From NCBI RefSeq assembly GCF_002104515.1, contig NZ_NBOE01000005.1, positions 124,001 through 188,000 on the forward strand: a DNA stretch of 64,000 nucleotides, read 5' to 3'. The notes beneath the pieces are model-generated. The model was not told the DNA's origin. It saw only the letters and a program-made list of their open reading frames with translations, and did not search any database. The DNA is from Colwellia polaris. GTDB taxonomy: Bacteria; Pseudomonadota; Gammaproteobacteria; Enterobacterales; Alteromonadaceae. Shown in pieces: positions 1-64,000 of this stretch. The position numbers were made by a program, and so were the translations under genes. Within the stretch, counting starts at the first letter, position 1. Each line of letters starts with the position of its first letter.

Positions 1-716
1 TCAGGGCTATTTTCCATGGTTGGTGTTTGCCATTCGCGGTTTAAATTAATCCCGTTAGCATTAGTGCGAAGGTGCCCACGAACCGAACCGTCTGGATTCA
101 TGTTAGGCACTAAATAAAATACAGCGCTATTGAGCAACGAACGCGCAACACCGTCGTCTTCATCTAATAAACGATCAATAAAACCTTCCATAAACCATTC
201 AGCCATAGATTCACCTGGATGCTGACGCGCAGTTATCCAAATAACTTTTTTACCTTCGCCCTCTTCACCCACTTTTAATAGCGACATATCACGGCCATCA
301 AGGGTTTGTCCTAACACTTGTAATTGGCAATCAATATCTAATTGAGCACTGTGAATTAAATCTTGATGACGCTCGTAACTATATGGCGCAAAGTAAGCAA
401 AATAAGTTGAGTCATATTCAGGGGTAAAAGTTATTGAAAGGTTTTCACCATCAAACGATGTAGGAACACGAAACCAATGTTGGCGGTCATAAGATGCAAC
501 CGCTTGATAGTCTTTCCATCCTTCTACATAAGCAGATTTACCAGCATTAGTTAAATGCATTACATGTTCTGAATGTTCGGTATTATGAAGTTTGAAATGA
601 AACCATTGATAAAATTCTGAATTATGGTCTTTTTTAATGGCTAACTGAATATTGTTTGGGGTTTCTGCTGAGATAACATCGATATTACCTGAATCGAAGT
701 TTGAAGATATTTGCAT
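1..716 (-). CDS. M14-family zinc carboxypeptidase (cytosolic carboxypeptidase-like), 3' part missing
   Basis: The gene runs off the left edge; about 238 N-terminal residues are present from an ATG at 716. The first ~120 residues form a beta-rich N-terminal domain of the kind found in cytosolic (Nna1/AGBL-like) carboxypeptidases. The M14 catalytic domain follows, with the zinc-binding H-P-G-E motif (in RQHPGESMAEW) and the downstream substrate-binding stretch NPDG...LRTNANGINLNREW. Family members remove C-terminal residues from peptides or proteins; the bacterial substrate is not known from the sequence. There is no signal peptide, so it is probably cytoplasmic. The third zinc ligand and the catalytic Glu would lie outside the window. 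Confidence 0.85.
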   Translation of the reverse strand, partial: MQISSNFDSGNIDVISAETPNNIQLAIKKDHNSEFYQWFHFKLHNTEHSEHVMHLTNAGKSAYVEGWKDYQAVASYDRQHWFRVPTSFDGENLSITFTPEYDSTYFAYFAPYSYERHQDLIHSAQLDIDCQLQVLGQTLDGRDMSLLKVGEEGEGKKVIWITARQHPGESMAEWFMEGFIDRLLDEDDGVARSLLNSAVFYLVPNMNPDGSVRGHLRTNANGINLNREWQTPTMENSP

Positions 717-781
717 AAAGTGATCTGCTCATTAATTTTATGATGGCAATAGTGTACACAAACACTTAAAAGATCAGAAGT

Positions 782-1267
782 CTAAAGAGTCCTTAAATAC
801 AACCCTATTTCAGTTGAATAGCCTAAAGATCGAGCAACAACCGTGTTTTGGCCATCTAAAACATAATAACTCGGGTAACCTTGCACCTTAAAGTCAGCTT
901 TTACTCTTTCATTACCGAAAGCAACCGGAAAGGTTAATTGGTGCTTTGAAGTGAAAGCTAGCACCTCGTCATCATCAACAAAATCTAATGCGACAGCAAC
1001 AACATTTATTTGAGGATTTTTTTGATAAATATTCTGTAAGTTATCAATACTCATATTACAAATTTGACACCAAGGAGCAAAAAAATAAACAATGGTTTTT
1101 TTCCCGTTAGCAGTCAAAGCAATATCTGTATTGGCAGTGGTTTTAAGGTTATGTACATTAGGCACAACATCATCGCTGCTTGATAACATATCAGTTTCTC
1201 GCAGCATAGAAATAGCATTAAAAATTAAGAAAAACACCAACGCCTGTAAAAGTAAGCTTCGCAACAA
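782..1267 (-). CDS. membrane-anchored thioredoxin-like (TlpA/DsbE-type) protein
   Basis: This 161-residue protein has one N-terminal hydrophobic segment (about residues 4-20, with an Arg before it) and then a thioredoxin fold. The redox motif W66-C67-Q-I-C70 and the cis-proline region GYPSYYVLDG are both present. This topology puts the redox domain in the periplasm, as in TlpA/ResA/DsbE reductants of cysteines or of cytochrome c. The natural partner cannot be named. The frame is closed by a stop just upstream, so the start must be one of two adjacent TTG codons (1267 or 1264), unless a later ATG is used and the anchor is lost. The gene stands alone, 65 bp from the carboxypeptidase. Confidence 0.8.
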   Translation of the reverse strand: MLRSLLLQALVFFLIFNAISMLRETDMLSSSDDVVPNVHNLKTTANTDIALTANGKKTIVYFFAPWCQICNMSIDNLQNIYQKNPQINVVAVALDFVDDDEVLAFTSKHQLTFPVAFGNERVKADFKVQGYPSYYVLDGQNTVVARSLGYSTEIGLYLRTL

Positions 1268-1388
1268 AGTGATTTAATCCTGTAAAATCATTGAGTACTT
1301 AATGAGACCGGATAAAGGCTTTTATTATTCAAGATAAATAAAACTATTTTGTAACTTTGATTTTATTAAGTCATTAAGTTTTAATCAC

Positions 1389-1532
1389 TCATGATTTAAT
1401 GAGCAAGTTAACTTGCCATTCACCCAATACACCTTTGAACCATACAGGTTTTATGATGACAGCAAATATGAAAATCGGTATTAAATACCAAGCGGCACTG
1501 AACATCATATTTAGATAAATTGATAATTCCAG
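1389..1532 (-). pseudogene. truncated 5' fragment of a NERD-like protein gene (copy A)
   Basis: Reading leftward from 1532 gives a 47-codon frame with a hydrophobic segment (SAAWYLIPIFIFAVIIK) followed by WFKGVLGEWQVN, then five more codons and a TGA. 34 of the first 42 residues match the start of the frame at 4799-5020, and the DNA match ends abruptly at 1407. The transmembrane segment plus F-K-G-x-x-G-E-x-x-V-N resembles the N-terminus of nuclease-related-domain (NERD) proteins, recalled from family knowledge. The whole nuclease domain is missing. The codon at the start position is CTG where the other copy has ATG, so this copy is probably dead. The ORF in another frame over the same bases (1420-1617) is a shadow. 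Confidence 0.6.
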
Positions 1533-1603
1533 TTAATCTTATAATAAAAATAAACAGTATCTCCGCAAACACTTGCCCATAAATACAAGACAATATCAGA
1601 TAC

Positions 1604-1948
1604 TTACGTTGGTTCAATATCTAAAAACCCAAGATATGCACTAACGAACTGTTCCATGTTATCTATCAACTCTTCATCCATATACTGATATTCATCAGGG
1701 ATATCTAACACTTGAATATCTTTATATTTAACTAATTTGGTGAACTCAGCTTTAAGTCTACTTTTATGCTTTTCTTCCATCACAAAGATAATGTCAGCCC
1801 ATAGAATGTCTTTTGCATTTACCGTTTTCCTGGCACTTGCACTAGTACCTGCTGATCTCACATTTAGTTCCGCGTGATTTTTAAATATTTTTTCTCCTGT
1901 AGGGCTACGCCACTGATTTTTACTACAGATGAATAGGATGTTTCTCAA
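1604..1948 (-). CDS. low-molecular-weight protein tyrosine phosphatase-like protein
   Basis: This 114-residue protein opens with the P-loop of low-molecular-weight phosphatases/arsenate reductases: C8-S-K-N-Q-W-R14-S, a C-x5-R-S motif. It continues with SAGTSA and DIIFVMEEKH, both typical of the fold. It is shorter than classical LMW-PTPases (about 150 residues) and fits a compact ~110-residue family seen in many gammaproteobacteria. The substrate is unknown. The start is TTG at 1948, chosen because GGAAGGAA lies a suitable distance upstream and the N-terminus matches the family. It is the last gene of the block bracketed by the two NERD-like fragments. Confidence 0.75.
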   Translation of the reverse strand: MRNILFICSKNQWRSPTGEKIFKNHAELNVRSAGTSASARKTVNAKDILWADIIFVMEEKHKSRLKAEFTKLVKYKDIQVLDIPDEYQYMDEELIDNMEQFVSAYLGFLDIEPT

Positions 1949-2025
1949 TTAATGTTCCTTCCATATATACTGCTTCTAATGAATCGAAAGTTCTGAATGA
2001 GTTATAATTACCGCTGATATTACTT

Positions 2026-2472
2026 TTATTTTTCACCTTCCGATTTAAGAAATCTATTTTCATTCTCTTTAGTTGGAATCATACAACTATCGTATTTGCC
2101 AAATAAATTATATCGATTTAGGGCTATACGATCATAAAGCCAATTTCTGATTCCCGTTGGGATTATTTTGAATACGTACAATATGCGCCATGGGAAACCT
2201 AGTTTATTAACGATATTTAAAAATGCATCACTTTTATCAAAGTATTGGTTACCTTCAACATATAGCATCGTATCAAAGTGACCAGTTGGCATATTGAAAT
2301 GCTTTAGTATGCTCTGGCCCTCTGGAGATTGTACGCTGCACAGTTTGAAGCGCTTTCGTCTATCATACTTGATAATGAATTGACTCCAGGTATTACATAA
2401 CTTGCAAACACCATCAAATAGAATCACACAATCGTTTACACCAATGTTAGGAGGATACTTTTCAACGCTCAC
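2026..2472 (-). CDS. DCC-family thiol-disulfide oxidoreductase (DUF393)
   Basis: This 148-residue protein has the family signature D20-G-V-C23-K-L-C26 near the N-terminus. RRKRFKLCSVQSPEG and the TMLYVEGNQYFDKSDAFL region follow, as expected for DUF393. The two cysteines form the presumed redox pair. Members are often found beside small membrane proteins such as DoxX, and here the GTG start at 2472 overlaps the TGA of the DoxX gene by four bases (GTGA), so translation is probably coupled. The biological substrate of these proteins is not established. Confidence 0.85.
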   Translation of the reverse strand: MSVEKYPPNIGVNDCVILFDGVCKLCNTWSQFIIKYDRRKRFKLCSVQSPEGQSILKHFNMPTGHFDTMLYVEGNQYFDKSDAFLNIVNKLGFPWRILYVFKIIPTGIRNWLYDRIALNRYNLFGKYDSCMIPTKENENRFLKSEGEK

Positions 2473-2855
2473 ACCTTCCCCTTTTTATCTTCATTTTCCA
2501 ATTCGACAAGTAAGATCAAACTAAAACCAATTAAAGTAATGTTGGTGGTAACAGGGTTAAATGCTTCAACAAGCAATTGAGGCTGTAATACTGCTACAAA
2601 AGCTAATAAGCCAGTAAGTCCTATAATGTTTAAAATAACCATCACTTTATTACGATAAAAAATAAAGAATAAAACTCCGAAAATAACTTCACCAACTCCC
2701 GCTGATTTAGTCAACAAATAAGACAACTCACCTGATAAGCCTAAACTGGATGTCATTAGCTTTTCTAGTGGGGCTATATGTACAAGTTTTGGAAAAATCC
2801 CATGATATAACCAGCTAAAGGAAATGATGAATCTTGCAATTTGTATTGATGACAA
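2469..2855 (-). CDS. DoxX-like small integral membrane protein
   Basis: This is a 128-residue protein with four predicted hydrophobic segments and a short charged tail (ELENEDKKGKV). The opening FIISFSWLYHGIFPKL and the glycine-containing third helix fit the DoxX/DoxX-like family. In such families the partner is often a redox protein, and here the DCC oxidoreductase follows with a four-base overlap. The start is TTG at 2855: a stop codon lies just upstream and GAGG is correctly spaced before the TTG, so no ATG start is available without cutting into the first helix. Its role in redox or sulfur handling is inferred. Confidence 0.7.
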   Translation of the reverse strand: MSSIQIARFIISFSWLYHGIFPKLVHIAPLEKLMTSSLGLSGELSYLLTKSAGVGEVIFGVLFFIFYRNKVMVILNIIGLTGLLAFVAVLQPQLLVEAFNPVTTNITLIGFSLILLVELENEDKKGKV

Positions 2856-2935
2856 GGTTTACCTCGTTCTATTCTAGATTATGGTTGAATTACTATTAAA
2901 GTTAGTTACTCATATATGGGTAACACTTAAAAAGA

Positions 2936-3859
2936 TCATGTTGGTTCTATGTTTTCCAGTTCAGGTCTATTTGGCAAATCTTGAGGTAAAACCAACGCCC
3001 ATACTAAGCCTAGTTTCCGTAGTAGCATCAAAACAGTCCAACCTAAATCAGATTGACCTGATTTGATCCCTAATTTTGCAGATCCAGGATACGCATGGTG
3101 GTTGTTGTGCCAGCTTTCCCCCATAGTCAATATCGCAGCAAAGCGTACATTATAACCTTGAATATGTGCACCTTTAACATGCCAGTCTCGCTCACCTTGA
3201 TTGTGCGCAAAATAACCTACAAACCAATGCCCTAGAATGGAAATACTCACCCTCATACAGATGCCCCAAATAACCCAAGATATACCGCCTATTGAGAAAA
3301 ACAACAACGCCCAGGGAAGTTGTTGTAACATCCAAGTTCTTTCCATAAATCTAAACACTCTATCGTCTTTGACTCTCTTTTCTAGCAAAAAGTTTGGTGG
3401 TTTATCTAATTTTAAATCACAAAACAACTGCCAACAGGCATCTATAAGCATTGGTTGTTTATGACCAAAGTAGTCGTGACATTCATGCTGACGTTGTGCC
3501 CAATCACGCATATCATGTGTTTTTATCATCCCTATAGGACCCGCTAAACCAACAATGACTCCAAGATGAACGAAAATATACTCAAGCCATAGCGGGCATT
3601 GATAACTATGATGAATTAACTTTCGATGCATACCTAAAGAATGCCCTAAGCAAAGTGAGACTGCCGTTGAAATAACAAAGACAAGAAGAGCTTCGAGAGA
3701 AAATGTTAATACACCACCAATTATCGAAAATAGCAACATACTGCCGAGCCAAAACAATTTAGTTTTCGATAATACAACTTTGCCATCATTAGCATTGCAA
3801 AAGTCTGAATCGTCTATGCGTTCGTTATGATACTTGGCTACTTTTTTGTGGTCATTCAT
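2936..3859 (-). CDS. acyl-CoA/acyl-lipid fatty acid desaturase
   Basis: This 307-residue membrane protein carries the three histidine boxes that bind the di-iron centre: H73-S-L-G-M-H78 followed by H83-H84, a second cluster H115...H125-E-C-H128, and H251-N-N-H254-H255. Hydrophobic helices separate them (about 33-72, 90-112, 180-215), as in the delta-9 desaturase family. It probably introduces a double bond into fatty acyl chains at the inner membrane, which would suit membrane fluidity control in a cold-water bacterium; regiospecificity is unknown. Its ATG overlaps the TGA of the preceding gene by four bases, so the two form an operon. Confidence 0.85.
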   Translation of the reverse strand: MNDHKKVAKYHNERIDDSDFCNANDGKVVLSKTKLFWLGSMLLFSIIGGVLTFSLEALLVFVISTAVSLCLGHSLGMHRKLIHHSYQCPLWLEYIFVHLGVIVGLAGPIGMIKTHDMRDWAQRQHECHDYFGHKQPMLIDACWQLFCDLKLDKPPNFLLEKRVKDDRVFRFMERTWMLQQLPWALLFFSIGGISWVIWGICMRVSISILGHWFVGYFAHNQGERDWHVKGAHIQGYNVRFAAILTMGESWHNNHHAYPGSAKLGIKSGQSDLGWTVLMLLRKLGLVWALVLPQDLPNRPELENIEPT

Positions 3860-4806
3860 GTGTCGTTACCTAAATGTTTAGGTGTTATCACTTCGTCCAG
3901 AAGAAATTGAGCTGACTTTCCAACAGCATATTCTTGTAATGGACCGAAATACCAAACGGGATCTAGAAAACGGTGATATTTTATCCGCAGAATGACTTTA
4001 GTTTTATTGTTACCTGTTGGCTCTAAGTTAATCTCAGTACCATAAAGTTTCAGGTAGTTTGATATATAACTGGTATCTTCAACAAATCGCGTTCGAATGT
4101 AATTATCTTCTACTTCACTAATTTCTAATTTCATACTACCTTCGTGTGTATTCGTTACAAACCATCGGTGGTAGCGAAAGTTAATAGTATGCACATCTCC
4201 TGCAACAAGTGTTTCTGCATCAATATCATAAGGCATGGGAAAAAGAGTTAATAACCAATGTCTGGACTTATTTAACTCAATAGGCTGTTGTAATTGTTTT
4301 TTAATATCATCGATATTTGCGGAGACTATTTTTTCACTGACAACTTCGTATTCCCTCTCAAAACTAAATTCGGGAACCACGCCTTCAAATGCGCTTAATA
4401 GTATGACGACTGGCAACACATGTGCATAGTTTGTCCCTTGATTCTTACTTTTTCTATACCTCTTAAATGCTTCAAGTAAAAACATCAAAAATATGATAAA
4501 AAAGTAAATGGGCATAAACATTACGACACATACAAACCCTTCAAACAGTATGATCGAGCTGCCAAGCATTATGACCAACGAAAGTATAATTATATTTACG
4601 TAGCGCCTTTTCCAATTATGAGGAGGTTCGGGTCTTTCAATGAAAAGAAGAGTGATAGCAATTAAAAATGGGATTCCGACATACAACAATGCTGAACGGT
4701 CAAAGTTGTACTCCATAAGTAACCTTATTAATACAGAAACAACACCAATAATCACTAGCAATAGGATGTTTCTGTTTCTGATTTCTTTAAAAATAGGCTT
4801 AGTCAT
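3856..4806 (-). CDS. membrane protein with C-terminal START/SRPBCC-like domain, function unknown
   Basis: This 316-residue protein starts with about four hydrophobic helices (roughly residues 13-31, 38-54, 67-90, 93-115). A soluble part of about 170 residues follows. Its pattern (strand-rich, with HTINFRYHRWFVTNTHEGSMKLEISEVEDN and a closing helix EYAVGKSAQFLLDEV) resembles SRPBCC/polyketide-cyclase folds that bind hydrophobic ligands. I do not recognise a named family. It is translationally coupled to the desaturase downstream, which suggests that it presents or senses a lipid substrate. That link is inferred from context only. Confidence 0.5.
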   Translation of the reverse strand: MTKPIFKEIRNRNILLLVIIGVVSVLIRLLMEYNFDRSALLYVGIPFLIAITLLFIERPEPPHNWKRRYVNIIILSLVIMLGSSIILFEGFVCVVMFMPIYFFIIFLMFLLEAFKRYRKSKNQGTNYAHVLPVVILLSAFEGVVPEFSFEREYEVVSEKIVSANIDDIKKQLQQPIELNKSRHWLLTLFPMPYDIDAETLVAGDVHTINFRYHRWFVTNTHEGSMKLEISEVEDNYIRTRFVEDTSYISNYLKLYGTEINLEPTGNNKTKVILRIKYHRFLDPVWYFGPLQEYAVGKSAQFLLDEVITPKHLGNDT

Positions 4807-5020
4807 GGTGCTCTTCCTTATTGATCATAATTAAAGAAATCAAAACAACAATAGGAATATTCTTGGTATTCGGTCCAAACGGGTGTAACCAAAAGTTAAC
4901 TTGCCACTCACCCAATATGCCTTTAAACCATGCTGATTTGATGATTACAGTGAATATGTAGATCGGTATTAAATACCAAGCGGCACTAATCATCATATTG
5001 AGGTAAATTGATAAATCCAT
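4799..5020 (-). pseudogene. truncated 5' fragment of a NERD-like protein gene (copy B), fused to unrelated 3' sequence
   Basis: The first 42 codons (5020-4895) encode a membrane segment and WFKGILGEWQVN and match copy A at 1407-1532. The remaining 31 codons (FWLHPFGPNTKNIPIVVLISLIMINKEEHHD region) have no counterpart in copy A. The nuclease part of a NERD protein (about 200 residues) is absent. The frame is still open, with ATG at 5020 and a TGA that overlaps the start of the next gene, so it may be translated as a 73-residue membrane peptide or leader. The break in similarity at the same GTTAAC in both copies suggests a recombination junction. Confidence 0.55.
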
Positions 5021-5052
5021 TTAATTATTCTCTGTTATCTCTAGTACCCAGG

Positions 5053-5766
5053 TTAAGCTGCCTTGCTTTTTTTCTTATCTCTGATCCAAAATACCGAGCC
5101 GTTTGTTTTTTTCATTTCGAATAAATCGATTGCAGCAAATAAGTCACTTAACTTTTTGAAACCGAAGTTGCGTGGATCAAAGGAAGCATGGTTTGAAATA
5201 TGCGAACCGATAGTGCCTAACTGTGCCCAGCCTTCATCATCTTCAGATGCTTCTACTGCCTGGCGGAGCATATTCATTAACCTCGTATCACTTTTAATAC
5301 TTGGCTTTCGTTTTTGTACAGGTTTTTCTTCTGTTTCAATATCGTCTAAGTAAAGGAACTTAGAACAACTGTTTACGAAAGCTGATGGCGCTTTACGCTC
5401 ACCAAAGCCAATAACAAATTTGCCATCAGCTAATGCACGTGTAACAAGTGGAGTGAAATCACAATCTGAAGAAACAAGGCAGATAGTGTCAACATCTTTG
5501 GTGTAAAGAACATCCATAGCATCAATAACTAATGCTATGTCAGTAGCGTTTTTACCTTTGGTTAAATCAAATTGTTGAATAGGTTGAATTGCATATTCGT
5601 GAAGAACATCTTCCCAAGGCTTAATACAGGAGCTTTTCCAGTTACCGTAAGCTTTACGAATATTAACGACACCATAACGAGCTAGCTCTGAAAGTATAAT
5701 GTCTATTTTAGCTGCTGGCGCATTATCAGCATCAATAAATAATGCTATTTTTTCCTTATCTTTCAA
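5053..5766 (-). CDS. NYN-domain ribonuclease-like protein with OST-HTH/LOTUS domain
   Basis: The protein has 237 residues. The N-terminal ~145 residues form a NYN (PIN-like) domain, with acidic residues in ALFIDADN (8-15), KNATDIALVIDAMD (72-85) and VSSDCDF (98-104), the expected metal-binding positions of the LabA/DUF88 group. A charged linker (EEKPVQKRKPSIKSD) leads to a C-terminal OST-HTH/LOTUS-type domain (about 155-232), which binds RNA in other proteins. A role in RNA cleavage or turnover is likely, but the target is unknown. The start is TTG at 5766 with AAGGAA upstream; no in-frame ATG precedes the first strand. Confidence 0.8.
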   Translation of the reverse strand: MKDKEKIALFIDADNAPAAKIDIILSELARYGVVNIRKAYGNWKSSCIKPWEDVLHEYAIQPIQQFDLTKGKNATDIALVIDAMDVLYTKDVDTICLVSSDCDFTPLVTRALADGKFVIGFGERKAPSAFVNSCSKFLYLDDIETEEKPVQKRKPSIKSDTRLMNMLRQAVEASEDDEGWAQLGTIGSHISNHASFDPRNFGFKKLSDLFAAIDLFEMKKTNGSVFWIRDKKKSKAA

Positions 5767-5948
5767 AACTTGATTCCTTTCAATATGTTATATATTAACT
5801 ATTTATGACATAGCATAATTAAATATCAATAATTTTATTGTATCAGATTGTATTCATGAACAATTTAAATTAATTCTGCAGGTTATATGTAAAGTAAGTT
5901 TGATATGTGAAAAGAAATTGTAAGGGTTATATTAAAGCCGCATTAATG

Positions 5949-6402
5949 TAACGATGAGATAACGATTTGAACTTAGGCATAGACTTAGCACTAGAAACCC
6001 TCTTCATATGCCTGAGATGCAAAAAGCCCGCTAATCTTTCGATTAACGGGCTCTTCTTAATATGGCGGTGAGATAGAGATTTGAACTCTACTCGAAGGTT
6101 TAGCGCTATAAACCCTTTTTAATAATTCTTGAAAAGCAAAAAGCCCGCTAATCTTTCGATTAACGGGCTCTTCTTAATGTGGCGGTGAGATAGAGATTTG
6201 AACTCTACTCGAAAGATTAGCGCTACAAACCCTTTTTATTCATTCCTGAAAAGCAAAAAGCCCGCTAATCTTTCAATTAACGGTTTTCTATAATATGGCG
6301 GTGAGATAGGGATTTGAACTCTACTCGAAGGTTTAGCGCTATAAACCCTTTTTATTAATTCTTGAAAAGCAAAAAGCCCGTAAATCTTTCGATTAACGGG
6401 CT
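5949..6402 (-). repeat. ladder of ~117-bp repeats: tRNA-Ser 3' end plus terminator hairpin
   Basis: Downstream of the tRNA-Ser gene, in its transcription direction, a unit of 116-118 bp recurs. Each unit holds a copy of the tRNA 3' part (T-arm, acceptor 3' strand, GCCA) with a longer, different variable-arm stretch, then an A/T spacer and a hairpin (AGCCCG...GAAA...CGGGCT) ending in a U-tract. tRNA-like pieces lie at 6296-6348, 6180-6232 and 6063-6115, with a decayed one near 5949-6000. Hairpins begin near 6371, 6255 (right arm damaged), 6138 and 6021. None has the 5' half of a tRNA. The arrangement recalls the rtT repeats behind E. coli tyrT. ORFs crossing this stretch are not real. Confidence 0.85.
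6375..6402 (-). terminator. first terminator behind tRNA-Ser
   Basis: On the minus strand a 12-bp stem (AGCCCG TTAATC paired with GATTTACGGGCT, one mismatch) closes a GAAA loop. It runs straight into five U residues, 12 bp after the tRNA CCA end. This is the first of four similar hairpins in the repeat ladder. Confidence 0.8.
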
Positions 6403-6413
6403 TTTCTATAATA

Positions 6414-6504
6414 TGGCGGTGAGATAGAGATTTGAACTCTAGAAGGGCTACAAACCCTTGCCGGTTTTCAAGACCGGTGCTTTCGACCACTCAGCCATCT
6501 CACC
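6414..6504 (-). tRNA. tRNA-Ser (anticodon TGA)
   Basis: This 91-nt cloverleaf starts GGTGAGA and ends TCTCACC-G-CCA, with the CCA encoded. The anticodon arm is CCGGT-CTTGAAA-ACCGG, with TGA as anticodon. A long variable arm (AAGGG...CCCTT) marks it as tRNA-Ser, and the T-arm is TAGAG-TTCAAAT-CTCTA. It reads UCA and related serine codons. Its 3' end is the source of the repeat ladder that follows. Confidence 0.95.
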
Positions 6505-6665
6505 TGAAGTTCAAAAGCATTGCTGCTTGAGAACGGAGCGAATAATAAAGGCTCGAAATTCTCTTGTAAAGGATTTATTCTATAAAAAAGTTTGTTTGCT
6601 AAAAAAATCAACAATTTGCCATTTATTTAAGCAAGTTTTGCTATTTTCGATGTTAAGGAATAGAT

Positions 6666-7262
6666 GTGAGTAATAAAAATCTTTGTCGCTGTCCATGGTT
6701 AGATACTACAAAACCTGATTACGTTGACTATCATGATGAAGAATGGGGAGTGCCTGTTTATGATGATCAAAAAATATTTGAAAGCTTAACCCTTGAATCG
6801 GCGCAAGCGGGCCTAAGTTGGTACACCATATTAAAACGTCGTGAAGGCTATCGTGCAGCATTTGAAAATTTTGATGTCAATAAAGTTGCATTATTTAACG
6901 ATGAAAAAGTGGAAGCACTTGTAGTAAACCCAGAGATTATTCGGCACCGAGGTAAAATTAAAGCGGCTATTAATAATGCTAAGCTATTTATTGCAATACA
7001 AAATGAATTTGGTAGTTTTAGCAATTATATGTGGGGCTTTGTTAATCATAAGACAATTGTTAATCATTGGAGCAATATGGCTGACTACCCTGCCACCACG
7101 AAAGAATCAGACGCTTGGAGCAAAGATTTAAAAAAACGCGGTTTTAAATTTGTTGATTCTACAATTTGTTACGCACATATGCAAGCCTGTGGCATGGTAA
7201 ACGATCATAGTGTTGGTTGTTACAAACGCTCGCAAATAATCAATGAATTTGAGCAAGTTTAA
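6666..7262 (+). CDS. tag: DNA-3-methyladenine glycosylase I
   Basis: This 198-residue protein has the Tag signature throughout. RCPWLDTTKPDYVDYHDEEWGVP at the N-terminus contributes the first Cys/His zinc ligands (C9 and H23 by alignment with E. coli C4/H17). LESAQAGLSWYTILKRREGYR is the conserved helix-hairpin region, and HMQACGMVNDH...GC contributes the C-terminal ligands. The enzyme excises 3-methyladenine from alkylated DNA to start base excision repair. The start is GTG at 6666 with AAGGAA upstream; the ATG two bases earlier is closed at once by TGA. It stands alone after the tRNA. Confidence 0.95.
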   Translation: MSNKNLCRCPWLDTTKPDYVDYHDEEWGVPVYDDQKIFESLTLESAQAGLSWYTILKRREGYRAAFENFDVNKVALFNDEKVEALVVNPEIIRHRGKIKAAINNAKLFIAIQNEFGSFSNYMWGFVNHKTIVNHWSNMADYPATTKESDAWSKDLKKRGFKFVDSTICYAHMQACGMVNDHSVGCYKRSQIINEFEQV

Positions 7263-7425
7263 GTATAGTAATTAAAAATATAGCGTGCCATAATATGTCA
7301 ATATGGTGATGGGTTAATTGTTAGCTATACAAATGAATTAAAGTTAAACATTTGATTTACTCTTGAACTTTTAACATTTGACCATATCTAAAGAATATAT
7401 ATTTAGCATACTTAGAGGAAATTTT

Positions 7426-8091
7426 ATGCAATCAAATATTAGTGTAAATGCTAGTAGAAGTTCAGCGATTGAAATTAACAAGGTTTTGAAAAATACCTAC
7501 ATGTTACTTTCTATGACTTTGGCATTTAGTGCCGTAACAGCTGGTGTTTCTATGGCGATGGGCTTGTCTCATATGGCTGCCTTAGTAATGACCCTTGTTT
7601 CTTTCGGTTTATTATTTGTTGTTAATAAGAATGCCGATAAAGCGAGCGGTATTTTTTGGATTTTTGCGTTCACCGGTTTAATGGGTGCTTCTTTAGGTCC
7701 TATGCTTAACCACTATGCTGCGATGCCTGGCGGTCCGTCATTAATCATGCAAGCATTAGGTGGCACAGCATTAATTTTCTTTGCACTTTCTGGCTACGCA
7801 TTAACCAGCAAAAAAGACTTCTCATTTATGGGTGGCTTTTTAATGGTTGGTTTAATTGTTGCGGTTATTGCTATGGTAGCAAACATATTTTTCCAAATAC
7901 CTGCATTATCGTTAGCCATTAGTGCTGCAATTATCATGATCATGTCTGGTTTGATTTTATTTGATACAAGCCGCATTATTCATGGTGGAGAAACAAATTA
8001 CATTCGTGCAACTGTTTCTCTGTACTTAAATATTTATAATATTTTTGTACATTTATTAAGCCTTTTAGGTGTTTTAGGCGGCGATGACTAA
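7426..8091 (+). CDS. Bax inhibitor-1/YccA family membrane protein
   Basis: This is a polytopic membrane protein of about 222 residues with seven hydrophobic helices and the BI-1 family ending (SGLILFDTSRIIHGGETNYIRATVSLYLNIYNIFVHLLSLLG), including the conserved aspartate. The E. coli relative YccA binds and modulates the FtsH protease. The start at 7426 (MQSNISVNAS) is preferred over 7378 because AGAGGAAA sits just before it and the family N-terminus begins there. A terminator follows. Confidence 0.9.
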   Translation: MQSNISVNASRSSAIEINKVLKNTYMLLSMTLAFSAVTAGVSMAMGLSHMAALVMTLVSFGLLFVVNKNADKASGIFWIFAFTGLMGASLGPMLNHYAAMPGGPSLIMQALGGTALIFFALSGYALTSKKDFSFMGGFLMVGLIVAVIAMVANIFFQIPALSLAISAAIIMIMSGLILFDTSRIIHGGETNYIRATVSLYLNIYNIFVHLLSLLGVLGGDD

Positions 8092-8153
8092 TTAACAATT
8101 AAAAATCCTTCAATGTGATTAGTAATTGTTTATACTTACCGTATAAAATATAA

Positions 8154-8176
8154 AGCCTCAGTAATGAGGCTTTTTT
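8154..8176 (+). terminator. Rho-independent terminator of the YccA-like gene
   Basis: AGCCTCA-GTAA-TGAGGCT forms a 7-bp stem with a tetraloop, followed by a run of T residues, 62 bp after the stop codon. Confidence 0.85.
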
Positions 8177-8234
8177 ATTTCCTGTTTTTCTTTATCCTTT
8201 TTTAAATATTGTTAGTAATAGTACAAGGTAGAAT

Positions 8235-8612
8235 ATGCAACAAACTTTGGCTTTAGTGGTTACTACCCCACCGAATAGCAACTTAACCACTAGCGCAATT
8301 AATCTTATTCGCGCTGCGGCTAAAAGTGGTGTCGATATTGTTGGCGTGTTTTTTTATCAAGATGGCGTATTAAATGCGGCAAAAAACTTGTCAATTCCGA
8401 GCGATGAATATCAAACCTTAACGCAGTGGCAAACACTAAACCGTGAATATGCTGTACCGCTATATTTATGTATTACGGCGGCAGAAAAACGTGGTTTGAG
8501 TGATGGCCTTGATAAAAACGTTGCTTCAAGCATTGACTCAACATTTACTGTGTCTGGTTTAGGTGAATTGGTTGAGCTAACCAGTAACGCTGATCGAGTG
8601 GTGCAATTATAA
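8235..8612 (+). CDS. tusD: sulfurtransferase complex subunit TusD
   Basis: This 125-residue DsrE-fold protein is the first gene of tusDCBE. The sulfur-accepting cysteine is C79 in PLYLCITAAEKRG, equivalent to the catalytic Cys of E. coli TusD. The TusBCD hexamer takes persulfide sulfur from TusA and hands it to TusE, which supplies MnmA for 2-thiouridine at the wobble base of tRNA Lys, Glu and Gln. The stop codon overlaps the next start (TAATG). The length and the FFYQDGVLNA motif are normal for the family. Confidence 0.95.
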   Translation: MQQTLALVVTTPPNSNLTTSAINLIRAAAKSGVDIVGVFFYQDGVLNAAKNLSIPSDEYQTLTQWQTLNREYAVPLYLCITAAEKRGLSDGLDKNVASSIDSTFTVSGLGELVELTSNADRVVQL

Positions 8613-9013
8613 TGTCTGAAGCTATTCCTAATAACATAACAGATAACATGACTAGCAATAGAACGGTTGCAATTCTTAATACCGAAGCCCCCTTTTCTTC
8701 AGCCACGGGTAAAGAGTCTTTAGACACCGCGTTAATTTTTGGCTCTTATGAGCAAGCTATATCATTATTTTTTATCGGTGATGGCGTATTTCAGGTGATC
8801 GGGGATCAAAATGCGACAGAAATTGAAATTAAAGATTACCTGAAAACATTTTCTGCATTGGGCTTTTATGACATAGAAAATATCTATGTTTGTCGGGAGT
8901 CTTTAACAGAAAGAAATTTACCTGAAAATTTTCACATCAGCAATATACAGGTATTATCGAACAAAGATTTTAGTCAACGCTTACATCAACATAATGTAAT
9001 TTTTAGGTTTTAA
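8612..9013 (+). CDS. tusC: sulfurtransferase complex subunit TusC
   Basis: This 133-residue DsrF-like protein lies between TusD and TusB. The core begins at RTVAILNTEAPFSSATGKESLDTALIFGSYEQ, and the protein ends SQRLHQHNVIFRF, typical of TusC. The first ~15 residues (MSEAIPNNITDNMTS) are longer than usual. An internal ATG shortly downstream could be the real start, but the TAATG overlap with tusD favours 8612. It is a structural subunit of the TusBCD sulfur relay. Confidence 0.93.
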   Translation: MSEAIPNNITDNMTSNRTVAILNTEAPFSSATGKESLDTALIFGSYEQAISLFFIGDGVFQVIGDQNATEIEIKDYLKTFSALGFYDIENIYVCRESLTERNLPENFHISNIQVLSNKDFSQRLHQHNVIFRF

Positions 9014-9014
9014 C

Positions 9015-9311
9015 ATGGCAATGCTACATATCATAAGAAGTTCAGGTTACAACAACAATGTATTAGCGCAATGCCTAAACATGTTATTACCCAACGACAG
9101 TATTTTATTAATGGATGATGGTTGTTATAACGTTAACCATAAACTATTACTAAAGGCACAATTAGCTGCACCTGAATTAAAAATCTACTTTATTGAACAA
9201 CATGCTACTGCGCGTGCTCAAAAAAATACCGCACAGACTTTTTCACCGACGACGTTAACAGATGTCGTTACTCTACTCTTTCAACACGACAATTCAATTA
9301 CTTGGTCATGA
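9015..9311 (+). CDS. tusB: sulfurtransferase complex subunit TusB
   Basis: This 98-residue DsrH-like protein follows tusC by one base. The opening MLHIIRSSGYNNNVLAQCLNMLLPNDSILLMDDGCYNV is diagnostic of TusB. It completes the TusBCD heterohexamer. Its TGA overlaps the ATG of tusE, which implies translational coupling. Confidence 0.93.
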   Translation: MAMLHIIRSSGYNNNVLAQCLNMLLPNDSILLMDDGCYNVNHKLLLKAQLAAPELKIYFIEQHATARAQKNTAQTFSPTTLTDVVTLLFQHDNSITWS

Positions 9312-9640
9312 CAATACTTTATAAGAATCAATCTATCGCGACGGATAAACAAGGTTATTTACTCGATTTTACCGAGTGGAATGAAGACATAGCTGTTTTA
9401 TTGGCAAACGGAGATAACGTTGAGCTTTCAGAGCCGCACTGGGAAGTTATTCGTTTTGTGAGAGAGTTTTACCTAACTTACAATACTTCACCGGCAATAC
9501 GCGCTTTAACCAAAGCCATGAAGGCAGAGTTTGGTGAAGAAAAAGCAAGTAGCCGATATTTGTACCGTTTGTTTAAAGAAGGTCCTGCAAAACAAGCAAC
9601 AAAGTATGCCGGTTTGCCTAAACCTGCTCGTTGTATTTAA
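9308..9640 (+). CDS. tusE: sulfur relay protein TusE (DsrC family)
   Basis: This 110-residue DsrC-family protein ends in K-P-A-R-C109-I. The penultimate cysteine carries the persulfide from TusBCD to the MnmA-tRNA complex. The helix-turn-helix-like core (SEPHWEVIRFVREFYLTYNTSPAIRALTKAM) is intact. ATG at 9308 (MTILYKNQ) is chosen over the TTG six bases earlier, because it sits in the ATGA overlap with the tusB stop. Confidence 0.95.
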   Translation: MTILYKNQSIATDKQGYLLDFTEWNEDIAVLLANGDNVELSEPHWEVIRFVREFYLTYNTSPAIRALTKAMKAEFGEEKASSRYLYRLFKEGPAKQATKYAGLPKPARCI

Positions 9641-9666
9641 ACTTTAATCATTATCTGAGAAAAAAC

Positions 9667-9686
9667 GTGCTGTATTTTAGCAGCAC
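9667..9686 (-). terminator. terminator of the small YjfB-like gene
   Basis: On the minus strand GTGCTG-CTAAAATA-CAGCAC is followed by G and six T residues. It lies 40 bp beyond the stop of the gene at 9726-9938. It also sits just after tusE, but has no U-tract in that direction. Confidence 0.7.
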
Positions 9687-9725
9687 ATCGTTGAAGTGAT
9701 TAAAACGTATCAAAGAAGCCGTATC

Positions 9726-9938
9726 TTATATTTTGAGACTGATATTTTGACCGATATTTCCAACGACATTACTTGATGCAGGTAGGCTTTGGTCGCCAAC
9801 AGATGCAGATGCAATAAGCGCTAAAGCCATTTGCCCTTCTAATTCTGTTTGTGATTTTGTTATTTTTGCACTTTGAACAGCAAGTAAAGTTTCAGTGTTC
9901 ATAGCTACGGGGTTGTTGGCATTTAGTTCTACTGACAT
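9726..9938 (-). CDS. small protein, possibly YjfB-like
   Basis: This 70-residue soluble protein is rich in Ala, Ser, Asn and Gln, with no membrane segment, signal or cysteine. A central helix (TLLAVQSAKITKSQTELEGQMALALIASA) is followed by a Pro-Ser-Asn stretch and ends GNIGQNISLKI. The length and the G-x-N-I-x-hydrophobic ending recall the YjfB putative motility family, but that is a weak match by eye. It has an ATG with GAGG upstream and its own terminator, so it is probably a real single-gene unit. Confidence 0.5.
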   Translation of the reverse strand: MSVELNANNPVAMNTETLLAVQSAKITKSQTELEGQMALALIASASVGDQSLPASSNVVGNIGQNISLKI

Positions 9939-10068
9939 ATTTACCTCACTTTTCTCAGTTAGTTCATGTAACAGGCTATTTTATTGACTTATAAAGACAG
10001 ATAAAACTTTATAGAATATATATCGACATATAGCTTTATTACTTGAGCTAATAATTTTTTGCAAAAAA

Positions 10069-10095
10069 AAGCGCTTACCTATGAGGTAAACGCTT
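10069..10095 (-). terminator. terminator of the long GAPDH gene
   Basis: On the minus strand AAGCGTTTACCTCATAGGTAAGCGCTT folds into a near-perfect hairpin followed by eight T residues, 54 bp after the stop codon at 10149. Confidence 0.85.
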
Positions 10096-10148
10096 TATAT
10101 AAACTATTCACACTAAATCAAGTATAGCGTTGTTTATCTTAACTTAGT

Positions 10149-11600
10149 CTAGTTTAATGGTAATGTTGGAACGTTAATATCTGCCATTGCTAACATCACG
10201 CGTACAACCTGACAGCTGTAACCAAACTCGTTGTCATACCATACGTAAAGTACAGCACGATCGCCATCAACAATAGTGGCTTGAGAGTCAACAACACCTG
10301 CGTAACGTGAACCAACTAAATCTGTTGATACAATCTCTGTTGAAGCTGTGTAATCAACTTGGTTTTGCAATGAAGAATTTAATGAAATGTTACGTAAGTA
10401 ATCATTCAATGCAGCTTTGTCAGTGGCTTTTTTCAAGTTCAAGTTCATGATAGCCATTGAAACATTCGGCGTAGGAACACGAATAGCGTTACCCGTTAAT
10501 AAACCTTTTAACTCTGGTAATGCTTTAGCTACCGCTTTAGCAGCACCCGTTGTACTGATAACCATGTTAAGAGGTGCACTACGTCCACGACGAGGTGCCG
10601 GATGGTAGTTATCAATTAAGTTTTGGTCATTAGTATATGAATGAACTGTTTCAACATGGCCGTTACGAATACCAAACTCATCGTTCAATGCTTTAAGTAC
10701 AGGCGTAATAGCGTTGGTTGTACAACTTGCCGCTGAAATAATAGTGTCATCGGCTAAGATCATATCGTCGTTCACACCAAAAACAATATTTTTAATATCG
10801 CCTTTTGCTGGGGCTGTAAGTAGTACCTTAGCAACACCTTTAGATTGAAGATGCTGACCTAAACCTTCTTCATCGCTCCAAATACCCGTATTATCAACAA
10901 CAAGTGCATCTTTAATACCGTATGCAGTGTAATCAATTTCTGCAGGAGATTTAGCATAAATAATTTTTATGAATGCGCCGTTTGCTTTAATAACGTTGTT
11001 TTCTTTATCAATAGTAATACTACCGTTAAAAGCACCATGAACAGAGTCACGACGCAATAAACTTGCACGTTTTTCTAAATCATCTTCTTTACCTGGGCGA
11101 ATAACAATAGCACGCAGGTTTAATTTAGCATTTGGGCCTGCACGTTCAATAAGTAAACGGGCTAACAAACGACCAATACGACCAAAGCCATATAGCACAA
11201 CATCTTTAGTCTCTTGTACATCGTTGCCTTTAGCTGTAATGCTTAACAATTCTTTTTCTAAAAATTGTTCAATTGACAAGCCATTAGCTTCACCTTTAAA
11301 TAAATAACGGTACGCTAATTTACCTACATCGATACGAGCAGGTGCTAGTTCCATTTTGGCTAACGCTTGTAAAAACGGGAAACTCTCGCGTAAACGCAAC
11401 TTGTTTTCTTCGTGTAAAGCTACTGATCTATGAGCTTTAATGATGTCGATAGCAGAAGCATTAACTAGCGGGCGACCATAAATAGAAATTTCAATTCCTT
11501 TATTTCTAAATAATTGTCCAGTGATAGGCTGCATGTTTTCAGCGAATGTTTGGCGCTCTTGCCAACTAGTTTGATATTGTTCCTCAAGATGAGAAGTCAT
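10149..11600 (-). CDS. gap: glyceraldehyde-3-phosphate dehydrogenase, long (~480-residue) type
   Basis: This 483-residue protein consists of a GAPDH core preceded by a helical extension of about 130 residues. The Rossmann motif is GFGRIGR (138-144) and the catalytic cysteine is C293 in AASCTTNAITP. HSYTNDQNLIDNYH and the closing WYDNEFGYSCQVVRVM are conserved. This long form is a recognised subfamily in Shewanella-like and related bacteria, where it exists beside classical GapA. Its cofactor and preferred direction cannot be read here. It is transcribed alone, with its own terminator. The region upstream holds a MITE-like element but no clear HexR palindrome, unlike gapA. Confidence 0.92.
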   Translation of the reverse strand: MTSHLEEQYQTSWQERQTFAENMQPITGQLFRNKGIEISIYGRPLVNASAIDIIKAHRSVALHEENKLRLRESFPFLQALAKMELAPARIDVGKLAYRYLFKGEANGLSIEQFLEKELLSITAKGNDVQETKDVVLYGFGRIGRLLARLLIERAGPNAKLNLRAIVIRPGKEDDLEKRASLLRRDSVHGAFNGSITIDKENNVIKANGAFIKIIYAKSPAEIDYTAYGIKDALVVDNTGIWSDEEGLGQHLQSKGVAKVLLTAPAKGDIKNIVFGVNDDMILADDTIISAASCTTNAITPVLKALNDEFGIRNGHVETVHSYTNDQNLIDNYHPAPRRGRSAPLNMVISTTGAAKAVAKALPELKGLLTGNAIRVPTPNVSMAIMNLNLKKATDKAALNDYLRNISLNSSLQNQVDYTASTEIVSTDLVGSRYAGVVDSQATIVDGDRAVLYVWYDNEFGYSCQVVRVMLAMADINVPTLPLN

Positions 11601-11757
11601 TACGTGAACCTTTTATTTCAGTCAATTGAAGATGGGTTATTAAAAATGTAAAGCTGCAATTCGTAAGTATTAATTACTAATTTCGGCGGATATTGTAATT
11701 GAACATGAAATATTTCTCTACTGGTTACAGAGGTTTTTCCAATAAAATTATTAAATA

Positions 11758-11983
11758 ACCTGAACTCTGGATAATGAGTGCTTGATACACAAGTTAATCA
11801 AAAGCTTAAGTAGTAAAGTAAATGCTATAGCAGGTATACATCACGAATAGATACCATCAATGCTTCATTCTATGCCACTTGCAAGGCAAAACGTTGATGA
11901 ATAGCGCGCTATTTATCGACGTTTACCGCAGATAATGGCTTAAAGTGAGCATTGAGTAAGTGCTGCTTATCCAGAACTCAGGT
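11758..11983. mobile_element. MITE-like element, copy 1
   Basis: This 226-bp non-coding element has terminal inverted repeats ACCTGAACTCTGGATAA / TTATCCAGAACTCAGGT. A palindromic core near 11891-11925 is centred on AATAGCGCGCTATT. It matches the sequence at 41191-41419 in opposite orientation along its whole length. No ORF of note is present, so it would need a transposase in trans. The flanks are AT-rich and a target duplication is ambiguous (ATTAAA-like on both sides). It separates the long GAPDH promoter from the 3' end of gnd. Confidence 0.75.
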
Positions 11984-12164
11984 TAATTAAATACAGTTTA
12001 TTGCAACAGCAGCAGTTTATTTTTTATTTCAAGTAAAACGAGCAAAGAATATCAATAAAGAAGAGGTTTTAATACTTGATAACACAGGTAATTAAGTATC
12101 AGCGCTAAATGTGTATATAGCTTGATAAATTGGAATGCAGTGCCCCGTTAAAGCACTTAGGCTA

Positions 12165-12212
12165 TTAATTACCACTAGTTTATATAATATCAATTAACCT
12201 AGTGGTAATTAA
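12165..12212. repeat. 14-bp perfect inverted repeat downstream of gnd
   Basis: TTAATTACCACTAG (12165-12178) is repeated in inverse orientation at 12199-12212 with a 20-nt AT-rich spacer. It begins 26 bp beyond the gnd stop and would form a hairpin in the gnd transcript. No U-tract follows, so it may stabilise a 3' end rather than terminate. Otherwise the 637-bp gap between the two genes holds only the MITE-like element. Confidence 0.6.
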
Positions 12213-12237
12213 AACTTCGCCATTGCAGCGAGGTTAA

Positions 12238-13770
12238 TTAAGCTTGAGGTATTTCTATCATATCACGCGCTTCGCTTGACCAATTAACATGATATTTTTT
12301 ACCTGTGTTTTTATCAATACGTTCAAAGGTGTGCGCACCAAAAAAGTCACGTTGTGCTTGTAATAAATTTGCAGGAAGCACAGCGCAGCGAATAGAGTCA
12401 TAATATGATAATGCTGAAGATATTGCGCCTGTTGGAATACCCATTAGCGCTGAATTTGAAACCGACTTACGCCAGTTAATTTGATGCTTACTTAATTGCT
12501 CAGAAAAGAAAGTATCAAATAACAAGTTATCTAAATCTGGTTCGCGTTCAAATGCTTCGGTTATTGACTGTAAAAATGCCGCTCTAATAATACAACCTGC
12601 ACGCCAAATTTTTGCAATACTGGCAAAGTTTAGCTGCCAGTTATGTTCTTTTTCAGCCAATTTCATTAGTTGAAACCCTTGAGCATAAGCACAAATTTTA
12701 GCACTGTAAATAGCGCCATGAAGCTGCTCAATAAATGCTTCTTTTTCAGAAGCGTCAACTGCAGCAATCTCTGGCCCGGCAAGAATTGCTGAAGCTTTAA
12801 TACGTAAATCTTTAAAAGATGAAATTGAACGCGCGTAAACTGCTTGAGCAATAGTTGGTGCCGGAGTACCAAGTTCTAAACTACTCACCGCTGTCCACAA
12901 TCCTGTGCCCTTTTGACCTGCTTTATCTAAAATTAAATCTACTAATGGTGTTTCTTCGTCGCCAACACGGTGACGTAAAACTTCTACAGATATTTCCATT
13001 AAATAGCTTTCTAGCGGCCCTTTATTCCAACGTGAAAAAATATCGGCTATTTCATCGCTACTTAGCCCTAAGCCATCGCGAAGCATTTGATAAGCTTCAC
13101 AGATAATTTGCATGTCAGCATATTCAATACCGTTATGTACCATTTTTACATAATGTCCGGCACCAGCAGGTCCTATATAAGCAGCACAAGGTTCGCCTTC
13201 TGTTACTATTTCACCGGGTTTTGTACGTTCAATTGGCTTACCCGTTTCAGCGTCTACTTTAGCGGCTATTGCTTCCCAAATAGGTTTAATTCGAGTCCAA
13301 GCATAAGGAGAGCCACTTGGCATTAACGCCGGACCAAAACGTGCGCCCACTTCACCACCTGAAACCGCTGAAGAAAATAAAATAAAATTGCTTTTATATT
13401 TCTTTTCACGCGCAACGGTATCCACCCATAAGCTATTACCAGTATCAATAACAATATCGTCAGGTTGAACACCTGCACCAATTAAGTTTTCACATACTTG
13501 GTCGACAGGAGCACCTGCCGGCACAGATAATACAATAAGGTGTGGAGGCTTTAAGCGTGACAGTAATTCCGTATAAGAAGTACATCCAACAACACGTGCG
13601 CTAGGTAAGCCACTTTCAGCCTTATCTTGCGCTATAACATCGTCAACTTTACCAAGATCAAGATCAAAAGCAGCAATACTGTAACCATTATCAGCTAAGT
13701 TCAGCACTAAGTTTTTCCCCATAACGCCTAAGCCTATAAAACCAATATCGCATACACTGTTGTTTTTCAT
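12238..13770 (-). CDS. gnd: 6-phosphogluconate dehydrogenase, decarboxylating
   Basis: This 510-residue enzyme has the N-terminal NADP site G-x-G-V-M-G-K-N-L-V-L-N (residues ~13-24), the active-site region SGGEVGARFGPALMPSG, and KMVHNGIEYADMQ with the catalytic lysine. The closing FGAHTFERID...YHVNWS is also conserved. It oxidises 6-phosphogluconate to ribulose 5-phosphate with release of CO2 and NADPH, in the oxidative pentose phosphate path. Length and domains resemble the longer gnd type. It is divergent from gapA; the 256-bp intergenic region contains a HexR-type palindrome close to gapA. Confidence 0.95.
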   Translation of the reverse strand: MKNNSVCDIGFIGLGVMGKNLVLNLADNGYSIAAFDLDLGKVDDVIAQDKAESGLPSARVVGCTSYTELLSRLKPPHLIVLSVPAGAPVDQVCENLIGAGVQPDDIVIDTGNSLWVDTVAREKKYKSNFILFSSAVSGGEVGARFGPALMPSGSPYAWTRIKPIWEAIAAKVDAETGKPIERTKPGEIVTEGEPCAAYIGPAGAGHYVKMVHNGIEYADMQIICEAYQMLRDGLGLSSDEIADIFSRWNKGPLESYLMEISVEVLRHRVGDEETPLVDLILDKAGQKGTGLWTAVSSLELGTPAPTIAQAVYARSISSFKDLRIKASAILAGPEIAAVDASEKEAFIEQLHGAIYSAKICAYAQGFQLMKLAEKEHNWQLNFASIAKIWRAGCIIRAAFLQSITEAFEREPDLDNLLFDTFFSEQLSKHQINWRKSVSNSALMGIPTGAISSALSYYDSIRCAVLPANLLQAQRDFFGAHTFERIDKNTGKKYHVNWSSEARDMIEIPQA

Positions 13771-13963
13771 TATAAAATATCCAGTAAAGTTAAAAATAAC
13801 GCATTATAGCATCATCAATTAATAGAGATAATTCGTTAAATACTAACGAAAAATAATTATTTCTTTGTATTCTACTCTTAAATGCAGACATTTTAGTAAC
13901 AATACGTAACAAAACAAGCATTAAATCGATATTTAGAAAGATTAATCGATTTAAAACTTGTAA

Positions 13964-15022
<1,059 letters not shown>

Positions 15023-15052
15023 AGCATCGTTTGTTAGGAATAACTGAACTAA

Positions 15053-15077
15053 AGCCAGATTTAATCTGGCTTTTTTA
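15053..15077 (+). terminator. terminator of gapA
   Basis: AGCCAGA-TTTAA-TCTGGCT plus a run of six T residues, about 30 bp after the stop codon. From here to 15440 I see no gene or clear signal. Confidence 0.85.
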
Positions 15078-15439
15078 ATTCTACTGCCGATACAAATATA
15101 GTTAAATTTACATCTCCTTAAGCTAACTGACGACTATTATCTAAAGTTGAACTGGCTTTCGATTCCCTTAATAAGTATAGTCACATTTTCACTAGTACAC
15201 TTCTATACCAACACGGTAACACTCATCTAATGAAACAATGCTGCAACAAAGAAATGTCTTGGGTTATATATATTTTCGGGTAGATAAGTCAGTTAAAATG
15301 AATTTTTCATTGTTAATCTGGCAAAAATAATAGCGGTGTGTGGAAACACCTCTAATACCAATTGATATAAATACTTTAGAGATGGAGTGTTTATTTACCG
15401 TATGTTTGCTCGCATTCTAAAAATAAAATTTACACTTAT

Positions 15440-15468
15440 AAAAAAGCCGCTCACCTTAAGTGAGCGGC
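15440..15468 (-). terminator. terminator of the zwf-pgl-edd-glk-eda operon
   Basis: On the minus strand GCCGCTCACTTAAGGTGAGCGGC forms a strong hairpin followed by six T residues. It lies 131 bp beyond the eda stop. The (TTAG)n repeat falls between the stop and this terminator, so it should be part of the transcript. Confidence 0.85.
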
Positions 15469-15487
15469 ATAATTAATATCTGGCTAA

Positions 15488-15534
<47 letters not shown>

Positions 15535-15599
15535 AGAAATACGATTCAAGTTAATTTAATTGTTTACCTTCAATTATATTTAGCTAGGTTTAGCCTTTA

Positions 15600-16247
15600 C
15601 TATTTAACATGCTCAAGTGCTTGCTTGGCTAAACGCGTAATCTCTTGCCAATTTGCCTGTTGTATAATTTCGTCAGAAACTAACCAAGAACCACCACAAC
15701 AAGCAACATTAGATAAGGCTAAATAATCTCTAATATTATTGATGTTTATACCACCCGTTGGACAAAACTTAATGTCGGGGAATGGGCCGCCAATAGATTG
15801 AAGTGCCTTAACACCGCCAGAAGCTTCAGCAGGGAAAAACTTAAGGTGATCGTAACCTGAATCTATACCGTCCATTAACTCTGATATTGACGAAATACCA
15901 GGAATTAGTGCCAAGTTACCTTCTTTACCCGCTTGTAATAAATCTTTAGTTAAGCCAGGGCTAATGGCAAACTTTGCGCCAGCGTCGTAAGACTGTTGCA
16001 ACAATTCACGATTAGTAACCGTTCCTGCGCCAATTACTGCTTCAGGTAAGTGTTTAGCTATGGTGCTGATCACTTCTAAAGCCGCTGGAGTGCGCAGTGT
16101 AACTTCTAAAACTTTTATATCCGCAGCTAATAATGCTTCTGCAATCGGCAGTGCATCTTTAACATCTTTGATCACTAAAACGGGAACTATAGGGCCCATT
16201 GCAAACAGATCTGACGGCTGAATTTGCCATTTATTTGATAAAGTCAT
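15600..16247 (-). CDS. eda: KDPG/KHG aldolase
   Basis: This is a 215-residue class I aldolase with the usual length. It shows EVTLRTPAALEVI, GAGTVTN, FAISPGLTKDLL, the Schiff-base lysine in HLKFFPAEASGG, and FCPTGGI near the end. It splits 2-keto-3-deoxy-6-phosphogluconate into pyruvate and glyceraldehyde 3-phosphate, the last Entner-Doudoroff reaction, and may also act on 4-hydroxy-2-oxoglutarate. It is the last gene of the five-gene operon, 8 bp behind glk. Confidence 0.96.
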   Translation of the reverse strand: MTLSNKWQIQPSDLFAMGPIVPVLVIKDVKDALPIAEALLAADIKVLEVTLRTPAALEVISTIAKHLPEAVIGAGTVTNRELLQQSYDAGAKFAISPGLTKDLLQAGKEGNLALIPGISSISELMDGIDSGYDHLKFFPAEASGGVKALQSIGGPFPDIKFCPTGGININNIRDYLALSNVACCGGSWLVSDEIIQQANWQEITRLAKQALEHVK

Positions 16248-16255
16248 AATTCCTC

Positions 16256-17272
16256 TTAATAATTCATAGTGTTAGTTGTTTGGTTTATAGTATTGGCTTG
16301 GTTTTGTTGTGAGATAAACTGTTTAAGATACGCTGATGCGCCAAGTAAACCAGGCTGTTCCTCTGTAACGACAAATGTTGGAATGGGCTGATTAAAACTT
16401 GATAATCTACCTTTTGCTTCAAATCTTTTTCTAAACTCACTGTTTGAAAAAAACTCAATAAAACGTGGAACAATACCGCCGGCAATATAAACACCACCGT
16501 AGCTTCCAAGCGTTAAAGCTAGATTGCCAGCAAAACTTCCAAGAATTCGACAAAACTGCGCTAAGGTTTCTATACATAAGCTGCAATCGTTCGCTAATGC
16601 TTTTTCTGTGATCTCTTTAGCCGGCAATACAGTTGCTTCGCCATTTTTTACAAAGCTCAACGCCTGATAAATTTGTTCGATACCTAGACCTGACAATAAC
16701 TGCTCACTAGAAACTCGTGCATATTTTTTTGATAGAAACTGTAATATTGCAATTTCTTGTTCATCAACAGGAGCAAAATCTACATGACCACCCTCACCGC
16801 TTAAGCTATGCCAGTTTGTATCTACAGGAATTAAATTAGCAACCCCTAAACCTGTACCAGCGCCGCAAATTGAAATAGGCTTGTTGGCAAGTACTTCTCC
16901 AATACCAATTTGAACTTTTTGATTGGCACCTAAATGCGGAATTGAATGAGCGATAGCGGTAAAGTCATTAATTAATATCAATTCATTAAGAGAAAGTTGT
17001 GCTTTTAATTGTGATTGTGAAAACTGCCAAGGTAAATTGGTCATCACAATAAGATCTTTATCTACTGGGCAAGCAATAGCTAAACAAGCATTAACTTTTT
17101 TACCAATTAACTGATGCTTAGTCATAAAGTCTGTTAATACAACTGACAAGCTTTCATGTTCAGCACATGCGTAGATGGTAATATCGGCAATATTGCCGCG
17201 CGCGTCGACTTGGGCGACACGCATATTGGTTCCACCAATATCAGCAATAATGTTTAATTCGTTTAGAGGCAT
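16256..17272 (-). CDS. glk: glucokinase
   Basis: This 338-residue ROK-unrelated (E. coli Glk-type) glucokinase has an N-terminal phosphate loop ADIGGTNMRVAQVD, the catalytic region LILINDFTAIAHSIP, GAGTGLGVANLIP and GEGGHVDFAP. The C-terminal tail (residues ~318-338) is rich in Asn, Gln and Thr and is not conserved. It phosphorylates free glucose to glucose 6-phosphate, feeding Zwf. It starts 2 bp after the edd stop, and its position between edd and eda supports glucose use by the Entner-Doudoroff route. Confidence 0.95.
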   Translation of the reverse strand: MPLNELNIIADIGGTNMRVAQVDARGNIADITIYACAEHESLSVVLTDFMTKHQLIGKKVNACLAIACPVDKDLIVMTNLPWQFSQSQLKAQLSLNELILINDFTAIAHSIPHLGANQKVQIGIGEVLANKPISICGAGTGLGVANLIPVDTNWHSLSGEGGHVDFAPVDEQEIAILQFLSKKYARVSSEQLLSGLGIEQIYQALSFVKNGEATVLPAKEITEKALANDCSLCIETLAQFCRILGSFAGNLALTLGSYGGVYIAGGIVPRFIEFFSNSEFRKRFEAKGRLSSFNQPIPTFVVTEEQPGLLGASAYLKQFISQQNQANTINQTTNTMNY

Positions 17273-17274
17273 AA

Positions 17275-19122
17275 TTATGATTCGCCTTGAAAGTTCTCAT
17301 CAAAAAGTGAACAGGCACCTGTTTCAGCAGAGCTTAAGTTACGACGCATAAAACCAAAAAGTTCACGCCCCATACCTTGGTGATGGCCATTGACTTTAAA
17401 AGTGGCGTTTTCACGTTTTGCTAATTCACTTTCTTCAACTAATAATGTTAGCTCGCCTGTTTCACCATCAAGTAAAATCATGTCACCGGTGTTAATTTTA
17501 GAAATTAATCCGCCATCTAACGCTTCTGGGCATAAATGAATGGCTGCAGGGACTTTACCTGACGCACCCGACATTCTGCCGTCGGTAACTAACGCAACTT
17601 TGTAGCCTTTGTCTTGTAGCACACCTAATGGTGGCGTTAGCTTATGTAATTCAGGCATACCACGCGCTTTAGGTCCTTGAAAGCGAACAACCGCAATAAA
17701 GTCTTTCTCTAATTCACCTGCATTAAAAGCAACGTCTAGTTCATGTTGATCTTCAAATACAACCGCTGGTGCTTTAATCACAAAACTACCCTCACGAAGT
17801 GAAGATGTTTTTAACACTGAAACACCTAAGTTACCTTTCATTACTTGCAGACCACCATGGCTACTAAACGGCTTAGCAACGCTAGCAATGATTTCGTCAT
17901 CGCCTGAAGTTGTAGCACTGTCAATCCACAATAGTTTGCCATTTTCTAGCACTGGGCGCTGGGTGTAACGTGTTAAGCCACGTCCACAAATGGTTTCAAC
18001 GTCTTCATGTACCAAACCTGCATCAATCAGCTCTTTAAATAGCAATGCCATGCCACCCGCTTCTTGAAATTGATTAATATCAGCATGACCATTTGGATAA
18101 ATACGTGTAAGTAATGGCACAGCATCAGATAAATCATTAAAATCTTGGAAGTTAATAATAATACCTGCGGCTTTAGCGAAGGCTATAATGTGCATGGTTA
18201 AATTGGTAGAGCCACCCGTAGCTAACAAAGCAACAATTGCATTAACAATTGAACGTTCGTCAACCATTTTACCTATTGGCATGTAGTTGCCCGATTGCTG
18301 AGTTAAACGGGTTACTTGGCGTGCAGCGGCTTTGGTTAACTCTTCACGTAGTGGTGTATTCGGGGCAATAAAAGAAGCACCAGGTAAATGTAAACCCATA
18401 ACTTCAACCACTAATTGGTTTGAATTTGCCGTACCGAAGAAGGTACATGTACCTGCACTATGATAAGACGCAGATTCAGCTTCTAATAACTCTTCTTCAC
18501 CCACCTCACCTTTTGCGTACTGTTGACGAACGCGTGCTTTGTCTTTGTTAGGTAAACCAGAAGGCATAGGACCAGCAGGTACAAATACTGTAGGTAAATG
18601 GCCAAAGGTCATACTTGCGATTAGTAAGCCTGGTACAATTTTGTCACAAATACCTAACATTAAAGCGCCGTCGAACATATTGTGCGACAAGGCAACAGCT
18701 GTAGACATTGCTATTACATCACGGCTCATTAAACTTAAGTCCATGCCTGGTTGACCTTGAGTCACCCCATCACACATAGCAGGAACGCCACCAGCAAACT
18801 GTGCAACACCACCTGTTTCTTTAACCGCAGCTTTAATAATATCAGGGTAAGTTTGGTAAGGTTGATGCGCAGAAAGCATATCGTTGTATGCAGATACAAT
18901 AGCAACATCAGAATGATTAACACCGCGTAATGTTGTTTTATCGTCTTTACCACATGCGGCAAAACCATGTGCTAAATTACCACAGGATAAATTAGCACGG
19001 TGTACTGTTGTTGATCTTTCACCTTCAATTTTTTCAAGGTATGCAGCGCGACTCGCTTTACTGCGATCGATTATGCGCTGTGTGATACTGAGAATATTTT
19101 TATTCATAGAAATTTTAGTCAT
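17275..19122 (-). CDS. edd: 6-phosphogluconate dehydratase
   Basis: This is an IlvD/Edd-family dehydratase of about 615 residues. The iron-sulfur cluster region contains GKDDKTTLRGVNHSDVAIVSAYNDM, GGVPAMCDGVTQGQPGMDLSLMSRDVIAMS and the cysteine in LGICDKIVPG. SAGTCTFFGTANSNQ and VTDGRMSGASGKVPAAIH are also typical. It converts 6-phosphogluconate to KDPG. I place the start at ATG 19122 (MTKIS), two bases after the pgl stop. ATG 19107 (MNKNIL) matches the E. coli N-terminus equally well, whereas the TTG at 19137 lies inside pgl and is unlikely. Confidence 0.95.
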   Translation of the reverse strand: MTKISMNKNILSITQRIIDRSKASRAAYLEKIEGERSTTVHRANLSCGNLAHGFAACGKDDKTTLRGVNHSDVAIVSAYNDMLSAHQPYQTYPDIIKAAVKETGGVAQFAGGVPAMCDGVTQGQPGMDLSLMSRDVIAMSTAVALSHNMFDGALMLGICDKIVPGLLIASMTFGHLPTVFVPAGPMPSGLPNKDKARVRQQYAKGEVGEEELLEAESASYHSAGTCTFFGTANSNQLVVEVMGLHLPGASFIAPNTPLREELTKAAARQVTRLTQQSGNYMPIGKMVDERSIVNAIVALLATGGSTNLTMHIIAFAKAAGIIINFQDFNDLSDAVPLLTRIYPNGHADINQFQEAGGMALLFKELIDAGLVHEDVETICGRGLTRYTQRPVLENGKLLWIDSATTSGDDEIIASVAKPFSSHGGLQVMKGNLGVSVLKTSSLREGSFVIKAPAVVFEDQHELDVAFNAGELEKDFIAVVRFQGPKARGMPELHKLTPPLGVLQDKGYKVALVTDGRMSGASGKVPAAIHLCPEALDGGLISKINTGDMILLDGETGELTLLVEESELAKRENATFKVNGHHQGMGRELFGFMRRNLSSAETGACSLFDENFQGES

Positions 19123-19124
19123 AA

Positions 19125-19817
19125 TTAAAGTGCCCAATAAACTTGTGTATTTACGTCTGGTGCTTGTAAAAATGCTCTGATCGGCATTTCACGGCATTCT
19201 TGCCCGGCAATAGCAGTTGCTAACACTTGCTTCTTGCTTGCACCGCTTATATGTAAAAAGGTATTTTTACTTTGCGACAATGCAGCAAAGCTAAAACTAA
19301 TACGCTGATATGCTGCAGATTTTGGTGTAACTTTTATCAGTGCTTCGCTATCTTTAGCTAAACACTGTGTTATTTCGTCACTGCAAGGAAATAACGAAGC
19401 AGTATGACCATCTTCACCCATGCCTAGAATTAATACATCTAAGGGTAATAACTCTTGATTCGCCACTATGTTTAAATCATTAAGCGTTTCATCAGCTAAT
19501 TCATCACCTTGTTTCAGATGAAAAAAATTCGCATTTACTGCTTCATTTTGTAATAAATTTTCGTGTACTAACTTGGTGTTACTATCGCTCGATGTAATAT
19601 CCACCCAACGTTCATCTGCTAAGGTAATAGTAATTGCTCGCCAAGCCAGTTTCTTCTTTGATAAAGCTTGAAAAAAACCTTTAGGGGTTGAGCCCCCTGA
19701 AACAGCAATACTTGCTTTTCCTTTCGATTCAACTGCAGCGGTTAATATCGCTGCAACTTTATCTGCTAGAGACTCATCTAATAATTCACGTTGTTCGAAC
19801 TCGTTAATTTGATACAT
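19125..19817 (-). CDS. pgl: 6-phosphogluconolactonase
   Basis: This 230-residue DevB/SOL-type lactonase has AVSGGSTPKGFFQALS, the substrate-binding stretch ITLADERWVD, and the signature LILGMGEDGHTASLFP. It hydrolyses 6-phosphogluconolactone made by Zwf. The start is ATG 19817, which shares its A with the zwf stop (TAATG); the upstream TTG at 19829 is inside zwf. The overlap shows tight coupling within the operon. Confidence 0.95.
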   Translation of the reverse strand: MYQINEFEQRELLDESLADKVAAILTAAVESKGKASIAVSGGSTPKGFFQALSKKKLAWRAITITLADERWVDITSSDSNTKLVHENLLQNEAVNANFFHLKQGDELADETLNDLNIVANQELLPLDVLILGMGEDGHTASLFPCSDEITQCLAKDSEALIKVTPKSAAYQRISFSFAALSQSKNTFLHISGASKKQVLATAIAGQECREMPIRAFLQAPDVNTQVYWAL

Positions 19818-21286
19818 TATTCTACCCAATGGCGATCATCACGCGCTATTAAAGAAATTGATGAAACAGGTCCCCAAGAACCTGCTGCATATGGTTTTGG
19901 TGCACTATTTGTTGATTGCCATGCTTCAATAATGCTATCAGCCCAGCTCCAAGCCGCTTCAACTTCATCACGTCTTACAAACAGTGATTGATCGCCTTTA
20001 ATCACTTCAAGAAGCAACCGTTCATAAGCACCTACAACTCGCTGGTTGTCATATGTTTTTGAAAAGCTTAAATCTAGCTTGTTTTCATGAATTTGCATTT
20101 GTGAAGCAATACCTGGAATTTTATTCATCATTTCAAGCTCAACGCCTTCGTCAGGTTGCAAACGAATCGTTAATTTATTTGATGGCAATTCAGCATAGCT
20201 CTCGTTAAAAATGTTATGCGCTTGTTGTTTAAAGTGTACAACAATCTCGCTGTGTTTCTGTGGCATACGTTTACCAGTTCTCAAGTAAAATGGAACACCC
20301 GCCCAGCGCCAGTTGTCTATTTCTGCTTTAATAGCCACAAACGTTTCCGTCGTACTATTTGCTTTTGCACCTTCTTCATTTAAATATCCTGGTACAGCAA
20401 CACCGTTTAAGTAACCATCTGCATATTGGCCACGAACGGTTTTTTCTTTAACATTCTGTAAAGTAATAGGCTTAAGCGCTTTTATTACTTTTAACTTTTC
20501 ATCTCGAATACTATCAGCACCTAAATCTGCCGGTGGTTCCATTGCTAGTAGCGACAACACTTGTAATAAATGGTTTTGCACCATGTCACGCATTTGACCC
20601 GCTTCGTCATAAAAACCCCAACGCCCTTCAATACCAACACTTTCGGCTACAGTAATTTGCACATGGTCGATACAGTTACGATCCCAGTTATTGGTGAATA
20701 AACTATTAGCAAATCGTAAAACTAACAGGTTTAAAACAGTTTCTTTACCAAGATAATGATCAATTCGATAAATTTGATTTTCTTTAAAGTAACGTGAAAC
20801 TTGATCGTTAATGACCTTAGATGACTCTAAGCAATGACCGATAGGTTTTTCCATTACGACTCTATCAGTATCAGCGATGAGATCAGCTGACTTTAAGCCT
20901 TCGCTAATATCACCAAAGATAGCAGGAGGTGTTGAATAATAATAAACACGAGCGCCCTCAAATGTAGCTAAGGTTTCTGCAAGGTTTTTATAGGCATTAA
21001 TATCTTTAAAGTCGAGTTGTTGGTAGACCAGTCGTGAAAGAAACTTGCTTACGATATCTTCATCTAACGCTTCAGGAATAAACTCATTCAAACTGTCATT
21101 TATTTGTTTTGTAAAATCTTCCAGCGCAAGATCATTACGAGCAACAGCAATAATGCGGGTGTCATCACTTAATAGCCCTGCGAGTTCTAATTGATATAGA
21201 GACGGTAAAAGTTTGCGACGAGATAAGTCTCCAAGTGCTCCAAAAATAACAATTTCACTTGCTAAAGGTTTATCTAAATTTTTCAT
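19817..21286 (-). CDS. zwf: glucose-6-phosphate 1-dehydrogenase
   Basis: This 489-residue enzyme has the nucleotide-binding motif GALGDLSRRKLLPSLYQL near the N-terminus, the active-site motif RIDHYLGKE with its lysine and histidine, and the conserved FANSLFTNNWDRNCIDHVQI and PFYLRTGKRM. It oxidises glucose 6-phosphate with NADP (or NAD) and is the first gene of the operon. ATG 21286 (MKNLDK) is the natural start; the in-frame TTG at 21301 gives an atypical extension. A HexR-like palindrome lies 29-43 bp upstream. Confidence 0.96.
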   Translation of the reverse strand: MKNLDKPLASEIVIFGALGDLSRRKLLPSLYQLELAGLLSDDTRIIAVARNDLALEDFTKQINDSLNEFIPEALDEDIVSKFLSRLVYQQLDFKDINAYKNLAETLATFEGARVYYYSTPPAIFGDISEGLKSADLIADTDRVVMEKPIGHCLESSKVINDQVSRYFKENQIYRIDHYLGKETVLNLLVLRFANSLFTNNWDRNCIDHVQITVAESVGIEGRWGFYDEAGQMRDMVQNHLLQVLSLLAMEPPADLGADSIRDEKLKVIKALKPITLQNVKEKTVRGQYADGYLNGVAVPGYLNEEGAKANSTTETFVAIKAEIDNWRWAGVPFYLRTGKRMPQKHSEIVVHFKQQAHNIFNESYAELPSNKLTIRLQPDEGVELEMMNKIPGIASQMQIHENKLDLSFSKTYDNQRVVGAYERLLLEVIKGDQSLFVRRDEVEAAWSWADSIIEAWQSTNSAPKPYAAGSWGPVSSISLIARDDRHWVE

Positions 21287-21314
21287 AGCATGTATTCTCA
21301 ATTTTTTATTTTAC

Positions 21315-21329
21315 TGTAACTAAACTACA
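21315..21329. promoter_or_regulatory. candidate HexR operator 1 (zwf-proximal)
   Basis: TGTAACTAAACTACA is an imperfect palindrome 29-43 bp before the zwf ATG, in a position to block transcription of the operon. It resembles the gapA-proximal site. Identification is by motif only. Confidence 0.6.
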
Positions 21330-21375
21330 TATATAGCTAATTTATCTGCTATGGCTTCGACAGTAAAGGACTTTC

Positions 21376-21390
21376 TGTAAGTTTATTACA
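21376..21390. promoter_or_regulatory. candidate HexR operator 2
   Basis: TGTAAGTTTATTACA lies 61 bp from operator 1, in the middle of the 319-bp zwf-hexR intergenic region. It matches TGTAAT-n3-ATTACA in all but two positions. An upstream location relative to zwf could allow looping or hexR autoregulation. Confidence 0.55.
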
Positions 21391-21605
21391 TTGATGGTTT
21401 TTCATTTAAAAACAGTCTGTACAGAGCCATTTTATATACAGATATATATATAAAGTTTGCAAAAACTACTACTTTTGTTTTATATTAGCGTAAAATATGA
21501 AATTAATTTTCATATTTTCTGTTGTAAAGACAGAAAACAAATTACAGTTACGCTTAATATAGACAGTATAGTACTAATTAAGTAACCCGCTAAGGCTAAA
21601 ACGTA

Positions 21606-22454
21606 ATGAATATATTAGAAAAAATCGCCAACGAGTTAGAAACTTTCAGTAAATCTGAACGTAAAGTGGCAGAAGTTATATTATCATCACCCGGTACTGT
21701 TATACATGCCAGTATCGCCGCCTTGGCGAAGCAAGCAAATATAAGTGAACCAACCGTTAATCGATTTTGTCGCCGTCTTGATACTAAAGGCTACCCTGAC
21801 TTTAAACTTCATTTAGCACAAAGTCTTGCTAACGGTACGCCTTATGTTAATCGACATGTTGACGAAAATGATTCAGCTGATGAATACACCTCAAAAATTT
21901 TCGAATCTACTATGGCTAATCTCGAATTAGCTCGTAAAAGTTTAGACACTTCTACGATTAATCGCTCAGTAGATTTATTAACCCAAGCGAATAAAATATC
22001 ATTTTTTGGCTTAGGCGCTTCAGCAGTTGTGGCACATGACGCACAAAATAAATTTTTCCGCTTTAATGTCCCTGTTGTTTATTTCGATGACATATTAATG
22101 CAACGTATGAGTGCTATTAATAGTCGTCAAGGAGATGTTGTAGTTGTTATATCTCATACCGGCAGAACTAAAGCTTTAGTCGATGTTGCAAGTTTAGCGC
22201 GTGAAAACGATGCTACCGTCATAGGGATAACAACTGCAGGTACCCCACTAGCAAAAGAATGTAACTTTGTATTGTCGGTAGATGTTGCTGAAGATACCGA
22301 TCTTTACATGCCAATGGCTTCACGTATTGCCCAGCTTACATTAATTGATTGTTTAGCGACTGGGTTTACCTTGCGTCGTGGCACAAAATTTAGAGACAAT
22401 TTAAAGAAAGTTAAAGACAGTCTGCGCAGCTCTCGGTTTGAACGTAAAGACTAA
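21606..22454 (+). CDS. hexR: transcriptional regulator HexR (RpiR/MurR family)
   Basis: The protein has 282 residues. The N-terminal ~77 residues form an RpiR helix-turn-helix domain (SKSERKVAEVILSSP...ANISEPTVNRFCRRL). From about residue 125 an SIS sugar-phosphate-binding domain follows (ISFFGLGASAVVAHDAQNKFFRF, VVVISHTGRTKALVDVASLAREN). HexR binds KDPG and controls Entner-Doudoroff and glycolytic genes in related bacteria. Its location, divergent from zwf and upstream of pyk, is the standard arrangement and supports the call. Confidence 0.95.
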   Translation: MNILEKIANELETFSKSERKVAEVILSSPGTVIHASIAALAKQANISEPTVNRFCRRLDTKGYPDFKLHLAQSLANGTPYVNRHVDENDSADEYTSKIFESTMANLELARKSLDTSTINRSVDLLTQANKISFFGLGASAVVAHDAQNKFFRFNVPVVYFDDILMQRMSAINSRQGDVVVVISHTGRTKALVDVASLARENDATVIGITTAGTPLAKECNFVLSVDVAEDTDLYMPMASRIAQLTLIDCLATGFTLRRGTKFRDNLKKVKDSLRSSRFERKD

Positions 22455-22523
22455 TTAGTAGCTATTGGTGATATAAGCCAAATGCTTTATAACAAATAGA
22501 AATAGATAACCTTAAGGAATACC

Positions 22524-23978
22524 ATGCCTAGAAGAACCAAGATTGTCGCGACGTTAGGTCCGGCAACTGATGACAGAAACGTATTAAAACAAGTATTAGC
22601 TGCAGGTGTAAACGTTGTTAGATTAAACTTTTCTCACGGCATTCCTCAAGATCACATTGATCGCGCAAATACTGTTCGTGAACTATCAAAAGAGTTAGGT
22701 ATATACGTAGGTATATTAGGTGACTTACAAGGGCCTAAAATTCGTGTATCAACGTTTAAAGATGGTCCAATCAAATTAGCTATTGGTGATAAATTTGAAT
22801 TAGATGCATCTTTAGCCAAAGGTGAAGGTTGCCAGGAAAAAGTAGGGATTGATTACAAAAAACTTCCACAAGATGTAAGACCTGATGATATTTTGCTTTT
22901 AGATGATGGTCGCGTGCAATTACGTGTACTTGAAACTAAAGGACAGTCGGTATTTACTGAAGTAACCGTAGGTGGACCTTTATCAAACAATAAAGGTATT
23001 AATCGACAAGGTGGTGGTCTTACTGCACCTGCCCTTACGGATAAAGATAAAGAAGATATTAAATTAGCTGCAAAAATTAATGTTGATTTCTTAGCTGTTT
23101 CTTTCCCTCGCGATGCTTCAGATATGCGAGAAGCTCGCTTGTTAGCACAAGAAGCCGGTTGTGACGCGCGTTTAGTCTCTAAAGTTGAACGCGCAGAAGC
23201 AGTTAACGATAATGAAGTATTAGATGGTATTATTTTAGCCTCTGATGTAGTTATGGTTGCTCGCGGTGATTTAGGTGTTGAAATTGGCGATGCTGCACTC
23301 GTTGGTAAACAAAAACATATTATCGCTCGTAGTCGCCAATTAAACCGTGTTGTTATTACCGCAACACAAATGATGGAAACCATGATCGAACAGCCTATGC
23401 CTACACGCGCTGAAGTTATGGATGTAGCGAATGCGGTACTTGATGGCACAGACGCTGTTATGCTTTCAGCCGAAACAGCTGCGGGTAAATACCCTATTGA
23501 AACGGTTAAAGCGATGGCAAGTGTGTGTATTGGCGCTGAGAAAGAAAGCTCTGTTACTACGTCAAAGCATCGTGTTGAAGCAATCTTCACTGAAGTTTCA
23601 GAAACTATTGCTTTGTCTGCTATGTATGCTGCCAATCACTTAGATGGTGTAAAAGCAATAATTGCACTGACTGAGTCTGGCCATACCACAAAAATTATGT
23701 CTAGAATTTCATCTGGCTTGCCAATATTTTCATTATCTCGACACAGTAAAACTTTAACTAAAACGGCTATTTATCGTGGCGTATATCCTGTAGCTTATGA
23801 TTCTACTGTTGCTGTAAATGCTGAAAAAATGGCACAAGATGTATTGTCTGCTGTTGTTAAAGGCTCTGAATTAGTTGTTGGCGATAAAGTTATTTTAACC
23901 CACGGTGATTTAATGGAAACCGTTGGTGCTACTAATACACTGAAAGTACTTACGTTAACTAAAAAACATTTTGCTTAA
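22524..23978 (+). CDS. pykA: pyruvate kinase, PykA type
   Basis: This 484-residue enzyme begins [15 protein letters not shown] and has [23 protein letters not shown], the active-site signature [13 protein letters not shown], and [41 protein letters not shown]. The length and sequence fit the AMP-responsive PykA (type II) branch. It makes pyruvate and ATP from phosphoenolpyruvate. It lies 69 bp after hexR with no terminator between them, so the two may be co-transcribed. Confidence 0.95.
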
Positions 23979-24040
23979 TATACCTATTTAAAAATGGTAT
24001 ATCGGTAACTTGTGATATTGTTAATGACGATAAATAAAAT

Positions 24041-24069
24041 AGGCAGTGTTTAAACACTGCCTATTTTTT
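24041..24069 (+). terminator. terminator of pykA
   Basis: AGGCAGTGTTTAAACACTGCCT is a perfect palindrome followed by a T-rich tract, about 60 bp after the stop codon. Confidence 0.9.
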
Positions 24070-24244
24070 TATCGCTATTTAATAGCTTTTCTCTCAGTTG
24101 TTGTCGTGCTTATTCATTAATAAAAGAGGCGAATTAAATACCTACTTAAAATAACTGCATAGATAAATACACAGATAATTACCGAGATGACTAAACGGCT
24201 GAGTACACTCCCTATTTATCTGATTAATAAAATAAAAGTTTTGA

Positions 24245-25093
24245 CTAATCATGAGCCATTAAGTATTCCAGATCGCCTATCACTTTATTAAGTTTTTTGT
24301 TTATTCGTTTTCGTTGTTTATCACTAATTGTACTCACCATGTAGACAAAAATTTCAGCAAAAACCTTACTGTTGTTCTCTGTAATTTCGTTTAGTTGTTC
24401 GTCTCTTAAACTTCTTCCGTTGACAAATAAGCGATAAAATTCAAACTTGAATTGATGTTCAGGTAAGTCACCATTTAAAAGTTGAGCAAACTCATTACTC
24501 CAACGTTGACGATAAGCCATGCGAGTCATAAAAGATTGTTGATACTTTTTACTCATTTTGGTTACTTGCGCTTTCTGTTCTGAACTTAGCTTGCCAAACC
24601 ATGATTTGAGCTGGTCTATTTGCTCATCACTTCGCTCTTCATGCCAATCTTTATCATTTAAATTTTCATAATCGTCGATATTATCTTGGTTATTTTCGGT
24701 TAATGCGGTTAATAACTGCTGCTTTTGACTCTTAGATAAACCAAAAGCTAAAGGTTGTAATTTAGGCTCTGCAGCAATTAAAAAGTTTTGCCAATGTTGT
24801 AACAATTGATCGAGGTTATTGCTAACCTGTTCAGGACTCATTTCACTATTAATGAGTAATTTAATGTCATTAAGTTGCTTTAAATATAAAGGCAGCTGTG
24901 TTTCTCTATGCCATAGATGAAGTCGCTCAAATTCTTCATCAAATATTTTTTGTTGTTGCTCGTTTAGCGTTATATAGTCGTCCAGATACCAATTAGTCCA
25001 CCAATCTAAATGATTATATATAAACCGGAAACTACAGCCAGAAACAAGTACAGCTAGAACTAAGCAAATGAGTATTGATTTTATTCTTAACAT
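24245..25093 (-). CDS. DUF6279 family lipoprotein
   Basis: This 282-residue protein has an N-terminal signal peptide ending in the lipobox VSGCS (Cys20), then a mostly alpha-helical, charged body. The opening RFIYNHLDWWTNWYLDDYITLNEQQQKIF is the DUF6279 hallmark. It should be lipidated and attached to the outer or inner membrane facing the periplasm. Function is unknown. It is a single gene with no obvious partner nearby. Confidence 0.8.
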   Translation of the reverse strand: MLRIKSILICLVLAVLVSGCSFRFIYNHLDWWTNWYLDDYITLNEQQQKIFDEEFERLHLWHRETQLPLYLKQLNDIKLLINSEMSPEQVSNNLDQLLQHWQNFLIAAEPKLQPLAFGLSKSQKQQLLTALTENNQDNIDDYENLNDKDWHEERSDEQIDQLKSWFGKLSSEQKAQVTKMSKKYQQSFMTRMAYRQRWSNEFAQLLNGDLPEHQFKFEFYRLFVNGRSLRDEQLNEITENNSKVFAEIFVYMVSTISDKQRKRINKKLNKVIGDLEYLMAHD

Positions 25094-25280
25094 TTTGTTA
25101 ATCCTTTTGTTTTAGTTTTTGTAGAGATACGTTTATGCATAAATAAAGATCATTATTAAACTTAAATCCTGCTAAATCGTTTAAATTCAAATCTAACATT
25201 TAAATTTTTCGCATCAACTAGAAACGATTAGGAACAATAACATTGCGCTGATCATCAATGAAATTTATTTAATACCTTAT

Positions 25281-25435
25281 TTAATGCAACGGATGACGAA
25301 GTAACCGTTTCCCTAGTATATCGTCTATGAATTATTACCTATAACGCATAACTCATCGGCACCTTCGCTCATAGTCATATTTTCCTTTATATCGACTGTA
25401 AAGGTTAACTCAAACTTTTCATAGCGCTTAGTCAA
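25281..25435 (-). pseudogene. possible relic of a CBM20-like carbohydrate-binding module
   Basis: Reading leftward from a TTG at 25435, a 36-codon frame (to a TAG at 25325) includes FELTFTVDIKENM and ADELCVIGNNS. A second frame beyond the stop reads DDILGKR. Together V-x-F-x-V...L-x-V-x-G-N...L-G-x resembles the start of a CBM20 starch-binding fold, apparently broken by a frameshift and then cut short. No ribosome binding site is evident. The match is short and made by eye. The rest of the 448-bp gap holds only a terminator. Confidence 0.3.
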
Positions 25436-25473
25436 CGGAAGCCATTAGCAAATATTAAACACCCTAGAATGAC

Positions 25474-25502
25474 AAACGCCCAGCGTTAAATGCTAGGCGT
25501 TT
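25474..25502 (-). terminator. hairpin downstream of the SMI1/KNR4 gene
   Basis: An 11-bp stem (AAACGCCTAGC / GCTGGGCGTTT, one G-U pair) with a 7-nt loop lies 39 bp after the stop. The U-tract is short in both directions, so it may work weakly either way. Confidence 0.55.
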
Positions 25503-25541
25503 ATATTTCATTTATATAAGGTCAAATAGTTAACTAGAGGT

Positions 25542-26003
25542 TCAACCCGCCGTAAACGATGTTAGCCACTGATCAAATGTATCTGCTGTTTTTTCAATAG
25601 TTTGCTTATGTTGATTGTAAAACCATACAGCTATATCAGCTTGCGACAACAAACATTCACTCAGTTTGAAACAAAACATATTGCCTTTGCAATCAGAGGC
25701 AAACAAAATATGGTCTTTTGGCATACCACTGAGTTCATATAACTTAGATAATGAATATACGTCTTCAAGGCTGAGAAAATCTTGCACTTGAGTAAACTCG
25801 ACTGATAAGTCGCATGTTTTTGTCATAACATTAGGAGAATGCAGCAAACCATAATTTAGCAGAAGGTATTTATATGCGTTTGGTAAATTTGCAGCTAACC
25901 GTTGTTCAAGTTCGTCAATATCTTCAGCTGCAATCGGTGTCATTTTTTGTCGATTAGAAGAATTGTTGATGAAGTTTTCCATGAAATTATCAATACTCAA
26001 CAC
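25542..26003 (-). CDS. SMI1/KNR4 family protein
   Basis: This 153-residue soluble protein has the SMI1/KNR4 pattern: AAEDIDELEQRLAANLPNAYKYLLLNYG at residues ~24-51, a middle with LEDVYSLSKLYELSGMPKDHILFASDCKGNMFCFKLSE, and a closing VWFYNQHKQTIEKTADTFDQWLTSF. The family includes many immunity proteins of contact-dependent or polymorphic toxins, but no toxin gene is next to it, so it stands as an orphan. The start is GTG 26003, with GGAG a suitable distance upstream; ATG 25982 is an alternative. Confidence 0.75.
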   Translation of the reverse strand: MLSIDNFMENFINNSSNRQKMTPIAAEDIDELEQRLAANLPNAYKYLLLNYGLLHSPNVMTKTCDLSVEFTQVQDFLSLEDVYSLSKLYELSGMPKDHILFASDCKGNMFCFKLSECLLSQADIAVWFYNQHKQTIEKTADTFDQWLTSFTAG

Positions 26004-26189
26004 TTAAAACACTCCGCTTAAAAAGGTTTATATAATAGATTTTTAAACTAATAATCAATTGTTCAGTGAACATAATTAAAGTTCAACTGTAATTTGGTCA
26101 CTGTCGTTATTTTCAGGTTCAATAAACAACCCATATTTTTAATTAACGACATTTAAACCAAGGCTTTGTTATATAAATAATCTTTAAAA

Positions 26190-27014
26190 TTAAGTGGTAA
26201 CAGATTTTTTCACTTTTTCTTTATAACTTCGACTAACTTTCAACTCTTTACCATTTGACATAACTAAGTAATATTCACCATTAAGTTGACTGCAAAACTT
26301 ATCAACATAACTTTTATTGACTATGGTGGAGCGGTGGCTTCTCAAAAATCGTCTGGGGTCTAACACTTCTTCGAGTTGCTTCATGGTTTTACGTAAAATA
26401 TGAGTATTATCATGCGTATGAACACACATATAGTCGCCAGCAGCATCTATCCATAAAATGTCTTTTACTGGTACCCTACTAACTTCACCTGCATCTTTTA
26501 TCGCAAGTACATCAGAGTAGCTTGATATACTAACAGGTTCATTGTTTTCTAGTTCTTGGAGGATTTTTTCACAATCATTACCCGTAACATCACTAACAAG
26601 TCTTACGAGTTTAGATTTATGCTTCGCGTTGACTTCACTGCTGATGTTCTGACGAATTTTATCTAAAGTTTGTGCAAGTCGTTGTTCATCGGCAGGCTTT
26701 AGTAAATAGTCTTGTGCATGTACTTCAAAAGCTTGCATAGCATATTGATCGTAAGCAGTAACAAATACCACCATAGGCAAATCCAAACCTTGATCCAATA
26801 TAGCCTCAACCACTCCAAAGCCATTCAAGCCTGGCATTTGAATATCAAGAAATAACAAATCAGGCTGGAAAGTTTTAACCGCCTCTAATGCTTCTCTTCC
26901 ATTGCTGCACTGTGCAACAATGTTTATATCTGGATGTTCTTGTAAACGAACCGCAAGACCTTTTCTAGCCAAAGGTTCGTCATCAACAATTATTGTGCTG
27001 AGTAGCTTGCTCAT
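26190..27014 (-). CDS. LytTR-family response regulator
   Basis: This 274-residue protein has an N-terminal receiver domain (acidic pocket D11-D12, phosphorylation site D57 in LLFLDIQMPG, K in LLKPADEQRL). A C-terminal LytTR DNA-binding domain covers about 165-270 (ILWIDAAGDYMCVHTHDNTHILRKTMKQLEEVL, FLRSHRSTIVNKSYV). The linker between them (~125-165) is longer than usual. It is the partner of the adjacent kinase, whose TGA overlaps its ATG by four bases. Targets are not evident. Confidence 0.9.
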   Translation of the reverse strand: MSKLLSTIIVDDEPLARKGLAVRLQEHPDINIVAQCSNGREALEAVKTFQPDLLFLDIQMPGLNGFGVVEAILDQGLDLPMVVFVTAYDQYAMQAFEVHAQDYLLKPADEQRLAQTLDKIRQNISSEVNAKHKSKLVRLVSDVTGNDCEKILQELENNEPVSISSYSDVLAIKDAGEVSRVPVKDILWIDAAGDYMCVHTHDNTHILRKTMKQLEEVLDPRRFLRSHRSTIVNKSYVDKFCSQLNGEYYLVMSNGKELKVSRSYKEKVKKSVTT

Positions 27015-28084
27015 ATTCGGCCGCCAACTTCATAGGGAATTCTTATGCTGATTTTAACACCAGTTGGTACATTGTTGGCAACAACTAAAGAAAAATCATT
27101 CTGATACAAGGCTTGTAAGCGTTCTCGCGTATTGACCAAACCTACACCATTTTCTCGAAATAGATTACCATTTTTAATATCTGCACCTGGGCCATTATCA
27201 GCCAATTCTATTAGTAAATCGTTACCAAAACGACGTACTGATATATTGATGGAACCACCTTCTTCCTGCACGGCAACAGCATGTTTAATTGCGTTTTCAG
27301 CTAGAGGTTGCAGTATCATGCTAGGCACTAAAGCTAGATTACAGTCAGTAGCAACTTCACAAATCACTTGTAAACGTTCTTCAAAGCGTACTTTTTCAAT
27401 ATCTAAATACAGTCTTAATGCTTGTAGCTCACTATCGAGGGTTACCCGCTTCATTGGATCTTTATCAAGTGAATAGCGTAAAAACTCACTTAGTTTAGTC
27501 ACCATACCATTAGCTGTTTTATTTTCTTCGACCAAAATTAACGTTGATATAGCATTTAGGGTGTTAAACAAAAAATGTGGATTTAACTGATAACGCAACA
27601 TTTTTAATTGGGCTTGATGAGCAACATTATTGGCACGCAATACGTTTTGCTTTTCTTTTTGCAGCATTTGATAGTACTTAGTACCAAAGTATAAACCACT
27701 CCAGCTTAAAATAATGAAGAAAGAGAGGAGACTGTTTTTGGTGTAATAAAGCCAAAAATCAGGTCTGTAACCGTGCTTGTATATTTCCCAGTAATTAATA
27801 TTTTTAACTACCTGCCAAAGCACCCCCGTACAATAGGAAGTTAAAATAACCACGAAGGCTATTTTTAACGGGGTAAAATTCCAGACACGACGATATATAT
27901 ATCTAAGAGGAGCAGTAAACAACCAACCCGCATAGGCATTTAATAAAATAATAACAAGGAAAATATCGCGTAAATCATGCAGCAAAGAACCTAGGTAATG
28001 TACCAAGGCAAAGCCACACCAACCAGCAGTGTGTACTAGCCAAAATAAGCGATTTCTATTTTCTATAAATTCTTTCCAATTCAC
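27011..28084 (-). CDS. LytS/YehU-type sensor histidine kinase
   Basis: The protein has 357 residues. The first ~140 contain four hydrophobic helices with almost no periplasmic loop, so the signal is probably sensed in the membrane. The His_kinase motif is LNPH170FLFNTLNAIS, and a HATPase domain with PLAENAIKHAV and ELADNGPGADIKN completes the protein. This is the class that pairs with LytTR regulators. The start is GTG 28084, followed by MNWKEFIENRNRLFWLVHTAGW. The signal is unknown. Confidence 0.9.
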   Translation of the reverse strand: MNWKEFIENRNRLFWLVHTAGWCGFALVHYLGSLLHDLRDIFLVIILLNAYAGWLFTAPLRYIYRRVWNFTPLKIAFVVILTSYCTGVLWQVVKNINYWEIYKHGYRPDFWLYYTKNSLLSFFIILSWSGLYFGTKYYQMLQKEKQNVLRANNVAHQAQLKMLRYQLNPHFLFNTLNAISTLILVEENKTANGMVTKLSEFLRYSLDKDPMKRVTLDSELQALRLYLDIEKVRFEERLQVICEVATDCNLALVPSMILQPLAENAIKHAVAVQEEGGSINISVRRFGNDLLIELADNGPGADIKNGNLFRENGVGLVNTRERLQALYQNDFSLVVANNVPTGVKISIRIPYEVGGRI

Positions 28085-28169
28085 ATAAAAGACCTATTAG
28101 TGAGATTAGGGTAATTATGCGCTATGCAACTTACTCTCGCACTACCACTAGTCTTAAGATTAATACGGC

Positions 28170-29213
28170 TTATCTCATTTGATCTAAAATCGTATTTGCT
28201 TGTGAATAACAGACCGATAATAACGACATCTGATTTTCAGCTAAAATTTTGTAGCTTTGCTGCTTGTTAGCTTGATATTTAGTGAAATACCACAAGTAAT
28301 TGACTAATATGGATAAATCATAGTAACACGTAACCGCATCACTGGATATATTTGCCTCAAACTGGCCGACACCTAGTATATTGTCGACAATTTCTGATAG
28401 GTTCTCGCAGTTGTTTGCACTACTTTTGTGTTGCAGGCCAAATAAATTAAATGTTTTAATTTTATTACGCTCAATCTCATTAACGGCCAATAACATTGCA
28501 ATATCATATTCTCTGGGAGCAATACATGCACATTCAAAATCGATTAATTGATATAAAGCTGTCGAACTTTTATGCTCACTTTTTATTCGCATCGCATTAG
28601 CGAAATTAGCATCTCCATGGCACAACACCTTTTCGCTACTTAGCACTATATTAGTTATCTTACTTAAATTATGTTTTAACACCGCTAATAACGAATCTAG
28701 GCTATGTTTTAATGTTTCATCGCACTCTAAGTTGGTTAATAACGGCTTAATAGTGGTAAGAATATCTAAGGTGGGTATTGGCTGAGTTGTTGTTATTTGA
28801 TCATCATTCGGTAGATTTAACCCTACTGATTTTTCAAGGCCAAAATGTTGGGTATTTGATTGCTTGTAATCAATAGTATGGCAGCGTGATATCAGCGCTA
28901 GCATAATGGCTATTTTTTCACTTTCGCTTACTGGTGCAGTATTTAAGCCCTCACCGACTATAAATTCGGTTATTAACCAGTTATGCCCTACATAAATTAA
29001 ATCAGGTGATATACCTTGCGTAGCAGCTAGCTGAGCAACGGTTGCCTCAACGCTTTTAGAGTCGAGATACTTCGCGAAATATTTATTATTGTTATAAGCA
29101 ACACAAAAACAAGGCTGACTTAACCCTGCTGCAATTATACTGATGTCATCTGCCCTAAGGTTTTTAAAACAAGGCAGCTGACATAGTTTTTGAATTAGAA
29201 TTTGTTGATCCAT
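28170..29213 (-). CDS. aminoglycoside-phosphotransferase-fold kinase, probably thiamine kinase
   Basis: This 347-residue APH/choline-kinase-fold protein has the catalytic loop VLCHGDANFANAM and the metal-binding IDFECACIAPREYDIAMLLAVNE. The ATP-binding N-lobe is about residues 25-100. On sequence alone it could phosphorylate any small alcohol. The neighbours (PnuC-type transporter, YkoF-like protein, TonB receptor, TPP riboswitch) point to thiamine as the substrate, so that imported thiamine is trapped as thiamine phosphate. It starts 55 bp after the transporter gene. Confidence 0.75.
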   Translation of the reverse strand: MDQQILIQKLCQLPCFKNLRADDISIIAAGLSQPCFCVAYNNNKYFAKYLDSKSVEATVAQLAATQGISPDLIYVGHNWLITEFIVGEGLNTAPVSESEKIAIMLALISRCHTIDYKQSNTQHFGLEKSVGLNLPNDDQITTTQPIPTLDILTTIKPLLTNLECDETLKHSLDSLLAVLKHNLSKITNIVLSSEKVLCHGDANFANAMRIKSEHKSSTALYQLIDFECACIAPREYDIAMLLAVNEIERNKIKTFNLFGLQHKSSANNCENLSEIVDNILGVGQFEANISSDAVTCYYDLSILVNYLWYFTKYQANKQQSYKILAENQMSLLSVCYSQANTILDQMR

Positions 29214-29268
29214 GGTTATGAGCTCACATTCAAAGTAGATCTTGCTGTTTACTCAATTTATGTACTAC

Positions 29269-29943
29269 TTAGCTGATAACTGAATTATTCATACAAATTT
29301 CGTCATGTTGTTGACGAAATTGCATTTTATAATACTTACGCCACTGCCAATAACCATAAATAGAAAATATAACGAATCCAGCAAATAAAGCAGCCGTTGG
29401 TAGCAAGCCTTTTTCAATATAAAGATAAATTGAAACTATATCTATAACAATGAAGTAGAGCCAATTCTCTATAACTTTTTGGGTAATTAAGTAAGTAGCA
29501 AATACTGAGAAAACCGTTGTAGCGCTATCAAGATACGGAAAATGTGCAGGAGTATAGTTTGCCATTAACCAACCCAAAGCTAAAGACACTAAAGCCAAGC
29601 TCACAATTATCAGGCTATGTCGCTTTAACGACCACTGACTATAGAGTAATGCTTTTGTTAATGTTTGATTTGTTGATTCAGTATTTTTATGCCAACAAAA
29701 CCAACCATATAGCGCCATTAGTAGGTAATACAGCTGTAACAGGCTGTCCATCCACAAATACACGTTATAAAAAATAACTGTATATAATATGGTGCTAACT
29801 ATGGCCGCTGGCCAACACCAAATATTTCCTTTTGCAGCTAACACAACATAGAGCACTGATGTTAATACCGCGAGTAACTCGAATAATGGCAAGGTAGTGA
29901 AATAATGAATAATCTCACTTGTTGCGCTCATTGAACTGTCCAT
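29269..29943 (-). CDS. pnuT: PnuC-family transporter, probably thiamine transporter PnuT
   Basis: This 224-residue membrane protein has seven to eight helices and the PnuC fold: LFELLAVLTSVLYVVLAAKGNIWCWPAAIVSTILYTVIFY, then LQLYYLLMALYGWFCW and a closing GYWQWRKYYK. PnuC proteins take up nicotinamide riboside by facilitated diffusion followed by phosphorylation. The PnuT branch carries thiamine and is found in TPP-riboswitch clusters. The position between a YkoF-like gene and a kinase, below a TPP riboswitch, favours thiamine. Its ATG overlaps the preceding stop (TAATG). Confidence 0.82.
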   Translation of the reverse strand: MDSSMSATSEIIHYFTTLPLFELLAVLTSVLYVVLAAKGNIWCWPAAIVSTILYTVIFYNVYLWMDSLLQLYYLLMALYGWFCWHKNTESTNQTLTKALLYSQWSLKRHSLIIVSLALVSLALGWLMANYTPAHFPYLDSATTVFSVFATYLITQKVIENWLYFIVIDIVSIYLYIEKGLLPTAALFAGFVIFSIYGYWQWRKYYKMQFRQQHDEICMNNSVIS

Positions 29944-30209
29944 TAAGACTCAGCTTCTACTTCAGAGCGGTCACCGCCAATAAATTTACAAATAAAAACA
30001 GCAGCATTCAGCTTTTGGTGTACATGCTTTATTTCAGTCATCACATGAGAGGTAGCAAGATCGTAGTCTCCAAATACTTGCGTGCTCATACCATTCGTTA
30101 CAACCGTTAAGCCTTCAACTAAACGCAAACGTTTAATAAACGCCCAAATTTCTGTTTTAAACTTTTCTTCCGCCAATGGGTATAAGCTAATTTCAATTGA
30201 TATTTTCAT
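29943..30209 (-). CDS. YkoF-like thiamine/HMP-binding protein
   Basis: This 88-residue protein carries one YkoF-type ferredoxin-like domain (ISIEISLYPLAEEKFKTEIWAFIKRL, LTVVTNGMSTQVFGDYDLATSHVMTEI). Bacillus YkoF binds thiamine and hydroxymethylpyrimidine with two such domains; this one has a single domain and would probably act as a dimer. There is no signal peptide, so it is cytoplasmic. The overlap with the transporter gene suggests a role in thiamine handling. Assignment rests on pattern and context. Confidence 0.7.
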   Translation of the reverse strand: MKISIEISLYPLAEEKFKTEIWAFIKRLRLVEGLTVVTNGMSTQVFGDYDLATSHVMTEIKHVHQKLNAAVFICKFIGGDRSEVEAES

Positions 30210-30348
30210 AATTACTACTTAATCATATTTAAATAAGGAGCACGCTAACCTTGATAAATGCGTGCTCGAGATAAGCTGTAAATCCAACTTATAGCAATTA
30301 TTGCTAGATAAAAGCTAATAAATTGCAATACGTTGTAAGTTATAGCGT

Positions 30349-32442
30349 TTAAAAGTTGTAGTCAAATGTTGCGCCAAAAACTGCAGGTTCAGCCAATTGA
30401 TAGTATGCTTTTGCCGTGTATTCATCTCGTGGATCATTACCAAAATAAAAGCCACGTGTTGCATACGTTTCATCAAATAAATTACGTGCCCATAATTTTA
30501 CTTGCCAATCATCTTTAGTGTAACTAAGAGATAAATTTACAATCTCAATAGCTTCTGACTTTTCTTGATGGGTGTCAGAAAATAGAAACTCATCTTTACC
30601 GTCAACTGAAATATTTAATAGTAAATGATCTGACAGTTGATAATTCAAACCAAGGTTGAATTGATAACTTGGCGCATGCGCTTGTTCGTCTCCTGATTTA
30701 TCATTACCATCTGAATCAATAAAACCTTTATATTCAGTATCTAACAGCCCTAAAGCGCCATAAAGTTCAAGTTCAGGTGTGATTTGCCAGCCAGCTTCTA
30801 GCTCTAAACCAAAGTTGGTCCCTGTTGCTGCATTACCTAAATATGAAACAAAGTCTGTACTACCATCTTCACGTAACGCTAAAGAAGAGGTACGCACTTG
30901 CATATCGTCTCTGTCCATGTAGAAAATAGCGCTGCGAACATAAGCTTGGTTATTTAATAAATTTACTTTATAACCTAGTTCGTAGTTCCATAAATATTCC
31001 GGTGAAAACTCACGTAAATCAGCGGGTAAACTTCCTTCTGTATTAGCACCACCAGCCTTGTAACCTCGATTAATGGAACCGTAAAATAGGTTATTTTTAT
31101 CCATTTGATAAGACAACACAACTTTACCACCCACCATGGTATCGTTTGGTGAAAACGCTAGCATTTCACTGTCGTTGTAATCCGAGTTTCTTCGCTCTAA
31201 CCTAAGACCTGTAGTAAGACTTAGCTTTTTATCAAGTTGGCTATCAAACTGAACAAATGCGGCAATATTATCGGTATCAAACGTTGATGTAAAATCAGCA
31301 GAAAGGTAAGTATATTTTCTTAATAAATCAGTTTTCTCTTGCTTGAAATACAAGCCTGTTACCCAAGCGGTACTCTTGTTGAAAATTTCTCCACCCGGCT
31401 TTGACACAGCTCTTAACTCAGCTGTAGCTGAGGTTTTATCACGAAAATACTGATCTTCTGAGCTATATTCCCAGTCGGGACGTATACCAACAAAAGCCCA
31501 ATCTTCATCATAACCATAATCTAAAGTTGAGTCTGCGTAGCTAAAAATGCTCTCTAAGGTAAAGTCGTTAAAACCTTGATAAGTAAACGTTGTTGCTAGG
31601 GCTTTGGTGTCTTGACGATCAAAACCTGGTTGGTCAGATAATGTTTGACGAGTATTATCAAGTGAGAACGCATCATAACCATTATCAAAATCTGCAACAA
31701 AAGTTGTTATATCAATAGTTAAGTCGTCGGTTGCTTGAATAGCCAACTTACCACGCATAGTAAATTCATCGCGATTATTAGTATCGTCACGATTTAAAAA
31801 GTCATTCTCGATGAAACCATCGCTACTGTACTGCTCAACCGCCAAACGATAGTTTACTTTCTTTGTTGCCGGCCCTGATAATACCAAACCAGCACTGTAA
31901 CTATCGTAATTACCAGCAGATAATCTAACTTTACCTTCAAAGGTATCGCTAGGTTTATTTGATGTAATATTTATCATACCCGCCATGGCATTAGCGCCAA
32001 AGCGTGTACCTTGCGGGCCACGGTAAACCTCTACTTGTTCAACGTCAAACGTTGACGCTATGCTACCAACACTTGAAAAATCAATACCATCAATAACTAA
32101 ACCCACAGATGGGTTAATGGGTTCTTTAAATTGGCTACGTTCCCCAATACCACGAATTTGATAATATCGAGCACGTTGCGTACCACTAGAAAAATTAACA
32201 TTCGGTGTGCGAGCAATAATCTCTTCTAAATTTTGTGCGTTTCGTGCATTAATTTCATCGCTGGCGATAACAGATAAAGAGCTTGCAGTTTTTTGTAGTG
32301 ATGTTGCACGAAAGTCACCATCAATGGTGATGACTTCTGTTACGGGTGCAGCAATATCATTTGAAGTTTCTTCAGCAAATGTTGTTTGAGCAACAAGGCT
32401 AGTGAATATTGCTAAAGCAACAGGTGTTTTTATAAATGTCAT
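30349..32442 (-). CDS. TonB-dependent outer-membrane receptor, probably for thiamine
   Basis: This 697-residue receptor has a signal peptide ending in QTTFA (residues 1-23). The plug domain (SLSVIASDEINARNAQNLEEIIARTPNVNF, VEVYRGPQGTRFGANAMAGMINITS) is followed by a beta-barrel of about 530 residues ending in an aromatic residue (GATFDYNF), as the assembly machinery requires. The nearest relatives by eye are siderophore-type receptors. However, the TPP riboswitch in its leader and the thiamine genes behind it indicate uptake of thiamine or a precursor across the outer membrane. Confidence 0.88.
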   Translation of the reverse strand: MTFIKTPVALAIFTSLVAQTTFAEETSNDIAAPVTEVITIDGDFRATSLQKTASSLSVIASDEINARNAQNLEEIIARTPNVNFSSGTQRARYYQIRGIGERSQFKEPINPSVGLVIDGIDFSSVGSIASTFDVEQVEVYRGPQGTRFGANAMAGMINITSNKPSDTFEGKVRLSAGNYDSYSAGLVLSGPATKKVNYRLAVEQYSSDGFIENDFLNRDDTNNRDEFTMRGKLAIQATDDLTIDITTFVADFDNGYDAFSLDNTRQTLSDQPGFDRQDTKALATTFTYQGFNDFTLESIFSYADSTLDYGYDEDWAFVGIRPDWEYSSEDQYFRDKTSATAELRAVSKPGGEIFNKSTAWVTGLYFKQEKTDLLRKYTYLSADFTSTFDTDNIAAFVQFDSQLDKKLSLTTGLRLERRNSDYNDSEMLAFSPNDTMVGGKVVLSYQMDKNNLFYGSINRGYKAGGANTEGSLPADLREFSPEYLWNYELGYKVNLLNNQAYVRSAIFYMDRDDMQVRTSSLALREDGSTDFVSYLGNAATGTNFGLELEAGWQITPELELYGALGLLDTEYKGFIDSDGNDKSGDEQAHAPSYQFNLGLNYQLSDHLLLNISVDGKDEFLFSDTHQEKSEAIEIVNLSLSYTKDDWQVKLWARNLFDETYATRGFYFGNDPRDEYTAKAYYQLAEPAVFGATFDYNF

Positions 32443-32588
32443 TATGATCTCATAAATTCGACTAGGAATACGTTATGGGATCCGGCATATGGGAAGATAG
32501 CTTAAGGTGTATAAACTGTATAATTAACAGATACCTCAAGCACAATTCGAGGCAACAAAAGTTAACATACAGAATGGTAATACGATGA

Positions 32589-32690
32589 GCTTAACCATTC
32601 CTACGCCGGTACTATCCGGTTCAGGTTCTAAGGGTTCGCTTCGCATCTCAGCCATTAAAATCGTTAAATTTATCAGGCACCCCTTGGTTC
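32589..32690 (-). promoter_or_regulatory. TPP riboswitch (THI element)
   Basis: On the minus strand, upstream of the TonB receptor, the conserved TPP-aptamer pieces occur in order: AGGGGTGCC (P1/P2 side), GGCTGAGATG, ACCCTTAGAACCTGA, and CCGGATAGTACCGGCGTAGGAA. The CUGAGA and ACCUGA cores that grip the pyrimidine and the GCGUAGGA segment that grips the pyrophosphate are exact. It should shut down the downstream cluster when TPP is plentiful. About 146 nt separate it from the receptor ATG. A CCTC...GAGG hairpin (near 32540-32560) could be part of the expression platform, but no clear U-tract is seen. Confidence 0.93.
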
Positions 32691-33002
32691 GGTATGCATA
32701 CTAACAATTTTTACTGGAAAGTACAGAGTAAAAACTTTAAAAGCTACAATTAACTCAGCTTGCTGCCTCTATTGAGTTAAATGATGCTAGCGCACTCACA
32801 TCTTACAATAGTCGCTTAAATGCCTTAGCAATATTGAGGTTTTATAGATTGATTCGGGTTAACTATGAAGAACAATAGTGAGGAAAAACGAAGGGAAATA
32901 ACGAGTAATACTACAGCAACTGTTTTGTCTCGCCTGAATATACACTCACCTCTGAGCATAAAAAATAACACAGAGGTGAAAATATAAATTAGATTTTAAT
33001 CA

Positions 33003-34067
33003 CTACACTTTATGAATCCAGCCGAATTTATCTTCATGCGTACCGTATTGAATTCCCGTTAATTCATCATACAAATGCTTAGATACTGGGCCGGTTTGGT
33101 TACTATTAATAATATGTTTATTACCTTTAAAACCAAGTTCTCCAACAGGTGATATTACTGCAGCAGTACCACAACCAAACACTTCAGTTATTTTTCCACT
33201 GTCAATATCTGCTAAGATTTCGTTTATATCTAACTTCTGTTCACTTACTTCATAACCAAGCGTAGGGGCTAGTTTTAAAATTGAGTCTCTAGTTATACCC
33301 GGTAAAATGCTACCGCTTAACGCAGGGGTTACTATCTTTTTCCCTTCGTAAACAAAGCATATATTCATCGCGCCAACTTCTTCTATATATTGGCCGTTAA
33401 CTGCGTCTAACCACAACACCTGTGAATAACCAATTTTACTCACTTCTTCAGAGGCTAAAAGACTTGCAGCATAATTTCCACCTGTTTTAGCTTCACCTAC
33501 ACCACCTTTTACAGCACGTCGATATTCGTCAGAAACGAAAACGGCAATTGGGGTTAATCCGCCAGAAAAATAACTACCTGCAGGTCCTGTAATTATAAAG
33601 TGACTATAAGCACTACTAGCTCCAAGGCCAAGTTTAGGACTTGTTGCAATCATGGTTGGACGAATATATAAAGAGGCACCCTTTTGATCTGGCACCCAAG
33701 CCTTATCAATTTTTACTAATGATTTTATAGCGTCAAGATGTAGAGCTTCATCTACTTCTGGCATAACCATACGTTTTGCTGAGCGATTAAATCGTTTTAT
33801 ATTTTCTTCAGGACGAAATAAATTAATACCACCGTTAACATCTTTATATGCTTTTAAACCTTCGAATATTTCTTGGCTGTAATGAAAAACTGCCGCTGAT
33901 GGATCAAGTGAAAGTGGACGATAAGGGCCAATATTTGCATCATTCCAACCGTTATCTTGGTCAAAATTTTGTAGGAACATATGATCAGAAAATGTTACGC
34001 CAAAACTGTATTCTTCAGGGCAGGCATTACATTGTTCTATCGGTAGAGAATTTATTTTTATCATCAT
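33003..34067 (-). CDS. ilvE: branched-chain amino acid aminotransferase
   Basis: This 354-residue class IV PLP enzyme is of the longer (type II/eukaryote-like) BCAT group: FHYSQEIFEGLKAYK, NIKRFNRSAKRMVMPE, LYIRPTMIATSPKLG, the PLP lysine in VGEAKTGGNYAAS, and EVFGCGTAAVISPVG. It transfers the amino group between glutamate and the keto acids of Leu, Ile and Val. It is a single-gene unit. The 312 bp downstream, up to the TPP riboswitch, hold an inverted repeat near 32946-32978 but no clear terminator. Confidence 0.93.
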   Translation of the reverse strand: MMIKINSLPIEQCNACPEEYSFGVTFSDHMFLQNFDQDNGWNDANIGPYRPLSLDPSAAVFHYSQEIFEGLKAYKDVNGGINLFRPEENIKRFNRSAKRMVMPEVDEALHLDAIKSLVKIDKAWVPDQKGASLYIRPTMIATSPKLGLGASSAYSHFIITGPAGSYFSGGLTPIAVFVSDEYRRAVKGGVGEAKTGGNYAASLLASEEVSKIGYSQVLWLDAVNGQYIEEVGAMNICFVYEGKKIVTPALSGSILPGITRDSILKLAPTLGYEVSEQKLDINEILADIDSGKITEVFGCGTAAVISPVGELGFKGNKHIINSNQTGPVSKHLYDELTGIQYGTHEDKFGWIHKV

Positions 34068-34590
34068 TTATACGCTCATTTTAATAAAGTAATATTTCAA
34101 ATATTGTATGGTTAGCAAACTAGGCTATTGCTTCAGCGAGACGTTAACATAGGCAACGAACTTTCTATTAAGTCATGTCATTTTATTTAACTATTTTCGG
34201 AGAAATCACTCAAGCATAATGTTCCAATTTTTCGTAAAGTTTTTAAACTACGAACTTTTTATAATTCTATCACTTGGAATATACGCTAAATCAGCGCTTA
34301 TTTGGCAAATATAAAGTAAATTTATGTAATTAAATTGCGATTAAATCGGAACAATTATTTTGCACCATCACTTTATTGGAATCACTATGGTTTTTTCTTG
34401 AATAATTAAAAATAAGCATAGACATTGCAATGTTGATTAGTGCCTGCAGCCTAAAAGCTTATTTACTGTTAAGTTTATTGTTTCAGGCTGATATTTTTTA
34501 TGACTACTTCTCTGAAATAATCCGTATTTCAGGTTATTCATAATGGTTTAAGGCAATAGCTAGAGATAATGACTAAAGATCGAAGCTAAA
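34068..34590. other. intergenic region without recognised features
   Basis: The 523 bp between hinT and ilvE are very AT-rich. I see no credible ORF, RNA gene or strong hairpin. The part next to 34067 must contain the ilvE promoter. Confidence 0.6.
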
Positions 34591-34959
34591 TTAGCTAATA
34601 TTTAGCATTTTACCCAAAGGTTCTCCGCCTACTAAATGTAGGTGGATATGATAAACTTCTTGGCCACCATGTTGATTGCAGTTCATGATCAAACGGTACC
34701 CGTCTTCTGCAATACCCTCTTCTTTTGCCAGTTTTTTAGCAACACTAAACATACGACCTATGGTCAACTCGTCTTCTTGTTCAATATCATTAGCTGTGGC
34801 AATGAGTTTATTTGGGATCACCAAAATATGACTTTTGGCTTGTGGAGAAATATCGCGAAATGCAGTTACTAGATCATCTTGAAAAAGTAATGGGGTTGGT
34901 ATTTCCTGGCGAATAATTTTAGAAAATATAGTTTCTTCTGGAGAGTTTATGTCGGCCAT
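34591..34959 (-). CDS. hinT: HIT-family nucleotide-binding hydrolase (HinT)
   Basis: This is a 122-residue HIT protein with the triad [11 protein letters not shown] (H-x-H-x-H) near the C-terminus, and [43 protein letters not shown] before it. HinT hydrolyses adenosine phosphoramidates and related acyl-adenylates. The length is normal, and the gene has its own short 5' region. Confidence 0.93.
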
Positions 34960-35069
34960 CAGATTATCTCAGTTGGGTTAAATACTATTTCACCTTAGTT
35001 TAACCAAGAGTTAAACGAATAACAAAGGCTTATCATTCGTTTAACTGCATTAGATTTTATATATTTTAG

Positions 35070-38000
35070 CTATGTAAACTGATCAATCAATTTTTGCTTA
35101 CCTTTGTTTGATACTTTTTTTATGTCTTCAACTAATAAGTAATTTACTGGCACTAAAATTAACGTAATAAAGGTTGCAAATATTATCCCAAAACCTAATG
35201 AAACCGCCATAGGTATTAAGAATTGGGCTTGTGTAGCTTTTTCAAACAGTAAAGGCATTAAACCAATAAAAGTAGTTAACGATGTTAGCATTACTGGACG
35301 AAAGCGAGATTGAGCCGCAATTAATACTGCGTCATAAGCTTTAATGCCAGAACGAACTTTTGCGTTTATAAAATCAACTAAGACTAAACTGTCGTTTACT
35401 ACAACGCCAATAAGCGCCATTAAACCTAGTATACTCATTATGGTTAAATCCATACCCATGATCCAATGCCCTATGATTGCACCAATGGCCCCAAACGGGA
35501 TAACCGACATAACGATGATCGGCTGTACATAAGATTTAAAAGGTATCGCCAATAAACAGTAAATAATAAAGAATACAAAGACTAAGCCCCAAGCTAAACT
35601 ACTAAAAGAGTCGGCTTGCTCACGCGCTTCACCTTCTAAACTATAAGAAACCCCAGGGTATTTGCTCATTAACTCGGTTAAAAATTGATTAAGATCAGCA
35701 TTTAACGTGGTCATATTAGTGGCATTTTTATCAACATCAGCGGTTACATTAATCGTACGGTATCGGTCTATACGAGTAATAGCAGACGCACTCTTACCGG
35801 GCTTTAATGTGGCAACATGTGATAAAGGTACTTTGCCACCACTTGGAGTATTTATCAGCATATCGTTTAGTTTGGATATAGATTGTCGCTCTGACAATGG
35901 AAAACGCAACATAACGCGTAAATCATCACGGCCACGTTGAATACGCTGAACTTGTGAGCCAAAGTAAGCATCTCTGACTTGTCTGGTAACCCAAGTGTTA
36001 TTCATACCCATGGCATATCCCTGCGCAGTTAATTGTATTTGCAGCTCTTCTTTACCATTGGATAAACTATCAGCTATTTCAAAAGCGGTAGGGTAAGTTC
36101 GAATACGGTTTTTAACTTCATCAGAGACCAGTTTCAATGTTTTCAAATCTGTTGCGGAGAGCTGAACATCAATGGGATCGCCCCCCCTACCTAATTCTGC
36201 TCTGAACGTAACACTTTCAGCGCCCGGTAATGGGCCAATTAATTCTCGCCATTCTTTAACTAATTGTGCAGTACCAATGCCGGTGGTATTTTTATCAGCA
36301 GCTAATATTTCAAAACGCACACGACCTTTTTCTTCACTGGTGATAGCTAAGGTATTTAAAATCAAGCTTTGGCCTTGTTCATCACGATATTTATCTTGCA
36401 GTAATTTCGCAGAATTAGACATTTTTTCAACATATGAATCTACTACATCAAAACTCGTACCCACAGGCATAGTGACACTACCAAGCGCTGTTTCACTAGC
36501 AATACGTGGGAAGAATACAAAGCGAGTCCAGCCACTAGTAATAAAGGCTACAATTAGAATAAGAACACCAAAAAACAATGCCACTGTAGTTAAACGATTA
36601 CGAATAGACAATGCCAACAATGGTTTATAGTATTTAAGGATCGCATTTTCAAAGCCATCAGCAAAGCCTTGTTGCCAAACACTAAATTTAGATTGTTTGG
36701 TACTTTCACTGCGCAAACGTAGCGACTTTAAATGTGAAGGTAGTACAAACTTAGACTCTATTAAACTAAACAATAAAACCGGGATAACAATAACCGGAAT
36801 TTGTGCAAATAAAGCGCCTCGCTGCCCTTCAATAAAAGCTAACGGCAAAAAGGCTGCTACTGTGGTCAAAATACCAAAAGTTACTGGGGTTGCAACTTCT
36901 TGTGTTCCTTTAATGGCGGCCTCTAAACCGCTAGATGCCGTTTGGGTATGCCGATAAATATTTTCGCCGGTTACAATGGCATCATCAACAACTATACCCA
37001 ACACCAAAATAAAACCAAATAAACTCATGATATTAATAGAAATATCGAAGAATGGCATAACGATAAATGCGCCCATAAAACTCACCGGTATACCAATTGA
37101 CACCCAAAAAGCTATCGAAGGACGTAAAAATAATGTCAGTAGAATTAAAACAAGAAAGCCACCTTGTAACGCATTGGTAATTAATGTGTTAAGTCGACTT
37201 TTTACAATTTCAGAATCATCATCCCAATAACTAAGCACAAAGCCTTGAGGTAAGGTATCTTGACGGTCATCGATATATTCTTTAACCGCATCAGCAACGT
37301 CAATTGCGCTTTGATTACCAATTCTATACACGTCTATTAACGCACCTTGCTGACCGTTAAAACGGGCGCGCAGTGGCGTTTCTTCAAAACCGTCATTTAC
37401 TGTTGCTATATCTTGTAATAAAAGAAACGTACCATCGGTATTAGTTTTTATTACAATTTTTTCAAACTCGTCACGACGATAGGCTTGACCAATATTACGT
37501 ACTAGTACATCCCCCCCATCGGTACGCACATTACCTGCTGAAATATCCACAGAGCTATTACTAATGGCTGTTGATATTTCACTTAGGGTTAATTGATACT
37601 GTTCTAATTTACTTTGATTAATATCGATACTAATTTCATAATCACGAACAGCATCTAACGCTACTTGCGTTACCTGAGGTAATTTCAGTAAATCATCACG
37701 CACTTGCTCGGCAAATTCACGTATCTCTTTTTCACCGTAATCAGAAGCAATAGTAACTGAAATCACATTACGAATACGTTGCGCGATTGCGGTAACGGGC
37801 TTTTCTGCGTCAACGGGAAAGGTATTTATCGCATCTACACGGCTTTTAATATCAGCCAGTAAATCTCGAACATCGATACTCGAGTCTGCTTCAATTCGAA
37901 CCGAAGCGCCACCTTCAACAGAGGTACTAATGATTTTTTCTATACCTTCAAGATCTTGAACCGCTTCTTCAATGCGTATGGCTACGCCTTGCTCTGCATC

Positions 38001-38168
38001 TTCTGGTGTAGAGCCCTGTAAAGTAACAGAAACATTCACTATTTCAGATTCAAAAGACGGAAAAACTTCTAATGGAATACTACTTTTTATTGAGAAAATA
38101 CCGGTCAATAAAATGGTGATCATCAATAAATTAGCCGCAACATGATTTTTAGCAAACCAATCGATCAT
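35070..38168 (-). CDS. RND efflux pump, inner-membrane permease
   Basis: This 1032-residue RND transporter has the standard twelve helices in two halves with two large periplasmic loops. Helix IV carries the proton-relay aspartates in LGIVVDDAIVTGENIYRH, and the second half repeats GVVVNDSLVLVDFINA. It belongs to the AcrB/D/F superfamily; the sequence is closer to the HAE1-like groups seen in marine bacteria than to AcrB. Substrates are unknown. The ATG overlaps the adaptor stop by four bases, and the three genes form one operon. Confidence 0.93.
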   Translation of the reverse strand: MIDWFAKNHVAANLLMITILLTGIFSIKSSIPLEVFPSFESEIVNVSVTLQGSTPEDAEQGVAIRIEEAVQDLEGIEKIISTSVEGGASVRIEADSSIDVRDLLADIKSRVDAINTFPVDAEKPVTAIAQRIRNVISVTIASDYGEKEIREFAEQVRDDLLKLPQVTQVALDAVRDYEISIDINQSKLEQYQLTLSEISTAISNSSVDISAGNVRTDGGDVLVRNIGQAYRRDEFEKIVIKTNTDGTFLLLQDIATVNDGFEETPLRARFNGQQGALIDVYRIGNQSAIDVADAVKEYIDDRQDTLPQGFVLSYWDDDSEIVKSRLNTLITNALQGGFLVLILLTLFLRPSIAFWVSIGIPVSFMGAFIVMPFFDISINIMSLFGFILVLGIVVDDAIVTGENIYRHTQTASSGLEAAIKGTQEVATPVTFGILTTVAAFLPLAFIEGQRGALFAQIPVIVIPVLLFSLIESKFVLPSHLKSLRLRSESTKQSKFSVWQQGFADGFENAILKYYKPLLALSIRNRLTTVALFFGVLILIVAFITSGWTRFVFFPRIASETALGSVTMPVGTSFDVVDSYVEKMSNSAKLLQDKYRDEQGQSLILNTLAITSEEKGRVRFEILAADKNTTGIGTAQLVKEWRELIGPLPGAESVTFRAELGRGGDPIDVQLSATDLKTLKLVSDEVKNRIRTYPTAFEIADSLSNGKEELQIQLTAQGYAMGMNNTWVTRQVRDAYFGSQVQRIQRGRDDLRVMLRFPLSERQSISKLNDMLINTPSGGKVPLSHVATLKPGKSASAITRIDRYRTINVTADVDKNATNMTTLNADLNQFLTELMSKYPGVSYSLEGEAREQADSFSSLAWGLVFVFFIIYCLLAIPFKSYVQPIIVMSVIPFGAIGAIIGHWIMGMDLTIMSILGLMALIGVVVNDSLVLVDFINAKVRSGIKAYDAVLIAAQSRFRPVMLTSLTTFIGLMPLLFEKATQAQFLIPMAVSLGFGIIFATFITLILVPVNYLLVEDIKKVSNKGKQKLIDQFT

Positions 38169-39466
38169 GACTTAGCTCCTTTATCATCAAACGCTTGCTT
38201 TTCACCCTGTTTAGATCCTCCATTTTTTTCAGGTCTTTTCTCACGCCTTTTGTCAGCGTTAGCTTTTTCTCTGGTTTTTTTAGCTGCTTTTACCGGCTTA
38301 CCATCGATACTATTTATACTCACTATTGTGCCTGAAGTAACTTGACCTAAAGGGGTTAACACTAACAATTCATCAACTTCTAAACCCGACTTAATAACCG
38401 CAACGTCTTCACTTTGCCAAGCGATCGAAATGTTTTTACGTTTGAGTATATTATCATCAACAACATAAACGTAGCTGCCTTGATAAATCGCTTTATTTGG
38501 AATACTCAGTGCATTTTCAATAGTTTTACCCTTAATTTTTGCGCTCACATACTGGCCAATTTTTAAAGGTAAGCCATTGCCTTCATTTTCTCCGTACGGA
38601 TCGTCAATTTGTGCTACAACAAATAATTGTTGCGACTCTTCATCAAACGCTCCTTCTGTTCGCACAACTTTACCTTGCCAACTTTGACGGGTGGCTAAAT
38701 CTGAGAATATTGTCACGTCTGGTTGTTCTTGGACTGCAGCATTTTCAAAACGATTGCTTTCAGGCAATATCATATACGCTAGGTCTTTATTTTTTAACGG
38801 CAAACGTATTTCAACATAATCAACGGCATAAATTTCAGCAAGTTGTGTACCTATACTCACCACTTGTCCTACATCAACAGATTTGCTTAATACTCGGCCT
38901 GTATAGGGTGCAATAATATTACTACGCTCAACCGCTAATTCAGCTTTAGATAAACTGGCTTCGGCTGAAAATACTGAGGCTTGCGCCGCCATTAATTGCG
39001 GCTTACGAAGCACTAAATCAGGTGCTTTTTTGTTATTACCTAAGCGCTGCCAATCTTGCTCTGCCTGCTCTACTCGAGCTTGCTCTTCGCTAAAACTCTG
39101 TTGTGCACTAAATAAATTTGCTTGGGCAATTTTAACTTCAGCGAGTAAATCTCTTTGATCCAATTGCAGTAAAATATCGCCTTCTTCGAAAAACCCGCCC
39201 GCTCTAAATTTAGGATTAATACTGATAATTTGTCCTGACACTTGCGGTAATAACACACTCTGAGTACGCGGTTTTATCGTGCCATAACTATCGATCCCAA
39301 TAGCAAGATCGTTTCGTATTAATTTTGCAACTTCGACACTGATCTGTGGTGCTGCACTGGGCTGACCTCGCTTTGCTGAAGGTGGATTACTCGTTACTAT
39401 ATACGCAGCGAATAAGAGCGATAATAAAACAATGATTGGCAGTAGTTTTCTTAATTTTAACGACAT
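38165..39466 (-). CDS. RND efflux pump, periplasmic adaptor
   Basis: This 433-residue membrane-fusion protein has an N-terminal anchor (LLPIIVLLSLLFAAYIVTS), a barrel-sandwich/lipoyl half (SGQIISINPKFRAGGFFEEGDILLQLDQRDL), a helical hairpin (~105-165), the second lipoyl half (IIAPYTGRVLSKSVDVGQVVSIG) and beta-barrel parts. The C-terminal ~40 residues are very rich in Lys, Arg and Glu, which is unusual but disordered-looking. It links permease and outer-membrane channel; its ATG overlaps the channel gene stop (TAATG). Confidence 0.92.
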   Translation of the reverse strand: MSLKLRKLLPIIVLLSLLFAAYIVTSNPPSAKRGQPSAAPQISVEVAKLIRNDLAIGIDSYGTIKPRTQSVLLPQVSGQIISINPKFRAGGFFEEGDILLQLDQRDLLAEVKIAQANLFSAQQSFSEEQARVEQAEQDWQRLGNNKKAPDLVLRKPQLMAAQASVFSAEASLSKAELAVERSNIIAPYTGRVLSKSVDVGQVVSIGTQLAEIYAVDYVEIRLPLKNKDLAYMILPESNRFENAAVQEQPDVTIFSDLATRQSWQGKVVRTEGAFDEESQQLFVVAQIDDPYGENEGNGLPLKIGQYVSAKIKGKTIENALSIPNKAIYQGSYVYVVDDNILKRKNISIAWQSEDVAVIKSGLEVDELLVLTPLGQVTSGTIVSINSIDGKPVKAAKKTREKANADKRREKRPEKNGGSKQGEKQAFDDKGAKS

Positions 39467-41088
39467 TATTTTTCCATGCTTGTGCGGTTAGTTAACGATG
39501 TGGGTAATGAGTTACCGCTAGTTTTTGGGCTATCAATTCTTTGGTTATCATTTTTTGGGTTATTAGCTATCTGGTTGTTCTGTACTTCGTTATTGCTCAA
39601 TTTATTCGTGGTATCAAGGTAATCACCACCTAACGCCAGATATATTTCAATTCTATTTTGCAGTAATTGATTAGTTAACTGTATAACGGTGGTTTGTGCG
39701 TCAAACGAACGACGTTGAGACTCTAATACTGTGGTATAGGTTACTAAGCCACGCAAATATTGATCAAATGAAAGCTTTTCTGCCGCGATGGCATTTTCTT
39801 GCGCTTTTAAATAAAAACTATATTGTTGATTAAGGGATTCTCTTTCGCTTACGCTATTTTCAACATCAGCAAACGCTTGATAAACTTGCTGTAAATATTG
39901 TTTTTCTTTTTGCACAACAGACAATTTTGCTTGTGCTTCTAGTGACTCTAATCGACCTGAATTAAATAACGGACTGGTTATCCCACCAATTAAAGACCAA
40001 GCTAATGCTCCGCCATCAAGTAAATTAGTGAGTTCATTGGCACTATCACTTAGCCCTGCATTTAAATTAAAACTAGGAAAACGTTGTTTATGTGCTACAG
40101 CTAACCCAGCATCTAACGCTAACAATTCTAACCACCCTGCTTGAATGTCTGCTCTTCTGGTGAGTAGTTGTGCAGGTAAACCTAGGTTGATTTCTTCACT
40201 AATAACAGGAAGGCTTTGTTCACTTACTCTATTTGCTAGCGGATAATCACCCATGAGCAACTCAAGTGCTCTACTTTTAATGTTTAAGGTTTGCTGTTGA
40301 TCTGCCACACGCGCTAATTCTTGATTAACGGTATTTTTAGTTAGGTAAACATCTAACGCATCATTCAAACCCAATTGATAAGATGATTGAATCATTGATA
40401 AATTGCGTTGTAAGTTATCTGCTCGTTCTTGATATAAGTTAAGCAGCTGTTGTGCCTGTGTTAAATCAAACCAAGCTTTAGTGATATCAGCGACTAACGT
40501 GAGTTCACTGTGCCGATAATTAGATATTGCTGCGGCATAATTTAGTCGGTCTTGATTTTGTTGGTCAGACAGCTTTCCCCATAGGTCAAGCTCGTAAGTT
40601 AAATCAACACTGAAATCAGCGCTGGTTTGATAACTAGTAGTATTACTTGTTACTTGTTTGCGTCTTGAATTTGCTAAAGATAAAGAAAGTTCAGGTAGAT
40701 CAGTTGACGAGCTTATGTTTATTCTTTCTTTTGCAAGTGCCACACTCACTTTTTCAGCATTCAGTGTGTAGTTACTTTGTAACGCGTAACTTATTAATTC
40801 TTCTAAACCCCTGTCATTAAAGCTTTTTATCCAGCCATCATTTACTTGGATTACTTCATTCGTTATTACATCAGATTGCCATTTAATAGGTATGTTTTTA
40901 TCAACTAGAGCCTCTGGTTTTGAATGAGATAGTCCACTTGGGCTGCTGCAAGCGCCAACGAGTAGCGCTAAGCTAATAGCTAAGCAACACTTAGAATTTA
41001 GCTTGTTTTTTGGCGAACTAAGTTGCCTCGAACTCTGAGAAAACCCCAGCTCTACCAACTCTGTTGCTTTGTTAAAACGAACGTTCAA
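39466..41088 (-). CDS. RND efflux pump, outer-membrane lipoprotein channel (NodT/OprM type)
   Basis: This 540-residue TolC-family channel has a lipobox LLVGAC47SSP. The two outer-membrane efflux repeats include YELDLWGKLSDQ, QLLTRRADIQAGWLELLALDAGLAVAHKQRFPSFNL and YLRGLVTYTTVLESQRR. The last ~50 residues are rich in Asn, Gln and Ser (low complexity) and lie beyond the usual end. The TTG at 41088 is accepted as start because GAGGAAGGA lies just before it. The stretch before the signal peptide (about 30 residues) is longer than normal. Confidence 0.9.
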   Translation of the reverse strand: MNVRFNKATELVELGFSQSSRQLSSPKNKLNSKCCLAISLALLVGACSSPSGLSHSKPEALVDKNIPIKWQSDVITNEVIQVNDGWIKSFNDRGLEELISYALQSNYTLNAEKVSVALAKERINISSSTDLPELSLSLANSRRKQVTSNTTSYQTSADFSVDLTYELDLWGKLSDQQNQDRLNYAAAISNYRHSELTLVADITKAWFDLTQAQQLLNLYQERADNLQRNLSMIQSSYQLGLNDALDVYLTKNTVNQELARVADQQQTLNIKSRALELLMGDYPLANRVSEQSLPVISEEINLGLPAQLLTRRADIQAGWLELLALDAGLAVAHKQRFPSFNLNAGLSDSANELTNLLDGGALAWSLIGGITSPLFNSGRLESLEAQAKLSVVQKEKQYLQQVYQAFADVENSVSERESLNQQYSFYLKAQENAIAAEKLSFDQYLRGLVTYTTVLESQRRSFDAQTTVIQLTNQLLQNRIEIYLALGGDYLDTTNKLSNNEVQNNQIANNPKNDNQRIDSPKTSGNSLPTSLTNRTSMEK

Positions 41089-41190
41089 AATCCTTCCTCA
41101 TAGTAACAATTACATTTTTAAACTATTGATTTAACAATATAGTATGACTGAGTAAAGTTACACACAATATTCTTTACACTGCTTTACATA

Positions 41191-41419
41191 ACCTGAACTC
41201 TGGATAAGCAGCACTTGCTCAATGCTCCCTTTTAAGCCATTTTCTGCGTTAAAACGTCGATAAATAGCGCGCTATTCATAAACGTTTTGCCTTAAAAATG
41301 GCATAAAATGAAGCATTGATGATGTCTATTCGTGATGTTCACCTGGCTAGAGCATTTACTTTATCAACTAAGCTTTTGATTCAGTTGAGTATCAAGCACT
41401 CATTATCCAGAGTTCAGGT
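41191..41419. mobile_element. MITE-like element, copy 2 (inverted relative to copy 1)
   Basis: This 229-bp non-coding element has perfect ends ACCTGAACTCTGGATAA / TTATCCAGAGTTCAGGT. It is flanked by the direct repeat TACATA on both sides (41185-41190 and 41420-41425), a likely target duplication. Its palindromic core (about 41251-41288) surrounds AATAGCGCGCTATT. It is the reverse complement of the element at 11758-11983 with scattered differences. It sits in the 605-bp gap upstream of the efflux operon and may affect its promoter. Confidence 0.8.
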
Positions 41420-41582
41420 TACATAAGTTTTTGAACAATAAGACGAGTGGTTTATTTCATACGCTAAACAACGTTTTTAAAGTAAGAAGACGAAAAGCTT
41501 TAAATGAATATTTTGTTTTTCCGCTGTTTATTATTTTACTGCTATTAAAAATTTGCTTTTCTAGTAAAGCTATAGTTCAGAT

Positions 41583-41629
41583 GACATAAAAGCGCCAATC
41601 AATGGTTAATTGATTGGCGCTTTTATGTC
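41583..41629. terminator. bidirectional terminator with 20-bp perfect stem, behind aroG
   Basis: The arms 41583-41602 and 41610-41629 are exact reverse complements with a 7-nt loop. The inner core AGCGCCAATCAA is flanked by A/T runs on both sides, so a U-run follows the GC core in either direction. It lies 65 bp beyond the aroG stop. Confidence 0.8.
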
Positions 41630-41693
41630 TTTTAAAACGACAAAACTCAGTAAAAACAATTAAAGTGTTTTAATTATTTACTCAGTTTAAAGT

Positions 41694-42752
41694 TTATTTA
41701 TTAGCTCTGCGGTCTGTAACGGCTTGATCTAACTCAGCAAGTAAGGTTTCTGTATCTTGCCAGCCTATACAAGCATCGGTAATACTTTGTCCATAAGTAC
41801 CTTTTTCACCTTCCGCTAAATCTTGGCGGCCTTCCACTAAATGACTTTCTACCATAACACCAAAAATGTCATCATTACCGCTACGCATTTGAGCACAGAC
41901 ATCTTTACACACCAGCATTTGGTTTTCGAATTTCTTACTGCTATTGGCATGACTAAAATCAATCATTATATTGGTATTTAAACCTGATTTTTCTAGCTGC
42001 TGAGTAACTGATTTAACACTCTCTGCATCAAAATTAGTTTTTCGGCCGCCACGTAAAATGATATGACAATCTTCATTACCTGTAGTTTCAACTATCGCTG
42101 AATGACCATACTTAGTCACTGAAAGAAAATGATGCGGAGCACTTGCAGCACCAATAGCGTCAATAGCAACTTTAATCGTGCCATCAGTACCATTTTTAAA
42201 ACCTACTGGGCATGATAAGCCTGAAGCGAGTTCACGATGAACTTGGCTCTCGGTTGTACGCGCACCTATAGCGCCCCAACACATAAAGTCGGCCATGTAC
42301 TGCGGAGTGATCATATCTAAGAATTCACCTGCGGTAGGTAAACCCAAATTATTTAAATCAAGTAACAATTTACGGCCAATGCGCAAACCATCATTTAGTT
42401 TAAAACTATTATCCATGTAAGGGTCGTTAATAAGCCCTTTCCATCCAACGGTTGTTCTGGGCTTTTCAAAATAAACACGCATGACAATTTCTAACGAGTT
42501 TTTATATTTTTCGCGAAGCTTTACTAAACGTTCGCCATACTCCAAAGCCGCTTTTGGATCATGTATCGAACATGGACCAATAACGACAAGTAAACGATCA
42601 TCTTTGTTATTAAAAATGTTACTGATGGCTTGTCTACCAGTAAAAACCGACTTGGTTGCCTGCTCTGAAGAAGGGTATCGCTCAAGTAATGCGATAGGAG
42701 GTAAAAGTTCTTTAATATTATTAATACGAACGTCGTCGGTTTGCTCAAACAT
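41694..42752 (-). CDS. aroG: 3-deoxy-7-phosphoheptulonate synthase (DAHP synthase), AroG type
   Basis: This is a 352-residue class I-alpha DAHP synthase. The N-terminus DDVRINNIKELLPPIALLERYPSSE closely follows E. coli AroG, and DDRLLVVIGPCSIHDPKAALEYGERL, YFEKPRTTVGWKGLINDP, FCWGAIGARTTESQ and MIDFSHANSSKK are all present. It condenses erythrose 4-phosphate with phosphoenolpyruvate to open the shikimate pathway. AroG-like sequence suggests phenylalanine sensitivity, which is inferred. No convincing TyrR box was found upstream. Confidence 0.93.
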   Translation of the reverse strand: MFEQTDDVRINNIKELLPPIALLERYPSSEQATKSVFTGRQAISNIFNNKDDRLLVVIGPCSIHDPKAALEYGERLVKLREKYKNSLEIVMRVYFEKPRTTVGWKGLINDPYMDNSFKLNDGLRIGRKLLLDLNNLGLPTAGEFLDMITPQYMADFMCWGAIGARTTESQVHRELASGLSCPVGFKNGTDGTIKVAIDAIGAASAPHHFLSVTKYGHSAIVETTGNEDCHIILRGGRKTNFDAESVKSVTQQLEKSGLNTNIMIDFSHANSSKKFENQMLVCKDVCAQMRSGNDDIFGVMVESHLVEGRQDLAEGEKGTYGQSITDACIGWQDTETLLAELDQAVTDRRANK

Positions 42753-42973
42753 ATTGCTTCTCTTTATACTAAAATTTTGTTTATTATTTACGTCTAGACA
42801 CCTAGATGATTATTCCAAATTTAACTTATCAGTGTTCTTACACTAATAGCAACCTAAAATACGAAAAAAGCGGTATAATAAAAATATTCGACTTTAGCGG
42901 ATAATAATTAGCTTTATTTTATTAGATGCTTGTCGTATTTTTTATCAAACAAATATATAGGTTGCACAGTATT

Positions 42974-43978
42974 ATGAACCACTCTCACCTGCCGTTAATT
43001 GATTTACATCGTCATTTAGACGGAAACATTCGCCCTAAAACCATATGGGCATTAGCACAACAGCACAACATAGCTTTACCTGAAAATAACTTCGAAGCAT
43101 TCATTCCTCATGTACAAGTTCAAGGTAGTGAAAGCGATTTATTAGCTTTTCTAAGTAAACTTGATTGGGGTGTCGCTGTACTCAAAACTTTAGATGACTG
43201 TAAGCGTATTGCCTATGAAAACGTCGAAGATGCATACAACGCCGGTATTAATTATGCCGAATTACGTTTCTCACCTTATTATATGGCAATGAATAATAAT
43301 TTAGTTATTGCTGATGTTGTTGCGGCTGTAATAGACGGTGTTAATGCAGCTTGCAAAGTATATGATGTTAAAATTAACCTCATTGGTATTTTAAGTCGTA
43401 CTTTTGGTGTTGATAAATGCCAAGCAGAGTTAGATGGCCTTCTCGCTCATAAACAACATTTGGTTGCGATTGATTTAGCGGGAGATGAGTATAATTTTCC
43501 TGGTGAAATGTTTGTTGAACACTTCAAACAAGTCAATAAAGCACAATTACAAGCCACCATACATGCGGGTGAAGCAGCCGGGCCAGAGAGTATATGGCAA
43601 GCCATTAACCAATTAAACGCTAAACGCATTGGTCATGGTGTTGCTTGTTATCAAGATGAAAAGCTGATGGATTATATGCTCGAGCATAATATTGCTATAG
43701 AGTCATGCCTTACTTCTAACTTTCAAACCGGTACGATTAAAGACTTAAGCCAACATCCAATTAAAGAATTTTTAGCACGTGGACTTTTGGTATGTCTAAA
43801 TACCGATGATCCGGGTGTGCAAGGCATTGAACTTAAAAACGAATTTAAAATAGCACGTGAGACTTTAGGCTTTTCAGATAAAGATATACAACAACTACAA
43901 GAAAACGCCTTAAAGGCAAGTTTTTTATCAGATAGCGACAAAGCGCTTTTAAAACAAAAAGCAGCAAATAAACAGTAA
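42974..43978 (+). CDS. add: adenosine deaminase
   Basis: This 334-residue metal-dependent deaminase has the zinc ligands HRHLDG near the N-terminus, HAGEAAGPESIW with the third histidine, HGVACYQD, and NTDDPGVQG with the catalytic aspartate. It converts adenosine to inosine and feeds purine salvage, in keeping with deoD close by. The start is ATG 42974 (MNHSHLPLIDLHRHLDGN), since the upstream ATG at 42926 adds 16 residues not seen in the family. Confidence 0.93.
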   Translation: MNHSHLPLIDLHRHLDGNIRPKTIWALAQQHNIALPENNFEAFIPHVQVQGSESDLLAFLSKLDWGVAVLKTLDDCKRIAYENVEDAYNAGINYAELRFSPYYMAMNNNLVIADVVAAVIDGVNAACKVYDVKINLIGILSRTFGVDKCQAELDGLLAHKQHLVAIDLAGDEYNFPGEMFVEHFKQVNKAQLQATIHAGEAAGPESIWQAINQLNAKRIGHGVACYQDEKLMDYMLEHNIAIESCLTSNFQTGTIKDLSQHPIKEFLARGLLVCLNTDDPGVQGIELKNEFKIARETLGFSDKDIQQLQENALKASFLSDSDKALLKQKAANKQ

Positions 43979-44043
43979 TCCGTGTTGTTGAAATTGTTAA
44001 TGATAGGTTAAAATAACTGATTAACAATCAACTAGGAGAACAC

Positions 44044-44214
44044 GTGTTCGAAGTTATAATTGCGATAATCACAGGTATATTTGTTGGATTAATATTTTCA
44101 TTATTGAAATTACCCATACCTGCTCCGCCAGTTTTATCTGGCATTGCTGGTATTTTCGGCATTTATTTAGGTGGCATCGGTTATCACTGGATTATTGAAC
44201 GCTTTTTCAGTTAG
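44044..44214 (+). CDS. XapX domain small membrane protein
   Basis: This 56-residue protein starts at GTG 44044 with AGGAG six bases upstream. It has two hydrophobic helices separated by LLKLPIPAPPVLSGIAGIFGIYLGG, which is the XapX (DUF1427) signature. Function is unknown in the family. It lies 65 bp after add and before deoD, so it may be carried on the add transcript. It is easily missed because of its length and GTG start. Confidence 0.8.
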   Translation: MFEVIIAIITGIFVGLIFSLLKLPIPAPPVLSGIAGIFGIYLGGIGYHWIIERFFS

Positions 44215-44338
44215 AATCCTATTTTAAACATTTAAAAGACATATCAGTAAAACATCCTTGATAGCAGCTGAATTACAAATTACCAGCAAAGGCTAGAAAC
44301 TTACTGTGATTGAACACCACTAACAAAGGTTAACACTC

Positions 44339-45043
44339 ATGGCAACAGCACATATTGAAGCAAACAATGGCGATTTCGCAAAAACGGTACTTATGCCGGG
44401 CGATCCACTTCGCGCAAAATACATAGCAGACAATTTTCTTGACGACGTAAAGTGTGTAACACGCGTACGTAATATGTTTGGTTACACAGGTACCTATAAA
44501 GGCAAACCTGTTTCTGTGATGGGCTCAGGAATGGGTATTCCATCAATCTCAATTTATGCAACTGAATTATACAAAGACTACGGCGTTGAAAGTATTATAC
44601 GTATAGGCTCTTGTGGCGCAGTACGTGATGATATAAAAGTACGCGATATTATCGTAGGTATGGCAGCAAGCACAGACTCAAATGTAAATCGCTCACGTAT
44701 GAATGGTTGTGACTTCGCTGTTACAGCTGATTTCGATTTATTACATAATGTTGTAAAAACAGCTGAAAAAACCGGTAAAAAAATCCGTGTAGGTAACATA
44801 TTTACCTCTGATTTATTTTACACTCCTCAACCTGAAATGTTTGCATTAATGGAAAAATATGGCATTTTAGCGGTTGAAATGGAAGCAGCAGGATTATACG
44901 GTGTTGCTGCAGAATACGGTAAAAAAGCATTAACTGTATTAACTGTAAGTGACCATATTAAAACCGGTGAACAAACGACGGCAGACGAACGTGAAACTAC
45001 GTTTAAAGGTATGATGGAATTAACATTAGATAGCCTGCTTTAA
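44339..45043 (+). CDS. deoD: purine nucleoside phosphorylase, DeoD type
   Basis: This 234-residue hexameric-type phosphorylase begins with [32 protein letters not shown] and has [55 protein letters not shown] and the catalytic aspartate in [11 protein letters not shown]. It splits purine (deoxy)nucleosides to base and (deoxy)ribose 1-phosphate. With Add nearby and DeoA at the far right of the window it belongs to nucleoside salvage. A terminator follows. Confidence 0.96.
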
Positions 45044-45069
45044 CTTGATAGCTAATTTTAATAGTAGAA

Positions 45070-45094
45070 AGCCAGTCGAATGACTGGCTTTTTT
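45070..45094 (+). terminator. terminator of deoD
   Basis: AGCCAGTC-GAAT-GACTGGCT followed by a run of T residues, 27 bp after the stop codon. The remaining ~190 bp to the next gene show nothing definite. Confidence 0.88.
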
Positions 45095-45282
45095 AATTTT
45101 GATGGCTTCACTTCACACAACTTCACTTAAGATTGACTGAGCCTATACAAATCTATTTATTAAAGTAACATTGATTAATTCAAGTCATTAAATTTATATG
45201 GTCTTTTGTTCACGCTTAGGTCATGAAAAAGCATCGAAGCGCTTTATCACCCTACCATAAGAAAGTTGAGAAGCCATCGGTA

Positions 45283-45585
45283 TTACAACTTAATTCTTCC
45301 TTTATTGAGTTGTAAAGTATGCTCCCCCACGCCTTTTACATTCAGTAAATCATCAACAGAATTAAACTGGCCATTTGATTCACGGTACGCGACGATAGCT
45401 TTTGCTCGTTTTTCACCTACACCTTTCAATAAGGCTAAAGTTTCAATATCTGCAAGGTTAATATCTACCACTTGTATTTCTGTAACGGCAGCAACGTCTG
45501 GAACGTCATTAAAACCTGCTGCTTGTAGTGGCATTGACAGTACTGTAAATAAAACGATAAGAGCGTAATAGATGTGACTTTTCAT
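45283..45585 (-). CDS. ComEA-like helix-hairpin-helix protein
   Basis: This 100-residue protein has a signal peptide (residues 1-22, ending MPLQAAG) and a C-terminal ComEA-type HhH domain: VDINLADIETLALLKGVGEKRAKAIVAYRESNGQFNSVDDLLNVKGVGEHTLQ. Proteins of this size in gammaproteobacteria are periplasmic DNA-binding proteins; ComEA in Vibrio pulls incoming DNA across the outer membrane during transformation. A role in competence is possible but not shown. It is transcribed alone. Confidence 0.85.
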   Translation of the reverse strand: MKSHIYYALIVLFTVLSMPLQAAGFNDVPDVAAVTEIQVVDINLADIETLALLKGVGEKRAKAIVAYRESNGQFNSVDDLLNVKGVGEHTLQLNKGRIKL

Positions 45586-45718
45586 GTTACTTTCCTTCTA
45601 AATAGAGTTAATTTCCTTATAAGTGAACCATTATAGATAATAATTCACTTCATTAGGTTTAGAAGTCTTGTTTAGATTTGTCAAATAGAAGTCAAATTAA
45701 TTGACTTTTTTGTTAGCT

Positions 45719-46414
45719 TTAGCTTATTGATTGGTTAATTTCTTGTAAAACGCTATGTGGGCTTTCAGATTTGGTGATCGGGCGACCAATAACAAGATAA
45801 TCAACGCCAACATCTAACGCTTGACGAGGAGTCATAATACGTTTTTGATCGTCTGCATTGCTGCCCTCAGGACGTATACCTGGTGTTACAAGTTTAAAGT
45901 CTTTCCCTAGTAAGCTTTTTAATGTTTCTGCTTCCATTGCAGAGCAAACCACACCATCTAAACCAGCCTTTTTAGTTAATGTGGCTAAGTGTTGTACATG
46001 TTCAGCTGGAGATTTAGTGATACCAATACCAGCCAGATCTTCTTCTCCCATACTGGTAAGCACTGTAACAGCGATTAATAAAGGTGCTTTGTCACCATAA
46101 GGTATTAGCGCCTCTTTCGCCTTTACCATCATTTTAAGACCACCTGACGCATGAACATTGACCATCCAAACACCTAATTCAGCAGTAGCAGCGACAGCTT
46201 TAGCCACTGTATTGGGAATATCATGAAATTTTAGATCAAGAAAAACATCAAAACCACGATCGACAAGTGCTTTAACAAAGTCTGGGCCAAAATGTGTGAA
46301 CATTTCTTTACCTACTTTTAAACGACAGTCGCTCGGTTGAATTTTATCTACAAAAGATAATGCCTTTTCTTTGTTATCAAAATCTAAGGCTACGACAACT
46401 TTTGCATCTCTCAT
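45719..46414 (-). CDS. pyrF: orotidine 5'-phosphate decarboxylase
   Basis: This 231-residue type I OMP decarboxylase opens [21 protein letters not shown]. It has the catalytic D-x-K-x-x-D in [16 protein letters not shown], the [12 protein letters not shown] segment, and the closing [17 protein letters not shown]...[12 protein letters not shown]. It makes UMP from OMP. It follows lapB by 105 bp, the typical lapAB-pyrF order of gammaproteobacteria. Confidence 0.96.
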
Positions 46415-46519
46415 GCAACTCTCCTCAATAATAAATATTTTAATAATACAACGAACTTTGCGCTAAAAAGCCTGTATAAGCAGGCTTTATATATTTTACA
46501 AAACAGCCACGTAGTTTAC

Positions 46520-47689
46520 TTATTCGCCATCTAACCCACGAATAGGTTTTAATTGTTCCCAATCATGACACGAAGGACATGACCAATAATGCGTACTTGA
46601 ATTAAAACCACAAGTTCTACAACTATAGCGATGTTTAACATTTAAATAGGCGGTAACTAACTCACGAATAACTTCAAGGTTATCCGCTGTATTTTCAGAT
46701 TGATTACCATCCATTTGCATTTTAACAAAGTGCTTGAAGCCACGAATAGTTGGTCTACGTTTCAAGGCTGTTAGAATAAAAGTTTTTGCGTGACTACCAC
46801 CTTTAGCTTGCTCAATGTGTGATAAATACATGATCAGCGCACTAGTACTGCCAGTTTCTTCGTAAACTTTTCGAATAAATTTAAAAAACTCTTTTTCAGC
46901 ATTAAGTGCCTGATAACAGAGAAACATTTTCTCAATCACATCAGGAAAAAATTCTTTGTCTTGCTCATAAATGGCTTTATAGCATTGGCATGCTTCATTG
47001 TATTGTTGGTGATTTTCATATATTTGTGCCATCAACCAATTTGCACGAGAAGAATTAGGATCATGACTCAAGGCATTATCTAGAAGTTCTATAACTTCAA
47101 TAAACTCGTCTTTCTCAAGAGCGGAGGTTGCAAGTTCACAATAAAAGTTTGCTAAGGTATGTAAAAGTTTAGTGTCACGGGTTTTAGCAATCGCCTTTTT
47201 GAGCGCAATACCCTGCTTCCAATCTTTAGTCGATTGGTAAATCTGCATTAATGAGGTTAATGACTTTAAACCGTATATTTTTGACTTTAATAATTTGTGG
47301 AACATGTCTTCAGCGCGATCGTAAAGACCAGCACTGAGAAAATCTTTTGCAAGCTCAAATACAGCTTGTTGTTTGGCACTGTTAGGTAAGTGTTTCTGGC
47401 GTACTAAATGCTCATGTACTTTCAGCGCTCTATCAAGCTCTCCACGACGCCTGAATAAATTTGCCATAGCAAAATGTGCTTCTACAGTATCATCTTCAAC
47501 TTTTAAAGCTTCAAGAAGGTAATCAATAGCTTTATCTTGTTGATTTGAAAATAAATAATTTAAACCTGTAGAATATTTAATAGAAAGCTCTTGCTGTGCG
47601 GAATGATTGTTTTGTTTGACGCTATTGCGCCCCATAAACCAACCATAGCCCATAGCAACAGGTAGTAATAAGAATAATAACCCTAGCAT
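46520..47689 (-). CDS. lapB: lipopolysaccharide assembly protein LapB (YciM)
   Basis: The protein has 389 residues: an N-terminal membrane anchor (LGLLFLLLPVAMGYGWFMGR), a series of TPR repeats from about residue 35 to 340, and a C-terminal rubredoxin-like metal site C-R-T-C-G-F...C-P-S-C. LapB works with FtsH to control LpxC and so balances LPS synthesis against phospholipids. It follows lapA by one base. Confidence 0.95.
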   Translation of the reverse strand: MLGLLFLLLPVAMGYGWFMGRNSVKQNNHSAQQELSIKYSTGLNYLFSNQQDKAIDYLLEALKVEDDTVEAHFAMANLFRRRGELDRALKVHEHLVRQKHLPNSAKQQAVFELAKDFLSAGLYDRAEDMFHKLLKSKIYGLKSLTSLMQIYQSTKDWKQGIALKKAIAKTRDTKLLHTLANFYCELATSALEKDEFIEVIELLDNALSHDPNSSRANWLMAQIYENHQQYNEACQCYKAIYEQDKEFFPDVIEKMFLCYQALNAEKEFFKFIRKVYEETGSTSALIMYLSHIEQAKGGSHAKTFILTALKRRPTIRGFKHFVKMQMDGNQSENTADNLEVIRELVTAYLNVKHRYSCRTCGFNSSTHYWSCPSCHDWEQLKPIRGLDGE

Positions 47690-47690
47690 A

Positions 47691-47942
47691 TTAAGACTTC
47701 TTTCCTGTTAACGCTTGCTCTTTCTTAGCCGGTTTTACCATGCTAAGAAGTTTCCAAAACAATACAAACAGTAAGCCTAATAAGAAGCCGATTGCAGTAA
47801 ATAATCCTACAGCACTCGCCACAGAAATTTGCGTTTGTGCAATCAAATAATTCAAAGTAAACATTTGATCATTTTGACTACCAAAAATAAAAGCGATAGC
47901 AAGTAAAATTAGAAAAAGTATAACGGTAATATAAAGTCGCAT
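47691..47942 (-). CDS. lapA: lipopolysaccharide assembly protein LapA (DUF1049)
   Basis: This 83-residue protein has two hydrophobic helices (MRLYITVILFLILLAIAFIFG and ASAVGLFTAIGFLLGLLFVLF) with the family's N-D-Q-x-x-x-L-N-Y between them, and a basic tail. ATG 47942 is used; the longer frame from 47966 begins with a non-ATG codon inside the terminator of ihfB. It pairs with LapB. Confidence 0.92.
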   Translation of the reverse strand: MRLYITVILFLILLAIAFIFGSQNDQMFTLNYLIAQTQISVASAVGLFTAIGFLLGLLFVLFWKLLSMVKPAKKEQALTGKKS

Positions 47943-47964
47943 AACAGTTCGTCCAAAACAACAC

Positions 47965-47991
47965 AAAAAAAAGGCATGCTGATAGCATGCC
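47965..47991 (-). terminator. terminator between ihfB and lapA
   Basis: On the minus strand GGCATGCT-ATC-AGCATGCC is followed by eight T residues. It lies 22 bp after the ihfB stop and immediately in front of lapA, so lapAB probably has read-through or its own promoter. Confidence 0.85.
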
Positions 47992-48012
47992 GTTTATTCA
48001 TTAATTCTGCAA

Positions 48013-48300
48013 TTACGCTATTGAAAGATTAACTCTTTCACGCAATTCTTTACCAGGTTTAAAGTGCGGAACATATTTACCGTCAAGCTCTACTGACTCG
48101 CCAGTTTTTGGGTTCCGTCCCACGCGAGGAGCACGATAATGCAACGAAAAACTGCCAAAACCTCTAATTTCAATACGCTCACCTTTTGATAAAGTGTGCG
48201 CCATCATTTCAAGAATTTCTTTAATAGCTTCTTCAACATCTTTCGCAGCTAAATGATTTAATTTATCTGCTAATCTTTCAATGAGTTCTGATTTGGTCAT
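48013..48300 (-). CDS. ihfB: integration host factor subunit beta
   Basis: This 95-residue HU/IHF-family protein starts [29 protein letters not shown]. It has the DNA-intercalating arm [27 protein letters not shown] and ends [14 protein letters not shown] 48300 is fixed by the strong GGAGG seven bases before it; a GTG further up gives a non-family extension. With IhfA it bends DNA at specific sites. Position behind rpsA is conserved. Confidence 0.97.
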
Positions 48301-48394
48301 TTGACCTCCAGTGTTCACTATAGCTTCGCGCCATCGGGGTTAAACATTAAGAAGAACTGCTTAAATGCAGTTCTTCACTTGGTATAGCTAGGAA

Positions 48395-50062
48395 TTAAAG
48401 CTTAGCGTTTTTAAACGCTTCTGCCATTGCACTAAGACCAGAATCTTCTTCTGGAGCTTGGTTCAATGTATCCATTGCTTCACGCTCGTCTGCTTGATCT
48501 TTAGCTTTGATTGATAAGCTGATTGTGCGGTTCTTACGATCAACACCAACAAACTTAGTTTCAACGCTGTCATCAACAGATAATTCAGTAGTCGCATCTT
48601 CGATACGCTCACGTGAAATATCAGCAACACGTAAGTAACCTTCAACACCTTCGGCTAATTCAATTTTAGCGCCTTTAGCATCTACTTCAATTACCTTACC
48701 TGTAACAATAGCACCTTTTTTGTTATCTGCAAGGTATTGATTAAACGGATCATCTTCAGTTTGTTTAACACCTAAAGAAATACGCTCACGCTCAGGGTCA
48801 ACTTGAAGTACTACAGCTGAGATTTCATCACCTTTCTTGTATTCACGAACAGCTTCTTCACCGCCAGCCCATGAAATGTCAGATAAGTGAACTAAACCGT
48901 CAATACCACCGTCAAGACCAATGAAGATACCAAAGTCAGTGATTGACTTGATCTTACCTGATACTTTATCACCTTTGTTGAAGTTCTTAGCAAACTCTTC
49001 CCAAGGGTTCGGGATACATTGCTTAAGACCAAGAGAAATACGACGACGTTCTTCGTCAATTTCTAATACCATAACTTCAACTGTGTCACCTAAGTTAACA
49101 ACTTTAGATGGGTGAATGTTTTTGTTAGTCCAATCCATTTCAGAAACGTGAACTAAACCTTCAACGCCTTCTTGGATCTCAACGAAACAACCGTAATCAG
49201 TTAAGTTAGTTACGCGACCTGTAAGCTTAGCACCTTCAGGGTAACGTTTAGCGATAGCAACCCATGGATCTTCGCCTAACTGCTTCATACCTAAAGAAAC
49301 ACGAGTACGTTCACGATCGAATTTCAATACTTTAACTTGGATTTCATCACCAACATTTACGATTTCACTTGGGTGCTTAACACGTTTCCAAGCCATATCT
49401 GTGATGTGAAGTAGGCCGTCAATGCCGCCTAAGTCTACGAATGCACCGTAGTCAGTAAGGTTCTTAACGATACCTTTAACTTCAATACCTTCAGCAAGAG
49501 AAGCAAGAAGCTCATCACGTTCAACACTGCTTTCTGATTCGATAACAGCACGACGTGAAACAACAACGTTATTACGCTTTTGATCAAGCTTAATAACTTT
49601 AAATTCTAAGTCTTTACCTTCAAGGTGAGTAGTGTCACGAATTGGACGAACATCTACTAATGAACCCGGTAAGAAAGCGCGAATGTTGCTAACTTCAACC
49701 GTGAAACCACCTTTAACTTTACCGTTGATAACACCGATAATAGTTTCTTTTTCTTCGTATGCTTTTTCAAGCACTTGCCATGCTTCGTGACGTTTTGCGT
49801 CATCACGAGAAAGAATAGTTTCACCGAAACCATCATCTGTAGCTTTAAGCGATACATCAACTTCATCACCAACAGATACTTCAACTTCACCTGTAAGGCT
49901 TTTGAATTGATCGATTGAGATAACAGATTCAGATTTTAAGCCAGCGTCAACTAAAACGTTGTCTTTAGTGATAGCAACTACAGTCCCTTTAATGATTGAA
50001 CCAGGGCGTGTTTCGATTGTTTTTAAACTTTCTTCAAAAAGTTGTGCAAAATTTTCAGTCAT
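48395..50062 (-). CDS. rpsA: 30S ribosomal protein S1
   Basis: This 555-residue protein has six S1 RNA-binding repeats, seen as recurring blocks such as [55 protein letters not shown] and [28 protein letters not shown]. The first two repeats (ribosome binding) are more divergent, as usual. It brings mRNAs with structured leaders to the ribosome. It lies between cmk and ihfB in the normal order. Confidence 0.98.
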
Positions 50063-50170
50063 AACTTGTATATAAACTCAGTTATTAATCCAGTCAACGT
50101 CATTGTTTCATGGGGTAATTAAATAATTGCCCAGTGCATCCGTACAGTAGGCATAAGGTTAATTTTCAGC

Positions 50171-50851
50171 TTACATTAATTTTTCATTACTAAATGAAAG
50201 GATTTTACCAACCACTTCTTCAATAGAAAGTTCAGTAGAATCAATAATTAATGCACCTTCTGCAGGGACAAGCGGCGCAACCTTGCGGTTTTGATCTCGC
50301 TCATCTCTTAGACGTATGTCATCCAAAAGGCGCCCGATTTTAACATCAAAGCCCTTGCCTTTCAACTGATTAAATCTTCTTTGTGCTCTTTCTTCTGCAC
50401 TGGCTGTTAAAAAAACTTTAACTGGTGCATCAGCAAATACAACGGTGCCCATGTCACGACCATCTGCAACTAAGCCTGGTGTAACTTTAAAAGCACGTTG
50501 GCGTCTTAGTAATGCTTCTCTAACACGAGGAAATGCTGCTACTTTAGAGGCCAATGCGCCAATTTCTTCGGTACGTATGGCATTTGAAACATCTTCGCCC
50601 TCTAAAATAACACTACCTTCACCGGCAGCAGATATTTGAAACTGAACATCAAGGTGCGCAGCAACAGGCAATAAAGATGCTTCATCTTCAACACTAATAT
50701 TATGGTGTTGAGCGGCAACCGCTAATACGCGGTAAATTGCGCCACTATCTAATAAGTGCCAACCTAACTGTTCGGCAACAATACGGGCAACTGTTCCTTT
50801 ACCGGCACCACTGGGTCCATCTATAGTGATGACTGGAATGCTTTCCTGCAT
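50171..50851 (-). CDS. cmk: cytidylate kinase
   Basis: This 226-residue kinase has the P-loop [33 protein letters not shown] and the CMP-binding and lid segments [32 protein letters not shown] and [12 protein letters not shown]. It phosphorylates CMP and dCMP. It follows aroA by 86 bp and precedes rpsA. Confidence 0.96.
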
Positions 50852-50937
50852 TTATTTATCTCCTAAAGTCGAAAATCGGCGGCATTATACGGGATTTACA
50901 ATTCAAAATCGCGTAATAAATTATTCTGTAACACTTT

Positions 50938-52218
50938 TTAAGATGAAACAGTCGATAACTTCTCGAAATAATCAGGAAATGTTTTAGCTGTACATTTAGG
51001 ATCATTAATCGTTACAGGCGTATCACTTAAGGCCACAAGTGAAAAACACATAGCAACTCGATGATCATTATAAGTATCAATATCAGCATGTTTTAAAGCA
51101 GTTGGTGGTGTGATAGAAATAAAGTCTTCGCCTTCTACTACTTCAGCACCAACCTTTCTTAGTTCGGTTGCCATGGCGCTTAAACGATCAGTTTCTTTCA
51201 CTCGCCAATTATAGATATTTCGAATAGTTGTTGTGCCGCTGGCAAAAAGAGCTGTGGTAGCTATAGTCATGGCTGCATCAGGAATGTGGTTCATGTCCAT
51301 ATCTACAGCCGTAAGCGGCTTACCAATCACAGTAATAGATTCATCATTCCAAATAACTTCTGCGCCCATTTTTTCCAGCACATCAGCAAAGTGTTTATCA
51401 CCTTGGACACTTAATTTGCCCACGCCGTGTACGGTAATTTCGCCACCTTTTATAGCACCTGCAGCTAAAAAATATGATGCAGATGATGCATCACCTTCTA
51501 CCATGTATTTATCAACAGCTTGATAAGATTGTTTGCCTTTTACTGTAAATGATTGATATTCATTATTTTGTACCGTGACGCCAAATCTCGACATAATATC
51601 GAGCGTAATATCAATATAAGGTTTTGAGACTAACTCACCTTCTATAACAATATTTGTATCGGTATTAAGTAAAGGCGCTACCATCAAAATTGCTGTTAGA
51701 AATTGACTTGAAATAGAGCCATCAATACTAACAGTACTGCCAGATAGCGCTTTACCATTAATTTTTACCGGCGGGTAATCTTTGTTTTCTAGGTATTCGA
51801 TATCAGCATTAAGCTGCGCTAATGCATCGACTAAGTGACCAATAGGTCTTTCCTTCATTCTTGGTTCACCCGTTAATACAAACTCACCTTGGCTTGCAGC
51901 AAGTGCGGCACATAACGGTCGCATTGCAGTACCTGCATTACCAAGATATAGCTCTAACGATTCACTTGTCTTAAAAAAGCCATTATTGCCAATAACAGTA
52001 CACTCAGTACCACAATCACTTAAGGTATATTGAATACCTAAAGTTTTTAAGGCGCCTAACATGTAATTAATATCGTCACTCACTAACAAATTAGTGATTT
52101 TTGTTTCACCCTTAGCAAGCGCTGCTATTAATAAAGCACGATTCGATAGGCTCTTTGAGCCAGGTAAAAACACTTCACCATTTATTTTATTAATTGGTTG
52201 TAGAGTTAGTTGCTCCAT
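50938..52218 (-). CDS. aroA: 5-enolpyruvylshikimate-3-phosphate synthase
   Basis: This 426-residue enzyme has the signature regions [41 protein letters not shown] (the phosphoenolpyruvate site, with Gly and Pro as in the class I, glyphosate-sensitive type), [17 protein letters not shown], and [15 protein letters not shown]. It makes EPSP for chorismate. ATG 52218 lies one base after the serC stop; the non-ATG codon further up is inside serC. Confidence 0.96.
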
Positions 52219-52219
52219 A

Positions 52220-53305
52220 TTATTTAGCCTCTGCTGCAAATTTTTTCATAAAATTAATTAACGCTTCTACACCTTCAATTGGCATTGCGTTATATATACT
52301 GGCTCGCATTCCGCCAACCATACGATGACCTTTTAATGCTGTTAATCCTTCAGCCTCAGCTTGTTTTACAAAGTCTGCTGATAAACTGTCGTCAGTTAAC
52401 CAAAATGGAACATTCATCAAGCTTCTATTCTCTGAAACTATTGAATTTGTATAAAAGCTACTTTGATCAATATACTGATATAAAAGCTGTGCTTTTTGTT
52501 GATTAATATCAGCAATAGCGCTAACGCCCCCCTTTTCTTGTAACCATTCAAAAACCAAACCTGCTAAATACCATGCATAAGTAGGTGGTGTGTTATACAT
52601 AGAGCCATTTTCTGCTAAAACCTGATAATTCATTATCGAAGGAGTATCTATATGTGCATTACCCAGTAAATCTTCTCTAACAATAACGATAGTTAAACCC
52701 GATGGGCCGATATTTTTTTGAGCACCGGCATAAATCAAACCAAATTTACTGACATCAAATTCGCGAGACAAAATAGTAGAAGACATATCGGCAATTAGTG
52801 GGATCTCCCCGGTATCTGGAATATCAAAGATTTCGATTCCATCTACAGTCTCATTAGGGCAGTAATGAACATAAGCTGCATTAGCGCTTAATGCCCAATC
52901 ATTACTAGGTTTTACACGTTGTTCGCCATTAACATTATCGATAGCGTTGATAACGTTAATATTGCCATAATGACATGCCTCTTCTGCTGCGGCTTTTGAC
53001 CAAGCACCTGTTACAATGTAGTCAGCATTTTTAGTCTCACCTAAAAGGTTTAATGCTACTGCTGAAAATTGACCACGACCACCGCCGTGACAAAACAACA
53101 CTTTATAATTATCGGGAACTGCCATTAAAGATCGTAAGTTGGCTTCAGCATTTTCGGCTACAGCAATAAACTCTTTGCTACGATGACTCAACTCCATTAC
53201 TGAGCTGCCTGTATCGGCAAAATTTAAAAATTCACTTTGCGCCTTTTTCATCACATCAACAGGTAACATTGCAGGACCTGCGCAAAAATTGTAAACACTA
53301 GACAT
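52220..53305 (-). CDS. serC: phosphoserine aminotransferase
   Basis: This 361-residue class V PLP enzyme begins [20 protein letters not shown] and has [37 protein letters not shown], the PLP lysine in [20 protein letters not shown], and the closing [23 protein letters not shown]. It acts in serine and pyridoxal phosphate synthesis. It is directly coupled to aroA downstream, a common gammaproteobacterial pair. Confidence 0.96.
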
Positions 53306-53692
53306 CTAAAACTTCACCTTTCGTTAATTTAATTTATCACCCGATAATGATATAAAATGAGTTAACACTCTCTAAAATAGTTAACGCCATCATTTGAACA
53401 TTATGTCTTTATTGAAAACAGTTAGTTGAATACCAAATTGATTAATGAAGAGCTCTATTCTGTCATAAGTAATATGAATAATTACAGGGTATAAAATCTA
53501 GTTAGGCGTATATATTCTTATGAATTCTATAACCGTGTAGTTATTCATTTTAATCGTTAAATATGATCTGCTAATTTATCAAGGTAGTTTAACTGTTTCA
53601 TTTGATTTTTAAGGACTCTAGCATACCTATTTAATCGTTATCATCAATTCAAAAATCAACTTTGATATAACTTTTATCTCAAATTTTGCTCA
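53306..53692. other. intergenic region without recognised features
   Basis: Apart from the gyrA terminator at its right end, I see no credible ORF or RNA in this AT-rich stretch. The serC promoter should lie near its left end. Confidence 0.6.
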
Positions 53693-53718
53693 TAAAAAAA
53701 GGCGGTATAAACCGCCTT
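53693..53718 (-). terminator. terminator of gyrA
   Basis: On the minus strand AAAGGCGGTTTATACCGCC is followed by a run of T residues, 18 bp after the stop codon. Confidence 0.88.
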
Positions 53719-53735
53719 TCTTACTTTAATAACGG

Positions 53736-56465
53736 TTACTCTGCAGTATCGTCATCATTGAGCTTAGAATCTTCACCTTTACTCTCATCAGATTCAGGTG
53801 TTTCAACTTGTTCACCTGCTTCTATTTGAGTGGTTGTTGGCTCACCATTCTCATCTACTTCAAAGGTCTCAACTTCTTCAATTTCATCGATACGTTGTAA
53901 GGCAACTACATGCTCGCCTTCAATGGTACGGATAATACGAACACCTTGAGTATTACGACCAATAACGCTGACTTCGCCTACACGAGTACGAACTAACGTA
54001 CCGTTATCAGTGATCAACATTATTTCGTCTTGTTCTTCAACTTGTACTGCACCAACCACTGGACCATTACGTTCACTCACTTTAATTGAAACAACACCTT
54101 TAGTCGCTCGACTTTTCGCAGGGTATTCTTCCAATGCCGTACGCTTACCGTAGCCATTTTCAGTAATAGTTAATATCGGACCATCATTTTTCGGAACAAT
54201 TAGAGACACAACCTTTTGATCGCCCTCTAACTTAATACCGCGAACACCAGTGCCGGTACGACCAATAGGTTTTAACGCCCATAATTGCTCGCCTGTTTCA
54301 GGATCAACTTTTATCTCACCCGTTTCACTGTCACGTTTCTTCTCGTTGAAACGTACCACTTTACCAGCGTCTGAGAACAACATAATGTCGTTATCGCCAT
54401 CGGTAATATCAACACCAATAAGAGTGTCGTCGTCACGGAGGTTTAACGCAATAATACCGTTAGCTCGTTGGTTTTTGTATGCCGTTAATGCTGTTTTCTT
54501 AACTGTACCAGAAGCAGTCGCCATAATAATGAACTTGTCTTCTTCGTATTCACGTACCGGTAAAATTGCCGTAATACGCTCACCATCTTCAAGTGGTAAA
54601 ATATTAACAATTGGACGTCCACGTGCTGTTCTGCTTGCTAGTGGCAATTGGAACACTTTTAACCAGTAAAGTTTACCGCGATCTGAGAAACATAAAATAG
54701 TATCGTGGGTATTAGCGATTAATAAACGTTCGATGAAATCTTCTTCTTTCATCTTAGTTGCCGCTTTACCTTTACCACCACGTCGTTGTGCTTGGTAATC
54801 ACTTAATATTTGATATTTAACATAACCTTCATGAGAAAGTGTTACGACCACATCTTCTTCTGTGATCAAATCTTCCATCGATAAATCGTGTGAAGCGTTG
54901 GTAATTTCAGTGCGACGTTCATCACCAAATTCATCACGAATGACTTCAAGTTCTTCACGGATAACTTCCATCAAGCGAGAAGGCGTTGCTAAAATATGAA
55001 GTAATTCAGCAATAACTTCTAATAATGCTTTATATTCACTTAAGATTTTTTCGTGTTCTAGACCCGTTAATTTATGTAAACGTAAATCTAGAATAGCTTG
55101 TGCTTGTGGAGGCGTTAAAAAATATTGACCATCACGAATACCAAAATCATCTTCAACCCACTCAGGACGAGCAGCGTCATCACCAGCAGCAGCTAGCATG
55201 TCAGACACAAGGCCTAAGTCCCAACCTTGAGCTAACAATTGTTCTTTAGCTTCACTCGGTGTTGGTGAGTTTTTAATTAAGGCAATAATCGGATCAATAT
55301 TTGAAAGCGCAATCGACAAGCCTTCAAGTAAATGTGCACGTTCACGAGCTTTACGTAATTCAAATATCGTTCTACGTGTTACGACTTCACGACGATGCAA
55401 AATAAAGGCGTCTAGCATTTCACGTAGGTTGAATAGTTTAGGTTGACCATTAGTCAGTGCCACCATATTCAAACCAAACGATACTTGCATTTGGGTAAGC
55501 TTATATAAGTTATTTAAAATAACTTCGCCTACTTCACCACGTTTTACTTCGATAACCATACGCATACCGTCTTTATCAGACTCATCACGTAAGGCAGAAA
55601 TACCTTCTAAACGCTTCTCTTTTACCAAGTCAGCCATTTTTTCAATTAAGCGGGCTTTGTTAACTTGGTATGGTAATTCGTGAACTACAATGGTTTCTTT
55701 GCCCGACTTCTCGTCAACTTCGATTTCTGCACGAGCACGAATTTTGATTTTACCACGACCGGTCAGGTAAGCTTCTTGAATACCCGCACGTCCACTGATA
55801 ATACCCGCGGTTGGAAAGTCTGGTCCTGGAATAAACTCTAAAAGCTCTTCAAAGCTAATATCGCTATTATCTATTACTGCCAAACACCCATTAATAACTT
55901 CAGTTAAGTTATGCGGTGGAATGTTAGTAGCCATACCTACGGCGATACCTGAAGTACCATTAACTAGTAAGTTAGGAATTCGAGTTGGCATAACCGCTGG
56001 TATCATTTCCGTGCCATCATAGTTGGCAACGTAATCAACCGTTTCTTTATCTAAGTCGGCTAAAATAGAGTGGGCAATTTTCGCCATTCTAATTTCGGTA
56101 TAACGCATTGCCGCTGCTGAATCACCATCAACAGAACCAAAGTTACCTTGGCCATCTACTAACATGTAGCGCAATGAAAATGGTTGCGCCATACGAACAA
56201 TTGTATCGTAAACAGCCGTATCACCATGCGGGTGATACTTACCAATTACATCACCAACAACACGTGCTGATTTTTTGTACGGCTTGTTAAAGTCGTTGCC
56301 TAATACGTTCATCGCAAAAAGTACGCGACGATGCACTGGTTTTAATCCATCACGCACATCTGGTAGTGCACGACCTACGATAACGCTCATTGCGTAATCT
56401 AAATAGGAGCTTTTTAGCTCATCCTCAATATTGACAGGAGCAATATTATTCGCCAAATCGGTCAT
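53736..56465 (-). CDS. gyrA: DNA gyrase subunit A
   Basis: This 909-residue protein has the catalytic tyrosine Y122 in [11 protein letters not shown] and the GyrA-box [11 protein letters not shown], marking it as gyrase rather than ParC. Six beta-propeller blades follow ([10 protein letters not shown] and similar), and the tail is very acidic (residues ~875-909). The quinolone-region residues align exactly with E. coli numbering: T83 and D87. The enzyme introduces negative supercoils together with GyrB. Confidence 0.98.
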
Positions 56466-56927
56466 AAATTGATGGTATCCCTTAACGTAAATCTAATTCA
56501 GAAAATTTCGAAATTATTATTTTTAATTAACACGGCATACTAGCATAAATATTTGTCATGCCATACCGCTTTATTTTGCTTAATTCTGCCGTTAAAAAGC
56601 TAAAGTTTCAAGTAAATGCTAGATATAAAGCATTTAGGCAATACCGATATGATTTAAAAGATATTTTTTAAGTTATTTTTATATGCTGTTTTGCTTAAAA
56701 TTGCTGTTTGTATGCATTTTAATCACATGTCGATTTAAACAGCAAATCTCGCTCTAACCATCTTATTAATGCCAGTATTGTGCAACTCGTCTTATGCAGA
56801 ACAAATACCGTTGGCTGAACGAATATAAGATGGGCTTTATTTACAGTGAATAACCTTTGCCACTAGGCTTGTCGTAATTATTGGTTTAGAATCTTAATCA
56901 TTAATAGACCAACAACGATAAATATTT
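56466..56927. other. divergent promoter region of gyrA and ubiG
   Basis: This is a 462-bp AT-rich gap between the divergent starts. No ORF or RNA is recognised. It must hold the promoters of both genes. Confidence 0.6.
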
Positions 56928-57635
56928 ATGTCTAACACGTTTAATGTTAATCCTGATGAAATTGCCAAATTTGAACAAGTTGCCAGTCAATGGTGGGAAC
57001 TAGATGGTGATTTTAAACCTTTACATCAAATCAACCCGCTACGCCGACAATTTATTTGTCAGCATGTTGGCGATATATTTTCTAAAAAAATTATTGATGT
57101 TGGCTGTGGCGGCGGTATTTTAGCCGAGAGCCTAGCGCAGCTTGGCGCTGAAGTGACAGGTATTGATATGGGGCAAGAGCCACTAAATGTCGCTAAACTA
57201 CACGCATTAGAAACAGGTGTAAGCGTTGATTACCAAAAAATTACCGCTGAAGAAAAAGCGCAGCAACAACCAGAACAATATGATGTAGTAACTTGCATGG
57301 AAATGCTTGAACATGTGCCAGACCCAGCTTCTATTATAAAGGCCTGTGCACAAATGGTTAAACCCGGCGGCTTTGTTTTTTTCTCGACCTTAAATAAATC
57401 GTTAAAGGCTTATTTGCTCGCAATTGTTGCTGCTGAGAAAATTTTAAAGTTAGTGCCTGATGGTACGCATGATCATAAAAGCTTTATCCGCCCTTCTACA
57501 TTAATCGGTTGGGCTGAATCGTTTGATTTAAAATGTATAGATGCTGCTGGCATTCATTACAACCCATTAACTGAAAACCATAAATTAACCTCATCACTAG
57601 ATGTTAATTATATTTTGTGTTGCCAGCGTCTTTAA
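56928..57635 (+). CDS. ubiG: ubiquinone biosynthesis O-methyltransferase
   Basis: This 235-residue SAM-dependent methyltransferase has [35 protein letters not shown] at the start, the SAM motif [36 protein letters not shown], and the membrane-associating segment [20 protein letters not shown]. It carries out both O-methylations of ubiquinone synthesis. Divergence from gyrA is conserved in gammaproteobacteria. A 10-bp inverted repeat (57658-57667 / 57690-57699) follows but has no U-tract. Confidence 0.97.
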
Positions 57636-57739
57636 CTTATATAAGACACGCAATCATCGCGTTGTTTAATGTTTATATTAAACCTTTAAAAACAACGCGC
57701 CTTCCCTTTTAAACTTACCTTTAACGTAGAGCTGCATTA

Positions 57740-58420
57740 ATGCCTTCAACAAACAATAAAAAACAAAACTTAGCAAGCGTACTATTTGATCTCGATGGCA
57801 CCTTATTAGATACCGCTGATGATTTAGGCGCAGCTTTAAATTTTGTTTTAGCACAACACAATAAACCGCAAGTGGCGGCAAAAGATTATCGACCTGTTGC
57901 CTCAGACGGCGCCTTAGGCTTATTATCTCTTGGTTTTGGCGATGCTATTAAAGAGTTTAATTATGAAACATTGCGTAAACAGTTTTTAGATTATTACCAA
58001 GAAAACATCGCCGTACATACTTGCCTTTATCCTGGTGTAGCTGAATTACTGCTGCATTTAGAGACTAATAAAATACCTTGGGGTATTGTAACCAACAAAC
58101 CTGAAGGGTTAACCAAAACGTTACTTCCTCACTATGCTGAATTTACACAATGTGCGGTTATGGTAGCTGGTGACACATTACCTCTGCGAAAACCTGATCC
58201 TGAGCCACTTTTATATGCTTGTAAAAAAATAGGTGTAGATCATCAACAATGTTTTTATGTTGGCGATGCACTTCGAGACATTCAAGCCGGAAATAGCGCA
58301 CAAATGGCTACCTTTGTTGCTAAATGGGGCTACATTGCAAGTAGTGAAGATTGTAAAACATGGCAAGGTGATCACATTATCGCAAAGCCAACTGATTTAA
58401 TTGCCTTTATCACACAATAA
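57740..58420 (+). CDS. HAD-IA phosphatase (phosphoglycolate phosphatase or MupP type)
   Basis: This 226-residue HAD hydrolase has motif I LFDLDGTLLDTADDLG, motif II IPWGIVTNKP, motif III K in LRKPDPEPL, and motif IV FYVGDALRDIQAGNSA. The cap domain is the Gph-like helical type. By sequence it is annotated as phosphoglycolate phosphatase. The position next to ubiG is also that of MupP (N-acetylmuramate 6-phosphate phosphatase) in Pseudomonas, so either substrate is possible. It lies 104 bp after ubiG. Confidence 0.82.
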   Translation: MPSTNNKKQNLASVLFDLDGTLLDTADDLGAALNFVLAQHNKPQVAAKDYRPVASDGALGLLSLGFGDAIKEFNYETLRKQFLDYYQENIAVHTCLYPGVAELLLHLETNKIPWGIVTNKPEGLTKTLLPHYAEFTQCAVMVAGDTLPLRKPDPEPLLYACKKIGVDHQQCFYVGDALRDIQAGNSAQMATFVAKWGYIASSEDCKTWQGDHIIAKPTDLIAFITQ

Positions 58421-58988
58421 AATGCAGAAGAACAAACCAATTTAACGCGAGTCTTAATATATTTTATGGCTAGATTTTTATTGGTTTCTTCGGTTTATTT
58501 TAGCTTGATTAAATGCCATAGTTTAATGCAATAACTTATATACCATTGGCTAATTATTTTACTCTTCCTAAGTCGCTCAATTATCTAATACCTCTGAGCT
58601 AAGCACTACATTCCTAGTTTGATGATGTTTTTAACGTTATTACTACACGTTAACCTAGCAAATAAGTGCTTTTGTATTATGTATTAAAGATAATCTTAAA
58701 GCGTTGATAAAACAATCACTCGTCAATTTGACTGTTCAATAACTAAACTAAAAACATAAGCAATTGAAAAATATAAATATTAATCCCTATATTACCTTTA
58801 GTCATATAAAACTAAAAAAATAACTTAAAATAATTTAGTCGATAAAAATAATTTAAAATAACCGTTGCGTTTTACAAAAACCAAAATTAAAAAGCACTAC
58901 TAAGTTAGTTGTTACTAACAGATCTTTTACTCTAAAAAAATCAACCAAAAAACGATATTTTTTATCGCTTGCATTGTAAGGCAAACCT

Positions 58989-59031
58989 CACTATCTTGTG
59001 ATTAGATTTTTAAAAACCCCAAGATATAGTG
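58989..59031. promoter_or_regulatory. two candidate NrdR boxes upstream of nrdA
   Basis: CACTATCTTGTG (58989-59000) and CAAGATATAGTG (59020-59031) fit the NrdR-box consensus. Their centres are 31 bp apart, three helical turns, the spacing typical of NrdR operators. They end 128 bp before the nrdA ATG. NrdR represses ribonucleotide reductase genes when ATP/dATP are bound. The rest of the 739-bp gap (58421-59159) shows no gene. Confidence 0.75.
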
Positions 59032-59159
59032 CATTTTTCATTCAGGGACACATTGAGTGATATACGACTTATATCGTATAAAGGACATCTTGAGGCATTT
59101 AACATTTTAATTACCTATTGTGGGTGATTAAAAACAACAAATAGATTTACAGGTCATTC

Positions 59160-61430
59160 ATGAATAACAACCTTTTTGTTACAAAACGCAACGGTTCTAA
59201 AGAGCCAATCGACTTAGAGAAAATCCATAAAGTTATTGCTTGGGCTGCTAACGGCTTAGACAATGTCTCGGTATCTCAAGTTGAACTTAAATCACATATT
59301 CAGTTTTACGATGGTATTAAAACTGCTGATATTCATGAGACCATTATTAAATCAGCTGCTGATTTAATTTCAGAAGAAACACCAGACTACCAATATCTAG
59401 CTGCTCGCTTAGCGATATTTCATTTGCGCAAAAAAGCTTATGGCCAATTTGAGCCACCAAAGCTATATCCTCATGTTATAAAGTTAGTAGAAGCCGGCAA
59501 GTACGATGAACATTTATTAACTGATTACACGCCTGAAGAATTCGAGCAACTAGAAAGCTTTATGGATCACGCACGTGATTTAGATTTTAGTTACGCGGCT
59601 GTAAAACAGTTAGAAGGTAAATATCTTGTACAAAACCGTGTAACGGGTGAAATTTATGAAAGCGCGCAATTCCTTTACATATTAGTAGCAGCGTGTTTGT
59701 TTGCAAAATACCCTAAAGAAACACGTTTAGAATACGTTAAAGGTTTTTACAACGCTATTTCAACCTTTAAACTTTCATTACCTACACCTATTATGGCCGG
59801 TGTACGTACACCTACACGCCAATTTTCATCATGTGTACTAATTGAATGTGGCGATAGCTTAGATTCAATTAATGCAACGTCTAGCTCTATCGTTAAATAT
59901 GTTTCTCAACGTGCAGGGATTGGTATCAACGCTGGTCGAATTCGTGCATTAGGTAGTACCATTAGAAATGGTGAAGCTTTTCATACCGGTTGTATTCCTT
60001 TTTACAAACTCTTTCAAACAGCCGTTAAAAGCTGTTCGCAAGGTGGTGTTCGTGGCGGCGCAGCTACGCTATTCTACCCATTGTGGCATTTAGAGGTTGA
60101 AAGTTTATTAGTACTTAAAAATAACCGTGGTGTTGAAGAAAACCGCGTTCGCCATCTTGATTACGGCGTGCAGTTTAATAAGCTTATGTACCAACGTTTA
60201 ATAAAAGGTCAGTCAATTACCTTATTTAGCCCTAGCGATGTACCGGGTTTATACGACGCATTCTTTGAAGATCAAGACAAATTTGAAGAGCTTTACGTTA
60301 AATACGAAGCGGACGAATCAATTCGTAAAAAGTGTATAAAAGCAATTGAGTTATTTACACTATTTGCTCAAGAGCGTGCAAGTACAGGTCGAATTTATTT
60401 ACAAAATGTCGATCACTGTAATACACACTCACCTTTTGACCCAACTGTTGCACCAATACGTCAAAGTAACTTATGTTTAGAGATTGCCTTACCAACTAAG
60501 CCAATGGAAGATGTAAACGATCCAAACGGTGAAATTGCTCTTTGTACTTTGTCAGCGTTTAACTTAGGCGCTATCGACAACTTAGACGAGTTATCGGGTT
60601 TAGCAGACTTAGCCGTACGTGCTTTAGATAGTTTATTAGATTACCAAGACTACCCTGTTCCTGCAGCACACACAGCTACCATGGGACGTCGTACACTCGG
60701 TATAGGTGTTATTAACTACGCTTACTACTTAGCCAAAAATGGTGTTTTCTATTCAAACGGGAGTGCGAACAACCTAACACATCGTACGTTTGAAGCGATT
60801 CAATACCATTTATTAAAAGCATCTAACGAATTAGCGATTGAACAAGGTGCTTGTCCTAAATTTAATGAAACGCGTTTATCACAAGGTATTTTACCTATCG
60901 ATACTTACAAAAAAGAAATCGATAACATTACCGGTGAGCCTTTACACTTAGATTGGGAATCATTGCGCGCAAGCATTAAAAAGCATGGTGTTAGAAACTC
61001 AACAGTATCAGCATTAATGCCGTCAGAAACATCATCTCAAATTTCTAATGCAACTAATGGCATTGAACCACCACGCGGTTTAATCAGTATTAAAGCAAGT
61101 AAAGATGGCGTTTTAAAACAAGTTGTTCCTGAGTATCAACGATTAAAAGACAACTACGAGTTACTTTGGAATATTCCAAATAACGAAGGCTACTTGCAAT
61201 TAGTTGGCATAATGCAGAAGTTTATTGACCAAACTATATCTGCTAACACTAACTACGATCCTGCGCGATTTGAAGGCGGTAAAGTACCCATTAAACAAGT
61301 TTTAAAAGACATGTTAACTGCCTATAAACTCGGTGTTAAAACTATGTATTACCATAACACTCGCGATGGCGCTGACGACAATCAAATTGAAGTTGAAGAC
61401 GATTGTGCCGGCGGTGCGTGCAAGATATAA
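59160..61430 (+). CDS. nrdA: class Ia ribonucleotide reductase, alpha subunit
   Basis: This 756-residue enzyme has an N-terminal ATP-cone (LFVTKRNGSKEPIDLEKIHKVIAWAANGL), the active-site cysteines in RQFSSCVLIE and NLCLEIALP...GEIALCTLSAFNLG, and radical-path tyrosines near the end. The redox tail D-D-C-A-G-G-A-C-K-I passes electrons from thioredoxin or glutaredoxin. It reduces ribonucleoside diphosphates. A hairpin separates it from nrdB. Confidence 0.97.
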   Translation: MNNNLFVTKRNGSKEPIDLEKIHKVIAWAANGLDNVSVSQVELKSHIQFYDGIKTADIHETIIKSAADLISEETPDYQYLAARLAIFHLRKKAYGQFEPPKLYPHVIKLVEAGKYDEHLLTDYTPEEFEQLESFMDHARDLDFSYAAVKQLEGKYLVQNRVTGEIYESAQFLYILVAACLFAKYPKETRLEYVKGFYNAISTFKLSLPTPIMAGVRTPTRQFSSCVLIECGDSLDSINATSSSIVKYVSQRAGIGINAGRIRALGSTIRNGEAFHTGCIPFYKLFQTAVKSCSQGGVRGGAATLFYPLWHLEVESLLVLKNNRGVEENRVRHLDYGVQFNKLMYQRLIKGQSITLFSPSDVPGLYDAFFEDQDKFEELYVKYEADESIRKKCIKAIELFTLFAQERASTGRIYLQNVDHCNTHSPFDPTVAPIRQSNLCLEIALPTKPMEDVNDPNGEIALCTLSAFNLGAIDNLDELSGLADLAVRALDSLLDYQDYPVPAAHTATMGRRTLGIGVINYAYYLAKNGVFYSNGSANNLTHRTFEAIQYHLLKASNELAIEQGACPKFNETRLSQGILPIDTYKKEIDNITGEPLHLDWESLRASIKKHGVRNSTVSALMPSETSSQISNATNGIEPPRGLISIKASKDGVLKQVVPEYQRLKDNYELLWNIPNNEGYLQLVGIMQKFIDQTISANTNYDPARFEGGKVPIKQVLKDMLTAYKLGVKTMYYHNTRDGADDNQIEVEDDCAGGACKI

Positions 61431-61438
61431 CGTCTACA

Positions 61439-61469
61439 AGAGGAAAACAGCAAGTTTTCCTCTTTTTTT
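61439..61469 (+). terminator. hairpin terminator/attenuator between nrdA and nrdB
   Basis: AGAGGAAAAC-AGCAA-GTTTTCCTCT is a perfect 10-bp stem followed by a T run, 8 bp after the nrdA stop and about 100 bp before nrdB. Partial read-through would set a lower nrdB level, unless nrdB has its own promoter. Confidence 0.75.
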
Positions 61470-61570
61470 ACCAGCCAATTTGTAAAAAATTAAACATAAT
61501 AACAACTAGATTAACCAACACTTAGTAATGAAATACTGCCCTATGAGCGTACTATTTCAAGGAGAAATAA

Positions 61571-62701
61571 ATGTCGTACACTACGTTTAACCAAACAGCT
61601 AACAATGCTTTGTTAGAGCCAATGTTTTTGGGGAACAGTGTTAATGTTGCACGATACGATCAACAACGCTATATGGCGTTTGAAAAACTGATTGAAAAGC
61701 AGTTATCCTTCTTTTGGCGTCCAGAAGAAATTGATGTATCTAAAGACCGTGCCGATTGGCAGAGTTTAACTGAGTCTGAAAAACACATATTTATTTCTAA
61801 TTTAAAATATCAAACCTTATTAGACTCTATGGCAGCACGCTCGGTAAATGCTGTTTTACTACCACTTGTGTCTCTGCCAGAAGTAGAAACGTGGGTAGAA
61901 ACTTGGGCATTTAGTGAAACCATTCACTCTCGTTCATACACGCATATTTTGCGTAATTTATTTACTGACCCAAGTGAAGTATTCGACGACATTATGGTTA
62001 ACCCGGCAATTTTAAAGCGTGCTTCAAGTATCGCCCAATATTTTGATGCCGTAATTATCACTACACAGTTGTTGCAGTCTCAAGGCCCTGGTAGTTATGA
62101 AGTTGACGGCAACACTATTGAAGTTAGCGAACGTAAACTAAAAGAACGTCTTTTCTTAGCAATATGCTCTGTTAATGCCCTAGAAGCGATTCGTTTTTAT
62201 GTTAGCTTTGCCTGTTCATTCGCCTTCGCTGAACGTGAGTTATTAGAAGGTAATGCAAAAATTATTAAACTGATTGCTCGTGATGAAGCCTTGCACTTAA
62301 CGGGTACTCAACACATGTTAAATAACTGGATGTCAGGCAGAGACGATCCAGAAATGCAAGAAATTGCCACTACGTTACGTGAAGAAGGCAAACAAATATT
62401 CATGGACGTGGTAGATCAAGAAAAAGAATGGGCTGATTACCTATTTAAAGATGGCTCTATGATCGGTCTTAACGCTGCAATTTTAAAACAATATATCGAA
62501 TACATCAGTAATCAGCGTTTGGCTGCAATTGGTTTCGATGCTCCATACGACGTGAAAAGTAACCCATTGCCTTGGATGAATTCATATTTGGTTAGTGATA
62601 ACGTGCAAGTTGCTCCTCAAGAAACTGAAATTTCAAGCTACCTAGTTGGACAAGTTGACTCGTCTGTATCTAGCGATGATTTTGACGACTTCGATTTATA
62701 G
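61571..62701 (+). CDS. nrdB: class Ia ribonucleotide reductase, beta subunit
   Basis: This 376-residue R2 protein has the di-iron ligands and the radical tyrosine region [44 protein letters not shown], and [16 protein letters not shown]. The C-terminal tail [12 protein letters not shown] docks into NrdA. It starts 8 bp after AAGGAGA. It generates the tyrosyl radical used by NrdA. Confidence 0.97.
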
Positions 62702-62706
62702 TATTT

Positions 62707-62961
62707 ATGTCTTTTAGTATAACCATCGAGGAACAAGAAATAACGTTTCTCGATGAAGATAAAAATATATTGAACACCCTAGAAAGAAAAAATATAGAAT
62801 CACATTTTCATTGCCGAGATGGTTTTTGTGGTGCATGTCGTTGTACCTTAAAAAAAGGCACAGTTGAGTACCACGAATACCCACTCGCTTTTATCGGCGA
62901 CAATGAAATTCTCACCTGCTGCTCCTACCCTACTTCTGATATTGAATTGGTTATTGAATAA
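62707..62961 (+). CDS. yfaE: 2Fe-2S ferredoxin YfaE (NrdB radical maintenance)
   Basis: This 84-residue ferredoxin has the cluster ligands in HCRDGFCGACRC plus a fourth cysteine in ILTCCSYP. In E. coli YfaE reduces the iron centre of NrdB so that the tyrosyl radical can be rebuilt. It lies 5 bp after nrdB and is clearly in the same transcript. Confidence 0.95.
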   Translation: MSFSITIEEQEITFLDEDKNILNTLERKNIESHFHCRDGFCGACRCTLKKGTVEYHEYPLAFIGDNEILTCCSYPTSDIELVIE

Positions 62962-63080
62962 TTCACATTATCCCATGCTCAATTAACATCATTGAACATT
63001 CATTTAACAAGTCACGTTATTAACGTTAACAATGTTAAATACCGCCGATAAAAACCTAAGATAAAAATATTTACACATAA

Positions 63081-63104
63081 AAAAAGCAGCGTATTAACGC
63101 TGCT
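63081..63104 (-). terminator. terminator of deoA
   Basis: On the minus strand AGCAGCGT-TAAT-ACGCTGCT is followed by T residues, 31 bp after the deoA stop. It also faces the yfaE end, with a short T run in that direction. Confidence 0.85.
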
Positions 63105-63135
63105 TTTGGCTATAACCGACTGTTTATTTAATAAG

Positions 63136-64000
63136 TTAGCCTGTAATAGTTTGATAGATAACAGGTACTTGATCAGCTTGCTTCTCACCAATATCTAAAG
63201 CGGCTAAATACTGCTGACTTGCTCTAAGCGCTGCATCTTCATCTTTAGCATGAACGCGTGCTAACACATCGCCACGATTTACTAGGGTGCCGGTAGGTAA
63301 TACACGGTCAAAGCCAACCGTATGATCAATTTGCTGACCATTGGCTGTACGGCCACCTTTCAAACCTACAACCGCTAAACCAATATCACGAGTTTGCATG
63401 CCATTAATGTAACCATGATCTGAAGCAATAATATCTTGAACGTAGTTTGCACGTTCCATCGAGCGCCATGGATCTTCCATAAAGTCGCTTGGCCCACCTA
63501 ATGCGTGGATCATTTTGTTGAACTTTTCAGCAGCAGCACCAGAAGATAATGCATGGTTAATTTTTGTTAAAGCTTGCTCTTCGTTGTCAGCAACTTTAGC
63601 ACTTACTAACATGGCTTTAGCTAATGAAACAACAACAGCATGTAAACGAGGCTCACGTAACGAGCCGTTTAAGTATTTAACGGTTTCAGCCATTTCTAAA
63701 GCATTACCTGCAGTAGCACCTAATACTTGGTTCATGTCAGTAATAATTGCTTGTGTTGGCACACCAGCGCCATTAGCAACATTAACAATACTTTGTGCTA
63801 AGGCTTTAGCATCGTCAATATTTGACATCATGGCACCATTACCAACTTTTACATCCATCACTAAGCTATCAAGCCCTGCTGCTAGCTTTTTAGATAAAAT
63901 AGAAGCTGTGATTAATGGAATAGATTCTACCGTCGCAGTAATATCACGAATACCGTATAAACGTTTATCTGCTGGCGCTAAATTATCGGTTTGCGAAATA
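63136..64000 (-). CDS. deoA: thymidine phosphorylase, 5' part missing
   Basis: The reading frame is open to the right edge, so about 287 C-terminal residues are present. They include LYGIRDITATVESIPLITASILSKKLAAGLDSLVMDVKVGNGAMM (phosphate and nucleoside site), ITDMNQVLGATAGNALEMAE and the C-terminal biotin-carrier-like fold GVLVNRGDVLARVHAKDE. It splits thymidine to thymine and deoxyribose 1-phosphate. The methionine at 63861 is internal, not the start. Together with deoD and add it belongs to nucleoside catabolism. Confidence 0.96.
   Translation of the reverse strand, partial: ISQTDNLAPADKRLYGIRDITATVESIPLITASILSKKLAAGLDSLVMDVKVGNGAMMSNIDDAKALAQSIVNVANGAGVPTQAIITDMNQVLGATAGNALEMAETVKYLNGSLREPRLHAVVVSLAKAMLVSAKVADNEEQALTKINHALSSGAAAEKFNKMIHALGGPSDFMEDPWRSMERANYVQDIIASDHGYINGMQTRDIGLAVVGLKGGRTANGQQIDHTVGFDRVLPTGTLVNRGDVLARVHAKDEDAALRASQQYLAALDIGEKQADQVPVIYQTITG

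Follow-up and report, generated by a model that had tools for sequence, protein, structure and literature searches.

Why should a tRNA gene be followed by a row of copies of its own 3' end, each of them placed behind a terminator? The question is raised by the tRNA-Ser(TGA) gene in the window, the 64,000-nucleotide stretch of Colwellia polaris DNA analysed here, which heads a ladder of four such units. Comparison of this ladder with its relatives suggests, with a probability that we put at about 0.58, that tRNA-Ser(TGA) is a hot spot of integration, that the units are duplicates of the attachment site and relics of insertions, and that the ladder has grown by duplication and exchange.

The ladder and its surroundings

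ARAGORN and Rfam agree on a single tRNA-Ser(TGA) gene in the window, and the four units U1-U4 follow it (Table 1). The initial annotation had described three clear copies and one decayed copy of the tRNA 3' portion behind this gene, each joined to a strong hairpin with a GAAA loop and sharing a variable-arm sequence unlike that of the functional gene, and our analysis confirms this description, with steps of 114-118 bp, a stem and T-run in all four units and a shared variable arm that is clear in U1-U3 and degenerate in U4. Repeat analysis recovered three copies of a 117-nt repeat, two of them 89% and 96% identical to the reference copy, and five copies of a 40-nt tRNA-end block, including the gene itself and a 63%-identical decayed copy. 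The order within a unit is CATT or TATT, hairpin and T-run, spacer, altered variable-arm segment, T-arm, 3' acceptor strand and CCA; read from the tRNA, terminators and 3' copies alternate, with the hairpin always coming first. The copies end in GCCA in U1-U3 and in GTTA in U4. The variable-arm region reads GCGCTAA..CTTCGAGTAG or a near-form of it in U1-U3 and is absent from the functional gene; the variable-arm segment is AGGGTTTATAGCGCTAAACCTTCGAGTAG in both U1 and U3.

Table 1. Coordinates of the ladder, its surroundings and the comparison loci (window positions unless a contig or locus is named)
Feature	Position	Strand	Basis or remark
Functional tRNA-Ser(TGA), ladder head	6414-6504	minus	ARAGORN; Rfam RF00005, 61 bits
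U1, 118 bp	6296-6413	minus	repeat analysis, fold
U1 terminator	6372-6405	minus	
U1 altered variable arm, T-arm, acceptor, CCA	6296-6349	minus	spacer between terminator and this part
U2, 116 bp	6180-6295	minus	repeat analysis, fold
U2 terminator, shortened stem	about 6256-6283	minus	
U2 tRNA 3' part	6180-6233	minus	
U3, 117 bp	6063-6179	minus	repeat analysis, fold
U3 terminator	6139-6172	minus	
U3 tRNA 3' part	6063-6116	minus	
U4, decayed, 114 bp	5949-6062	minus	repeat analysis, fold
U4 intact terminator	6022-6055	minus	
U4 degenerate tRNA 3' part	about 5952-6001	minus	ends GTTA
NYN + OST-HTH protein gene, downstream of ladder, same direction	5053-5766	minus	Pfam
Methyladenine glycosylase gene (tag-type), other side of tRNA	6666-7262	plus	Pfam
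Promoter-like TTCAAA-17-TATTAT	6408-6436; 6290-6318		
TPP riboswitch	32581-32694	minus	68.7 bits
Second tRNA-Ser(TGA) of the genome	G000:C24:51150-51240		
5S-associated hairpins	G000:C22:317801-317836; C7:112-147; C6:130131-130166; C2:368-403		
tRNA-Ser(GGA), copy of own 5' end	L010 about 932-953 (G000:C11)		by eye
Serine recombinase loci	L067:13645-15219; L063:539-2173; L198 (G112:C72:49303-50883)		
Far-joint tail, G016			REEWDEYGHWFYSIKLPLE
Far-joint tail, G003			REEWDEYEHWSYSINLPLK, behind stop
Far-joint tail, G012			RAEWQEFRHW.., behind stop
Far-joint tail, G010			PAEWDEYEY then stop
Cargo locus L117	G010:C106:80000-92700		
INS57 places	L030:1719-1785; L009 about 1348-1414; L016; L023; L046; L048; L051; also L176, L101, L174		

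With slightly shifted ends, U1-U4 fold with z scores of -3.2 to -5.7 relative to shuffled sequences. Direct folding gave 15-16 base pairs and a T-run in all four (a raw count, without shuffles), and every unit holds the G+C-rich hairpin with a GAAA-type loop, followed by a T-run, that marks an intrinsic-terminator array; a generic terminator scan listed the U2 hairpin alone (one found against 0.8 expected). Over the ladder region the tRNA is the sole Rfam family above its gathering score; a match of the sX4 sRNA family to the tRNA and first terminator, at 45.2 bits against a gathering score of 70, was taken as overlap with the tRNA and set aside. A TPP riboswitch lies elsewhere in the window. 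Promoter-like sequences are formed by the T-loop and unit start, and the three promoter-like sites found in the ladder region, against 2.0 expected, are at chance level. The 0.55-kb ladder consists of units only, and no island lies between the tRNA and a 3' fragment in the window. A gene near-identical to the NYN gene of the window also follows the ladder in G003 (L040, L063), as judged from sequence reading and not from a systematic synteny test.

Distribution of the unit and conservation within it

The initial annotation had proposed to look for the unit at other tRNA-Ser loci of related genomes and to compare copy numbers. In the genome of the window itself, the unit occurs at another locus and in a different copy number: the second tRNA-Ser(TGA) gene, 100% identical to the first, has one unit behind it. 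Upstream of the tRNA-Ser(GGA) gene of this genome, about 21 nt of that gene's 5' end are repeated. A DNA search with the unit gave matches in 16 of the 17 genomes of the genus, the missing genome being 66% complete. Thirty-nine loci were oriented, and 31 of these, from 16 genomes, hold a full tRNA-Ser(TGA) gene. Behind it stands a unit in 24 cases, a few of them degenerate units recognized by sequence reading and not by the strict pattern, the left end of a type-1 island in three, that of a type-2 island in two and other sequence in two, namely a terminator without a tRNA 3' copy (L047) and an unclassified sequence (L062). Copy number across the loci ranges from 0 to 6. Extraction gave 59 units, one of which was skipped, leaving 58 full units; 50 of the 58 were aligned, and 55 were counted, which leaves out G006x1_1, G007A_3 and G012B_4. 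Unit length is 114-128 bp, with two of the 55 at 138-139; on direct folding all 55 keep a T-run behind a stem of 8 bp or more, and 43 of them end in CCA, the other 12 ending otherwise.

Beyond the genus, 53 of 147 genomes of the family, six of them Colwellia, gave a match at E<=0.001, many of these matches being the terminator alone, a hairpin that is also found behind 5S rRNA genes. These 5S-associated hairpins of the window's genome, at the end of the gene or up to about 0.4 kb beyond it, match the unit hairpin in sequence (85% over query positions 1-40). With the unit model, a unit was found at 10 of 36 tRNA-Ser(TGA) loci of the wider family (L164, L170, L171, L173, L174, L176, L180, L189, L191 and L192, with scores below 20 bits at L164, L176 and L180), these loci having been hand-picked, one per genome, from 69 non-Colwellia genomes with a tRNA-Ser(TGA) match; some of the 36 genomes carry ladders at another locus (G019, for example), and the share per genome is higher than 10/36. 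With a unit detected at only 10 of the 36 sampled loci, this tRNA evidently does not in general depend on a ladder. The unit is common to several genera, even where the variable arm of the local tRNA has changed (G040, L076), and its exact pattern was found in a named genome collection in Colwellia sp. C1TZA3 (NZ_VOLS01000004) and in one Alteromonadaceae MAG. In a second family of this order, tRNA-Ser(TGA) genes are followed by parallel ladders of the same plan with another unit sequence (L193, L194 and L196 in G257; L195 in G356, which alternates two unit types). These four loci were fetched because the order-level model search gave several matches there; its overall tally (280 of 295 genomes), in which the matches have mainly tRNA-gene length, is uninformative on ladders. 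Another form of local amplification, a tandem of four, four and three full tRNA-Ser(TGA) genes, was seen at L161 (G028), L169 (G050) and L184 (G128), where no unit was detected.

Which parts of the unit have been kept? Among 62 unit 3' parts from 32 genomes, mean identity between genomes is 0.34-0.35 in the spacer, 0.74 in GCTAAACCT, 0.92 in GGGTTTGTAGC and 0.86 in the T-arm. These parts had been picked by similarity, and first units picked by position were therefore used as a control. Among the position-chosen units of Colwellia, GCTAAACCT keeps an identity of 0.68 between genomes (shuffled 0.28), and the spacer has 0.31 and 0.37 (shuffled 0.30 and 0.35); this control used 24 of 26 segments (G005B and G001A having no tRNA-like block), omitted five tRNAs with an island end directly behind them and was anchored on GGGTTTGTAGC, which inflates the identity of that block. 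GCTAAACCT is absent from the tRNA. The units also hold a conserved dyad, AGGGTTTRTAGCGCYAAACCT, also given as GGGTTTRTAGCGCYAAACC. The spacer is therefore saturated, whereas a segment foreign to the tRNA is kept. The initial annotation had named simple decaying duplication as the alternative, and such plain decay fits badly with a unit behind 24 of 31 Colwellia tRNAs and with GCTAAACCT at 0.68 beside a spacer at shuffled level. Since RNA pairing in the segment is often broken, constraint at the level of DNA, such as a putative binding site, would be the simpler reading of its conservation, and we regard the segment as a candidate binding site for a recombinase or a host protein. The idea that the copies are simple duplicates, made at this locus, of an older tRNA end had to be abandoned, as the unit-specific segment is common to loci, species and genera; the homogenisation put forward in the initial annotation was upheld by a spacer identity of 0.62-0.63 within genomes against 0.34-0.35 between them.

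A more general form of duplication deserves more weight, and we consider it a possible though unlikely account of the ladder. Slippage or unequal crossing-over would have copied the tRNA 3' end with its terminator, gene conversion would homogenise the copies, and the units would decay, with no function beyond termination; islands would enter the unit joints opportunistically, because the sequence resembles a tRNA end. Near-identical neighbouring units in G014 and G019, homogenisation within genomes, decayed last units and a copy number between 0 and 6 are all in its favour. However, it leaves poorly explained why a segment absent from the tRNA is conserved beside a randomised spacer, why several ladders alternate between unit types that differ in their terminators and that recur from species to species, and why the unit is found in several genera even with a changed local variable arm.

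Islands and recombinases at the joints

In relatives, the CCA is followed by three recurrent left ends: type 1 begins with CATTCTAAGGGCTGCAC.. and has repeated TTCCGAATA, type 2 with CATTGATA.. and continues into a hairpin and T-run, and type 3 with CATTTTATAGATAAACCTCTG... All three carry a hairpin and T-run, as do the unit starts. Within Colwellia, types 1 and 2 begin behind the CCA of either the tRNA or a unit, and type 3 only behind units. Type 1 stands directly behind the tRNA in three places and behind a unit in two (G002; a remnant in G003), type 2 in two and three (G004, G009, G012) and type 3 behind a unit in four (G002, G008, G010, G012), the type 2 of G009 and the type 3 of G012 having been assigned by eye where the classifier gave '?'. 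By eye, type 2 was also recognised in two genomes outside Colwellia, following the tRNA in G112 and a module in G042 (L165); type 3 was recognised after a unit in two others, G053 and G055 (L086, L095). DNA searches of 17 genomes with the left ends found type 1 in three genomes and type 2 in five, all at tRNA or unit joints but for a partial type-2 match in G011, about 4 kb behind the tRNA of that genome; they missed the diverged type 2 of G009 and the type-1 remnant of G003.

Several of these elements can be followed to their far ends. The G012 ladder is interrupted after unit 3 by an element with type-2 ends, whose right end, recognized by eye, stands 6.2 kb after the left one and precedes a degenerate unit; no recognisable recombinase was found among its listed ORFs of at least 110 aa (L072), nor among the listed ORFs of the type-1 stretch of G002 (L064). 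The G002 type-1 element ends on the right in a tRNA cut at the anticodon stem. Because this other end is a true truncated tRNA, the unit that stands before the element may have arrived after integration. Three more cut tRNAs, two in G006 and one in G013, carry the same TTCCGAATA repeats, as expected for crossover in the anticodon region, which is among the island crossover sites named in the Islander paper (PMC4383910). In G006, an element running from a type-1 left end to a degenerate tRNA-like right end encodes a tyrosine recombinase (PF00589) and a MobA-type relaxase. Islands at the same joint sequence were thus found in relatives only, and a recombinase gene inside the inserted element in some of them. 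Cargo in or near the hot-spot elements (L117 in G010, L063 in G003, L068 in G006) includes ResIII and EcoEI_R_C restriction subunits, a DUF4011 helicase/nuclease with DUF3800 and a MobA-type relaxase. A small insert of about 50 bp with two hairpins (CAGGTTTTTATTACATCC..CTTCATCCTTGAAGTTAA), here called INS57, lies between the acceptor CTC and CCGCCA of units; it was found in eight places in 5 of the 17 Colwellia genomes, all in or beside ladder units, with one more by pattern in L029, and it is present in other genera too.

Two type-2 islands, those of G003 and G016, carry genes for large serine recombinases (PF00239, PF07508 and PF13408), and a third such protein was found in G112, of genus g21; the G003 and G112 proteins are 33% and 31% identical, respectively, to that of G016. 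Their last two codons and the stop, W-R-stop in all three, are read from the strand opposite to TCACCGCCA at the 3' end of the tRNA-Ser gene; the C-terminal codons also form a hairpin which, seen from the tRNA strand, is the terminator-like one that follows the gene. At the far island joint, the reverse strand holds a similar open tail of about 18 aa (Table 1). From this arrangement, attP would seem to be located within the recombinase gene, and integration would exchange the C-terminal tail of the protein; by forming a terminator-like hairpin behind the tRNA, the C-terminal codons would let the element protect its own target. The genome of the window holds no relative of the type-2 recombinase at E<=1e-40, and the relatives among phages and plasmids (871 and 213 records) are all below 60% identity, with no named element matched. 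The conserved GGGTTTGTAGCGCTAAACCT segment is about 30 nt from the serine-recombinase joint, and because of this distance the serine recombinase is not its obvious explanation.

We return to the reading of the ladder as spare attachment sites and relics of insertion. On this reading, the site at which an island joins the tRNA would recur at each joint (T-arm, acceptor, CCGCCA, then CATT or TATT and the beginning of a terminator), and recombinases would act on the unit joints. An island arriving at the tRNA or at a unit would bring its own terminator-like hairpin behind the CCA, and the tRNA would keep a stop signal. Ladders of terminator, spacer and tRNA 3' end would then arise as islands come and go, as sequence is duplicated in tandem and as the two tRNA-Ser(TGA) loci exchange material, and such an island history would also have produced the island-free ladder of the window. 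A trace of exchange may be present in G001, where a ladder with the upstream flank of locus B leads into the sequence found behind the window's locus-A ladder (L022, G001:C29, compared by eye with L062, G001:C11); such a flank swap is expected if two tRNA-Ser(TGA) loci recombine, and those of G001 seem to have done so. The genus-wide spread of the unit, the islands at the joints, their recombinases, the conserved GCTAAACCT and the stems kept in 55 of 55 units all count for this reading; against it count the ladder of the window, with neither an island nor a recombinase gene, the elements in which none of the listed ORFs is a recombinase (G002 L064, G012 L072) and the near-identical neighbours in G014 and G019, which slippage alone explains. 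Also against it are the lack of a type-2 recombinase relative at E<=1e-40 in this genome, the truncated tRNA at the other end of the G002 type-1 element, the distance of GGGTTTGTAGCGCTAAACCT from the serine-recombinase joint and the low share of sampled family loci with a detected unit.

A special case of the same reading is that the units themselves are gene-less mini-cassettes of about 0.12 kb, moved in trans by tRNA-targeting recombinases, with CATT and the terminator as the left end and the conserved dyad AGGGTTTRTAGCGCYAAACCT and the tRNA 3' end as the right end. If true, the ladder would be a tRNA-anchored cassette array of integron-like form, in which shared unit types are exchanged between loci and between species. 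Six loci were inspected for full-size elements whose right end is that of a unit lacking a terminator before it, and none was convincing, which counts against this special case, and we hold it to be improbable.

Terminators and RNA structure

RNAalifold, applied to 50 Colwellia units, predicted the terminator as the sole structure. Pair changes were counted on a structure named by hand, in 50 aligned Colwellia units and with 500 shuffles. In the terminator, 94% of cells are paired and 6 of 11 pairs have changed on both sides, contributing 61 of the 75 cells so changed. In the variable-arm hairpin, 82% of cells are paired, 3 of 8 pairs have changed on both sides (4 cells) and pair 94-107 is broken in 20 of the 50 units; the T-stem is 93% paired, with such changes in one of five pairs (10 cells). 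Over the whole structure, the 75 both-side-changed cells exceed all 500 shuffles (mean 32.6), the number of both-side-changed pairs is weakly raised (10 against 7.5; 23 of 500 shuffles reach 10), and the number of pair types is not raised (29 against 28.0; 189 of 500). The check for compensatory changes that had been suggested thus placed most of them in the terminator hairpin and few in the tRNA-like part, and an RNA fold kept by compensatory changes was rejected as the main reading.

Among pattern-matching units, the only ones counted in this comparison, the T-stem tends to match that of the tRNA in its own genome: a GGG/CCC tRNA goes with units that have GGG/CCC (4) or GGG/CTC (4), and a GAG/CTC tRNA with units that have GAG/CTC (14) or GAG/CCC (1). 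The G/A position of the variable arm is linked more loosely, with A in 16 of 17 units where the tRNA has A and G in 25 of 37 where it has G. In L076, of genus g25, the T-stem of the unit has changed on both sides while the local tRNA keeps GAG/CTC, which speaks for the stem, or for a DNA dyad.

The persistence of the terminator raises the idea that serial terminators provide fail-safe termination, shielding a downstream gene on the same strand (the NYN gene in the window) from a strong tRNA promoter, with the tRNA 3' pieces as passengers. The stem and T-run in all 55 units examined, the concentration of both-side changes in the terminator (61 of 75 cells) and the hairpin and T-run of the type-1, -2 and -3 left ends agree with it, but the conserved tRNA 3' parts and unit-specific segment would be left unexplained, as would the 26 of 36 sampled loci of relatives at which no unit was detected; as an account of the whole ladder, we find it decidedly doubtful. 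Least probable, and in our judgement very much so, is the role in RNA that the initial annotation had envisaged, in which read-through CCA-ended T-arm fragments or terminator hairpins serve as decoys, processing sites or small RNAs: the paired T-stem with its one pair changed on both sides in 10 sequences, the both-side change in L076 and the annotation of RttR and tpr in the rtT of E. coli K-12 lend it something, but a terminator stands ahead of every copy, 12 of 55 units have no CCA end, the variable-arm pair 94-107 is unpaired in 20 of 50, the Colwellia T-stem tends to follow the tRNA of its own genome, and, against shuffles, the number of both-side-changed pairs is only weakly raised and that of pair types is not.

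Comparison with known systems

Repeated integration at one tRNA gene leaves partial tRNA copies in tycheposons and other tRNA-anchored stacks. Compared with tycheposons as generally described, the Colwellia units are far smaller, and they succeed one another regularly, each with its own terminator. That integration can leave partial tRNA genes behind is well established (PMC9897764), and the arrangement of full tRNA, element and tRNA 3' fragment, as in the type-1 element of G002, is that of the islands treated in the Islander paper, which also resolves tandem island arrays at one tRNA (PMC4383910). Unlike those islands, the units are gene-less and, at about 0.12 kb, fall below the 2-kb filter stated there (PMC4383910); they would be candidate integration relics that are too short for an island finder discarding intervals of less than 2 kb. 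The type-2 elements differ further in using serine recombinases, whereas that 2014 paper gives tyrosine integrases as the only ones then known to target tDNAs (PMC4383910). We found nothing on such ladders among the papers listed by a literature search that covered few subscription journals and is correspondingly weak evidence of novelty. As far as our searches show, three features are new: a regular ladder without genes that has a terminator at every step and extends across a family, islands that use its joints, and a conserved unit-specific segment.

The resemblance to E. coli rtT that was noted at the outset is real in form: the K-12 sequence has the same array design behind tyrV, with three 178-bp units that each end in AATCCTTCCCCCACCACCA, the 19-nt 3' end of the tRNA, the first two being followed by TCACTTTCAAAAG, as is the tRNA itself, and with one more such 3' end between tyrT and tyrV. 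An rtT family is present in Rfam, yet none of the 33 matches up to E=10 in the ladder region was to a family of that name, and no sequence homology between the Colwellia unit and rtT was apparent by eye. In both, units stand in tandem immediately after a functional tRNA gene, and each closes with the 3' end of that tRNA and CCA (decayed in U4). The Colwellia units differ in being 114-128 bp long and not 178, in having about 50 tRNA-like nucleotides and not 19, in a hairpin and T-run per unit, in the tRNA concerned and in the altered variable arm. A decoy or small-RNA role has been proposed for rtT, which is annotated in E. coli K-12 with the small RNA RttR and the small protein gene tpr, and to our knowledge rtT has so far been regarded as a peculiarity of a single locus in E. 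coli. An rtT-like design is now seen in several genera of one marine family and, outside that family, in two genomes of another. In the Colwellia ladder, unlike in rtT, the joints are occupied by islands in relatives, and the reading of its units as spare attachment sites would link rtT-like repeats to the accumulation of islands at tRNA genes.
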